This document shows positions 1 to 64,000 of a stretch of DNA of 64,000 nt, piece by piece. This DNA comes from Moniliella sp. 'wahieum' (Eukaryota; Basidiomycota; Moniliellomycetes; Moniliellales; Moniliellaceae). The notes under the pieces are model-generated. The model was not told the DNA's origin and did no database searches. It saw nothing but the letters and a program-made list of their open reading frames with translations. How positions within the stretch are numbered: position 1 is the stretch's first letter; each line of letters opens with the position of its first letter. The stretch covers positions 124,001 through 188,000 of the forward strand of contig RSEE01000040.1 of NCBI GenBank assembly GCA_003971905.1, in the 5' to 3' direction. The position numbers and the translations under genes were made by a program.

Positions 1-2567
1 GCTGGGGTGGTTAACTTGGATGCCACTTCCTCTTTGGTTGATCTCAAGTCGGGGGATGCCGGGGTATGGGAGGACGAAGAGACCCGAGCCTTTTATGAAA
101 ATTTGCTTGATGTGGGCTCCTCTGTCCCCCCTTCTTCGTTGCGCCTGAGGCAGGGGCCAAACCAAACGACCCGAGCAACGAGGATGGGTAAGACTCCCGA
201 TGAAGCGAATGCGAAGGATGATGTGACTGCTTCAGAAAATGTGGAAGAGGTGCATGAAGAAGGCATGCCTGAACTTCCGGAAGAGGTTGCCGAGGATGAG
301 CCAAGCACCGGAGACAAGGAACTGGATGATGCGGCGGATCGAGCTGAAGTTGGAGCTCGCCGGGTGGCCCAGCTTAACCTACTCCTTGCTCGTCTTCCTG
401 AGCTGACGAACAGGACTATGATCGACAGCGCGGCGGTTGAGTTTGCCTATCTCAACTCCAAGCCGCCCGTGGTAAGTTGGAGCGCACGTTACTCAATATT
501 CCTCGCAATCGTGGCGATCTTGCCCCATACTATGCCCGCTTGATCGCTACTTTGGCTCGGTATTGGCCTGATATTGGTGAGGTGACCGTATCATCTCTGA
601 GTGGGCAACTGTTTGGAGCACTCAAGCGGCGTGGTGCTGCTGCCAATGACGTGGGCGCGACAGACTCGCGAGGTAAAGCGGCACGGTTCCTGGGGGAGTT
701 GACGAAGTTCCAAGTGACCCCGGTGCACGTCATTCTTCATGTTATTAAGATGGCGATGGATGATATGGGCGCGGCGGCAGTTGATGTCCTGGCTACATTA
801 CTCGAGACGTGTGGACGGTTTTTACTGTCACAGCCTGCTACGGCCCCTAAAGCGAAAGCGCTGTTAGAGCGAATGAAGCGCTTGCGCTCCACGAGCACCG
901 TGTTGACCGCAGGTCAGCAATTAGCGGGACAATGCCTACTATGCATGTGTCCCGCCTCCCCGCGGCGTTCGTCAAGTCAAAGAGCGTTCTCCGATGGAGC
1001 TGTTTATCCGACATCTCATCTATGACGTACTCACCAAGAAGCACTTGGATAAGGTTGTTCGTCTCCTCCGTCAACTGCACTGGTCCCAACCCGAGACGCA
1101 GCGGACGCTGATGAGTGTGTTCGCCAAGCCGCATAAGCTCAAGTGGCCGGATATTCCGCTTCTGGCGCTCGTGCTCAGGGACCTACAGCCCTTTCATCCC
1201 GAGTTTGTCACAGCAGTCGTTGACACAGTGGTGGAGAAGATCAGGTTGGGGATGGAGATGAATTGGTTCCCCAGGCCCAGATCCGGGTGGCTCAGGTGGC
1301 GTTTTTGGGCGAGTTGTACAACGCAAACTTGATCACGTCAGGCTCTTGTTCTACCATCTTTGGTCTTTGTCACCTTTGCCCACCCTATCCCCCCAGTTCT
1401 ACCCCCATGGCCGGGGGAAGTCATCTTTCTTTGACGGCAGGCACGCCAGCAGCCGCTCCCGCGCCCGGGTACAACTATCAGTACTACCACGCCACCCCAA
1501 TCGACCGTGGAGATGACTACTTCCGCATTCGTCTTGTCTGCCACCTGATTAATATCACTGCCGTGGAAGGACGGTACGAACGTAATCCTGGGAAGCGGTC
1601 GTTGGCTGCTTTTCTCTCCTTTTTCAATGTGTACGTCCTGACCAAGGCAATGCCCCTGCCTTTGGACATCGACTACATGCTAGCCGACTCCCTGGACCTG
1701 ATGCCTGGCGTGGTCAGCGCCCTGGGTGGTTGGACATGGGACTTTGCTGTGGCGCTTGAGCGATACGAAAAGGGCCGTGCTGAGGCCGACAATGGGTTGG
1801 GGGAGGCCGAGGTGGATGAGGAAGAAGGAAGAGGACATGCCGCTTCCTTCCTCGCTGCAGGAAGACCGCGCTTCGGTCACGGGCGATGGTGATGATCGTT
1901 TGGGCGGGCTTGAGGAGGATGAGCGGCTGACTGTGGGGAGACCAAGAGGCCGAAGGGTTGGATGATGAAGATGAAGATCTGGATGAAGACGCGGAGGCAC
2001 AGCTCATGGCCAAACAGCAAGAAGAGTGGGAACGGGCACAGAAGAAGGAGGCAGACGATGCGTTTGGACGGGAGCTAGCCAAGATGATGGCGGACTCGAC
2101 TCCTACGCCGAATGCGGCGGCGGGCACGGCCCGGGGCGTTTGTTTGACGCACCATTCCCTCGTCAAGAAGCCTGTCGCCCCGCTGTTGTGGAGGCAGATT
2201 CCCCGCGCTGGGTACGACAGAGGAGGAGATCAAGGAGCCGCGCCTACATGACCTTCTCTCTTCTTTCCAAGAAAGGGAACAAGGTTTTGACCCACGATTT
2301 GCCTATCCCCGTCAATAGCTCTTTTGCTGAGACGACACGCACGCACCAGGCCGAGGCGGCGGCTGAGAAACAGGCGATCAAGAAGCTCGTCTTGTCTTAC
2401 GCAGCCGGCGAGGAACGAGAACAAGCTCGCTTCGGCATCTCGGATGATCGTAAGTCCTACCCTTCTTAGAAACCTCCTATGGCACTCGGACAAACTAAGC
2501 TAACCTCCTGAGCTCAGCACTCTCTATGTATCGCCGTTCATACCGTCCTGCGCGGGGGACAAGCTAA
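1..2567 (+). CDS. UPF2: UPF2/NMD2, nonsense-mediated decay scaffold, 3' part
   Basis: UPF2 bridges UPF1 and UPF3 in cytoplasmic nonsense-mediated mRNA decay. The 5' end lies outside the window. MIF4G-type repeats are recognisable: a segment with LPELTNRTMIDSAAVEF near 385-445, MELFIRHLIYDVLTKKHL at 994, FLGELYNANLITSG near 1300, and FRIRLVCHLINIT followed by PLDIDYMLADSLDL (1530-1700). An acidic stretch (1800-1990) precedes the conserved C-terminal UPF1-binding segment MTFSLLSKKGNKVLTHDLP (2248-2310). A last intron fits 2450-2517 (GTAAGT donor, GCTAAC branch, CTCAG acceptor); the joined end reads DDPLSMYRRSYRPARGTS and stops at 2565-2567. The reading frame changes near 465, 925, 1265, 1900 and 2180. 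Each change is mended by one base, so indel error is more likely than a pseudogene. Family assignment is very secure; exact joints are not. Confidence 0.9.
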
Positions 2568-3362
2568 AGCCGAGCTGATGTCTTCCGGGTTGCTTGGTTT
2601 GTTCTGGCAGATTTCTTTGCACTGGCCTGAAGCAGGTTTGCACTTACGCATTCTTACCGCAGAGCCGGACCGTCCAAAGCTCTCTCTGACCCGAATGGAG
2701 TCCTGGGAGTGTTTCAACCTGTGTCGTCTGCGCCCTCCCCCTGTGGCGCTAGCCAGGTGTCCCAGGGACGTGAGTCGGCCCTGGTCCTCATCTCCTACTC
2801 CCTATCGCTGGCGGCGTGTTGGGACGTACTGGCCCAGGGCCACACCCCTTCGAGCGCGGAAGGACGGTCCATATGCGTTCGACTGGCAGGTGGCATACAT
2901 TGATAGGCCGTGGATTGCCTTCATTCGATGCGTGTTTTGAGGCTAGCCATCCTGGAATAGGGCCACCTCTGTCGTATAGCGTGTGCGGCCATGGATGGGG
3001 GAGAGTAGCAGATGATGAGAAGTAGACAGCCGTGGTGAACGCTTCTGCTGCCGGACATTCGCACAACCAGAACATGGGAAACAAACGTGGGGGGGGGAAC
3101 AACACGATATAATAGTATTAGTGTACAAACTCAGGAAGGGGGAGCGAGCGTGGAGCGGGGCTTATGCCTAGCGACGACGGTGGTTCCGAGCGGGTCCGAA
3201 AATGGGTCTAGCACAAGGGATAGTTGATGGTTTTATATTGTCGGCGGGAATGGCGCCATTGGGAAAGGAGTGATCCTTGTCTTCTCTTGCTATATGGCAA
3301 GAGCTAATGCCATAGATTCAAACCCCCTCCCCTCCTCCATTCATCTTCGCACAGATCCAGAC
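2568..3362. other. intergenic, convergent 3' flanks
   Basis: This stretch lies between the stop codons of two convergent genes. It holds only short open frames without recognisable similarity, a G-run near 3090 and AT-richer sequence around 3110-3330. I see no supported gene; it probably contains the two 3' untranslated regions. Confidence 0.5.
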
Positions 3363-6494
<3,132 letters not shown>

Positions 6495-7262
6495 GGTCGT
6501 CGGCGGGGCGGGAGGGCGCCCGAGGAGATGGGGATGGGCGAGGGAGGATGGCAGCTGATGGCGGTGGGGACGGAGGAGAAGGATGCGGCGGAGCGCGTGT
6601 GATTCTGTGTTGGCGGAGGAAGCCTGGAGCTCAGACAGGCTCAGGCCCATACGACATGGGTGCATCCGTACGTCAGTCGGCAGTGTCAGTACGAGTACTC
6701 TCACTCGACAGCTGCGTACTCAGTACGTCAGTACCAGTACGCACAGGCAGATGCGTGCCCGGTGACGCACCCCAAGGCATTGCATCAGGCATCATGCATC
6801 CGATCCGCCTCGCCGCTTCTGGACGCCAGCCAGCCGTCGCCTGTCGTCGGCGGTGGTGGATGGGCTTGTTTCAAATTGCATGTCCGCCTCCGCCTTCAAC
6901 TTGAACGTTGGACTGAGTTCAACGAACGTTCAACTCGGCTGATGCTGCCCGCCGCGCTCGCCACTGGCGCCATGCCCGCCCGTCACACACCGTCAGCCAG
7001 CAGCGGTTCGTTGGTGGGGTTGCTACACGACCGCACCAATTTGTACAGCCCCAACTGGCAATCTGTTGGCAGCACCTACAGTGTGGCCCAAGCTCCTCTT
7101 TTCTCATGCGCATTGCCATCCGCCGCCCTCCCTCGCTATAGTCATTACGAAACTTACTACGCCGAGTCACTAGCTGTGCCAGTGATGCATCGTGGCACAG
7201 AGGCCAGCAGGGCAGACCCCCAAAAGGCTGTGGGTGTTAGATATACTGCGGGGGCATTTGAT
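6495..7262. other. upstream region of the LisH gene with GTAC-rich and GTTCAAC-rich words
   Basis: No supported gene. Bases 6668-6745 are dense in GTAC, CAGTAC and TACGTCAGT words. Bases 6895-6935 hold overlapping GTTCAAC/GTTGAAC/AACGTT words. Both lie 170-450 bp upstream of the start of the divergently reading LisH gene, so they may be promoter elements. This last point is inference. Confidence 0.4.
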
Positions 7263-8102
7263 GAGACCTGGAGTCCAGATGGTCGAGGGTGATGCAATTG
7301 CACTAGTGGTGGTGGTGGTGGTGGTGTAAGCCAACCAGCAACGCGTACAGAGGAACATCAAGCAGCGAGTCGCCACCAGGGGCTAAGCTGCGGAACAAGG
7401 AAAAACACAGGAGAGAAAAAGCAACGGAACTCCTAGGCCTGAGGAGGAACTGAAGGGACTGGCCAAAGCACGAGCCACCTGATGGCTCAACACTGTGGCC
7501 CTAGTGCCCCTGAGCCATGACATGCCCTGCAGACGTTGCTTGAAGACTTGTAGCTCACCACTTTGACTTCAAGTTTGTCCGAAGGTGCTTTGCAGCTGAG
7601 CCTCAGCGCTGAGCTCAGCGCTGATCCCATAGGATCTCCGACTGCACCCAAGTCGGAGACTCTATTATAGCCGCCTGATCCCGCGGGTTCTCTGTGCAAA
7701 CAATGTTCCGAAGCCGAACTCTAGCGCTCATGGAACGATGCCTCAGGCTGCGGCCCCACCCCATCCTGGTGCTTCGTAGAGCTTCCTAGTAGGCTAATCG
7801 TGAGCGACAAACTATCTCCTGAGGCCAAGCAAAATTGTGCAAAAACGTTGGGGGATCTCTGACAGAATGCTGTTGAGCCATCAGGTGGCTCGTGCTTTGG
7901 CCAATGTCCCTTCAGTTCCTCCTCAGGCCTAGGAGTTCCGTTGCTTTTTCTCTCCTGTGTTTTTCCTTGTTCCGCAGCTTAGCCCCTGGTGGCGACTCGC
8001 TGCTTGATGTTCCTCTGTAGGCGTTGCTGGTTGGCTTACACCACCACCACCACCACTAGTGCGATTGCATCACCCTCGAGGACCATCTGGACTCCAGGTC
8101 TC
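7263..8102. mobile_element. foldback (long inverted repeat) element, non-coding
   Basis: Two near-identical arms in opposite orientation bound the element: left 7263-7492 and right 7871-8102 (about 230 bp each). Both outer ends read GAGACCTGGAGTCCAGATGG toward the inside. Each arm contains a six-copy GGT/CCA microsatellite, the word CCTAGGAGTTCCGTTGC and an inner end at GAGCCATCAGGTGG. The arms differ by only a few bases. The ~380-bp centre holds palindromic AGCGCTGAGCTCAGCGCTGA (near 7600) and no convincing open frame. This is the architecture of a foldback or long-TIR MITE-like element, presumably mobilised in trans. A clear target duplication is not evident; a short TGAG/CTCA ambiguity exists at the ends. 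Confidence 0.8.
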
Positions 8103-8363
8103 ACACAGTTGACGCCATACTAGCTCGCGCTGCGCGCGCGCCCACCTTTCCTGTCCTTCTCTGCAGTTGGTGTCCTGTCTCTCCGCCGCCACTCCGCTCT
8201 TCGCTTCATTGTAACCTCGTTCCCGCTCTCTGTGACCGATCGACTGGCCACCTATCCTGTAAACTGCTGGCAGCTCGAGGAGAGTGCCCTGTTGCACGGA
8301 CATTACAAACAGAACTCTCCCGCCCGGCTACGTGAATGTCACTGATCAACTCCCTAAAAACTG

Positions 8364-8461
8364 GTTCCATTAGCTCAGTTGGCTAGAGCGTCCGACTGTT
8401 AAAGAGACGGCCTATGTTTTCGGACATCGGGAGGTCGTTGGTTCGAGCCCAACATGGAACG
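8364..8461 (+). tRNA. tRNA-Asn (GTT) with 24-nt intron
   Basis: A full cloverleaf is visible. The acceptor GTTCCAT pairs with ATGGAAC (8454-8460), followed by discriminator G at 8461. The D arm is GCTC/GAGC, the anticodon stem TCCGA/TCGGG and the T arm GTTGG/CCAAC with loop TTCGAGC. The anticodon GTT is at 8398-8400, and a 24-nt intron (8402-8425) follows the base next to the anticodon, the canonical eukaryotic position. A T6 run at 8463-8468 is a Pol III terminator. Confidence 0.93.
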
Positions 8462-8788
8462 CTTTTTTGTATTCGTGCCTTTTGAAGATAGTCCCTGCTA
8501 TGTCAAGCAGCGCTAAAGCCAACAACAACCAACTACCTTTTGTGTGGATGCAGACGCAGGCAGAAGGTGAAAACAAACGGAAGAAGAGAAGAAAGGGTGG
8601 AACCCGTCGGACCGGCAACGGGATCCAGGAGGAATAATCTGTACCCGGTGGTGTCCACACACCCTTTTAGGCCCAGTGGGAACGGAAATAGGTTCTCTTG
8701 TTTACTAGCTCAGGTCGAGGGCAGTCTATTTCCTATCCTCCTGCCGATATTTAGCAGCACACCGACAGTCAAGAATCCAAGGATGTAC

Positions 8789-11447
8789 TTAAGCGTTCTT
8801 GCTTGGCAGCCAAATGGGTGGAAGTGCGGGAGATTCCTCAAGCGCTGGATGGCGGTAGAGGCGGAAGGTATAGTTCTCATGGGCTTCTGCTGGCGTCTCT
8901 TCCCCACGCGAGGGCGGAGTGCTACCCAGTTGCTCGGCCTCCGCTTGCCGGAGAGACGCATGTTGGTGAACCGTTCCGAAGGCGAAACCAGCTGGGAGAG
9001 GTAGTTCCATGCCAATGCCGTGCCCACGAGGAGGGGGATATGCAGCAGCGCCAAAAGCGTTTGCTTCCGTACCACCACCTGCGACAGTTGAAACACTTGG
9101 TACAGCAGTAGCGCCCCTACACACCGTCCCACCGCCATCACGTGCACCTGTCCGGCACCCGTGGACCATGCCCGAGCCTCCGCCAACAGATCAAGCTCCC
9201 CGACGTCATCGTTCTCCTCAGGGAGAGCGGCCGCATTGTCTTCGTCCATGGCCGCGCGCAGGGGGGTGGGGCCAAGGGCGCAGTATTGGAGGCTGCCGAG
9301 GCATGCATAAAGAGCAACTTGTATTTCACCACTGCATAGAGTAGTGTAAAGTATACCAAGGCAAAAACGGTAATCCGCGGCGCCACATTCGCGTAAGAGC
9401 GCCAGCGTAAACACGATTAATATCTGCGGATAAATCGTCCCAGGGAGCAATGGCTCCCTTGTACGACCCGCATCACCCGAAGTAAGCTTGGTCCAGAGCG
9501 CACGAAAGGCAGTGGGCAGACAAAGTAGCTGCAGTGGTACCAATCCAAACGCTTGCAAGATCACATACGATGTGGAAAAGTTGCGTGCAATGGGAAGGAC
9601 CGCGCCGAGGTGGGACAGGAAACCCGCTGGATTCTCTGCCACCTTGGACCAGCGCCCACATTGATACAGTAATCAGAGCAATAAAACGAACAAAAGGTAG
9701 TTGTAATAGCGGTGGAGGATCGTGAGTTGGACTTGGGCACTGTCCCTTGCACCTTGAATGTAGGCCAAGCTCTCGAAGAGGGTGGGAAGCATGCCGTTCC
9801 ACGAAAGAACAAGTGAGGGCAATGCGTTTTGGAACAGTGCCTGCAGCTGAGGATGCTGTTTCAGAAACTCTGACAGACCCGGGATGTACTTGTCCAGGGG
9901 TACGTCTGACACAAGCGAGAGTAGGGCGAACAACGGGGGGATGTAGAAGACCAAAATGAGAAAGACGAGGAACGAGACAAAATGGCTTCGCAATTGTTCT
10001 GAGATGAGGCCCATATTCGCGTTGGGCCACACACTTCCCCCGGACCAGAGGCAAGACGAGTAAGAAAGGTTCCAGGCTCTCCGCATAGGGGTTTGTGCCA
10101 GGATTGTGGGCCTCGGACGCAGACGCGAGCGTAACGAACGCAACACCTGTACCAGCCTTGCGTCTCCCTTGTCGTAGGTGACAAAACGGGGACCGGATAT
10201 TGCATCCTCAGCCTTTCCCTCAGAACCTTATGATGAGCCTGAAAGAAGAGGAGTTGGAGATTGGAAGCTCGTCGACCGATGGCGACATGATGTTCCAACA
10301 CACCGCCTCCCCCATGGCCGGCGGCGCGATACATACAGCGGTTCTGAAAGGAGATGGAGCAATGCGTCAGTCCCCGGCGTGTTGCCGAGGGCTAGAGCCA
10401 GGGCTAGGTGAAGCCGCTCCGAGTCAGCTTGACCTCGGGCTCGTTCGGGCTGGCATCTCCTGTCAGTAGCGGCTCCGCCTCTTCTGCGATCGATCGAGGG
10501 GCCGACTCAACGTCCCTGACTCCAGTATATAGTTGTCCCAATCCCGCTGAATCGCTTGGAGGATGGAGTCAGGGTTGTAGCTGCGGTCCCTCCCGCGGGA
10601 CGGGATGGGGCCCAAGTGAATCCGCCGCATACCGGTCAAGCAAAAATCCTTCCACGCCGACTCCAGCCGCATTTTGGCAAGAGCTCGCTGAGCGAGGGCA
10701 ATTTGGAGATGAGTAGGGTCACGAACGAAGGAAAGGTGGTCCAATGGAACCCCATTTGGGCCAGAGTGCTGCGGAGAGCAATGGATTATATGATGTGCCC
10801 GAGGGATTTGTCGAATTTCGACCGTGCGCCGGGCAGGGTGGCGATCCTAGCTCCCTTAGTAGCATGCGCACAGTTGTAGATGTGGTGTGCGACTCACCCT
10901 CCGGCTGGCGCGAAAAAGAAAGGCCAGCACAAACACGGTGAAGACAACCTCGGTCACGACATGAATAATGGTGAATCGTTGGGGGCAGGCATGTCCGGCT
11001 GCGGCTTGATGGGAAGAGGGCCATCATACCGGAGCATCGGGGGAACAAAAGTTCCATTCGTATCCTGCTCTGGCGGTACGCCGTCAATGGTGCCAAAACT
11101 TGAGCCAGTTGGTTGGCATCGTCACAGCCACGGACCAGAGACTGAGTCCGAGGAAGTGTAGGCAGCCGTGCGGATGAAGTCGAGGAGGACGAGGCCATCG
11201 ATGCCGACGGCGGCGCTGCTTGCGCTCATCAATGGCGTACAGCGGGCGGACCCAGCCAAATAGCACCTGCGGCCGAGCCAAGATGAAGGCACGGCAGGCG
11301 CCGGGGTGTAGAAGGAAGGCAAGCGGGGGCGCACCAGGACAAAGGCAGTAAGGCGGCCAGGCCCAGCGCCCCTGAGTAGTCATCTGGGGTCGACAGCCAA
11401 TGCGCAGGCATCGGATGCCGCGGGTCATTCGGGAGGGAGGCGGCCAT
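8789..11447 (-). CDS. CSC1/TMEM63 (DUF221) membrane channel
   Basis: This is a member of the calcium-permeable, osmosensitive CSC1/OSCA/TMEM63 channel family, multi-pass in plasma or internal membranes. Start ATG at 11447 gives MAASLPNDPRHPMPAHW. The conserved N-terminal features follow across frames (a VRPRLPSFYTP-type motif near 11330; GIDGLVLLDFIRTA near 11190). Next are the cytosolic RNA-recognition-like part and the RSN1_7TM core: SHFVSFLVFLILVFYIPPLFALLS (9920-9990), ENPAGFLSHLGAVLPIARNF (9570-9640), PGTIYPQILIVFTLALLREC and the helix GRCVGALLLYQVFQLSQVVV. The C terminus, YRHPALEESPALPPIWLPSKNA, ends at 8789. The locus crosses at least five one-base frame changes. No intron could be fixed with certainty. 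Confidence 0.85.
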
Positions 11448-11907
11448 CGGACATGGGCTTGGGTCGGGCTGGCCAGCAGAGGCGAGGAGGTGGACGAGGA
11501 GACGGGTGGGTGGGAAAACGGGCGGGGATCGAGGGTAGTTGATGAGGCTGGTGTCACGTTACGTTGATCGCGCTGGCCCCTGGAAAATACAATCGCCCGC
11601 AGGAGGGTCGATGGATTGATCATCGATCAATGATCGATGAATATGAATCCTCGACACTCAGTTCCTGCCCTGCTGGCCCACAGCCGATCGGGAGGCAACC
11701 AGCAGCACGTCACGCGTTTACGCGTCATGCATCATCCACATTCAATATTTCAGCCCCAGAGGCCACTCTGGTTGCAATGCATCACATGAAACGCGTGAGA
11801 AGTCTCAAGTAGGCCCAACACCCCAACACCGCCACAGCTCCTTACAGACAGGAATGGATCCGGGCCAGCATCGATCATCGCCCCCACCACCACCAACACA
11901 CCACAAA
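11448..11907. other. divergent promoter region between CSC1-type gene and RAT1
   Basis: This 460-bp stretch separates two divergent starts and must hold both promoters. It contains a dense ATCGAT/GATCAATGATCGATG island at 11608-11645. I see no TATA box or gene. Confidence 0.5.
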
Positions 11908-14485
11908 ATGGTGCGTGGCTACCCGCTGCTGGGCACCCGGACTATGCTAACTGTCTCTGTAAAAGGGTGTTCCTGCTCTTTTCCACTGGCTGACACGGCG
12001 GTATCCCAGCATCGTCCAACAAGTCGTCGAGGAAGAGGAGGATCCATTCGTAATCGGCGCCGGGGAGGAGGGCCGACGTAACGCGCGGCTGGGGGTTGAC
12101 ATGAGCAGGCCCAACCCAAACGGAGAGGAATTTGATTGTCTGTACCTTGACATGAATGGCATTGTGCATCCTTGTGCCCATCCTCCTGAAGGCCGTCCTG
12201 TCCCCGAGACGGAAGAGGACATGCTGGTGGAGGTGCTGCTGTACACGGAGCGGGTTGTCAACATGATCCGCCCGCGCGTATGCTGTTGATGGCGATTGAC
12301 GGTGTTGCACCTCGCGCCAAAATGAACCAACAGCGCGCGCGTCGTTTCCGGGCCGCTTCAGAGGCAGGGAAAACCCGGGTGGAGAACGCTGCGAAGGTGG
12401 TCAACCTCAGGGCCACAGGGGTGTCCATTCCTGACGAGGAACTGGCCAAGCTGACCAAGACGTCCTGGGACTCGAACTCAATTACCCCGGGTACGCCGTT
12501 TATGGATCTGCTGACTCAGTCCCTCCGCTACTGGGTGGCCAAGAAGATAAATGAGGACCCGGGGTGGAAATATATTACTGTCATCCTTTCTGACGCTTCT
12601 GTCCCAGGAGAAGGAGAGCACAAAATCATGGACTTTGTCCGACGACAACGCACCTTCCCTGACTACGACCCCAACATCCGCCACGTCATTTACGGTATGG
12701 ATGCAGATTTGATCATCCTCTCCCTTGCGACCCACGAGCCGCACTTCAAGGTGTTGCGTGAGGATAACCTCGAAGCTGTACATCAGATTCTCTGCGGAAT
12801 CGCCTCCGAGGAGGGTGAGCTGATTGAGCGGAAAAAAGAACAGCATGCAGCACAGAAGCAGTGGGATATGGACCCGATAAAGTCTCTCAAGCATGCTCCC
12901 AAATCCCGCGAACGCATTGAGAACATCCGTCAAATGCAACCATGTTATATTACTGAGGAGTCCAAAGTCAAAAGGGAGTCTAACCAATCTATGATTCAAA
13001 AGGAATCGGAGCTTCAGGGCGATTGCCAGATGGAGACGAAAGGGAAAGTTTCCTATGCCCATTCCAAGCACAGATCACCCTCATGGTGGGAGAAGGGTGT
13101 TCACACCGACGAGGCCAATGATACTGTTGTGGATAAAAGGATACGTTGTGTTCGTGCTCTGATAAGGAAGAAGAGATCAAGGAAGTGCTGCTGGAGAACT
13201 ACCGTGTTTCCAACACGTCTATCGAGACGCGTGTCGGCACCGCGCATGAGCAGTACTTCAAGGACAAATTTGGTATTGCATTTGATGACCAAAACTCCAA
13301 GCTGGAAGTGGGACGACACTACGTTGAGGGTCTATGCTGGGTGTTAAAGTATTACTACCAGGGCTGTCCCTCGTGGCATTGGTACTATCCTTATCACTTT
13401 GCTCCATATGCGAAAGATTTGGCAACACTTGATCTGAAGGCGGTGAATGGGATCTTTGAGAAGGACCAGCCGTTCCATCCGTACGAGCAGTTAATGGGCG
13501 TCCTCCCCGCTGCATCCCGCGCGATCATCCCAAAAGTCTACCACATGCTGATGACGGAACCACGGAGCGAGATATATGACTTTTATCCTGTCGATTTCCA
13601 GGTTGACATGCATGGTAAGAGGCATGCTTGGCAGGATGTTGCGCTTCTCCCGTTCATCGACCAAACCCGGTTACTCAAGGCTATGGAGGCGCGTACCCCG
13701 CTCCTTACTCCCGATGAAAAAAGAAGAAATGAATTCGGCCATGACTACCTTTTCGTTGGCCCGTCATGCGCAGTGTACGCCGAACTTGCCGCTCTTATGC
13801 AAGCAAGGCTACAACCACTGTGTGGACATTAACACGCGCAAACTTCCCTTCATCCATGGGCATGTCGAGGCCGACCCACAACTGGCAGTCCGGGCAGCAA
13901 CATTTCTAGCCCCTTCACCGACTACCCCGCTTTTCCGGACGTGGCGAATGATCAGTCGATTTCCGTGCGGTATACGCTACCTACAGCCCAATTTGTCCAC
14001 CGTGCCGCCCTTCTTCCGGAGGTAGAGCTGCCTCGGTCGAAGCTGAGACGGATTGGAGATCTCTCCAACATGAAGTGGCGCCCAATCAACACCGGCTCTG
14101 CTGCCTGGCAACACCCCCCCCGCTTTGACATGGGCAAAGGAGGTTCGCAGGGCACTTGGAGCGGGTCACGCTGGTATATGCCCCTAACACCAAAGTGGAA
14201 CCAGGGGCAGAACTGGATCGTATACCACCCTGCCGTCGCAGTATTCGAGCCACGGGAACAATCAGCCGCCGGATGGATGCCTATGGGCAAGATGGGCATG
14301 GGGCTGCTGGTGACTCCGGCCAGGGTGGGTACCAGCACTGCTCTCCCGGCTGCGGGCAAGCATATGTATTGGCCAGCCAAAGCTTAGGGGATAAGGGTCC
14401 CGGCCAGCAAGCTTACCGTCACCCCGGCGATGGCCGCCAGGGCCATTATGGCAAGAGCTATGGCAGATATGCGGAACAAGGGTAA
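11908..14485 (+). CDS. RAT1: RAT1/XRN2 nuclear 5'-3' exoribonuclease, catalytic core incomplete
   Basis: Rat1/Xrn2 degrades 5'-monophosphate RNA in the nucleus and drives transcription termination. The ATG at 11908-11910 is alone in exon 1. Intron 11911-11965 (CTAAC branch, AAAG acceptor) leads to [16 protein letters not shown]. Core motifs present: [12 protein letters not shown] (~12143), [20 protein letters not shown] (~12290), [14 protein letters not shown] (~12603) and [13 protein letters not shown] (~12690). Then LRED runs straight into [20 protein letters not shown] (~12765). The zinc knuckle, the LREYL helix and the VGNDFLPHLP block, with the last catalytic Asp, are missing in a continuous frame. 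The second half is normal ([60 protein letters not shown]). The tail is Gly/Tyr-rich. Frame changes occur near 12275, 13145, 13800 and 14300. Another complete copy must be expected if the gene is essential here. Confidence 0.85.
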
Positions 14486-15201
14486 GGATATGGCGGGTAC
14501 CAAGACTAAGAAGTGTATATATAGAGCATGAGTACAGCCATGCCATTCACCATCCAAGGCTGCCATGGCCATGGCCAGTAAAAGTAAAGGTGTTATAGGC
14601 GCCCGGACCCAATGACTCGTGCAACCAGAGTGCTCCACCATACGCTGTCTTCATGTGGGGGTTCTCAATGTGCTCCGCGTGAGCGCAGCAGCTAGAAGGG
14701 AGCAACATGAATGGATGTGTGCGCTGTAGTATGCAGTAGGCACGCATATCGATGATCGATGATGGACCGCACCTTCGAGATGTTCAATGCAAAATATGGA
14801 CCAGGTAGCGCCAGCGGCGACACCACGCGGGATGGGCGGGTGCAGAAGGTGAAGGTGGCGAAGCGTGTGACAGTCATTGTGATATGTGATTCCGTGACAT
14901 GTGGCATGTGGCGAGCCCGCGGGTGGCAGGGCGCAAGTGTAAATGCAGCGCACGGCCCCACACGGGTGCGCACGGGACACCCAAAAAGCAAAAATTTGTG
15001 CGCCTACTTAAAAAAATCGAAAACGACCACGCAGCAGGGGGGCAGTGTGCGACTACACGCGTGGCAGGTATATGGTCAACGTACTATACAGAACCAGCTG
15101 TAGTATTGTCGGCGCGGGAGGGAGATACTTTGGGCCTACTACCGCTTGGCGTGGTCGACAGCAACCACATTCTCCTCTGCCTCCGCCACCCTCTTGCCAG
15201 T
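14486..15201. other. intergenic
   Basis: Holds RAT1 3' flank and the presumed promoter of the next gene. Short ATCGATGATCGATG word at 14748-14763. No open frame shows family similarity. Confidence 0.4.
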
Positions 15202-16812
15202 ATGGCCGACGCTGCACACGGAGGCCTCTGCCGCCACCAACCCTCGCTGCTCGACGCGCCAAGCTTGCTATCCTTGCTCATGCCGCCAGTACGCACGCGG
15301 CGCCCTTCACCGCCCTGCGCGCCATGTCCCCCGCCACATCTACCCAACGCAGGCCCTCGGTTGGCTTCTGACCGCAGCTAACCGCCATTTTCGCTCCACT
15401 GGTGGTCTCGCCGCCCCATCGCTCGCTGCCGGGTGCCCACTCCCTCGCGCCGAAGACGGCCAATTGGCGAAGCGCCGGGTATGATCCTGGCCTATGGCGG
15501 GGATCTGGTCGAACCTCCTCTACCTCCGCCTCTGCCTCCCCGACTGCGGTCGCCATGATTCCCCGTACCCCTCCGGAAGTTACCGAACGCGTTTTTCCAA
15601 AACCTCCAGCGCGAGCCCTCACCTATCCGGACCGGGTGAATGCACCCTTTTCGTTCAGGAGGCCAGTACTTCTGTCTACTCCATCGGACCAAACTCGCTG
15701 GATTCTCAGGCTGGAACGTCCAAAGGAGATTACTGGAAAAGGAAAAGGAGATGGGTGGGGAAAATGAGTTCGAGGATGAAGTGGAAGCCGGAGACGAGGT
15801 GGGCATGGAGGACACGGCAGAAGAGTTGCTGGCTCACTCCCCCGGCGTTCCAAGACGGATAACCAGTTCCCTTTCGACTGTAGCCCCAACACCCGTGAAC
15901 CCCAGGCCCTCCCTGGGTGCACCAATATGGAACCGGTTCCGCCCCATCCCCTGCCCCTTCCACAGTTCAACTACGTTAAGCCACCCTCCCAACCCCTACT
16001 GAACCCTGCTCGCCCGTCTCGTCCATCGAGGGGGGTGAACCTCTTCCGATGAGGAAAGATCCGCCGCAGGGTTCCTCTAAACCGCTTATGTGCAATGTGG
16101 GCGACAAAGTGTTTGGATCGCAGCATGATCTGCGAAACCCATTCCATCACGCACTCGCGAGGGGAAATCCAGTGCCAAGTCAGTGTGAGTGGCGGCCCCG
16201 GTCAGGGAGGCCATGTATGCGGCGAATGCGGCAAACCATTTTCGCGCCGGTCGGACTTGCGAGGCACTGGCGCATCCACACGAACGATCGGCCGTTCCAA
16301 TGCACGTTCCCTGGGTGCACCAAAAGTTTATACCAACGTAGCGCACTAACCGTTCATGGGCGCGTACACACGGCGAGCGGCCTCTCAACTGTGAGTTTGA
16401 CGGCTGCACCAAGAGCTTTTCCGACTCCTCCTCCCTCGCTCGCCACCGACGCACCACTCGGGCAACCGGCGTATGCCTGCGCCATGCTGGCTGTGGTAAA
16501 ACGTTTACCCGTCGCACCACGCTCAACCGCCACGTGAAGGGACATGACGACGGTATGCGCAAACCTGGTTTCCCAGTCCAGCTGCCCCCATCTCAGTCTG
16601 CCCCGTTCGAGCTTGCGAAGAACAGGAGGACTTCGGACTTTGACATCCCACCGCGGCCACCAAGGAGCACGTCTCGGGTCGTCCCCCCATCGGATCGCCA
16701 CACCGCAGGAGTCAGCCGCGCCGTGGGTGCTGGTGGGTGCCCCGAGCAAGGTCATGCTCTACTGACTTGCCACACATCCTCCTCTGCCCACAGTTCTCTG
16801 CCCCCGTCTTAG
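15202..16812 (+). CDS. C2H2 zinc-finger transcription factor, four fingers
   Basis: At least four C2H2 fingers are readable between 16215 and 16545 when one-base frame changes are allowed. They are CGECGKPFSRRSDL with ARHWRIHT; FQCTFPGCTKS with ALTVHGRVHT; LNCEFDGCTKSFSDSSSLARH; and HAGCGKTFTRRTTLNRHVKGH. The linkers resemble TGERP-type spacing, as in GATA-independent fungal TFIIIA-like or metal-responsive multi-finger factors. Upstream, an acidic stretch (EFEDEVEAGDEVGMEDTAEE, near 15770) may be an activation region. The N terminus is not resolved; the ATG at 15202 is a guess. Downstream of the fingers a Pro/Ser-rich tail stops at 16810-16812. The target genes are unknown. Confidence 0.7.
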
Positions 16813-17369
16813 CTCCTGCTGACACATGAAGGATCGGGTTCCCGCTGATAGGCCCCCCGTTCCCGCTCCTCTATACTGTTGTCTTTCCGTGTTTTTTTTT
16901 TCTACTATACAGTGTGATGCTTCAGTTGCAGATGGACAAACGGTAGAACTGGGGGGTTGATAGGGAGAGGTAGCACAGTCAACGCGGGCAGAGAAAGGGC
17001 GAAAGAAAGAAGAGGTCGAGGTGATAAAGAAAAAGAAGAGGGAGCGCAAGGTGGAGCGTAGAGAGCAACAGAAAACAAGCATGTGCAGAGGATTGTGTGA
17101 GAGGGTGTCCGATGGAGGCTGAGAGAGACAGAGGACAGGGACAAAGAAAGAACAAGCAAAAATGCAAAAGCGACGCAAAAGAGGGATCGAAAAAAGAGAC
17201 ATGATGTGTGGCACGCACGAAGGTGGTGACAGCAAAGGGGGAATAAGGCAGATGGAGGGTAGGTAAAGAGATAGATGGGAGGATGAAAAAGGTTGCGACA
17301 CAGAAAGGACAAAATCCGGATCAGCATGTTGAGGGATCACACTCCGCCTTCGGGCGGGCGGCACGGTCT
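16813..17369. other. intergenic, strand-biased purine-rich tract
   Basis: Bases 16960-17330 are strongly purine-rich on the + strand (AGAGAGAAAGG type). The minus strand therefore has a long Ser/Leu/Phe-rich open frame, which I take as a composition artefact. It may be the 3' flank of the zinc-finger gene. Confidence 0.4.
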
Positions 17370-18183
17370 TGGCTCATACGGGCAAGACGGGAAGAAGGGG
17401 TAGCAACAGCAGTGACAACGGGTGGACAAGGGTGTGGCACACAGCGGTAGGAACGGGGAATGCCAGAGGGTCGCCGGATGCGGCATGGGCGGCCAACCTA
17501 GGGGGAGCATCGCCGTTCCTTGATTTTCCGACTGGTTCCCACTGCAGACCCATATTAGGTGTGAGGCAGGCCCAAACGTACACCAAGAGGGTAGGAAAGG
17601 TAAACACGTACTCTCTCGGTAGGGGTGACAAGGCGGTTTCACTCTCTCTCAGTGCACCTAGGGTGTACGGGCTGGCGAGGTGATGGCTAATAGTGGGGTA
17701 ACTGGTGGAATGAGCTGGACTGGTGATGGGATAGTTGGCAGTAGGATAGCTTGTGTGACGCCTGGTGGGGTAACTGCTGGGAAGGCGAGTGCTGCTGCCG
17801 ACGGTGCCGAGCACACTGGTGTAATGGGGGACGGACCATCGTACTTGCCAGAAAAGAGATCAGTGAGTGGAGTCTTGGGGCAGGCAAGGAGGTCGAGAGG
17901 GAGGGTGGTAAGACTGCGGGGATGTATAGGGTGGGAATAGGGGGGTGGCAATCGGGGGGTTGAAGCCATCTGTTGGGGGAAGATGGGGCAGGGGGGTGAG
18001 GGGTGGGTAGAATTGAGGAGAGGCACGTCCCATTCCAGTGTGGTGTTGGTGGAAGACGAAGGGATAGTAGTGGGGGGAGGGAAAGGGGGTGGGGTCATCC
18101 CAGGCCGCGTACTGTACTGCGCGGGCCTTGAGTGATATGCGGCGCAGGCGATAAAAGAGGGGATCAAAAAGGGTTAAAGCCAC
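17370..18183 (-). CDS. possible Ser/Pro/Thr-rich protein, unrecognised
   Basis: A minus-strand ATG at 18183 opens with MALTLFDPLFYRLRRISLKARAV, which looks like ordinary protein, and continues as Pro/Ser/Thr/His-rich sequence through overlapping frames to about 17370. TATATATATA lies at 18194-18203, just upstream of this ATG. No domain is recognised. Low-complexity sequence could produce the same open frames by chance, so this entry is tentative. Confidence 0.25.
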
Positions 18184-20366
18184 AGAGGGGGGAGGCTATA
18201 TATATACCTTTTTGAATCAATATAGGAGAGGGAGAGATTACCATAGAGCTGCCCCACCTGTGTAGAAATTTGCTTGGAAGGATAGGGAAAAGATCGACGA
18301 CATGACCTGGCTGTTCGTTAAGCGAGGTACCTGGGCACCGTTTCCTTCGCGGGGCATCTGTGGTGTCTGTGGTGTGGTTTCCGGAGAGGCAGAAGATACA
18401 TGAGTGTCGGACTTAGACGGGGAGAGGGGCTTGCTGCTCGTTGCGGCTGAGATGAATGGTTAAAATGATTGACGTTGTTTTGTGATCGGATACACATGTG
18501 CGCAAACGGACGAAGATACTGTAAGTTATACCAATCCATGTAATGAGCCGCAAAAACAAAGCGGGCACAAAAGTGCAGTTTTCTGCGGTAGCTAGTAAGT
18601 GCCCTTGGGAGAATATAGGGACTTGGATCTTATTAGTCTCACGTTGTCTTTTGCATCAGTCATCGATCATCATGCATAGGCGCTCAGGCGCTCACAGGCA
18701 TGACCTCATGCCTATGCACATGCATCTTGTCGATCAGAGACCTGCGAGCGTCGAGAAGCAGCATGATACTGGTGAGACGTGAGCCCGAGGTCCCAACGGA
18801 GGCTGAGTGCCTGAACCTGGAGAGCGACCCGAGCAGGAAGGCAATTCAGGGCGTTACGTGAGCGCTCAGGCTGAGCAGCCTTGCTGAGCCTCTGAGTCTT
18901 CTGCCAAGCGCACACATGTTGGGCCGCCACACACCACCCACACTGGCAGAGTGCTGGGGGCCGGTGCCTGTCTGGACGAGTACCTGGGGCAGGGTCTCCG
19001 GTCGACGGTGCCTGGACGAGGTCCTGGAAGCTGGACATGGAGATAAATGGGTCATCGGATGGGCTATGCGCTCAGCCTGAGCTTTCTACGTGCCACTCAG
19101 TTACCCAAGGCCTCCACAACGCGCACGCCGCACCCACACCATATGCACACTATGCACCGGCGGAAGCTCGTCACGCGTGGTCATCATGCGTCAGAACAGA
19201 AACAAAGAAGACACGGTGCGATGGTGGGGGATAGTCGATAGGGCGGGATTACACGGTATAAAATGAGGTCACCGTGCTGCGTTTCCCCTGCCTATCGATC
19301 AGCGTGACGTAGGGTGTGGCTGAGGGGTACGTGCCACCTGTCTCCCCACTCCTGCGGCCATGCTGTTTCGGGCGGCGAAAGCCATCTCTCCTCAGCGTTT
19401 CCCTCCACAGCTCTCGGTCCGGAGGTTGAGAGCCACCCCGAGACACGTGTTATCGATATCGATCGATTATCGATTACGAAAAGTGCCCGTCGGATCCATT
19501 TTCCTAATAGTGTTGCGTTCAACGTTCCACCATCGGTTGGTACTCTGTCTGGTTCAGTTCAGAACGAGCTCATTCCCCGGAGCACTGCGGTACTGAGGCC
19601 CGAGGCCGCCTAGGCTTGGCGTTCTTCTTAAAAGGGATGCTACAATAGAACCAGATCGTGGCACGTCTGATCCCATCCAGATCTCAGCGGCCTTCAAGCT
19701 TCACCTGTCCACGCCTCTTCTCCACTGCACGAGGCTGGAGCGACTGCTCGCCTACGGCACCCTCTGCGGTGCCACCATGCCATATCCTGTGTATGATAGG
19801 TGATGCTGGGTGACCGGTGACCGGATGCATGATGTTCTTTTATCGCCTGGGGCGTTTCCTCTACTCCTCTCTACGTACGCACGCCTAAAGGGCCCTGCCC
19901 TTCTCATAGCCTCTCCTCAAAATCACACCCGCCATTCTCCTTCAGCCATATGTAGAACAAATAAAATCGAGGAATGTAGCATTGAAGTCTTATTTGAGAG
20001 GCAGATAGTACAGGCAAAACACGCCCAGAAAAAAGGTCCAAGGTTCATCAACGAGATCGCCATCTCATCGTTAGGCATTTTGAATGTGTGTGGGGGGAAG
20101 GGGCGGGGGGTCAAGGTCGCGTCAAAGCACGCAACGCTTAGAGTGTCCAGAACCGTATGACACCCTCCCTCGCCGCCCTGTCACTCCAATGGAAGGCATT
20201 CCCATCGGGGGACTCCCACGTCAGAAAGGGTTGCTTAATGGAGAAATTCCAGAGCATCGCCCCTTCTTCCGTCTTACCGTCAGTGGAGCAGGACGTTCAT
20301 CCACTTCCGTTGAGATCGAGTCATTGGCCGATCCCACCGACAGAGGAGACGAAGGCGCTGTCGCAT
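18184..20366. other. long gene-poor stretch with palindromic word islands
   Basis: No supported gene in about 2.2 kb. It holds CGCTCAGG repeats (18680-18700 and 18835-18900), an ATCGAT-rich palindrome GTTATCGATATCGATCGAT (19449-19467), and a GGTGACCGGTGACCGGATGC island (19799-19826). The part 20122-20366 may still be coding sequence of HAC1 in another frame (DVNATAPSSPLSVGSANDSI), ending at 20122. Confidence 0.4.
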
Positions 20367-21433
20367 TCACATCCGCTGGAGCCAGGGGTCAAGCCCCCAC
20401 TCCGCCTCGGGGAGGCCATCAACAAGGAGCTCTTCACCCATCGGCGACGTGTAAAACAGATCTTCCATCTTTTCTTCCTTTTCTTTCCTTACCTTGAGGG
20501 GCAGGGCAGCGACTGAGAGTTTGCTGCTGCCGTTTCCCCACTCTGAAATGGGCATGGGCCGGTCCAGAGCGGCCAACCCATCCAGGCGCACCTTATCCGT
20601 CCCGTGTGGGGGCAGCACAAACGAAGGAAGAGGGAGAGCGCCCGCTGCTGGGAACCGCCTTCGCTGCTGGAAGGCGAGCGCTCGATCCTTCTTCTTCGCG
20701 GCCCATGGGTGGACGGACTGGTTCGACAGGAGGGGAGGTCGACTGGACGGCTTGCGCTCCAGATTCAGAGGGGGAAGGCGCTGCTAACGTTCCACTTAGC
20801 TGAGGATCCTGCGAGTTCAAGACGGGAGAAGGGGATTCGGAGGTAGAGGGAGAAGAAATGTCTCTCGACGATTTGGGGAGAGGGGGGCTCGGCCAGCGTA
20901 GCAGCAGGATCCACGGCATCGGGATTGAGCGTTGGAAGGAGCGCAACGACTTTACTAAGTTGCTCCTTGGGTCATCAGAATAAGCTTGGACCAATCGGTA
21001 ATGGCTTGGAAGCGCGACTCGTAATCCTGCACTTTGCGCAAGAGTTCGGCATTGTGTCGCGACAGTTCACCCATCTGGGTTTCCAGGGTCGAGACATAGT
21101 TCTTCTTCTTGTCCCGGCTGGCTTGAGCCGAAAGGCGATTTCGGGCCTGACGGGCCTCAAGACGAGCAATGCGCTCGGGGGTCATTGCCTTGGGCCGTTT
21201 GGCAAAGGCAGAAGGATCGGGCGTCGATGACGAGAACGCACGCTTCTTGCCGCCGGCGCCCGTAGATGGATTAGAGGCGAATCCCGACACGGACGGTACT
21301 GGCACCACAGAGGAAGGGGTACCTTGAGGCCCGCCCAGGAGGGTGGAGTATGGATGTGGGCATGGGCCTGGACATGCGCAGAAGCCGGGGCTAGCGCAGC
21401 CAGCCCGCCCGTGTCGGTGGCAGAAGGAGACAT
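20367..21433 (-). CDS. HAC1: HAC1/XBP1-type bZIP factor of the unfolded protein response
   Basis: This nuclear bZIP factor activates ER-stress genes after Ire1 cuts its mRNA. The start is MSPSATDTGGLAALAP at 21433. The basic region EARQARNRLSAQASRDKKKN (about 21150-21090) carries the family signature NRxSAQxSRxxKK, followed by a leucine zipper (YVSTLETQMGELSRHNAELL). Downstream runs LSKVVALLPTLNPDAVDPAA, then a Ser/Pro-rich segment, GREEEGSSARLPA, and a 19-nt segment framed by two CAG|CAG sites. Removing that segment shifts the frame into an open C-terminal segment (LPPHGTDKVRLDGLAALDRP ... KMEDLFYTSPMGEELLVDGL) that ends at 20367 or, with one more indel, at 20122. Unspliced mRNA would stop at ...CAAPTRDG (20593). 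One-base indels are also needed near 20975 (GG) and 20895 (C6). Confidence 0.85.
20648..20666 (-). promoter_or_regulatory. Ire1-type unconventional intron of HAC1 (19 nt)
   Basis: On the minus strand the upstream cut site lies in a perfect 7-bp hairpin: stem 20670-20676 (CGCCTTC) pairs with 20656-20662 (GAAGGCG) around the 7-nt loop CAGCAGC (20663-20669). The loop matches the Ire1 consensus CNG|NNGN. A second CAGCAGC (20644-20650) sits in a weaker hairpin. Cutting after each CAG removes 19 nt. The junction reads LPAAGALPLPSFVLPP and continues in the open C-terminal frame. Known fungal HAC1 introns of 19-20 nt act the same way. The structure was judged by eye. Confidence 0.8.
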
Positions 21434-21499
21434 GGTGAAGGCAAGAGGTGTGCACGGGTTAGCAGGCGGGGTGTGGAGATGGGTTAATGGGGTGGAGGC

Positions 21500-21514
21500 G
21501 GGGGGGGGGGGGGG
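21500..21514. repeat. G15 homopolymer
   Basis: A run of fifteen G lies 67-81 bp upstream of the HAC1 start codon, in its 5' leader or promoter. Its length is unreliable if the assembly has homopolymer errors. Confidence 0.9.
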
Positions 21515-22901
21515 CACACACACGAAGCGAGACGGCTTTAGACGAGATGGATGGGGGTACGAGGGACGCGGACGACATGGGCAACGAGCGCAGAGCCTTA
21601 TAAGCTGCGCGGCGCCGGAGTGGGGCAGCAGCAGCCAGCCTGTGCTTCCTTCTCCCCAGGCCGCGGCTGCTGCGCTGATGCGGCACCCAATCCGATTCAG
21701 CGCGGCGCGAGTCTCCGGCTACCACAGGCCACCGCGCGCTCTTGTCTGTCTGTCCGGGCCTCGCTACGCCTCGCTCCCCGCTGCCGCTCCCCCGGCCATT
21801 TCGAACTGGGCTCCACCCAGCCCTGCGCCCTAAACCCTAGCACTGCCCTCGTGCCGACCCCCTGCTTCGCTGCGCCTAACCCTACCGGTCTCGGCTCATC
21901 ACGCATTACCGGCTGCTGGTCATCGGTCACAGGTCGCAGGTTGTCAGCGAATCAGGCTGACGCGCTGACAAGCCACCTGACCAGTGACCACCTGCAAGGG
22001 CTGCTCTGTTGCCCCCCTGCTGCCCCCCCCGCTCCTCCTGGCTCCAGCTAACTCCGCCTATCTTTGAAGATTGAAGAAGCCTGACGCGGCCTCCCGCTGC
22101 GGAATGCGGAATTCCGTCCACCAGATAATGATACCGTCAGTGTTCAACTGAACGTTCAACTCAGTTCCTTCCAAGATGCGCAATCATTAATGCCATCTTG
22201 ATGGCATCATGGATCCTCCGCCTATCGTCGTTTGCATTACCACTGACTGGTAGCGGAAAGACTCGTCCTTGAGTGCATCGCTGGTACATGTCATTCCTGG
22301 CGCATTCGGCTTGCCTTTACAAGCAGCCGATGCAGCTCCTTTTCCCGACGCGTTGAAGAACAGAGAGCAGGCAGTTGATGGTGTATTGCTGTGCGGACGA
22401 TCACGGGCTCCCGGGTGATTTCGCCCGGTTCCGTTCTTCGTCCGGCGGGTTCCGCTCTTCCTTCTCTTCATCCATCTGTTTATTGCACATGAGCTACAGA
22501 GGCTAGAGAATATTCCTGCCCTCCAGAAAGGAATATTGGAAGGAATGAACCTGGCTTGGGCTACCGGCGCCACTACACCAGCGTGGCGCCACACGACGTT
22601 ACAACAACACGTTCCCACGCATGGATCATGCAGATTATCGCATGCTTACAGTCCATCATCTGCATCATCCTCGACAGTGTTGAGAGGCAGTCCATCAATG
22701 ACCAAGTGCTACTGATCAATCATGCAGCAGCGCTCGTGCCCAGCCCTCTCCCTGGTAGGTCAGGCCCAACAGCCAGAGTAGATCAAGGGTGTCTCCAGCC
22801 TATTCGTCCCAACTGCCACAGGCCACACTACTCACAGCTAAGACGAGACCGGCTTCTGGGTACAAAGGGAATCGAGTTATTGTAGTACAACTTGCGCCTC
22901 T
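21515..22901. other. intergenic, HAC1 upstream and thioredoxin downstream region
   Basis: No supported gene. It contains two short CCTAAACCCTAG / CCTAACCCTA telomere-like words (21830-21885) and a GTTCAACTGAACGTTCAACT palindrome (22142-22161). AGCGCGGCGC-type GC-rich sequence probably forms the HAC1 promoter. Confidence 0.4.
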
Positions 22902-23325
22902 TTAAGCCGAGTGCTTGGAGATGGCCGCGTTCAGCTTGGGGGAGCAGCACCGATCACCTCGTCAATCTTCTGGCCATCCTTGTAGAAGATGAAAGTAGGC
23001 ATCGCAGTCACACCGGCCGTGGCGGCAATCTGAGGCTGCTCATCCACGTCGACCTTGTAGAACTCGAGTTTGTCGCTGGGCGTCGAGGTCTGCAGCTTCT
23101 CGAAGATGGGCGAGATCATCTTGCAAGGACCGCACCATGTAGCCCCTACAGCAATAATAGGTCAGTCAGTATTTCTCTGCCGGGTGCCCAACCAGCGGGT
23201 GAGAGGGGCACTGCCCGCCTCAGTGTCGCGACTTGGAGTTGATACGCACAGAAGTCAATGACAACGGTCTTGCCGCTGTTAATGATAGTCTGGAAGGACT
23301 CGAAGGAATCAATAGCCTGGACCAT
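22902..23325 (-). CDS. TRX1: thioredoxin
   Basis: A small cytosolic dithiol oxidoreductase of about 106 residues, usual for the family. Exon 1 (23325-23250) gives MVQAIDSFESFQTIINSGKT. Intron 23249-23146 (104 nt, GTGCGT donor, CTGTAG acceptor) rebuilds the active-site segment DFWATWCGPCKM with the WCGPC redox motif. Then come KVDVDEQPQIAATAGVTAMP (cis-Pro loop) and TFIFYKDGQKIDEVIGA. The native-looking end LNAAISKHSA stops at 22902. It is reached only if one C is added to the C5 run at ~22934-22938; as written, the frame stops at 22931. The defect is more likely a homopolymer error than a true truncation. Confidence 0.93.
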
Positions 23326-24442
23326 GGTGTGAGACGGATGGAGGTGGTAGGAGCGTGACAAGGGCTGCCAGGGCAACTCGCGTGCTTTAAATAGCAGCAA
23401 GCTGCAGGACGGGCCTGTGAGTGAGTGGCTTTCCCGTCGCCGGGCACGGGGACAGTTCGGAAGCACGGGCGCTATGACGCCACCCACCATGGTGACCGTA
23501 AACCCCGGGTACTGCCCCCGTGCTGCCCAACACCTAATGGCCGCCGGGGTTTTGAAGCGCCGTTGGCCGCTGAAACGGCAACTTAATTAGCTCCATCTCT
23601 CGGCTGGCTTCTCTGTCCTTCTATTGCTTGCCCCTCTGGGCTGGATGCAATCAGCCTGAGCTCTCCGACGCCAACCCTTCATCGCTCGGCCACGCAACTT
23701 AATTGAGCGTGGGCATTATGCATTTGGCTCCTTGGAGCGGGACAGAACATTCAGACCGGATTCAGGAAAGTTTCGGGGCGGAAGTCAGCAGTACCAAGCG
23801 TCGCAGGGTTTCGCCGGGGCCACGCATTGCATCATGGCCAGAATGCGCACTGCTCCACAACGACCTTTCCATTCACATTGAGCGCTTCTCTCTGTTGTGA
23901 CGTGGAGATGATCTTCCCTGTTGGACAGACTTTCTGTGGTGACGCGTGACGCTGGTACTAGCTAGCTGCCCTCTGTCCACGCGTCTGCGCCTCCCCCTCT
24001 GTGCTCCTGCGTTCGCTCCCCCCTCTTGTTTTCTTTCCACGAGCCACACCGCTTCCGCTCGATACTTCGGCCACCCTCCATGCTCGTGATCAGCTGCCCA
24101 CTCTTTCAGTCAGTAGCGGCCATCTGATTGCAGTCACATCTTCTGATGATCGATGATGGCCCGTGGGTCACCGGTCATGCCGGTCATGACGCACCGGCAA
24201 ATGGCAGAAGCGCTCACAACCGCGTTGCCTCGCCCCCAGTACCCAGCCGGCCCAAACTACTCACCCTCTCCTTAGGCGTCAAGCCTGAATCTCTCTTATT
24301 TCTGCGCCTCAACTATGGACATCAGGGTACGTCAGATGGGAACCATTCGGTACATGGTCAAAATGATATATGGATCGTGACGCGGAGCGTGTGGGCAAGG
24401 GAAAAGCAGTTGCTGTAAAGCCAGGACAACACTCTATTACCA
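23326..24442. other. intergenic
   Basis: No supported gene. A GATGATCGATGATGG word followed by GGGTCACCGGTCATGCCGGTC occurs at 24143-24190. The rest is unremarkable and includes the thioredoxin promoter and urate oxidase 3' flank. Confidence 0.4.
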
Positions 24443-25433
24443 TTAGAGCTTGGACTTGGCCAGCGGGTCCTTGCGCGAGATCTTGGCTTTGATCAAGCCG
24501 GAAGGGTGTGTTGAGGGAGGAACCTCGGCATCCTTCTCGTTGGTGTTGGACAACCCTTTAAGGAGAGATCGATGGGGACGTAGTGCTTGTTGGGCAGCGC
24601 ATACTCCACATCCTCCAACCACTTGTGGGCACCAGTCGAAAAGAAAGGCCGCGGGTCGTTGAGAATGTCGGAGGCCATGGTGAACATCGTCGCCTGGACC
24701 GAAGCCGAGTCATCCGTAGCAAATACACGGATCGTGTGTGCCTTAGCCGCGTCGGCAATCGCGTCAAAGTCGGTCAAGCCATCCTTGCTAGACAGAAGCT
24801 GGGGCAGCGGAGTGGCCGGGACGTTGAAGGAATAGGTGAGGTCGATGGCCGTAGAGAAAATGCGGTCGTTGACCGGGACAAGGGTGGTAAATTCATCCTT
24901 GTAGAAGCCATGGAAGGCCGAGCCAGACGATTGAGCACCAACAGGTCCTTCAGCCCGCCTTCCAATTTGCTCACGATGGCCGCTCCCCCGCATTCCGGCG
25001 GCCTCAAGGAAGACCGTGCGCACCTCATTGCCATCCCGAACAAAAGAGTGCTTGTGCGGGCCGTCCTCAAGCACAATGCGCGTCCACTTGAGCTTTTGGA
25101 TAGTCACATCCACCCCAGTCAGATGGTCGTACTTGCCCAAGAAGTGCGCAGCCGCCGACAGGGCGAAACGCTCCGGCACAAGCACGTCCCCGGCGCCAGG
25201 GTCTTCGCCAGAACGTTGAGTGTGTTCTTGACCGAGTCGGTAGCGACAACCAACGAGTTGTCGGCGTGGGTGTAGGACTGGGCCAACTTGTTGTCCTTGG
25301 CCACGGGGCCCCGCAGCAGGCAACGGACAATGTACTCGACAATCTGGTGCTTGCTCTTGTCCTGGGGGTTGCGCACGACACGGAGAATGCGGACCAGGTC
25401 CTTTCCGTAGCTGTAGTCGTAGAGGTGGACCAT
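24443..25433 (-). CDS. UOX: urate oxidase (uricase), peroxisomal
   Basis: Catalyses oxidation of urate to 5-hydroxyisourate in peroxisomes, the first step of the purine ring breakdown to allantoin. Start MVHLYDYSYGKDLVRILRVV at 25433. Family motifs follow: the catalytic-Thr segment ADNSLVVATDSVKNTLNVLA (~25255-25200), VPERFALSAAAHFLGKY, SFVRDGNEVRTVFLEA, GLKDLLVL with SSGSAFHGFYKDEFTTL, NDRIFSTAIDLTYSFNV, TMFTMASDILND and LPNKHYVPIDLSLKG. The C terminus reads KISRKDPLAKSKL, a canonical PTS1 peroxisome signal, with stop 24443-24445. No intron is needed. The span of 991 bases is not divisible by three; one-base frame changes are seen near 25180, 24930-24980 and 24550. Confidence 0.95.
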
Positions 25434-26315
25434 TGTAAAGAGGAGCAAGCTTCGCGGTGAAGGGGGGAGACCTAGGTGGGTGGGGTTGAGGTTGGGGTGG
25501 TAATCTTCCGGCTGCCGTTGAGATTTAAATACCCCAAGGAGCCCCGTAACGTTGACGGGTCAACCGTTCAACCAACCACCTCTCAACAGAAAGATAACAA
25601 AAGGACTGTGCCCGTGCCTAGATTCAATGTTGAACAAACGTTGAACTCTCGCACCGGAGGATACGCAACGCCTTCCGGTTCCCGGCTGAAGTATATGGGC
25701 CAACTTTGCTTTTTTGGCTCCAGTTGCAGCACAGCCTTGCCTCCCCAATAGCGATCCTATTTCGACGCTCGCAGCAACAGTAGGGTACCGGAGCAGTACC
25801 CGAACCACCCGGAACGGACACTCGGTCCAGTTTCCAAGATACACAGCTTAATTATCCGGTTTTCTGACAGCGGCTGAGCGGCTCAGCCACCCACATCACA
25901 CATGAGATCACATCGCCTTGGGCACTAGTCCATCCGACTCTCCCGATGTTGACGAATTCCTCACTCGTGTGGAAATAATCATGTTCTCTTTCTTAGGTCT
26001 TGAGCCCACATTTTTCTGAAGATAATGCTGCCCGCCTGTGCCTGCCTGAGTCACCCGATTCCTCCCCACAGCGCACGGTATGTGGGGTTCTGCATCCCCC
26101 ACCCCCGCAAAGTACCACTGTTGCCGGTGATGTCATGGGCTAGCCCCGGACTGGAGCCCACAGCACCCACAGTTCAGGGGTGATTTCCCTCGGATCAAGA
26201 GAGTCACTAGTCACTCACAGTTTATCTATAACAGGTGTGTGTTGATGAACGCAAATCATGGCGAGTTGAACGGACAAGCTTTAATTGGGGTATCAGCTCG
26301 CGTGGTAAGGTTGCG
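25434..26315. other. uricase upstream region
   Basis: No supported gene. GTTGAAC/GTTCAAC words cluster at 25553-25575 and 25623-25648, 120-215 bp upstream of the uricase start. The remainder up to the retrotransposon shows nothing I can name. Confidence 0.4.
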
Positions 26316-26320
26316 TATAT

Positions 26321-26535
26321 TGTTGGGACCCGTGGTCCCGTACTTAGGCCAAGGCGCCTCATCACCCTTCACCCCTGATTTGTCCTCCGAAGCCTCCACG
26401 TGTATACTCAGGCTTGTCTGAACCCCTGTCTCTAGGTGGGCACAAGGCTTAGACCTTAACCACCACCATCGCGATTGCATTGCTCTACATTTCCAGAGGT
26501 TCTTCACCAATCCCTTGGGTTCCTCCGGTCTTACA
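26321..26535 (+). repeat. 5' LTR of copia element
   Basis: 215 bp, starts TGTTGGGACCCGTGG and ends TTACA. It carries a short inverted word GGGACCCGTGGTCCC at its start. Compared with the 3' LTR it has GGTGGGCAC instead of GGTGTGGCAC, one extra C after CATTT, shifted C counts in CACCAATCCC, and CTTACA instead of ACA at the end. Confidence 0.93.
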
Positions 26536-26773
26536 GAGTTACAATCCTCTTGACGCTCAGCCCTGAGCCTTCCACTCTTACACTCTTCGGTCCTCCTGCC
26601 GGCCCTATCCACAAGCGCTTGCTCGAACTGCGTAAGCTATGGCAAGCATCATGAGCTCTCAGACTCAGGAGTCTTGGTTCAACTCCTCAACCCCTACTTC
26701 ACCAACTGCCAGAGCAGAAGAGAGCACCACTCCCGTCGGAGTTGACCACGCCTCCCGCCGCTGACACCATCGC

Positions 26774-27710
26774 GTGAATCTACCCCTACACCTCAACCCC
26801 CCCGTGGGCCCCGACAACACCGCGAACGACGTCGCCACCCTCGCCGACCGCATCGCAACATGTTCAAATTGTTTCCCGAAAACATCACCCTCAAACAGCT
26901 ACAGGACACTGGTATCAAGCTTGGGTACAGCGAAAAGACGACCACAGAAGCCATTGTCATGTTATCATGTGAGAATCCACCCAATGCTAGCAAGAACGAA
27001 GGTGCCTTATCGTCAACTCCGGCCGTCGACGACAACCCGTGGGTTGACTCCCGACAAGCTCCTCCGTAGTGCCACTCGCAGCAACGTGCCGTACCACGAG
27101 CGTTTCCACACAACAGCTCGTTTTGGTATTGGACCCGGATCTTCCTCCCTCGTATCCAGATTATCCCTGGAGCGCGTGAGCATCTGGAAACAGGGCAAGG
27201 CCCTGGACGGGTATAACGCAGAACTGGACGCTCACTTGGCCAACATTCTACTCCCGTGGATAGACTCCGAGTCGTCCAGCAGATCACCGCGATGGCACGC
27301 CGGCTCTAGGGTCTGCATACTATCATGCTCTGCGTGATTTGTACGGCACCGTTTCAGACACTGAGATCTGTGATATCCTCATAAAGGTTCTCACTCTCAA
27401 AATGGGCACACAAGTCGGGCCCGCCAATACCTGAATGAGTTCACTGTGGCGGTAACCCAGTACGAGATGACGTCCAAGTCCAAAGCTGGACGAGATTGGT
27501 CTAGCACAGATGCTACGGAAAGGCGTTACTGATCAGGGGTGGTTGCACCTCCATCGTAACAGCAGCTACGCCGAATTGCGCGAGCAGTGAGCGAATCAAA
27601 GGTCCAACTACGGCAGTACCTCAGTTCAAGCCCAGCTCCTCCAGTACGGCCCTTCGGAAGCCACGTCGCACAGCCAAAACAAGCAGTACGGTGACAGGCC
27701 GCGGACGAGG
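26774..27710 (+). CDS. copia gag (nucleocapsid precursor) region, frames broken
   Basis: Segments in three frames together resemble a copia Gag: a helical part LFPENITLKQLQDTGIKLGY (~26868-26930), later WKQGKALDGYNAELDAHLAN (27188-27250), and ALRDLYGTVSDTEICDILI (~27330-27390). Toward 27700 the sequence becomes Gly/Arg/Gln-rich, as in nucleocapsid tails without a clear CCHC knuckle. The limits are approximate. Confidence 0.6.
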
Positions 27711-27715
27711 CCGAG

Positions 27716-30700
27716 GTGGGCAGCGGGTACAGAGGAAGTCACCGTGGTGGCCAACGTGGCGGCCACTTTAGCCGGCCGGCTACGACAGCCCAGACCACCT
27801 CATCTGCCCATGCAGTAACCCCTATGGCAGCCACTACACCACCCAAGCCAGCCAACCTCCCTGCGCAACACGATTCAGGTGCGAGACCATCCGTATTCAA
27901 TGAACGAAGTGCGTTTATCAATCTTCGTCCACACCGCGAGCCCATAGCAGTGGCAAACGGACAGATCGCATACACTGAAGGCATTGGCACCATCTCTATG
28001 TACATTCAAACCCAGAACGGAGCCCCTATCCGCATCCACCTACCCGGCAGCTTGTACTGCCCCACCTTCCCGACCAACCTGCTCAGCGCTTACCATCTAT
28101 CTATCGCAGGCATTGGCAGCTGGATCCCTCCAGGTGGCCATGGTCTCTATCTCGGACGACACGGCGAACCTTTTCGTCTCGCCGCCGACTCAAGCTATTC
28201 CCTTACTCTGGCGCCCAATACGACAGCCACAGCCAACAGCGCCACTTCGCTACTCAACCTTGATGCAACCCTGGTCAAGGTGAAAAACGCCCACATCCGA
28301 TGGAATCATGCACCTCTAGATCAACTTTCATCCCTCACGTCGGATGACCCAGCATTCGAACGGGTCAACAGTGGCGACATCGCTTTAGTCCGGTCCTCGT
28401 GGCACTGTGCACCATGCGCATTAAGCAGAGCCACTGCCCCACCCCACGCCACGACTGGACGCCCAATCCGAACCATTCGCCCTTTCTCTCTCCTCCACCT
28501 CGACGTCCTTGACATATCCCGCCAAGGCGGGGGTCATACTTACGCCCTTATCATTGTCGACGACTTTACGCGGTATACCTGGACGCTACCCCTGGTGTCC
28601 AAGGGTGATGCCACAGCCGAACTTCAAGCCTTCATCCGGCGCGAGCATCGCCAACATCCCGACCGCCCCCTTCAGACGGTCCGCTCTGACAATGCGCCTG
28701 AACTCACCACCGCAATGGACGAGTTTTACTGCGAGCTGGGAGTAGTGAGCGAGCGCACCAATCCTGGCGAAAGTGCGTCCAATGGGGTCGCCGAACGCGC
28801 CATAAGATCGATTACGGATCGCGCTCGACTCATGGTAATCGCCAACAGATTGACTCCCGACGAGTGGTGGGAACACAGCTTGTTGGCGGCCACATATGCA
28901 CACAACCAGTCGCCGCCGAAAGCACTGGGTGGGGACAGCCGATTTGTCCGGTACCATGGCTTCAAACCCTCCCTTCGCATGCGCGGTTTTGGCACTCTTG
29001 CCTACCTGCACCTATTGCCCAACCAACGCGAGGGCGGCAAACTTGGTCCGCGGGCCGTCCCAGCAATGTTGGTGGGTTACGGGCACGGCCGCGGTTCGAA
29101 GGGGTGGCTCTTTGCCATCCACCAGGACGACGGCCAAGTTGGATTCCGTTGGAAAAAGCCGTCCACCTGGACGCATGTCCCGTACACCACCGAATATCCC
29201 ACGCACTTTCATCTGGACCCCCTTGTCCCTGCTGGTGGCGGAGAGGTGCGGGGGGGCGGAGAAATGGGTGCTGGTGGGAAGTCAGACAGCTCCCCCCCCG
29301 GCGTGTGCGTTTTGCGATAGATGAACTGACCCGCGATACTAATGGTAAGAAAGACAATGCCCCCCATGGAAAAAGAAAATTAAAAGAACGAAAAACAGAG
29401 GCACATCGCCCGGCTCAAGCCAACGAAAATGAGAATTCAGAGCCTGGCCCCACTCCCACCAACTCCAACCCCCCACATGTATCCCCCCAACCTGTTGCAT
29501 CTGACCCCGCAGGCATGGCACAACGCCAGGCAAAGCAAGCCGAAGAAAATGAAACTATCACAGAAGATGCCGTTGACACTGGCCACCAAGTCCTGCTTTC
29601 CCCTCCCTCTTCCACTTCCCCTTCCTCTCCCGCCCTATCCCCCTCCCCTCTCTCCCCACCGACACGCTCGCCCCGTGACCGTGCCCCTGACCGATACAGC
29701 CGTCCCCGCACTCGTGCGTCGCAATCCCGTTCGCCAAGCGCGTATCAACGCTCCACCCCTCGACCTGTCCATTCCAGCCAACGACAATTTGCGCGATGGC
29801 ACCTTTTCCCTGCTCGTCAACAAGGCCCCTAGCATCTTTGGCAACCCGGCCGCCCTCTCCGCCCTAGGAATGCAGGCTTTGGTGAGTATTTTCGGACCAG
29901 CGCCGGACACATCCATGCTACCTGCTTCGGAGCCAAGCTCGCCCCCCATTGCACTCGCAATCGAATCCGCGGCAAGTGACACCGAGGTCATACTGACCAC
30001 CGATGGGGTCCCGGTGGCCCCCAAGAACATCAAGAAGTTGGTGGGTCACCCTGCCTTTGATGGCGTACTCGAGGCAATGCGCCTCGAGCTTCGGCGTTTT
30101 GACGAGCGTGACGTGAAGGAAGTTGTACCCATCCCCCCAGGGATCAAACCCCTTCCCGGCATGTGGGTCATAGGTACTAAGACGGATGCGGATGCTAACT
30201 TCCTCAAGTACCGTGCCCGCTACGTTGTGGGAGGGCACCGGCAAGTTCCTGGCACATGGGCGAAATCTTTTGCTCCTGCCGTTCGTACTGCTGCCGTCAA
30301 CACGCTAATTGCGTTGGCCGAAGCTGATGGCCTCCACTTATTTTCTGCCGATGTGGAAGCTGCCTACCTCTATGCCGATATCAACGAGCTCGTCTATGTT
30401 CGACCACCCCCCTTCTTCCCAGAAGCGCCCGGTCATTGCTGGAGACTCAAGAAAAGTCTCTATGGCCTGCACCAGAGCGGGGCCAACTTTGGAGATTGGC
30501 TCCGCACTTTCCTTTGCGACCGACTCCACTTCACTAGCCTAAAATCAGAGCCTGTTCATACGTCGCACCGAACCTCTTGGCCTGATCCTAATCGCCGTCC
30601 ACACTGACGACTTTTTGGTCGCGTGTCGGTCCCAAGAAGCGTATGATGAATTCTTAGTGGAATTAAGGCGCAGCATCCAAATTAAGTCCAACGGCCCCCT

Positions 30701-31574
30701 ACGTTTCCATCTCGGCTGCCAATACGACCGTATCGATGGACGACTGTACATCAGCCAACCCAAATTCATCGCTGAGACGCTTGCCGCGCATGACATATCA
30801 CCTCACCGGCCCCGCTACCTTCCAATCGGCCACCAACTTCCGCCTCCCAAGCGACCCGAACACGAAAAGCGTGCCACTCGAGACGAGCACCGTGCCTACC
30901 GTTCTATTGTCGGATCCAGCTTGTGGGCGGCTCGTATGTCCCGGCCTGATGCCCTCTTTGCGGCTACCTTTTTAGCGCGGTTTATGGACGACCCGTCCGC
31001 CGCCCACCGACGCGCAGCGGAGGACCTATTACGTTTCTTCGCCGGTACGTCTGACTACTCTTTGTGCCTCACACCCAACCGATCTCGCCCTCTACTCGAG
31101 CTGCACACCGATGCCTCCTTTGCATCAGACAAGAGCAACTCTCACTCCGTTTCGGGCCATGTTGTTTTTGTTTTCGGTGTGCCTGTATCCTGGGGCTCCA
31201 AGTCCCAAAATCAAGGTGTGAGCAACACAGCAGCATCTGAATACCTAGCCATGGGAGATGGCCTTCGAGATGCTCTATTCATTCGCAACATACTGTTTGA
31301 ACTTGGTGTCTGCAAGGCTAATCACCCGATTGAGCTCTTTGTTGACAACACCGCTGCCAAAGCGTTGGCCGAAAAGCTCGGCAGCCTAGGCAAAATACGG
31401 GAGATTGACGTCTCGTACCACGAGGTGCGGGAACGCATCCACCGAGGCGAAATTAAAGTCCACTACACTCCAGGTGCACACCATCTCCCTGACTGGTTCA
31501 CCAAACCTCTTTCTCTTCCCAAGATCATTTCTGCGCGTAACAATTTCGATTTGGCTTCTCTTTCTTCGCGCTGA
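27716..31574 (+). CDS. copia pol: protease, integrase, reverse transcriptase, RNase H
   Basis: An aspartic protease with DSGA at 27872-27883. A GAG-pre-integrase/zinc segment (HIRWNH ... CAPC, 28290-28420). An integrase core with LLHLDVLDI, IIVDDFTRYTW, VRSDNAPEL and the Glu in NGVAERAIR. A low-complexity Pro/Ser linker (29300-29800). Reverse transcriptase from FDGVLEAMRLELRRFDERDV to FSADVEAAYLYADI and RLKKSLYGLHQSGANFGDW. The catalytic box reads HTDD at 30600-30611 where YVDD is usual. RNase H has TDASFASDKS, ASEYLAMGDGL and FVDNTAAKAL. It ends at 31572-31574. Frame changes occur near 29290, 29800 and 30545, so the written sequence does not encode one continuous polyprotein. Confidence 0.92.
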
Positions 31575-31639
31575 TCCCCTTTCTACTTTTCTTTTGTTGA
31601 TGGCCAACGGGCTTCTTTCGTTCCCTTGGCCCGGGGGGG

Positions 31640-31851
31640 TGTTGGGACCCGTGGTCCCGTACTTAGGCCAAGGCGCCTCATCACCCTTCACCCCTGATTT
31701 GTCCTCCGAAGCCTCCACGTGTATACTCAGGCTTGTCTGAACCCCTGTCTCTAGGTGTGGCACAAGGCTTAGACCTTAACCACCACCATCGCGATTGCAT
31801 TGCTCTACATTTCAGAGGTTCTTCACCCAATCCTTGGGTTCCTCCGGTACA
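31640..31851 (+). repeat. 3' LTR of copia element
   Basis: 212 bp, matches the 5' LTR without a base substitution by eye; all differences are 1-3 base indels. It is preceded by a CCCGGGGGGG polypurine-like tract and followed by the TATAT target duplication. Confidence 0.93.
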
Positions 31852-31856
31852 TATAT

Positions 31857-34313
31857 GGGTACCGGAACAAGCAAGACTACTAGCGTGTGCTTTGTACCTC
31901 GGTGAACTATAATAGGAGAGAAACGCTGGATGAGTTGCCTGGTGGGTCAAGCTGGTCAAGAATGGTTGGGCAACAGGAGATGATAATGGCCCGCTAGGGA
32001 GAAAGAACGTCATGAATCAAAAAGACGATACAAACAGAACATCTAGATGGAATAGACAACGTAACGACGAAAGAGAGGAGCAAGGCCAATTTGTGCGCCT
32101 CAGGTTAATGAGCACAGCCTTGATCAAGTATAGAGAAATGTTCCCAGTGACACTCAGTCAGGAAGGGAACAGCCACACCAAGAAAAGGCACAGAGTAAAG
32201 GGCATATCTCGGCCCCACAGCCAAAAGAACGATGGAAAAATAGAGGATATGAACGTTATGAACGTCACAACAAAAGACTCGCAAATAATAAGGAAACTAA
32301 CTCCCAGATCCGGAGGTTCAACTTAGAGCTCACTTGCATATGTAAAAGACCAAAGCAAACCTGAAGTACGATAAAAAATCACACAGGGATCCAAAAGCCA
32401 ATGTACCTATCTCCTCGGCCGTATACAGAAGGGATGCGATTCTGGTCACACAGATCGAAGGGAACTCATGATCCGTTTAAGCACCAGACGGATTAGATAG
32501 CGAGAGAGTCGTTTGGGCCGAGCCAGCCCGCCGTGGCCTGGAGCAGGCACTGCCCCAAAACACAGGGCACCACTCTCATCTCCTCATCGCGGCCGTGTCG
32601 TCACATAGCTGCAGATACCATAGAGAGCGTAGGTGACGAGTCAGATAGATCTCCCAACAGCGTCGAAAGTGGGATGTCTGAAAGGCGCGTGCGCAATGGC
32701 TCTGAGACAGCTGACAGCCTACACGTCCCGACGCGAGGACCCGACGAAAGTTATATAGGGCCAACAATCCAGGGACCGACGAGGCAACCAGACAATAGAG
32801 GAGGAAAGGAGTGAAAGCATACGCGTTAGTAGCTAATTTGGAAGAAAAAGGAGGAAGAAAGGCGACAGGGGTCAAAGGCGATCCATTGAAGGCGTAAAAA
32901 CACGGAGAAGAGAGATAAGACGGTCAGGAACGGCGTCGAGCGTCTGCGTCTCCTCTGTTCCCACCTCTGTCCAGCAGCAAAACCCCACGGAGTCACAGCC
33001 CTAGAACGTCAAGGGCACTTCTCGGCCCGACAACAATAATGGGAAGAGCATGCCAAAAGTCAAAAGCAGCGGGCAAGGTATATTCCTTGTCGGGAGACTC
33101 TCATCGTTGGTGAGAGGACAGACAAAAAGGTCGAGTAGCGCAAGTTCATATACTAGTCTCAGCGACGGAAGAAGAATAAATATGGGGTACTCCTATGATA
33201 ATCTCTTCGACGTTTGATAGAGAATGTACCCACAAGTCAGCACACAATCCCACATTTCCCCCTTGTAGTTGTGGTGATATCATATCGCCTCTCCAGCGTG
33301 TGGAACGTGGCTACGGTGCGACGATATCCTCTCCAGTGTGGAATGGTGGACCCGTGGACCGGTGGCGACGGTGGCGACGGTGGCGAAGGTGACGAAGGTG
33401 GCCCACAAGAAGCTGGGGTGAAGCCCTGGATGGCCGGGCCGTAGGCCCCGTGGTCTCCTCGTCTATTATATAAGGACGAGGCTGAAAGATGATGTTTGCA
33501 ATGGATTAGAATACTCACCTTCCTGTCTACAGCGCGTTCGCGTATATATAAGTCCAGGACACAGATCACAGTAAGTGCATATTGGCACATCCGTCTTCAA
33601 ACACGGGGTCCTCCATAACAACCACCACATGTTTTATGGATGGTTGCAGGGTAAGGGTCATTATTGTGGTCACTATCGCCTGGCCTTTTGTGTTGGTTGC
33701 TGAGAATATCAAGGTTGGATTGGGGCTAATCTTTGATGCTGGTTCCCACACCCAGGCGTGCGTGTTTTTGCCCTTGATACCCCACAGACACCAGCTGCTT
33801 TTCGTTCCTAAGCCCGTTTACCTCTCAAATCGCTCTTTAGCTACATCCTTGTTGGCTTTTTCCTGCTCCTCCCATAATTTTCTCTTGGCAGTTGTGCTTC
33901 TCCTAATAGACAGACAAAAGTGATGCATATAGATACTACCCCTTGTTTGTTTCGTTTTGCTGATAGACCGTAGGAGGACCCCCTGTCCCCTTAGAAGGGA
34001 AACATCACAGTCACGCTACCTATGTGTCCTAACCTTCGGCAGGTTCTTGGTAGCATTCCTCCGTATAGCATTCTAATGCACATGTTCAATTGGGTCGCAC
34101 ATACTCGTCTAATTCCGTGTATCTATAACCGTCGTGTATGTTCATTGGCTTTCACTAAGGGATGATGGCCACCTACACTGTTACGGTTTATGATGAGGGG
34201 AGGGGTTCAGGCAGGAACAAGTGAGGGCCGGTATGGATATGAATGGCATATCTGGGATGCGAAAGCACATTGAACCTGTGAGAAGGCACGGGGGAAATAG
34301 TGAGGAAAAGAAG
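31857..34313. other. long gene-poor stretch
   Basis: No supported gene in about 2.4 kb. Base composition is more AT-rich than the genic parts. A GGTGGCGACGGTGGCGAAGG trinucleotide-like tract lies at 33361-33405. Open frames up to ~115 codons here show no domain signal on either strand. Confidence 0.4.
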
Positions 34314-34385
34314 AGACTCGAATGGGATTCGAACCCATGTCATCGCCTATTGGCCAGGGATGCGTTACCACTACGCTATCGAGCC
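34314..34385 (-). tRNA. tRNA gene with unusual anticodon loop (Trp CCA or Gly GCC, unresolved)
   Basis: Minus strand. The acceptor GGCTCGA pairs with TCGAGTC (one G-T). The A box TAGCGTAGTGG and B box GGTTCGAATCC match Pol III consensus perfectly. The T stem is ATGGG/CCCAT and a TTTT follows downstream (34305-34308 as AAAA). The anticodon arm is imperfect: TCCCT/AGGCG with loop GGCCAAT. By position the anticodon would be CCA (Trp), but base 33 is G instead of the near-universal T. Shifting by one gives GCC (Gly). It may be a decayed or indel-damaged tRNA, or a tRNA-derived element. Confidence 0.6.
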
Positions 34386-37300
34386 GGGATAAGAGCAGCT
34401 GCAGGATCACAGTCTAACAGAACCTCAATTGCCATTAGGCACATTTTTACCTCTCTTCCGCGCACGGTTTTGGAGAGCGAGAGCGATGCCAACACCCTGT
34501 TACTGTCATAGAAAAGATTAGTTTATCCTTCTAAGGCCAAATAAGGGAGGAAGGAGAGGAGGCGATAGCGAGCAACCGGCATGGTTCTCAGTAAAAAGGG
34601 TTGGTGCCCAAGATATATGGCGCGATCTTCATCCCTATTCATCTCTGTCCCCTCTATCCATTCCAGTGACCTCTCCGTTCCCTTCCGCGCCCACCTCCTG
34701 TTGTGGACCACATATATACACACACTCTGTATTGTTGATGATTCTAGTGTCCATGGTGCCAATGCGAAGTTAAGAATGCAGAATGCATACACATGAGCCT
34801 ATGAGAAGTGCAGGACCTTTTCCATAGCAGGAAGTACACCCGCGGAACAGCAGAGAGAAAACTTCCGGGAGGGTACAAGAGAGGGAGAATATATATGGAT
34901 GTACATCTCAGTTTTGCACTGTGCAAGACCGCGACTGAGTGGAATAACCTGCATTGTCTCGCTCGCTCATCCAGTCATCACTCGGGAGCACGAGTCCCGC
35001 CATATACCTCAACAGTAGGTATAGCCACAGTACTTTTGACTCAAACGAGATGTGACATCCACGGATGAACATGATGCATTTATTGTTATATCCCGGGTCC
35101 CGTCATATGACACTTCGCTTCACCCGGCGCCAGCTCCTTTTCATGAAGTTGGCGAAGCATACAATAAGCCGGGGTGTGCACAAAAATGGTCTGCGCTGAG
35201 TGCGCTGAGTAATACTCGGTGGCTGAATACGCACCTCCCCTTTCCTCTCCTTCCCCCGCGGATACATCAAACAGATGCAACTTGTTGCAAACAAAGATGA
35301 GATTCAGCGCGAGCAAGTGGGCAATGCAGTCAAAGCTGATTCACAGTAGGTGGGTGGTTACCTATACTGCTTTTTCTGTGAGAATTGCCCCCTGTGAGTA
35401 ACTGAGTGTACTGCTTGTGGTGTGTTGGATGCACAGTGCTCGTGTCCAAAGATCCTGTGATGAGTGATTAGTGACTAGTGAAACGAGTGATTCCCCACCG
35501 ACGTCCCAGAAGTGTGCCGTTAGTTGCCGTTAGTACGTGGTAGAGGAAGAAATGAGACAAGGTGCTGGGTCGAACGTCGAGCCCCGACTGAGGAAGAGAT
35601 AGATGGAAGGGAGTGGCACTAGGCCAAGGGTGGGGATACTGGCGTTGTGCTTGAAGCTTGAAATGTGGAAGAAGATCAGAGTGTGACATGCATGACCCTT
35701 CTTGGTCCACACGACCTACAGGTCATATAATCGTTGGCCAGTGTTTTCATTGAGGCCTGGGTGTAGTCAGCGCGTGTCAGCGCCAGCGCTCAGCGGAGCA
35801 CGTAGAAAGTGAATCAGTGCCGCCACAGCCGCCAGTCTAGGGTCGGCCTGAGTTTCTGATTCTATGCGAGATTCTCAGATATCAGGCCTGCTGTGGCCTC
35901 AATATCTCTCGGTGGCGGAGCATGCAACCAGACAAAAGAAGGTCGCTGTCGATGGTACCGGTTATCGATTATCGATGGGTGCGACAGGGGGCGTGGCGCA
36001 AGAGAGCGCAGGTGGGGCGGCAAGCACAGGCGCTATGCCTGGGCTGAGCGCTGCGCCTCAGCGCTCAGGCTGAGTCCAACCACAAACGCAGAGGTTTCCT
36101 GCCTGGCTGGTGTGCTGCCCTGGGCCGGACGTGCTTGCAGATAAATGCCAGGCTCTGCGCCCGTCTGCCCCTCTGCCTGCCTTGCTCCTCTGCACGTTGC
36201 ACCCCAGCCACGCCCACACTTTCCTCGGGAGCTCAGCCTCAGCGCTCAGCCTCAGCGCTGAGCTGAGCACCCGCCCCGTGCACATTGTCCCGCGGCGTGC
36301 CTGTGGCCGTGCGCTGTCCCTGTCCTGTGCTGGGACGCCGTGCTGTGCCGTGCCCTGCCAGCCATGCCCCATGCCAGACTGCCTTGGCCGCCACAGGCGA
36401 CATGAACGCCTCGTTTGCCCCCCTTCCCCCCCTCGGCCCCGCGCGGTCAGGCACGTCAGGCACAGGCCCCGTGCCTATCGCTCCTGCAAGCGGCACGCCT
36501 CATGTCGAGGATTGGGCCTAGGGCGCCTAGCGCCGCCGGGGCGGTGGGAGCCGCGGCAGTGCGGTCGCCCTTGAGAATCTGGACAGTTCGAACAAGCCCG
36601 CGCTCAGCTCAGGCGCTCAGGCGCTCAGGGCCTCAGGCCTCGGGTGGGCTGGCCTGGCTACGAGCGCCAGCGCACTGCCAAAGCCTCGCTGCCCGCCAAC
36701 AGGCCAGAGACTGCCCCCGGCTGGGCCGGTGCATGCGTGAATGGTGTCGGTCGATGATGCATGATGCATGATGCACTGGGCCGGAGGCTGAAAGGTGGCA
36801 TGCGCAACAGTGCGCCTGTGCTTGCCTGGCCCTTCGCAGCCTTCGCGCCCCACGTCGCTACGGCGGCGTATCCCAAGTCACGCATCAACGTCACACATCA
36901 CGCCCTCGGCCTCAAGATCACTCGGCGGCCGAGCAAAGACTAGTCCTACTCGCCGGTCACGGTCACCGGTCATGCAAGGCATCATACATCCTGCTTCAGG
37001 TGATCACCGATCATCGATCGCACAGTGAGCCAGTGACCGGCGGGAGAACCGTTTAGTCACCGTTCAGGCCAATCCTCGCCCGCACCTGCGAAAGCGCTAG
37101 GCGGTAAGCCCGGTAACCGGCAAGTGCTTCGCGGCGTGTGGAAAGCGTGGCTGGGTCGCGCTCCGCTACCTCCGGTCCCAGTCCTCGCACCGCCTACCTC
37201 GCACCCACCACCACCACCACCCCCCCTTGTTCTCGGACCTCGTACCCTCGGACCTCGACGCGTCCAGCTCAGGTACAGGCGCGCTCCCAGCAGCTGCTCC

Positions 37301-37453
37301 GTCCTTTTTGCGCCCGCCTCTCTGTCCCGTTTCCTTTGCCATCGTTCACAGCTTCCGCCCTGTACTCTTCGCTCCAGCCGCGTCGCCACCTTCCTACTGC
37401 CGCTCGCCGCTGCCATTGCTCCTGTTACCGCTGCGCCCGACGTCCAGACGCCC
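34386..37453. other. long gene-poor stretch rich in palindromic word islands
   Basis: No supported gene in about 3 kb. Islands: GTGATTAGTGACTAGTG words (35460-35495); GTCAGCGCGTGTCAGCGCC (35767-35785); GGTTATCGATTATCGATGGG (35960-35979); CTGAGCGCTGCGCCTCAGCG (36043-36062); CTCAGCGCTCAGCCTCAGCG (36237-36256); CAGGCGCTCAGGCGCTCAGG (36610-36629); GATGATGCATGATGCATGAT (36753-36772); CGGTCACGGTCACCGGTCAT (36955-36974). A CCACC run is at 37207-37228, before the next gene. Confidence 0.5.
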
Positions 37454-39815
37454 ATGTACGCGTCCGCACCGCCGGCTCACCAACAGGCTGCCCCACCTGT
37501 TGCGCTGCCCAGCCAGCACCCACATGGCCATGCCAATCCTCACTCTTACGTTGTCGCCGGCGCCCCAAGCCGGCTCGCTTCCTGGCGCCCCCGACGCCAG
37601 TGCATACTATGGTGCAGCCCCCTACTTCCCGCGGGTGCCTATGCCTCACCCTCCGTTATCTACGCCTCCCCTTCCGTTCCTGGGCCACATCCGGCCTGGC
37701 GCCCCCCGTCGCTGCCCCGGTTGCTGCCCCCCCAAACGCGTCTTGGGTCGCCGCCGCTCACCCAGCTCCCGGTCTTCCTCCCGCCTACCTCCCCCTGATC
37801 CAAGTGCCTTTGGTCATCCCCCACCCCAACCCCCGCCTCCGCTTGCTGCGCCTTACGACTCCTCCGTCTTCTCCCCCGCTCTCCAAGCTGCTCCCCCCCT
37901 GGAACCCGTTTCGATGCCGGCCAAGCGTTATTTTCCCAAGGACGAAGATGGCGACGACGAGGATGACCGTCCTCTCGCCGAGTCGGTCCGAATGCATCCC
38001 TCTGCCTCGGCTTCGGCAGATATGACGGCTTCTACTCCAGCCACCTCTGTGCCTCGCCGTCGCCGTGTTACCGTTTCAAAACCTGATCCATCCATCCAAC
38101 CTAGCCCGCCAGGCCTATCTTCGACTGACGAGAACAAGGCCAATGGTACCACCGAACGCGAAGACGGCAAGAAGATGAGCCATGTGACCATGTTCCGCTG
38201 TACGGGCTATGGCGACTGCAACATGGTCTTTACCCGCAGTGAGCATCTGGCGCGTCACCAGCGGAAACACAACGGCGCTAAGCCTCTTCACCTGCCATTG
38301 CGGCAAATCATTTTCCCGCCTTGACAATTTACGCCAAATGCCGATACGGTGCACTCGGCAGAGCCACAAAGAATGAAGCAATGCTTTCGGAGCTTGCCAC
38401 TCTCCATGCCCAGCTGGCCGCTAAGGCCGCACAGGCCCAGTTGGCGGCCAATCAGGTAATTGGCCGCGCTCGCGCCCTCTCACGTCGGGAGCGGGACGTG
38501 GCAACCCAGGTCATGCGCGAAAGAAACGTCGGGTCATACCGCCTCCCATACAAAAACGTTCCTGTCGTTGCTCCTGGCACCCACACTATCCCTCCCGCAC
38601 CTCATTTCTGCTTCAGGAGACAGCCTGGGTACACCTGTCGCCCACGATGGCACTGCACCAGTGGCAGCGATCCCTTGGCTCCGCCTCGCTGGCTGCCTCG
38701 TCGTTACCGGGAGGCGGGTACGACCCAGCCACTTGGGTGGAATGGATTTCTCCTGGTTCGGCCGCCCTCCCTCGGCGACGGGACCACCTTTTCGACATGT
38801 GGCGGCTGGTTCTCGCTCCACTGACCCCTACACCCCCCGCAAATGGATTTGGGTCCTATGGTTACGGCGAGTACCGCCGGCCGCCGACATCCGAGTATCG
38901 CATGAATGTTGGCGCGCCCGACGAGTACCGGGTGAGTACCGGGCAGACCCGTATGCGCGGCCTCCTACCACATGGGGGCGGACTATCCCCGTCCCAGCAC
39001 CTCGGCCTCGGCCGTAATGGATGCACCAGTGGGAAATCTTCCCCGCGTCGGGGGCGGAATGGCGGAATTCCCGTCCGCCTACCGCTGCTGGCTTTGGATT
39101 GGCGCTTGCTCCGCCCGGCAGCAATGGCGTTTCTGGCCGCGACGCGGCCTCGTCAGCTCGCCCACTGAGTCAGGGCCGCGACCTCCCTGCACTTCCCTTC
39201 TCGCCCCCCGCCGGATCGGGCTGTCCCTACGGCGTCCAGCCGACCGGGCACACGAGGTGACCGCACCCAGCGCATGGGAACGTCCGGCACACGCGACTCT
39301 CCGCCGGGGGGCAAGTCGGATCGGCCGATTTTGCCTCCACTTTCGTCTATCAGCCGGCCCGGCACCGCGTCGGCAGCAGGTGCGGTAGGGATGGGGGGAC
39401 CTTCCCCCTCGTCCCGGCAGTCGGGACTTGTTCTCCCAATCTTCTTGGTCCTTCGGATCTCCGCCCTCCTTCGAATAATTCCCTCTTTTTCCGTGCTCCC
39501 TCGCGCGGAGGCGAAACAGAGGAGCGACCTTCGTCTCGTGCGCCTTTCGCGGTCTGGCGGTCGTTTGGCGGGTTGGGAATGGGATCGCTTACGGCAGTGC
39601 GCTCGCCTCCGTTGGGCATGACTGCTGCCTCTATCGGGATCTCATGGCCCTGGGAATGGGTATGGCCATCGTGTTTCTGCCACCTCCAGCCCCATCTTCA
39701 CGCCCTTGCCGATGAGGAGAATGACTCGCCATTCCGCTTTGCTCCGCCGCCGAAACCAGCCGACGACGACCGATGGACGTCTGCCACGGACCAGCGGACC
39801 TATGCACCTGCTTAA
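37454..39815 (+). CDS. C2H2 zinc-finger transcription factor, Usv1/Rgm1-like pair of fingers
   Basis: Start chosen at ATG 37454 ([20 protein letters not shown]). A long Pro/Ser-rich region leads to an acidic stretch ([14 protein letters not shown], ~37945). Two adjacent C2H2 fingers follow: [20 protein letters not shown] with [11 protein letters not shown], then [17 protein letters not shown] (38295-38335) and a VHSAEP-like end. The EHLARH and SRLDNLRQH words are typical of the Usv1/Rgm1 type of fungal stress and carbon regulators. After the fingers the conserved helix [20 protein letters not shown] appears. A Pro/Gly-rich tail ends [20 protein letters not shown] and stops at 39813-39815. One-base frame changes occur near 37560, 37730, 38285, 38335 and several times in the tail. 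Confidence 0.75.
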
Positions 39816-40799
39816 TTGTGATGTGTACCAGGGCTGGGTAGGTCGGCTACCCCTTCCTTCCCTCGGCCCTTTTCTTGGCCCGCGCGCCCAAACATTGTCT
39901 TACTCGCTCTGGCGTCGCGGACACCCCGCACGCTCTTGGGCCCTCGTGTCTCCCACACCAGACGGGCCGCAGGGCGATGTGCGGGCCTGCTGCCCTTGTC
40001 CCTTCCCCTTTACACCTTATCTGCCCACTTCTGGGTCTCTTTCTTCCCCTTTTTTTTCATCCCTCATCGATCATCCCGGCTGCCAGCTGTACTTTTGGGA
40101 GGGGACGGAAAAGCTGAGCCTTCGGCAGTGGACTTTCTTGTTGTGGGCTGATGAGTACGTTGTGTGGGTTGCTGGCGTAGATGTGCAAATACCTATGCGA
40201 AATGCGGTGCTCGTATGCCGCCTCCATTAGCGTTAGCGCTGGAGCCTGCTGGATCTAGCAGTGACTCGGACACAGCGGATTGATTCGTAGCATCAGATCG
40301 GGTAGGTTTTCGGGCAGAAGGAAGAGAAAGGTGATTGTCCAACGGGTAATGTTTACCCCGCAGATATGTGCCACACTCTCCGCGGCGAGCTATTCAATTC
40401 AGCACTGAGTGGCTGAGCGCTGATCTAATCGTTAATCATTAATCAGGAGCGGCAAAGATCATTGAGATTGTCATCGACCATCGATCATCCATCTGCCCCA
40501 TCTCAAGGCTTTGGGCGATTGGCTATCGATCGACGCACAACACTGGGCAACCTGGGGCCACACCTTGCATGCTCCTGTCCCGCACGCCATCGCCACTGCT
40601 ACATCCATTGCCATCGCCATCGCCGTCATCCAACCCATCGTCCGCCACGCATCCCACCTAGTAGGTGGTCGATTTCTTGGCGCTAATGGGAGCGGTGCTG
40701 TGTTAGCAGCGCTGCCAGTTGTGCTGACGGCGCAGCTCTTGGCGTTGCTGGCGCAGTTCTTGGTGCGGTCGGCCTGCGCCACAGCTTGCCACACCTTGG
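39816..40799. other. intergenic
   Basis: 3' flank of the zinc-finger gene followed by a word island CTGAGTGGCTGAGCGCTGAT (40405-40424) and ATCGACCATCGATCATCC (40474-40491). No supported gene, although an upstream exon of the next gene may lie in 40640-40800. Confidence 0.4.
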
Positions 40800-42338
40800 T
40801 TTGCCCTGTATTCCATCCTCTCGTACCACTCGGCTGCAGCTGCATCCCAGCGATGGGAGCAGAGCCTGGAGCAGCGGCTGAACACAGCGCTCGTCGGTGC
40901 GCCCGCCCTGGGATGGCGAACCTGGTTTGCCCGACGCGCCCCTCCCAATAAGGTGCCGCCCCTTGCTCCTCTTCCTCCGTTTACGGCAGAGGGCGGGACG
41001 GGGATTGAAGACCTCTCCTTCTTTCCCGCCGAAATTCAACTGCAGATTCTCTCCCACGTAGCCAGCCCGCTTCTGGGCCGCCAACCGGGCAAAGTGATGT
41101 GCTCTCTCGCGCCCACCTCCACCATTTCCAGCGCAAGGTCTATCGCTGTCTTTGTCTTCCTCGGCCGAGGCGGTGGAGCTGGTACGGCGAACGGTAGTGC
41201 TATACAACCCGGCGCTGGGGGAGCTGGTGCAGCGCGTCCAACTGCCTCCGTCGCTACTACCTCCGCGACGCGCCATGCACCACCCGTCTGGCCCGCAGGG
41301 TCCACGCCCACGTCCACCAATCCACCTGGCACGCCCTTTGGCCTACCTGGCGCCGGCTGCTTACCTTGCTGCTCCGCACCCTCTCTCACATCGATCTCCC
41401 GCCGCCGCCGCCATCACCACCGCCATCGCCCCCTCCCGCGCTCGACCACACCACCCTCGCGCGCCATGTAGAACAGATTCTGCTCGCCACTCGATGGGTG
41501 GAAGAACTGTGCCTTGATGGGCACAGTGCTCGGGCCTTGGCTGCTGCAGGCGTGTTTGCTCGTCTGGGCCAGTCGGCTACCCGCGGCCCCGCTCGCTCGT
41601 CACTGAGGTCGTCGCCCCGTCTGGCGGAGCGGGCTTTGGCACTGGCTTTGGCACCGGCTTCGATCTCGGTCCCGGACCTGCTCCCCTTGCTCCCCCCCCG
41701 CTCGCTCGACTGGGAATCCACCGACGCTGGCACCCTCCTCGCCCTCCCCCTCTTCCACAAAGTCCAGCACCTCCACCTCACCCTCCCGTCTCTCCGCCAT
41801 CCTTTGCCCACCGTCTCATCGCTGCCCTCCCCCACCTGCAGACTCTCACGCTGCACTGCTCCCGTCTCCTGCCCTTGCCCCACCCTCACCTTGGTTCTTC
41901 CTTCCCCTGTCCCATCCCAACTGACGATCGAACCCGCCTCTCCCCCACCCCGCCAAGTCCGCGACTGGCTCACCTCCCTCGCCCTCCTCCCGCGCACCTT
42001 GGACGACCCATCCTCCCCCCACCCCCGCCACCTGTACCACGCTGCACCACCTCACCCTTCTCGTCCCCGCCCCTCTCGCCTATCTTGGCTCCCACCTGGC
42101 CAACGTGCAGCCGGTGCTCCTCTCTGGCCTGAACCCGCGAAGCAAGAGACCACATCGGGGGATGGGCCACGTTCCCTGCGTTCCTACATTGCTCCTGCTT
42201 CTACTTTGGTTTCGAATGCTGCGTTGGCTCCCGCCTCGTCTGCCGTTGGCTCTGCTTCTGCTTTGAGTTCCACGTCTCGCCTGGCCCTAGCCCCCGCGCT
42301 TGCTCCTGCTCCTGTCCTGCTCCTGATCCTGCTCCTGC

Positions 42339-42400
<62 letters not shown>

Positions 42401-42482
42401 GCTCTTCCTCGGCATCGCGCCGGGTAAGCCCCGGATGCAGACTTGGCTACCAGACCGCTTAGCGCAAGTATGGGCATGCTAG
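40800..42482 (+). CDS. F-box-like protein, N terminus unresolved
   Basis: A frame with ALYSILSYHSAAAASQRWEQ (from ~40805) leads into PPLAPLPPFTAEG and then EDLSFFPAEIQLQILSHVAS (~41008-41065), which resembles an F-box (LPxEIxxxILSHV). F-box proteins recruit substrates to SCF ubiquitin ligases. Downstream, LVRRTVVLYNPALGELVQRV (~41180) and Leu/Pro-rich stretches in changing frames are compatible with a leucine-rich-repeat half. A CTCCTG array (42297-42400) encodes Ser/Cys, Pro/Ala or Leu runs depending on frame. The last frame gives KPRMQTWLPDRLAQVWAC and stops at 42480-42482. Function is inferred from a short motif only. Confidence 0.4.
42297..42400. repeat. (CTCCTG)n hexanucleotide array
   Basis: Imperfect, then perfect tandem copies of CTCCTG, strongest at 42342-42400, near the 3' end of the F-box-like locus. 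Its minus strand gives Glu-Gln repeats. Copy number may be misread. Confidence 0.9.
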
Positions 42483-43822
42483 ACTCCAATTCATCTAATT
42501 CGGTTGCAGTGGGTGGTGGATGGGGGGGGCAGTGCGGACATGGGCATCCACACTGCCCGTCCAGACAAGAAGCAACGTGCATTGGTATATGGAGGAAGGC
42601 GGAAACACTGGTAGGCGCAGTAAGGGGGAGTGGGGAGAAGAGTAGGGCAAGCCCCGCGCGCATCGGTATGGTAAGCAACCAAGGGAACGAGTCAGGTCGT
42701 TGCCACCTTATCAACAGACGCCGCACCGCGTCAAACTTGAGCCGTCTCGGCCCGGCAGGAAGGCGGCGGGTAGGGCTCTTGTTCCCCGAGCCCGAGCCAG
42801 CCCGAGCTGGCGATCAGTCCACCCTCTTCCTCTTCCAACGGCGCATCGCCAGGTGGGCACCTAAGGACCGTCGGGACAGGACAGGCGCCGAACGCTTGGT
42901 GAGCAAGCGCAGCGCTTCCCTCGACCTGCGCTGGGCCAATCGCGCGGACTGGTATCGTGCTCGTGCTCGGACACGCCGGGCGGGGTCACGTCCCAGCCGC
43001 GTACGCCCATTCGGCTCCACCAAGCCCGACACCAACGCCGCCCCCGCGGGAGTGGGTAGATGTTGTTGGTTGACATGACATGGCGCAGCGCACGGTCCCG
43101 TCGCTGCTCCTGGCCCAACGAAACGCGCGTACGCTGTACCGGCGACACGGGAGGCGATTCAGACCCCGGGCCCACCAGGGCAGGGACAGGAGCAGGAGCA
43201 GGAGCAGGAACGTACCAAGGTCCAAAGACGATCGTCGTTCAGGTCCCAGCGTGCCGGCTGCCGACGGCAGTGGACGGGCCAAGGCAAGGTAGACGAAGCG
43301 AGCGGCGTGCGCTCTCCTTCCCCCGCCTCCTCCTTAAACCCGTCCTCCTGGGCCGCTTCTCCGACTTGCCCGAACCTTTTCGCCCCGCAAGGGGCCACCG
43401 GAATACAATGGGGGTAGCACGTCACTGGCATACGCCACTGCCGCGCAACCCACCGGCCTTTCCTTCTTTCGTTGGTGGGTGATGGAAGAGGTAGATGAGG
43501 AAAAATCCAAGGGTGCCACTCTCGGTACCCGGGTTCCACTCCCTTCCTTCCTGCTTTAGGCGAGCGCTGAGCAGAGAGGAGGAGTGCCAGGGAGCTGGGT
43601 GGCGGGAGATCCCAATGCGCACCATTCCAGGAGAGGGGGAGGCGAAGAGAGACGGTGCTAGGGAGGCAGGAACAGGGGTAGAGGTAGGGGAAGGGGCAAT
43701 GGTAGGGGCAGACGCAGAAGCAACAGAAGAAGCGGTGGCTGTGCCCACTAAGCCTGCAGGAGAGAGGGCACAAAGGGAGCGGACAAGGTGACGCAAGACG
43801 ATTGGGACGCGGGCGCTCGCGG
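42483..43822. other. interval without a confident gene
   Basis: The minus strand has an Arg-rich frame (ARYQSARLAQRRSREALRLL, 42940-42880, ending 42814) that could be the end of a small basic protein beginning MSTNNIYPLPRG near 43078. The plus strand overlaps it with another basic frame. Neither shows a recognised domain. A GGAGCA triplet-like run lies at 43187-43208. Bases 43420-43800 are likely 3' flank of the ankyrin gene. Confidence 0.3.
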
Positions 43823-46110
43823 TCAAGCCTGGCCAAGAGCTGCCAATTGCTGAGCAAGGCTGAGGGTGGTGCCATCGTCCAGCTGGACGTCCATGTTGGG
43901 CGCTCGGCCTTCTGCTGCGCCCTGACCTCGCTCGAGGATGGCCGCGGCCTGAGCTGCTGCGGGCAGAGGGTTAGGTGGGACAAACATCGAGGTGTCTCCG
44001 CACCGATCCTGCACTTCCGTGCCTCATTTTGGGGCGGGGCGAGCGCGGCGTGGTGGTGCGGCTGTTGCTCGCGTGGGTGCTGGTGGTAGTACTGGTGGAA
44101 GGCATAGTACAGGTGCGGCCCCATCTTGAACGGACCTGAGGCCGGCAGGTGCTCGAAAGACCTGTCCTTGGCGAAGCGAAGTGCTGGGTCGGCTAGGTAC
44201 CGAGGTGACCCAAAGACGCGCCTTCAAGAAGCACGGGAGGGGAGGATATGTGGATGAAGACTGGGGGGAGAGAAAGGAAATTGGGCGCCAACTCTTCCCA
44301 TTCGTCCTTCGCACCCATGTCATTCGATGCCGTCATGGTCTCCTTCACAGTGGAAAAAAGACCGGAACAGAGCTGGGACGAAGTGGAGTTGCCACTGCCC
44401 GCTGGCAGGCGAATAGCAAATCCGTTTCCCCGCTGCCATGGCGTAGGTTCTCCTTGGGGTCTCGGAGGGGATGTCGAGGAACAGGCCCGGAGCTGCTGGC
44501 ACTGCCGCTGACGGACGATAAAGCCGCCGAAAGGGGGCGAGAAGAGGTTGGAGTAGGGCTGTCGGGAATGGTCGAGTCCTTGCCTGGCGCATCAGGTGTA
44601 TTCGATGTGACTGCCGCGCTGGCTATGCTCCGTTGCTGAGGTAAAGGCGGAGGCGTGTCCCGCCTCCACGATGCTCGTCGGTAATGATGGGAAGTGACGG
44701 GCGTCGGGGGCGGGACGAGCTAGTTGTGCGTATTTGGGGTTGTGGTCGGGGTGGGCTGGGAGCAGTCGGGACGGGTGGGAAAGAGTCGACCGCCGCTGGC
44801 CCCTGGCTTGTCTCTCCCACGGCCAAAAGAGCACTGTCGGGCAAGACCGGGAGGATGGCCAAGCGATGCCGATCGGTTTGGGGTCTGAAGGTGGCGCGAG
44901 GGGAAGAGGCAGTTGGGGTGGGGGCGGTGGGGACACTGGAGGAGGGCATGGAGGGTGAAGGCAGGGAGGGGAAGAGGACCGCAAGTTCGGTGGCGTGGGG
45001 CGTAGCAGGCAAGGCCAGGGCTCCGGTGGTGTGGTTGGAAGGATGCGAGCGCAGGCTGGCCAGCGAGGGCATCTTTGCCACGCGACAGAGCCCTGATCCG
45101 CCGGATGCACCCAATGGGGTAACCGTCGCCGATCCGCTGTTCCTGCGATGGCGCGACATCATGGAGGAGGCAGAAGAGGACACCACGTCCGGCAATGCGT
45201 TCAAACGAGCGGGCGGGCACCAAGCGGTAGCGGCGGGTGCTCGGCGAGGGAGGCCCACTGTCGGGGGGACTGCCATGAGTCGATACGAGCGAGGGCCGCC
45301 GCGAAGGGTCGGAAAAGTCGAACGGATCGCACAAGGAGAACGGATCGCTCAAGCCGCTGAACAAGACACAGAGCATGGCAGGGCTCGCTAGGGAGCGGGG
45401 GGTGGCGCCATTCTCGTCGGCGGCGGCGATGTTGGCGCCGGCCTGGACTAGCAAGTGTACGACGCCCGTGTGGCCGTTGGCAACGGCGAGGTGGAGCGGG
45501 GTCGCGCCGACGGGCACGGTGAGGGGCGAGAATGCAAGGGGGGATCAGCCGCAGCGGGGGACGAGGAGGTGGATGCCGAGCACGCCGACGGGGTGCGCAG
45601 GGGGGGGCGGGGCAGGCTGACGGTGGCACGGTGGGCGAGGAGGAGGGCGACAATGGACGCATATCCGGCGGCCGCAGCGGCATGGAGAGGTGCGAGCCCA
45701 TCGACGAGCGTGTCAGGGGAGCGGCCGGCAGCGAGCGCGGCGCGGACGGCAGGCTCGTCGCCGGCCAAGGCGGCGGAGACGAGCTGGCGCGGGTGGCCGA
45801 CGCTGCTCGGGGTGGGGCGCCGGCACCATGGGGGGGAGCAGGGATGGCGGGAGGGATGGCGGGGTGGCCGGGCGGAGGGGTGGAGGGGAGAGGCCGGGGG
45901 GGCGAGGAGGCGGCGGGGGTGCTGGCTGTGGCGGAGCAGGCGGAGCAGGGCGGCGGAGTATGTTTGTGCTGCGCTGCGCGCTGCAGGGTGCTGCAGGCTG
46001 CATCCAGGGTGTGTGCCTGGCAGCCTGCAGGATGGCCGGTGCTGGCTGGTGCTGGCTGGTGCTGGCTGGACTGGGATTGAATATTGGATGGTATTGCCGG
46101 CCTTGCGCAT
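43823..46110 (-). CDS. ankyrin-repeat protein
   Basis: At least two and a half ankyrin repeats are read on the minus strand: LVSAALAGDEPAVRAALAAG (~45800), DGLAPLHAAAAAGYASIVAL with LLAHRA (~45700-45630), and GATPLHLAVANGHTGVVHLL followed by VQAGANIAAADENGATPRSL (45510-45400). The fold serves protein-protein contacts, so no reaction can be given. A Ser/Pro-rich linker follows (RHRRNSGSATVTPLG; RRPSLPIITDEHRGG near 44670). The C terminus NMDVQLDDGTTLSLAQQLAA stops at 43823. The N terminus is uncertain; the in-frame ATG at 46110 (MRKAGNTIQYSI) is a candidate. Frame changes occur near 45590, 45290 and repeatedly in the linker. Confidence 0.65.
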
Positions 46111-47158
46111 TGCGCGTGCGCTGGCCAGGGTGCGGGCTGCGCGGGGGGGGGGCGGGGGCAGGCAGGGGCAGGCAGGGGCAGGGGCAGGGGCAGCGCTGGC
46201 GCTCGGCAGTGCTCTGCAGTGCCCCGGCACAGCCACAGCTGGAGCACTTGCTAGCGCGTGTCCGGAGGCGCTAGGGCCTAGGGCCTAGGGGCTCATGCAC
46301 TCACGCGCTTATGCGGGGCGAAACTGAACTTCAATCGTTCAACGTCGCTGTTCGAGAAATACGCCTGAATCTTATCTTGGCAAGCATCAGGCACGTACAC
46401 TTCTGTTCCATGTATATCCTCCACCAGTCCGTGACCCTTTGTTGTGCCACGGCCCAGGCTCAGATTTCCCAGGTATGGCCCACGTGTATAGTCCTGATCC
46501 TGGTTTAGGGCTACCAGCTACGTACCGGAAGGTGGTGCACGAGGAAAGCGTCGCAAAACACATTGTACGAAATGCCCTTCTGCGGCCGTAGTGTTGTGTG
46601 GGCAGGAGGCTCCTCATCACAAGGTTTTATTCTGCTCCTGCAACGCTCTCTCGCTGATTATTTTGCCCGACGGACTCTGTTATGTCGCTTTTGATGAGGG
46701 CATGTGCCCTCCTCCCGCATCGCCGTCCCTTCACTGGCAATGCCTCCCTCTCGCAGGCGAGTTGAAACCATCCCCTCTCGACACATGCTCGTGGAGCGAA
46801 AGGTAGATCAATTCCCACAGGAGCATGATCCATTTTCGGTCATAATCAATTAGGTCGACCCTCTCTTCAATTCCATATCGTCAGCATAGACTCTTTCTCG
46901 AAAGTGCCGCCTCGATGATCCTGGACAAACCCCTCATATGCAGGAAAGGAAGATATTCCCTGAATCTCATCGGCGAGCTGTGGCGACTATTGAAATGCGG
47001 AGGGAAGGAAAGGCCAAAGGAATGATGGATGGCTGGGCCCTGAGTACAGGCTAGTGGGGAGTCGGGGTACGTGGAAAAGGAGACATGATATGAGAAGAGA
47101 TGCGATGGGACGTGACAGAGTGGTAAGAGATGCTCGGGGAGAAGCAACACGAGCGTGG
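46111..47158. other. intergenic
   Basis: Three copies of GGTGCTGGCT (46036-46069) and a GGGGCAGGCA run (46147-46190) border or overlap the ankyrin gene start. A TTCAATCGTTCAACG word lies at 46330-46344, ~220 bp upstream of it. No other gene is supported. Confidence 0.4.
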
Positions 47159-49556
47159 TTAGAATGAACAGGAAGAGCGTAAGCGCACATACGCTTCGTA
47201 GCTGGAGTCGCGGTGATCCATTGCACCATCCATCTCGAGTGAGAGTGCGCTCAAGCGGATACGTAAGGAGGAGCAAGGGCGACGCCGACGCCGACGTGGC
47301 AGAAGCCATGAGAGGGAGTTACTGGGTGGATACCAAGGATCATCAAAATGGACGATGGACGCCCGCTTGTCTTGACGGGATTTCTCGGAGTCTTGGGCCC
47401 CTTCGGGCGTATCTGAGGAGTGCAGGGGCACACGAGGCTGGTTCGATCCAGGCGATCCAGGCGATCCAGGCGCGGGGGGGGGCGGAGGAATACGAGCGGC
47501 CTTGCATGAAGGGGTACCAGAGGAAAACGCAGCATGTTGTGGAGGTGGTGGCCCCTCGTTGTGGCCCGATCGTGCCGAGGAATAGTAGTCCCCACTCTGT
47601 GGGGTGCAAAGACCAGAGACGGGACGGCGTGTTCTGTAGTCCGGCGTGTTGGCTAGGGCCTCGGCAGGGAGTGAATTACGCGCAGTTGACAAGTGTCGGG
47701 GAGAAGTATACCCCATTAGGAAAGTGTGCCCCTGGGGGGCGCCTTTTCGGTTGGAGGGCCCGGTATCGCGGCGGGGGCCCAGCTAGTGTGTCGGTGGAGA
47801 GCGAGATGAGAGGGCTCCTTTGGCAAAGAATCAGTCCCGCCCCGGACTTGATAGGAAGCTCTTCCCTTGATAGAGCCCAGGTTCCCCAGAATCGACAGTA
47901 TCGTCCTCACCGTGGATGCTCGTCGAGATATCAGCACTGGCACGACGGCCCGAGTCTACGTCAACGCGAAACTCGCGATGGCGCTTGCGCCCAGCACAGC
48001 CCTTGACAAATCACATAACCAATGTTAGAGTCAAACGCAAGAAACAGAGCATGAACGAAAACGTACTTTGACGAGAATATGGCGGTTTAGTGCGTCTTTG
48101 CGGGTAAATGGCTTTTGGCACTCGGGGCAGGCAAACGGTTTGGTGCTCAAGTGGATTCGGCAGTGCCTTCGCAAGTCGTGGTTCCGGGCAAATGCAGCAC
48201 CACAGGAAGTACACTTGAACGGCCGTGGCGGCCCTGCAGTTGATGTGACTGGCTGAGCATGCGATGGCGGTCGAGGCGGGGGTGGGCCAGCTGGGGAGGG
48301 AATGGCTCCCGAGGGTAAATTTGGGTAACTGCTAGCCCATCCGAGGCGCTCATGTGGCGATGCGTAAATCTTGGATGAATCGGGAGGGTCGTGCATAAGA
48401 GAGCCAGGGTGAGGAGAAGGCAGGTACGACAAGGACTCCGCATGATGTTGTTGCGGAAACTGTGAGATATGCGGCTCGGACTCCTGCCATCGCATCAGAG
48501 CCCGGGGAGGAACGTCACCACCAGGCAAGGGTAGGCCAGCAGGGGAGACGCGAAGGGTTGGGTCGTGATCCCGGAAGCGGCGCGGATGAGAAGGGTAGGG
48601 AAAGTCCGCGGGGTGGTCATGATACGCAGAAGAATGCGGGAGAGTATGCCATCGATCTGGGGTCGGGCCTGAAAAAGATGAACGCGTGTAGCGATGCACC
48701 TGTGAGTCGCGACTGGCGGAGGCAGATTGGGGGGTGTAGGCGGGGGCGTAACCTGGGGCGTATGTCATGCGTCGTTGGGGACCAATTGAGGAGGGGACGG
48801 GGCCGTAGCGGGCACCTTCAGCATCATTACCCGTGTAAACGGGCGAAAGGGAAACATGAACGGCGGAAAAATGCCTAGGATGGGTGGGGGCGGACAGAGG
48901 AGGGAGACGCGGCAGAGAGTCGGACGGACCATCGTGGGCGGTACCGCTCGGCCGGGACGTAACGGAAGGCAAGGGGGTCAGGTATCCGGCAGGCACACCG
49001 GAGGCTCCAGAAATGCTGGTACGCGGACTTGGGTTGGACGTCACGTCGTCACGACGAGCAGGACGAGTGAGGGAAGAGGGACGCGAAGAGCGGTTTGGAG
49101 TGGAGGAGAATGTGTAGGTACCGAGTCCGCCAGAATGCCTCTCGATGCTACGCTCACGGGGGTGGGGAGTGCCATAATGTTCAGCAAAGCCAAATCCTTG
49201 AACCAGAGAAGGCAGACGACCGCGAGAAGCAGGAGCAGAGGGTGGATGTGTGTCGCGGAGGAGACGGCGAATGGTGTGTGGGTGTGTGTCTTTGGCTGAG
49301 GGGAGACGGGCCCAGGAGGAAGAGCGGTGGGAGAAGCGGGAGCGGCACCGGAAGCGGAAGCAGAAGTAGAAGCAGGGGGACGAGCTGGAGTTGCCGAGAT
49401 TGAGGTAGAGGTTGAGGTAGAACCGGAGCCGAAACCGGAGCCGAGACCGGGACCGGGCCCAGGATGGGAGCCAGAGTCAGGGCCTTCGCGTTTGGCGCCG
49501 TGCGAGAGGGAGGAGGGGCGCACAGGCGTGTCAGCGTCTTCGCTTGGCATCGACAT
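47159..49556 (-). CDS. C2H2 zinc-finger transcription factor, Swi5/Ace2-like fingers
   Basis: Start MSMPSEDADTPVRPSSLS at 49556. A Ser/Thr/Pro/Gly-rich N-terminal half leads to TSISGASGVPAGYLTPLPSV and to two C2H2 fingers at 48200-48070: FKCTSCGAAFARNHDLRRHC with RIHLSTKP, then FACPECQKPFTRKDALNRH. The RNHDLxRH ... KPF(A)CPxCxKxFxRxDAL pattern recalls the last fingers of Swi5/Ace2, which act in late-mitotic and daughter-specific transcription. An intron at 48066-48002 (GTACGT donor, CTAAC branch, CAAG acceptor) joins ILVK to GCAGRKRHREFRVDVDSG. The acidic/Ser tail (GEDDTVDSGEPGL) and a Pro-rich end continue in mixed frames to about 47159. Frame changes occur near 49190 and 47870. Confidence 0.75.
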
Positions 49557-52019
49557 GTGAGATGGAGACGGAGATGAAGGTATGGTGGTGGCGTCGTTCT
49601 GTCTTCCACGGGTGCGTGCGACCGGGATCGGCTGGTTGGGAGTACGTGGCCGTCGCATGCAATGCGGCTGTTCTAACGTACAAGTGTTGGGGAGTTACAT
49701 ATTTACGGTCCCCTAGTGTTGGTGACATGGTGACAAGAGACACGAGGATTTGAGAATGGCAGGCAGGCGCCGTCCCAGGCGAACGAGGCGAGTCTCGGGG
49801 AAAAAAAAAATTGCGCGTTTTATTTTATTCTCCGCCATGCGCCGATGCATGATGCTGCGGCGGAGGCGTGGCAGGTGATGGGCGATGCATGATGCGCAGG
49901 ATGCGCTGATGTGATTTGTTGTGTTCGGCTGCCCCGACCTGAGCCATGTTGGCGCATGGCAGGGGGCACGGGGGCGCTTGAGCCAGGGGCCGACTGATGT
50001 CCACACGTCACATGTCGCGTAATGCATGTCAAATGTCACCTGTCACATGTCACATCTATCCAGCCTCGCGCCCTCCTGGCAGAGCGTGTGTTGCGCAGTG
50101 CCCCATTGCAGCGTGGGCCTTGGAGGGCAGTACGAGTTCGCTTTGTGTACACAAGCTTTAAGCTTTACAGGTTTACCAGGCCAATGGATCTGGTAGCACC
50201 GGGCACTCCAGCACACTGCCCGCAGTAAGTACTTCTCCGTGCGCGGATCTTCTTGACCAACAAAGTTATCGATTATCGGAAGAAACACCCGACTTTGCTT
50301 CAAGCTTCAAGCACAAAAGCTTTTCATCAAGCTTCGATATCCTTCATTGATCATCATTTTACTCACACAGCATCCCCGCAACGTCTCCCCGCCCCGCAGT
50401 AGAATATGCCACACGACAAGCCATGAAGACTATGTAGTGCTCGTGTAGGCATCATGCACTGGCCACGGGCCTGGTCAATACTGGAAGCCTATAAGCTTTC
50501 AGGCGTTTTTGTATATTACCGAGGCTTAGTAAGACCAAAGGGCCTAAGGCCTAAGGCTGTATATCAAGGGCAGGAAGGCTAAACAGACCAAGTTAACGTC
50601 GCCAACCATGCTCCAGAACCCGAGTTTTGAGAGAAGAGACATGCGAAGATTGGCCAGGTGGAAAGTGAGATCGAATGAGAATCAGGGACAAGGTGTAATA
50701 GGGTAGGCGGCATATGGTAGGAGCGCATATGCATCGAGGTGGACTCAGCTCTCGAGTTTCCCCTTCCTTCTGAAGTATATATACCTCAAGTCCGTCCAGA
50801 TATGGAATTAATCTACTTTCCCTCTTTTATCTCGCGTTTCCTGTGAACCGCCTCTTCCGGTATACCTTCAGCCCGGATGACTTATATGAAGGGTTTGATG
50901 TATTTTGTATGGCATGCATGTCAGTTGAGACTGAGCGAGGAGCAGACCAAAATGTGGAGTCGACGACGGGAAGATGGCAAATCGCTAAAGGGTAAGAGGA
51001 ATAAAGTCGGAGAAACACATTGCCAACAAACACACTGCAAGAGAAATTGGGGGGTGAATAAGGCGAGATGCGTGCGACAAAATGTTGGAATGGGCTACTA
51101 CACAGTCACCTCTCCGAGACTTTCCATCGCTACCGCAGCAACTGTCTACGCCAAGCAACCGCTTCCCCCAACGGAGAGGTGTAGATCGATCCTCCCTCTG
51201 CTCTCTTACTTTCCCCGCCATGCGCCTATTTCTTTTCTCGTTAGCGATCCCTCCAAAAAGATCATATAGCCGGGGGAAAATCAGGGGGTGCAGAAGGGGT
51301 TGTCCACTTTGCGAGGCGGAGGGGAAAAGTCTGTGTTGAGTGAGGGTAGAAGAATAAGTAGGTGACTACAGAGATGAAAAAAGCCCAGGAAGTGATAACA
51401 AAAAAACATACAACCCAGGCAATACAACAAGGAAAAATTGCCGAATGTGTGCCATATGCAACAGCTTCCTTATATCAGTCTCCGCACGCTGCATTGGGTC
51501 TCTTCCCCCACGACACCATCTCATCGAAAAGTGAGGATGCACCGCTCATGAAAGATGATTGATCGCGATAAATACATTTTCGTTTACTATAGTTCTCCAG
51601 GTATCCGCGCCCGTTTCCACCAACAGCCTGACCACCTTCCTCCAGCAAGTGGTGCAGCAGAAGCAAACCTTTGCTGAGCAGCAGAGGTGCATACTATTGA
51701 CTTTGATAGGCCTTGGGCCCTAAGGTTCAATCAACAGTAGTTCTGTTGACACCAAGCGATATGGAGCCGGTGTCCATGCTGAAGTGGGCAGATTGGGGCT
51801 CTTCATTCCGCCGGCAGAGCGGAAGACGGAAATGAATTATTTCTAAGCCGGCCATCCTCTTGCCGGGGGCAGTGTATCGCAGAAGCTAGTGGGGTGCCGG
51901 TAGGGTTGCTGCACCACATCTCGGGTGTGTTCGCGCCTGGACGGCGGCAACACCATCTTCTGCCCTCCGCCTCCTTGTCCTTTGTCCTGCCCCTGCCCCT
52001 GCCCCTGTCCCTGTCCGCC
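49557..52019. other. long gene-poor stretch
   Basis: No supported gene in 2.4 kb. Islands: GCCGATGCATGATGCTGCGG (49843-49862) with GCGATGCATGATGCGCAGG (49882-49900), GTCACATGT/ATGTCACCTGTC words (50002-50056), and AAGCTTTAAGCTT and AAGCTTCAAGC words (50153-50310). A TATATATA box lies at 50777-50784. CTTGGGCCCTAAGG is at 51712-51725. Confidence 0.4.
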
Positions 52020-52518
52020 ATGCTTTCCGGTGTCGTCCGCTCAGCCGTTGTTGCCCGTGCTGCCACGCGCGCTGCTCTTCCCGCTGCGCGCCGCCCTGCC
52101 GCTCGTGCGTTTTTTTTTTCTCTCCCTGATCCTCCCCCTTCTTCGCCCCAACTAACCCTTCCCCCTGCCAGTCTTTGTTCGCAACTACTCCGCTCACCAC
52201 GAGGAGGAGACGTACGAGGAGTTCACCGCCCGCTACGTTAAGTTCTTCAGTGAGGCTGAAGATCTGTTCGAGGTCCAGCGCGGCTTCAACAACTCCTTTT
52301 CATACGACCTGGTCCCCTCGCCCGAAGTCGCTGAGGCTATCATTCGCGCCGCGCGCAGGGTCAACGACTACCCAACCGCTGTTCGTGTATTCGAGGCTCT
52401 TAAGGCCAAGGTAGAGAACAAGGAGCAGTACCAGCAATACCTTGACGTCCTCGAACCTGTGCGCAAGGAGCTCGGTGTTACGCTCAAAGAGGAGCTCTAC
52501 CCTGGCCTGGCCAAGTAA
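52020..52518 (+). CDS. COX6: cytochrome c oxidase subunit 5A (yeast Cox6)
   Basis: Nuclear-encoded subunit of mitochondrial respiratory complex IV, on the matrix side. Exon 1 (52020-52104) encodes an Arg/Ala-rich presequence, MLSGVVRSAVVARAATRAAL. Intron 52105-52171 (67 nt, GTGCGT donor, CTAAC branch, CCAG acceptor) joins AA to LFVRNYSAHHEEE. The mature part has YEEFTARYVKFFSEAEDLFE, FNNSFSYDLVPSPEVAEAII, ARRVNDYPTAVRVFEALKAK and LGVTLKEELYPGLAK, all typical of COX5A/Cox6. The spliced product is 143 residues and in one frame, one of the few loci here without an indel. Only 414 bp separate it from the METTL14 region, same strand. Confidence 0.95.
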
Positions 52519-52932
52519 TCTTCCCCGCCCTGATCGTGAGCAATCGATGTGGTCCATCTGGGCGACCCAAGGCATACCAGGCATGGCAATTACAATCATC
52601 CATGTCAACTGCGCTAGGATAAGCGCAAATGCTCCATTTGGCAGAGTTGACAGTAAACCCAGGCAAAACTGGTGCCGCTACCCCCTGGCTGTAGGGGAAG
52701 CGCATAACATGTGCATCATCTGGACAGCCTGTTACTAGTTGCTATCGCTAGGTTTACTTTGGTTTCCTTGAAGCTGCTGGAGAAGGGACCTGTCAAGAGA
52801 AGGAGGCCGGATCTGGCAAAATTTGGGGTAATGGATGTGTGACAGGTTCCGCCCAGGTCAACGCGGGCAGCGGATTATTACGCGTGTGCCTCCCCTATCA
52901 CCGCCCCATCCCGCTACCGCAAGCCAACCATC

Positions 52933-55027
52933 GTGGTTACAGTGGCTGCTCCTACTGCTCCTGCTTCGGCGTCGGCGTCGCAGCACAGGAGGGCGCAGCT
53001 GGCTGCTCTACGGGAACAGGTTCGGGCGCGACATGCCGTAAAACTCCCGCAGCCATCGTCAGCCCCCGGGCCTGCTGCGGTGCCGAACGTCCGCTTCCCG
53101 CGCGCATCCGCTCTCTACCGCTTTGGGAGCGGTATTGCGCAGACTCGGCGCCATCTTCATCCATTTATCCTCCCCACATGCGCAGAAGGACACAACGACG
53201 CAGGATGGGGAACTGGTGCTGCTGCCCCCTTCCAATGAGCATCCTACCTTGGGGCCCAACTTCATTCCTGAAGAGGAGACGGTGCGTAACGACTATGCCC
53301 AGCGCTTCGTCGATACGATGTGTGCGGAGCTGCCTGGCGGTGCGGTGCGCAATGGGTCCCTCAATGGTCGGTTTGCCGAGTACCCCAAGCTACGCAAGCT
53401 GGTTGAGGCGCAGCAGCAGCTTGTGCGCCAACATGCCCACCCACCCACATACGCCACCGCCGACCTGCGTTCCTCTCTACTTCGCCCCCCTCCTCCCGGA
53501 CAAGATGCACCTTCCCTCTTCCATCTTGGTGCTCTGCTTCCCGTCAAGTACGATGTGGTATTGATCGATGCACCCTTGGAAACGTATCACTGGGAATCTC
53601 TGCCTACTGCTCGCTCCGTCTTCCCCGAGCCCATGTCCGGTGTCGGGGCGGGCCCTCTTGAGCTTCCAGAAGACCAATTTTGGTCCTGGGAGCAAATTGC
53701 TGCGCTTCCCATCCCTCAGTTAGCAGCCAAGGAAAGGTACGCCCATGAGTCCCTTCAAAGTATGTACTAACGCACCCTTATCTCAGCTTTGTCTTTCTGT
53801 GGGTCGGGACGGGTGCGGCAGATGGTCTAGAGAGAGGGCGCGAGCTCTTAGCAAAGTGGGGGTTCCGTCGATGCGAGGACATTGTGTGCGTATCGGTAGG
53901 CAGTGGCACCGAAGATACCAACACATCAGAAGATCCGCCCGCTTCCTCGATGCAGTTCCACACGTCGGGACTGACTCGCACCATCCAACATTGCCTGATG
54001 GGCATTCGCGGGACGGTACGCAGGTCGGTGGACACCAACTTTGTTCACTGCAACATTGACACGGACGTAATTCTCTGGTCACTCTCTCCTATTCCGGACC
54101 CAAGGACCATGGTAATCCCGGGGCGGACCCCAAGCTGGAAGAAGAGCTGCGCGTAGCCCGCACCATCCGGCAAAAGATGCAAGCCAAACCCCCGAACTTT
54201 ACTCGCTGATCGAAAACTTTTGTCAGGGGACGCGGCGGATCGAGTTGTTTGGTACGAACGACAATCTCCGTCCCGGCTGGTTAACTGTTGGCCAGTCGGT
54301 TGGCCCTGACGCTCCTGGCTGGCCTGGTCCCGATCCAGAGAAGGAGCTTCACTCCCATCCACAGACCCAGGCTGAAATCATCGCTGCGTTTGATGCAGGA
54401 GAAGGAGCCGGACTGCCACCTCATCCGCATGTATCCCTGCCTGCGCTGCAGGAACCACGCCCATACATTAAATCTGAGTACGACTCGTACTTTGCCGTCG
54501 ATCCGCCCGGCTGCGAACTCAAAGACCGATCGAATGTCTTGCCGTACGACCCAGTTGTCGACACGCTGCGGCCCAAGTCGCCGCCCCCACGAGGCGGAAA
54601 GGCTGCGCCGCCAACCGCGAGTCTCGCTCCTGGGGTCGCTACTGGTGTTCCCATGGCATCTCCCTACGGTTTAGGCTATTCTCTCACCCCGCCCAACCGG
54701 GGCCCACGAATGGCTACTCTTCCTATGGCGCCAGGGGGCGCCCGTCTTCCTGCCCGACCATCGTTCGCGGCACCATCCGCGCCTGTCCCTTCCGGATATT
54801 CCTCCCCGCACATGCAAGGCTTCCATCATCCCCCCCCTGGACTGCCCTCAGGCTACGTTGCCATGCCGTCCGCAGGCGGTGCTGGACTTTCGGGCCTAGG
54901 GGCAGGCGGTGCACGGACAGTCTCGGTTCCTTCGGGATCGGACACGCTCTCGGGTCCACAAGCATCGGTCTTAGGATTGAGGACTGCTTCAGCACTCGGT
55001 GCTCCACATGGACTAGGACGGCGATGA
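52933..55027 (+). CDS. METTL14: METTL14-type subunit of the m6A mRNA methyltransferase
   Basis: METTL14 is the non-catalytic, RNA-binding partner of METTL3 (MT-A70) in the nuclear writer that makes N6-methyladenosine on mRNA. Conserved blocks: NDYAQRFVDT ... LNGRFAEYPKLRKLVEA (~53290-53410), PVKYDVVLIDAPLETYHWES (~53540-53600), FWSWEQIAALPIPQLAAKE (~53678-53735), then after an intron at 53737-53787 (GTACGC donor, CTAAC branch, CTCAG acceptor) SFVFLWVGTG, RCEDI, TIQHCLMGIRGTVRRSVDTN, and finally GTRRIELFGTNDNLRPGWLT. The EPPL box of the animal protein reads DAPL. The tail is Pro/Gly-rich and stops at 55025-55027. Frame changes occur near 53185, 53890, 54085 and 54200. The start is not resolved; the frame is open from 52933 or before. 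Confidence 0.9.
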
Positions 55028-55098
55028 TGCATTATCCATGAGTTTTCGCATCCGATGAAGCAACGTATATAGGAATTGCCTTTGCTTAGCTCGTCGCG

Positions 55099-55538
55099 AT
55101 GATAACCTTGTCCCAAATAGCCTTCCCTCTGCCGTCATTGGCAATGCTGCCCCAGCTGCCGTTTTTGGGCAATGCATGCAGCACGCCTCTGATGACGGCA
55201 CACGCCCAGCTCAGCCGACCCATTGTTCAGGAGAATTGCTTCGTCCGTGTCGAGCACCTGAGTGACCATGTGGACGAACACCACCAGCTGCAACAACATC
55301 GCCGCCACGGATACTTCGACCCCCAGGCGCAGCTCTTGGTGCACTACCAGGGGTTGTTTGGTAACAAAAAGTGTATGCGCTCTGGAGCTGGACCTCCACG
55401 CCTTTCCACACGGTAGTAGCTTTCCCGACCTACCAAGTGGGAGGATCCTACTACGTTACCCATGTCTCCATGCGCCAAATTGAATGGGGGGACCCTTCCC
55501 TCGTACAACAGGCCAAAATAGTCTTCATGTCGGGTTAA
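55099..55538 (+). CDS. small protein of unknown function
   Basis: Begins MITLSQIAFPLPSLAMLPQL and continues VQENCFVRVEHLSDHVDEHH and HGYFDPQAQLLVHYQGLFGN. After one frame change near 55365 it goes on as VYALWSWTSTPFHTVVAFPT and GGSYYVTHVSMRQIEWGDPS, ending KIVFMSG with stop 55536-55538. The composition is that of a folded protein (aromatics, alternating charge), not low complexity. I recognise no family. It lies 72 bp after METTL14 on the same strand. It could instead be a C-terminal exon of a longer gene. Confidence 0.45.
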
Positions 55539-55772
55539 AATGCCGTGTACGCCTGGATGAGGATGAGATCGATGAGACCTGTAGGTATCGATCGCTTATG
55601 ATTTGGCCTCACGCTTTTCATTGGTAAGTCGCAAGACAATACAATTCCAGTGGCATGGGAGCCATGGTGCAGACAGGTTGCAACAAGTACAGATAACGTC
55701 CAACGTGACAGCAGACATCATGCCAATACAAACCAGCAAACCCAACTCTTGGCCTTCCAACTTCAGATCAGC

Positions 55773-58700
55773 TCAAGCTTGAGGGCCAGGGCGAGCAACA
55801 TTGATATGGCCACCACGTCCAGGTGCGGCCCCACGTCCACGTCCACGGGGGCCACCGCGTCCCGGCCCCGGCCCCGCCCACGGCCGTTGGACGCGATGTG
55901 CGCCGACTCAGCCGAAAGCGGCGGAACAGACACCGTTCAACAGGGCCAGACGGGGATCCACCGAAGCCGATGCCTGAGCCCGAAGCTGCGACGGGTGGGC
56001 TTCTCCTGAAGCGGTGGCCGAGTAGGATGTGCCGGGAGGACCCCGAAACAGGCGCTTGCCCCTGCGGGCGAGAGAGAATACGCGGTGGACCCTTGGCTGG
56101 GACGAAGCCCGAAGGCGGCTTGGAAACCGGGCCCGTCGAAAAGGTCGGGCCATGGGCGTCACGGGAAGGTGCTGGCCCCGTGCCCGCGGGCACTGCCTGT
56201 CTGAACATCACGGAGGGTGCGGGTCAATGCGTCCTGGTGCACATAGGGTGCCGCGCCCTTAGAGTTGCTTTCGGCGACAAACTGAGCCGCCGTCATGTTC
56301 AGCACTTGGTGAAATTGCACTGTAGCCCCACAGTGCGGGCGACACCGGCCCTGGAGGTTAGAACCTCCAAGGAAGGGGAAGTCAAACACTGCGTCAATCG
56401 AGCTCACATTCAGCCCAACAACGACCCCCATTGCCGCAAGGGGCACCGAACCCGAGTCCTGTACCACCACCAGCCGGTCCCCGAGCGAGAACGTTTGACC
56501 CTTGAGACGGAAGGCCGAGTGGCTCGGCTTGAGGACTGCCTGGCGCGGAATGTTCTTGATGACCATCGATTTAACCCCTGTCGGGCCTTGGCCTTGGTCT
56601 GAAGATGAAGCCTGCGACGCCCGCATCCAGCCCATGCGCTCTGTGAAGCCTTCGATAGTCTGCACAGTCTCACGATCGAGCTGCTCGGCAAAGAGCGGTA
56701 CCGTTTCGAGGTCACGGACTTTCTTCTCTTTGACCCAAGCTTTGACAGCTTCCATCCGGGACGCCGCGTTTTCTCCGAAAATGTCTTCAGCCGTGCGCAC
56801 CTCGTCCTTGCCATGCGACGGAGACAGCGCAGCAAACACTTCCGGAAATGCCGCCTTGTACTCACTGATGAGCTCGATTGCCTTCTCGGAAAACTCCCAG
56901 CCGTGAAGGTTCTTTCGCGAGTACCCCAGTACTTTCAACGACTTGGCCTCAAATTTAAGATTCAGGCCCAAGTTAACCCGTGATTCCTTGTACTGAATCA
57001 GCACAGTCGATGTGACCCGAGCGAGAGCAAGCGGGTGGGCGAAAAGTCTGCGGGCCACCATTGACGAAGTAAAGTACTTGTCAGGCGAGCGGCTCTGGAC
57101 AATTTTGGCCAGCGCTTGGTTCTCTTTAGCTTGCAACACAAACGCTCGCAATTCCAGTGCCATTGCCGTCTTGTTAGAGGCCACAACCGTGGCGGGAGCA
57201 CCATAGAGTTCCTTCCCAAGGAAGAAGACGTGTTCGCCAACGGGAAATTCACGGTCGAGAGGCAGGGCCTTGCGCTCCATGTAACGTGAGTCTTCCTGGC
57301 TGACCGACGAGACAGAAAGTTGTAGCGCTTGCAATGCTTCCATCTTGGGGTCATGCTCATACTCTTTGAGAAACGAGCTATCATCCATAAGCTGCAGGCC
57401 CTTGAGTGGCCGGGTGTGGAGTAGCATAGTCACTTCGCCAATCACAACACCGAAGCGTTTGTCGTAAGTATGCTCGATTTTGCGAGCTTGCCGGATCCAA
57501 TCGCGGGCCGCCTCGGGCGAGTGCTCGTTGCTCACAATAGCACGCTTGCCTCCAATCAGGCCCATCTCATGCTTGAAGTACGCATCGCTCACGGCAACCA
57601 CCAGTGCCTCCTGAAGGAAGGGCCAGTTCACAAAGGTGCGCATTCCAATGGTTGCCTTGGCCACATCATCCGTCGTCCTTCATAGCGGCTCTCAATCGTG
57701 ATGACCATCGACTGATTGCGGCTGTCCTGCTGGAAAAGGTTCACTTGATGGAAGTCGAGCTCGGCCACGTGGGGTAAAGTCTTTAGCGAAGGGAAGCCGG
57801 GTAGAGCGTTGGCCCAAGTGTACCCCATTGCACAAGTCGTGATGCAACTTGTTTACCTCGAGGGGAGGGAGATAAAAGGGCTGAGCCTTGGCCCGGGCAT
57901 GGAGTAGATCAGGGAACACCCCCGGTAGCGACGAGGAGAGGGGGTGCTCAAATTCTTCATCATACGAGAAACTTGTTGCTGGTTGAGACGAATTGCGGCG
58001 GTGTTCCTCGTCGCTAAGAAGGGCATCGCGCTTCTCCAGCTCACGGATCAGGCGCGCCTCTTCGATGAAGGGAATCTTGACGACTGCCTCCCAGCTCGCT
58101 TTCTTTCCGTTGAGGTCCGACTCAAAGTTCATAGGATAGAAATCGATTAGCGGCGAGGAGGGGTCCGTCATAAGCTGCTGAAACGGAACGGGGACCAACG
58201 CCTTGGAAAGGGGAGGTAGCACACCCATTAGCTGTGCAAACGGCTTGAATGGCGTGCCCAGCTCGAAGTTGAACTTCATGTCGCTGACATCTGCGATGTC
58301 GCTAATACGCGGCGCATAGTGGTAATCGTAAAACCAACCCCATGAAACAACACCGCGGTAATAATAGAACAACACCCATTGCAGACCCTCGATGTAGCGA
58401 TACGCCAACATGTCGATCGCCTTTTGGTCCTTGAGATCAATACCCATCTTCTCTTTGTAGTATTTCGTCTTGATGGTAGTGATATTTGCGTCCAATTTGT
58501 CCTGTCGTTGCTTGTCAAGATCCTCCTGAGCCGCTTCGGCAGTCGTCTCAATTGTGGCTTGAGAGTACTTCTGAAGAACACGATTAATCGCTGCCTGTGA
58601 CTCGGCCAAGGCAATGGGGTCCGTCTCGTCTGAACTCGAGTCGCCGTCAGCCCAAACAGGCAACATCCCAATCGTGGTCCTCGTCCCGTCCGTCTCAGGA

Positions 58701-60151
58701 TCATAGTCATCCAAGGAGAGCTTGAGATGCAAACTCTCGGTCAATTTTTGGAGGAATGCCCGGTCCTCTGCTGCAGCCATTTGGTCCGAAGGAATCGTTA
58801 CTTCGGATGGAGTAGTACCTTGGTTGGACTGCTGCGCCTCAACAAACGTCTTGACCTGGTCAAACACGTCCTTCTGAGAAGGAGTGAGAACCAGGTCACC
58901 ACGAGCGCGGGACTTCTTGACCGCCTTAGCCTTAGACTTGGCTACCGAACGGGTCAAGTTAGGACCAGCATCCGACACGGCCTCCTCAAGCTTGTTGCGC
59001 TCAAACTCTTCAATCCCCCGAGAAGAAGCTGAAGGCGATCGACACGAAGAACGCCGCCCTCATTCAAGTACCCACCCGCAGTGGGGAGGATATTCTTGTA
59101 GATGCCAAACAGAAGCTCGAGGGCACCCTCGTTGATGTGTAAATGGAAGATGCGGCAAAAGTCGTTCCCAACGAAAATACAAATCAGGATGAAGTCATCG
59201 ATGATCGACTCTAGTGAGTAAGGGAAAGGCAGAGTTGACTTGAGGTCGGAGAACTCGAGGTCAAGATATTCCCGGAATAAGGATAAATGGAGCAAGAAAA
59301 AGTTCTGGCTCTGGAGCCTGGAAGCAAGGGAGTCAGTACTTTTCGTCTCAAGATCAAGTTTAAGAGAGTGAAACTCACGTTCCTTTGCCCTTCCGCCTCG
59401 GGCCAAATTGGACCTCCTCACGGAGGAGGGCAAAATGAGGGTCGTGACTGACGAGTCCAAGCATGATAAGATCGGCATCCAACCCATACAAACAATGGCG
59501 AATATTAGGGTTGTAACCTTCCTGGGCCTTGTGGAGACGAATGTACTCCATGATCTTGTGTTCCCCCTCACCGGGTACCTCATGGCCGGAAAGAATAACT
59601 TGCACGCCGCGCCACTCGGCATCCTCCGAGATCTTCTTGGAGACAAAGTAGCGCAGCTGCTCAGATAGACGGGCCATGAAGGGAGTACCAGGAGTAATGG
59701 CATTCGAATCAAACGCGTCCTCCTCAGGGAGAACCTCACCGCGCTTGAGAGCCTTGTCCTAACCTCTTTTGCCTCCTGAGCGGTGCGGAAACGACGAGAG
59801 CGTTGCTGGTTCATCTTAGCACGTGGGGCGACGCCATCAATGGCCATAAACATGAGTTTCTTGGGCTTGATGATGACAAAGATGCTCAATGTAAGCAAAA
59901 AATGGCCATGTAGAGCTGGGCATCGGTCTGGCGGAAGGAGGCATCATCGTCATTGGGATGAGAGCAGTTGTGAATGATACCGTTCATGTCGAGGTAGAGG
60001 TTGTCGAACTCGGGGATCTTCTCGCCCTCGATCAGCTGAGAGATCATCGGATAGCGTTCCGACACATGTCGGAAGAACTTGGGAATACCTGGTCAAGAAA
60101 TGTCAGTCGCAGCACACGGCGCAGCCGCATGGAAGAAGGCCACGCACCCAT
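55773..60151 (-). CDS. XRN1: XRN1 cytoplasmic 5'-3' exoribonuclease
   Basis: XRN1 degrades decapped mRNA in the cytoplasm. Exon 1 is only ATGG (60151-60148); intron 60147-60089 leads to [20 protein letters not shown]. Catalytic motifs: [50 protein letters not shown] and [12 protein letters not shown]. Intron 59378-59318 follows, then [13 protein letters not shown] and ICIFVGNDF with the last catalytic Asp (~59160-59175). Next come [20 protein letters not shown] and [17 protein letters not shown]. The C-terminal half (SH3-like region) has a Gly/Arg-rich end ([17 protein letters not shown]) stopping at 55773. After VGNDF the usual LPHLP is replaced by CRI, explained by compensating indels. Other frame changes lie near 59760, 59000, 57790, 57680 and 56160. 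Confidence 0.93.
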
Positions 60152-60531
60152 TGCAGTGCAGGGCCAACGGAGGTAGCAGATACGGGCACAGAGATGGTGG
60201 TGGTAGCGCAAAGGGCTACGCCACCCCGCCCCGGTGCCACGGCTCCAACGGCGGAATCAGTACACTCAGTGCTGAAGGCCTCAGGCCTCAGGCCCTGGGG
60301 CCTCACTAGGCCTCACTAGCTCGCAGTCACTGGTCACTGGTCACAGGTCACCTGACCCGTCACGCGTCACACGCCACGCGTCACGGCCTGACGCTTCCGG
60401 CTGCGGCCCAGCGCCAGCCAGATCCAGTCCTCACATTTCAGATGTCGATCCTTCATTCCCAATTCCGCCTGCCACGTTGACCCCTGGGCCGCGGTTAGAT
60501 AAGCAGCACCATGGAAACCCACGCAAAAAGT
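60152..60531. other. short intergenic stretch made of repeated words
   Basis: Bases 60268-60315 are built of AGGCCTCA(G) words and 60318-60392 of CACTGGTCAC, GTCACGCGTCAC and ACGCGTCACG words. No gene. It lies between the XRN1 start and the tRNA-Pro 3' end, so it may contain the XRN1 promoter. Confidence 0.5.
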
Positions 60532-60629
60532 GGGGCTCAGCGGAATTGAACCACGACCACCTCTAATCGAACTCTTAACCAGCTCGGGCAACTCCCGAAA
60601 GAGGCATGATACCACTACACCATGAGCCC
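60532..60629 (-). tRNA. tRNA-Pro (CGG) with ~28-nt intron
   Basis: Minus strand. The acceptor GGGCTCA (60629-60623) pairs with TGAGCCC (60539-60533), and the discriminator is C. The A box is TGGTGTAGTGG. The anticodon stem CCTCT/AGAGG encloses TTCGGG, giving anticodon CGG, then an intron containing CCCGAG able to pair with the anticodon, as in spliced eukaryotic tRNAs. The B box GGTTCAATTCC is canonical and TTTTT follows. The T stem seems one base short by eye, perhaps an indel. Confidence 0.85.
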
Positions 60630-61066
60630 ACTTGCCGCCGTCGGCCCGACGACGTAACTTGCCATGGGGTGACTAAGTGATCCACTTCCTCGCCACGGTG
60701 TCAACACATGTTGCCCGCCTTCCGGTATATACGCAAACCCATAGCCTCGTTTGTGTCCGAATCCTCAAGGGTGATGTGTTCTACGTACCACAGTCCTGGA
60801 GCTTCCGGACGTTCTGGCTCCATTGGTTACGGGTAGATAGTATGCATAGGCCTTCCTCTCTCAACTGGCACGCCTGCCTATCGTCTTGCTTCTCCAAGCT
60901 AAGTAACCAGTAACCTAGACTGCAAAGGATGTGAACGTGCTGGAATAGACGAAAGTCATCATGAACATTAAAACACATGCATCTCCCGGTCTCGGTTTTT
61001 CCGGAAGACAATGCTCATGTATGGTCACGATAACAGCCACCCCGAAGGCTGAAGAAGAGCATCCCG
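60630..61066. other. intergenic
   Basis: No supported gene. Contains the 3' flank of the transporter gene and the tRNA upstream sequence. Confidence 0.4.
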
Positions 61067-63214
61067 TTACTGTTTGTCCTCCTTATTCAGAGCATGACGC
61101 TCTGCTTCAAGGCGTTCAGCATCGCGGTCAAGGTTGTTGAGGTGCCTCTTGCTTGGCCAGATGACGGAAAAAGATCCAGAACCGATTCCACCGCCCCCTG
61201 CCAAGCCACTGACAATGGCATAGTTTTTACCAACTTGGGGTCTTGGGCGATCGGGCTGAACGCCTCATTCAGTGCCGAGCTGATAGCCGACGTGAACAAT
61301 TGCCAGCCATGACAAAGCTACGCAGGCCGGGGCGCCTTGCTGTATGCGTACTCCATCGCGGAACGTTAACCAGCAACTCACTCGTGGCGATCAACAAGTA
61401 ACTACCGCCTGCTCCCAGACGTGATCGCGCCCTCTCGTCGCAAGTTCCGGCATACCGCCCGCAAGGCGACTTTTGTAGAGAAGTGCTGGGTCACGGCTGA
61501 TACACCATTGCACATGCCGCCACCTCGAATCCAACCGCGATGCTGGAGGCTGAAATGCGCCACCCCGCGACGGAGGAAAGGGTAGACCAGATAGTCGAGT
61601 GTAGGTGCTAGAAGCAGAATGGCGAACGGATCCAAATTGCCCACAATTTGGTTGGGGTGTGTACATGGAGTTGCCTGGGTGGCCGCTTTGAAGTGAGATT
61701 TGGACGACATTTGTCCATAGGCCAGTTGGTACAGGGGCAGTAGACAAACACTTGGCACGCTTTGAATCCCCGGCGAGTTTCCCAAACCCATGGTCATCAA
61801 AAGACATCCAGGCTGGACGCAATTCAGGTGCAATCTTGCTTGGCAGAGCGCGCTCCCAAAAGGTATCCGCCTTCATGTTTATAAGTCCGGACTGGGTTCC
61901 AGGAGATGCACGGCTTCGTGCAGTACCAAAAGATGCGTAGAACTGACGGAAGCAGCGAACCCGATGGAGGGTTACGGACATACTTATTCTTCATCAGAAT
62001 CAGCACAGGGAAAGCGCCCAGAAAATGATGGTGGGAAGTGTAAATTCCAGCCAGAAACCAACATATTCTGCAGAGAATTCAGGTCAACAGTTGCATATAC
62101 AAACGAAAGACACGCAGTTCATATAGAGAGCACCTCCCCGATGAAAATGGAACTGGTACACGTACTCTCCGCAAAACTCATGCCAATTTGTCCCGCTAGG
62201 GCACCAATGTTGATGAAAATAGCTGTGTAAAGATATCAACATATGCATTATACATGTCAGTTCGGAATCCCATGGATGTACGGGTACGGAGGAAGGCAAA
62301 ACGCACAATAGCATGAATAGACGGGTCAAGGTCAAACTTGGATCGATGATGACCTTCTCTCCTGTCTTGGGCAAAATCGCCGTACGCATTTTGGTCTCTG
62401 TGACTTGCTCAGCAATAAGTGGACTAATGTTGGCTTTGAAGAAACCTGTACCGAGTCCCATGATGATGATGGCGATGATGAGGCAGCCAAAAGCACCTTG
62501 GATATTGTCCATAACCGAGGGGATCCCACTGATGATCAAATGATATGGCTGTTTTGCAATCTGAAGAGTTAGATGGAAAACTTGTGTGGTTCTCTCATGA
62601 GAGAAAACGTACCCCACTGTTGTAATGCACAGTGCAATATGATTGTGTTGTATCGCCCCCAGAATGAATCGGCGAGATAGGCGCCCAATAGTGGGGTGCA
62701 ATAGACCCAGAACGAGTTGAATGTGGTGATTCCAAACGCTGCGCGTTGTTCTTGCCCAACGCACCTGTAACTCCCCCGCTCGTCCGATTTGCACCTGTAC
62801 GACCACCCCACTGTAAGGGGCCTGGGTTGTTGATATAGTTGGTGAACGCATTGGTAGCCCCATAGTAGCTGAAGCGCTCACCCAGCTCGCACACTGCCAC
62901 GGCGTATGCCCGCCAGGGGACCGGCGCGGGCAAGCGCGCGCAGCGTGTGGATCTCCTCGATAGTAGGTACTGATGACGTTGCGCCATCTTGCAAATCAAC
63001 GGTACTCCCCTCGTTGTGGTTTTCATTACCGTCAAAGCCTTCTTCTCGATGTCACTGGAAGCAGAGGATCGTGACTACTAGCGGCCACCTCCTTCGTGGT
63101 TGATTGAGCCAAAGGGGGTGGGTCGTACGTCAACTCTGTCGGTCGTCCCACAACAATCAGTTTTGGTTGCACAGAAAGGTGTTCGAAAAACGTACCGTCA
63201 ACAGTAGTCGGCAT
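61067..63214 (-). CDS. PTR2: proton-coupled di/tripeptide transporter, POT/PTR2 family
   Basis: A plasma-membrane major-facilitator protein importing di- and tripeptides with protons. Start MPTTVDGTFFEHLSVQPKLI at 63214. First helix region: PVPWRAYAVAVCELGERFSY with YGATNAF, containing the family ExxERFSYYG motif (~62880). Then GALG, the YWAPISPIHS region, LIIAIIIMGLGTGFFKANIS (~62440-62490; the conserved GTGFFKANISPL block) and LIAEQVTETK. After more helices: FWERALPSKIAPELRPAW (~61860), GFKACQVFVY, ANLDP-like NLDPFAI and APTLDYLVYPFLRR (~61570-61640). The C terminus has FTSAISSALNEAFSPIAQDP, KRHLNNLDRDAERLEAERHA and stop 61067-61069. Introns are likely near 62600, 62250 and 61350. Several one-base frame changes are present. 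Confidence 0.9.
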
Positions 63215-63705
63215 TGGCGGTTATGTCGCCAAGGGGGAACAAACAAGCGGTTTTAGGGGGCCTGAGGTAACCAAGAAGACGGCACAAACCAAGGAAAGAG
63301 AGGAGACAGAACTACCATTTATTGTCAAAACCCACTCCAACTTATTATAGCTGCAGTTTTTCTCTTCCCGATGCACTTCTGGAGAGGCACTATCCATACC
63401 TGACGCTCAGCAAAGAAGTCAATACACATACATACTGCGCAAAATGATGATGCAGATGATGGGCCGTTTCCGTCCCGCGTGGTCCCCGAGCGTTCGCGAG
63501 CTCATGTGCATCATTTCTCTAAGGGATTATACCGCAAGGTACACACACACATCATAATTCGAACATCCACAAAACGTCTTGACTATATTATGGGTTTGAA
63601 GAGACTGCATCATCATTCAGGAACACGCCGCATCATCTGCATAATCTTGAATCATCCCTATATACATAGTAGGAAACTACTGGTATGATGAAGCACATAA
63701 ACACT
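63215..63705. other. intergenic, transporter upstream region
   Basis: Holds the promoter of the transporter gene. GATGATGCAGATGATGG and CATCATCATTC words are scattered. No gene seen. Confidence 0.4.
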
Positions 63706-64000
63706 TCACAAGGATAACTGTCTGCGAACCTCCTCGATGGCGAAAGCATATGTGGACACATAATGCCGCAGGGCTGGAAGCAAGACGCTTGAATTCAAGG
63801 CTGTGCCTGGAAGAATAATCTTCAAGACAGTGGAGATCGAGTTCATTAGCGGCAATGTCAATGAAGATTTCGCTCATACTACTATGTCTACCAGCACGCG
63901 TTCGTGGCGCTCACATGCATATCCACGCGCGCTACATTCGGCTTGGAAGCTAGCGAATGGCATGAGAGAGACAGAGAGTCCTGACCTGTCGTGTTGGAGA
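63706..64000 (-). CDS. possible C-terminal end of an unrecognised gene, partial
   Basis: A minus-strand frame reads LMNSISTVLKIILPGTALNS followed by SVLLPALRHYVSTYAFAIEE and VRRQLSL, stop 63706-63708. Sequence character is that of a helical protein end. The overlapping frame (MSEIFIDIAANELDLHCLED) is also open, so the choice of frame is unsure. The 5' part would lie beyond the window edge. No family recognised. Confidence 0.3.

Follow-up and report, generated by a model that had tools for sequence, protein, structure and literature searches.

The minus strand of the window (the whole 64-kb stretch of DNA analysed) carries a bZIP gene that is very probably a HAC1/XBP1-type regulator of the unfolded protein response (UPR), with an mRNA predicted to be spliced by Ire1. 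The first-pass annotation had proposed a 19-nt Ire1-type intron in HAC1, and this reading gains support from the bZIP domain, the paired loops in 7 of 8 copies in the genome, a switch in reading frame and the presence of genes for both Ire1 and Trl1. As far as the genome sequence tells, this would be an ordinary mechanism, with good support, in an unusual multi-gene setting. The features of the gene in the window are as follows.

20235..21433, minus strand: HAC1-like gene; its ATG at 21433 has homologues in the other copies, and its stop at 20235-20237 aligns with the one that ends the spliced frame in C14
21006..21170, minus strand: bZIP domain PF00170 (bZIP_1), E 2.1e-9, residues 96-150 of frame 20955-21455
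20674..20683, minus strand: predicted zipper arm of exon 1, GAGCGCTCGC, exon-exon pairing
20656..20676, minus strand: 5' Ire1-type hairpin CGCCTTC-CAGCAGC-GAAGGCG, with its loop at 20663-20669 and a 7-bp Watson-Crick stem
20648..20666, minus strand: putative Ire1 intron of 19 nt, with a CAG|CAGC cut at either end
20644..20650, minus strand: loop CAGCAGC of the 3' Ire1 site, on a stem of 3 pairs
20636..20645, minus strand: predicted zipper arm of exon 2, GCGGGCGCTC, exon-exon pairing
20593..20595, minus strand: stop codon that ends the unspliced frame (TRDG*)
20235..20647, minus strand: exon 2, encoding a C-terminus that is acidic and hydrophobic and has its homologue in the C14 copy

The Ire1-type cassette and the reading frames

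The cassette spans 48 nt (minus strand, 20683..20636) and reads GAGCGCT CGCCTTC CAGCAGC GAAGGCG GTTCC CAGCAGC GGGCGCTC. The 7-bp stem, the loop CAGCAGC and the second CAGCAGC 19 nt downstream, all annotated in the first pass, were recovered exactly at 20644-20676 on the minus strand, while the description of the hairpin as near-ideal suits the 5' hairpin and not the 3' loop with its 3 closing pairs. Both loops of the window copy are consistent with the Ire1 consensus CNG|CNGN. Because the same heptamer is present at both sites, an equal shift of both cuts within it yields the same product, and cDNA could fix the length of the intron but not the bond; the ambiguity is narrowed by the copies on C117, C112 and C194, with loops CTGCAGT and CCGCTGC.

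To scan for the complete motif, we defined it as a stem of at least 7 pairs, a CNGCNGN loop and a partner site 15-70 nt further on that is closed by at least 2 pairs. It occurs once on the two strands of the 64-kb window, whereas dinucleotide shuffles (n=100) contained a mean of 0.00 motifs per 64 kb on both strands with Watson-Crick pairs and 0.06 with G-U pairs allowed. A spliceosomal GT-AG intron was ruled out, since the segment is only 19 nt long and starts with CA. At gathering score, Rfam reported two tRNAs only in the window, and near the gene, at E values up to 5, it gave three matches far under their gathering scores, none of them of the Ire1 type.

Elsewhere the window contains a uricase gene (PF01014) at 24493-25524 and two XRN exonuclease genes at 12190-13347 and 56159-59943, the latter spread over several frames and encoding XRN_N, XRN_M, XRN1 D1, D2/D3 and SH3 domains. 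A retrotransposon at 27695-31574, also in several frames, is Ty1/copia-like by the Pol_BBD, integrase and SH3 domains in 27695-29320, and the remainder was assigned by eye. A long low-complexity tract at 3386-5522 lies in large open frames and encodes (SG)n, (QA)n or (RL)n depending on the frame.

Removal of the 19 nt shifts the frame just 5' of the hairpin (ORF 20593-20994) onto the open segment LPPHGTDKVRLDG, and the part of exon 2 beyond 20593 is connected to the bZIP in the spliced frame only. The first-pass annotation held that removal joins the bZIP half to the C-terminus, which is borne out for the C14 copy, but not for the window copy. Here, the bZIP frame ends at 20955 and the frame that enters the hairpin is a different one, so that removal of the 19 nt does not by itself link the bZIP to the C-terminus. 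Alignment with the C7, C14 and C19 copies revealed additional frame-changing indels in the window copy; such indels are also found in the C7 and C19 copies and elsewhere, for instance in Ire1. The upstream frame changes were at first considered as a sign of a short conventional GT-AG intron, an idea that was dropped since the sibling copies have open frames there. In a PDB search the top ranks were taken by an uncharacterized protein and CREB bZIPs, and no HAC1 or XBP1 was named.

The C14 copy is open from the ATG through the bZIP into the hairpin and can be read without any conventional intron. From the ATG homologous to 21433 (position 1377 of L010) its protein has 280 residues unspliced and 396 spliced, or 525 and 641 residues from an ATG farther upstream, and the tail past the cut point grows from 24 to 140 residues. 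To examine the coding constraint, we counted differences at codon positions 1, 2 and 3 of the spliced frame past the unspliced stop, and obtained 18/111, 7/110 and 34/111 for C40 (the window copy) against C14 and 16/112, 6/111 and 34/111 for C7 against C14. The excess at third positions indicates that the spliced frame is translated past the unspliced stop. Upstream of the cassette the corresponding counts are 46/249, 35/249 and 90/247, and inside it 0/16 for each codon position between C40 and C14; the stretch just before the unspliced stop has 5 differences in total for C40, insufficient to distinguish the frames. The spliced frame of the C117, C112 and C194 copies reaches a similar region only past a frame change, which we take for an indel.

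Copies of the gene and the splicing enzymes in the genome

The genome (69.5 Mb in 223 contigs) contains at least 12 matches to the bZIP stretch, and the hairpin is present in 8 of these, located on C40, C7, C14, C19, C117, C112, C194 and C59. A search of the 69.5 Mb for CGCCTTC-N7-GAAGGCG gave 8 places, all in class-1 bZIP genes, against 1 for the backward control. As all 8 places belong to one bZIP family, the pattern is neither due to chance nor to a base-calling error. The distance between the loops is 19 nt in every copy, and two CNG|CNGN loops at this distance are present in 7 of the 8 class-1 copies, with C59 failing at the 5' loop. The repetition of the 19-nt arrangement in all 8 copies also settles that the frame change is no base-calling error, the outcome that the first-pass annotation had named as refuting its reading.

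Relationships among the copies were drawn from 5-kb stretches. C40 and C7 are 94.6 and 94.5% identical in two pieces, C14 and C19 are 94.2% identical across 3.5 kb and then 84.6% across 0.8 kb, and C117 and C194 are 97.4% identical; judged by these sequences, each pair looks like alleles or recent copies. C112, with 85.6% identity to C117 across 5 kb, would be either an allele of C117 or an extra locus. C59 groups with no other copy, and no allele of it was found among the 12 bZIP matches listed. The Xrn1 gene close to HAC1 on C40 is present only on C40 and C7, which fits a two-haplotype assembly. From these comparisons we infer at least four class-1 HAC1 loci per haploid set, in an assembly that looks two-haplotype and indel-rich. 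Contig pairs are about 91-97% alike around these genes, and conserved genes often have frame changes. The genome is fungal-like: its EF1A bears the insertion shared by animals and fungi, and one cyclase region combines PP2C and cyclase domains, as fungal adenylate cyclases do. No chlorophyll-binding family was detected, and SAS-6 gave no match either, nor did its control.

The C59 copy (L013, ~2094-2141) retains the 5' stem and the zipper arms but has loop 1 changed to CACCAGC. The G before the cut, the scissile G, reads as C in the assembly, which breaks the consensus, and C59 seems to have lost a cut site. Its unspliced frame is open well beyond the cassette, but the spliced one runs for only about 28 codons, so that excision would not append a long C-terminal region in this copy.

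Four class-2 bZIP genes, RNRASAQASRDKKKAF, are mutually very similar (L015 on C4, L016 on C12, L017 on C16 and L018 on C24). A scan for a CNGNNGN loop on a 5' stem of at least 5 pairs with a partner 15-70 nt off found no paired hairpins in L015, L016 and L018 and a single one in L017. The latter, at 4546, was judged unrelated, as it is located about 2.5 kb beyond the bZIP and its loops are 65 nt apart. The same scan listed 6 of the 8 class-1 cassettes; it missed C112 and C59 because of the weak 3' stem and the C59 loop, and weak class-2 cassettes would thus escape as well. The class-2 genes are possibly HAC1 relatives without the intron.

An Ire1 with kinase and RNase is present in the genome. 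The RNase domain (PF06479) gave five matches on four contigs, namely C6, C5, C80 (in two pieces) and C27, the last with one in-frame TGA. These stretches (L042 on C6, L043 on C5, L044 on C27 and L045 on C80) apparently represent two Ire1 genes, each in two haplotypes. The kinase end and RNase of the C6 Ire1 match yeast Ire1 (2rio) at E 2.2e-46, and the RNK.HH motif is present. Residues that we take to be Y1043, R1056, N1057 and H1061 in yeast numbering are matched in the C6 Ire1. By count, the positions of yeast K992 and Y1059 are occupied by His and Ala, unlike both the cerevisiae and the pombe states; in yeast Ire1 these two residues govern stringency, as stated in an excerpt of PMC8104961. 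All three Trl1 domains were found on C10, the ligase PF09511 at 4.3e-23, the kinase PF08303 at 2.8e-14 and the CPD domain PF08302 at 1.5e-5, in a gene split by a frame change.

Conservation and folding of the cassette

To quantify conservation along the gene, we compared four lineages (C40, C14, C117 and C59) at 1180 positions of the window copy, counting gaps as disagreement. The four agree at 26% of the positions, with an identity of 79.9% between C40 and C14 and of 49-58% for the other lineage pairs. No other part of the gene is as well conserved among the four lineages as the cassette, with 38 of its 48 positions invariant versus 35 in the best cassette-free window, located in the bZIP. 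The 10 variable positions comprise 4 consensus N positions (positions 2 and 7 in loop 1, positions 2 and 5 in loop 2), 4 of the five spacer bases, 1 base of the exon-2 zipper arm (G or A opposite U, so that pairing is kept) and the third base of loop 1, which is changed in C59 only. Not a single base varies in the 5' hairpin stem. As no pair has changed on both sides, the support for the stems comes from invariance rather than from covariation.

Blastn comparison of the 5-kb stretches of C40 and C117 (E 1e-5, same strand) yielded two matches and nothing further: 195 nt of the bZIP at 70.8% identity and 58 nt over the cassette at 82.8%. The comparison of C14 with C117 added one match of 57 nt near the N-terminus. 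Gene conversion may have contributed to the conservation of the cassette. The copies act as natural replicates that show which bases matter, with hardly any change in the 5' stem, at the consensus positions and in the exon arms while the N positions and the spacer drift.

In the folding that the first pass had proposed as a check, the 5' hairpin has 7 pairs in all 8 copies and a predicted energy of -9.6 kcal/mol by itself, and the two-loop form is the minimum-energy fold in none of them. In the uncut 48-nt RNA the two-loop form, the energies of which include an outer stem, lies above the minimum in all 8 copies, by 2.3 (C59) to 7.4 kcal/mol (C112). The minimum versus the two-loop form was estimated to -21.8 versus -16.0 kcal/mol for C40, C7, C14 and C19, to -22.9 versus -15.7 for C117 and C194, to -22.9 versus -15.5 for C112 and to -21.5 versus -19.2 for C59. 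Folds of 69 nt were not clearly more stable than their shuffles for C40 (z -0.84), C14 (-0.72) and C59 (-1.15); the value for C117 was -2.25. The weak point of the Ire1-intron reading is the 3' stem, which has 2 pairs in C59, 1 in C112 and 3 in the remaining 6 of the 8 copies.

The minimum fold of the window copy consists mostly of exon-exon pairing. Once the intron is removed, GAGCGCUCGC and GCGGGCGCUC at the exon ends are predicted to form 10 pairs with an energy of -20.0 kcal/mol as a duplex (-20.7 kcal/mol in C117, where a U-A replaces the U-G pair), and these 10 pairs are retained in all 8 copies. When the same geometry was applied to 127,760 window positions on both strands, 31 reached -20, indicating that such pairing is rare but not unique. 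We read the modelled exon-exon pairing as a putative zipper of the XBP1 type. Two points speak against this reading, namely that the pairing is predicted to compete with the cleavable form in the uncut RNA and that covariation lends it no backing.

Mechanism, alternatives and known systems

In the mechanism that we propose, the mRNA of unstressed cells would be translated into a bZIP protein whose tail is short (24 residues past the cut in C14). Upon ER stress, Ire1 would cleave both 7-nt loops at CNG|CNGN and free the 19 nt, pairing of the exons through the zipper could drive intron ejection and ligation, and the shifted frame would append the conserved C-terminus of 140 residues, the would-be activation domain. 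Cleavage, ligation, control by stress, the function of the zipper and an activating effect of the added C-terminus are predicted, while the loops, their spacing, the 5' stem, the frame switch, the constraint on the spliced frame and the genes for Ire1 and Trl1 can be read in the genome itself.

An alternative is that programmed +1 ribosomal frameshifting at the hairpin joins the two frames. There is a stem-loop at the frame junction, the downstream frame is under coding constraint, and 19 nt equals +1 modulo 3. Yet frameshifting would require neither a second CNG|CNGN loop nor a fixed spacing of 19 nt nor exon-exon pairing, loop bases vary only where the Ire1 consensus has an N, except in C59, and the genome has both Ire1 and Trl1, which makes this explanation highly improbable. 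We give next to no credence to the idea that the hairpin is a site of Ire1-dependent decay (RIDD) or other regulatory cleavage, at which the mRNA is cut and not rejoined. A single loop is enough for decay and the 3' hairpin is weak, but two sites at a fixed spacing, the 10-bp exon-exon pairing, the protein-level constraint acting on the spliced frame and the Trl1 gene in the genome all favour rejoining. A sequencing or assembly error, with CAGCAGC loops that arose by chance or from a CAG-type repeat, might be suspected in an assembly so rich in frame-changing indels, where they break up the copies on C40 and C7 as well as other genes, but this has a negligible probability and is already refuted by the other copies, as the arrangement recurs in lineages only about 50% identical over the gene, the differing loops of C117, C112 and C194 keep to the consensus and shuffles hardly ever produce the motif.

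The replicate cassettes make the zipper model testable in a 48-nt RNA, and they raise the question of how a single Ire1 pathway would act on several HAC1 genes. We would not have expected the apparent presence of at least four HAC1 loci, nor the C59 variant. A tentative scheme, which we consider conceivable rather than probable, is that the UPR runs through these loci with an ultraconserved, bistable cassette (cleavable two-loop or exon-zipped) that has outlived the divergence of the proteins. The 5' site of C59 would have become deaf to Ire1 through loss of the scissile G, the class-2 paralogues without the cassette would escape Ire1, and a single sensor pathway would give graded outputs.

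Introns spliced by Ire1 are a textbook case of cytoplasmic splicing, the HAC1 gene of the yeast Candida albicans is single and HAC1 is usually treated as a single gene per fungus. Among the matches listed in a literature search, no title or abstract beginning mentioned multiple HAC1 genes per fungus, which is no proof of absence. It is the family of at least four inferred loci that appears to be new here, and not the short intron.

The RNA zipper of XBP1 was reportedly described by Peschek in 2015. It is mentioned in a portion of PMC6037481, while excerpts of PMC8674358 and PMC4836707 hold nothing more on the zipper or on the length of the Cib1 intron. As in the metazoan XBP1 zipper, the pairing of the exons could promote intron ejection and ligation, but unlike in XBP1 the predicted arms form an uninterrupted 10-bp pair that would compete with the cleavable form in the uncut RNA. 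For ligation the genome offers a fungal-type Trl1, in contrast to RTCB in metazoans (PMC4891664, in part).

With Saccharomyces cerevisiae HAC1 the gene shares two CNG|CNGN Ire1 loops, a frame switch and, as a prediction, ligation by Trl1; the consensus for yeast Ire1 is given as CNG|(C/A)NGN in an excerpt of PMC8104961. The intron of S. cerevisiae HAC1 is 252 nt long (PMC6627864, in part) and pairs with the 5' UTR (PMC6592678, in part), for which a 19-nt intron has scant room. The first-pass statement that some fungi have introns of 19-20 nt and Cryptococcus a longer one agrees with published excerpts, which give 19 nt for Candida albicans HAC1 (PMC6222058), 20 nt for Aspergillus fumigatus and 56 nt for the unconventional intron of Cryptococcus neoformans HXL1 (PMC3154848). 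Like HXL1, as described in the same excerpt, the gene encodes a fungal bZIP mRNA with CAG at either intron border, where splicing is here predicted, but its intron is 19 instead of 56 nt long, and HXL1 also has a conventional intron of 55 nt whereas C14 needs none. Another close match is C. albicans HAC1, by published description a bZIP gene with an unconventional intron of equal length between two hairpins; unlike in C. albicans, at least four class-1 loci in one genome appear to have a common cassette here.
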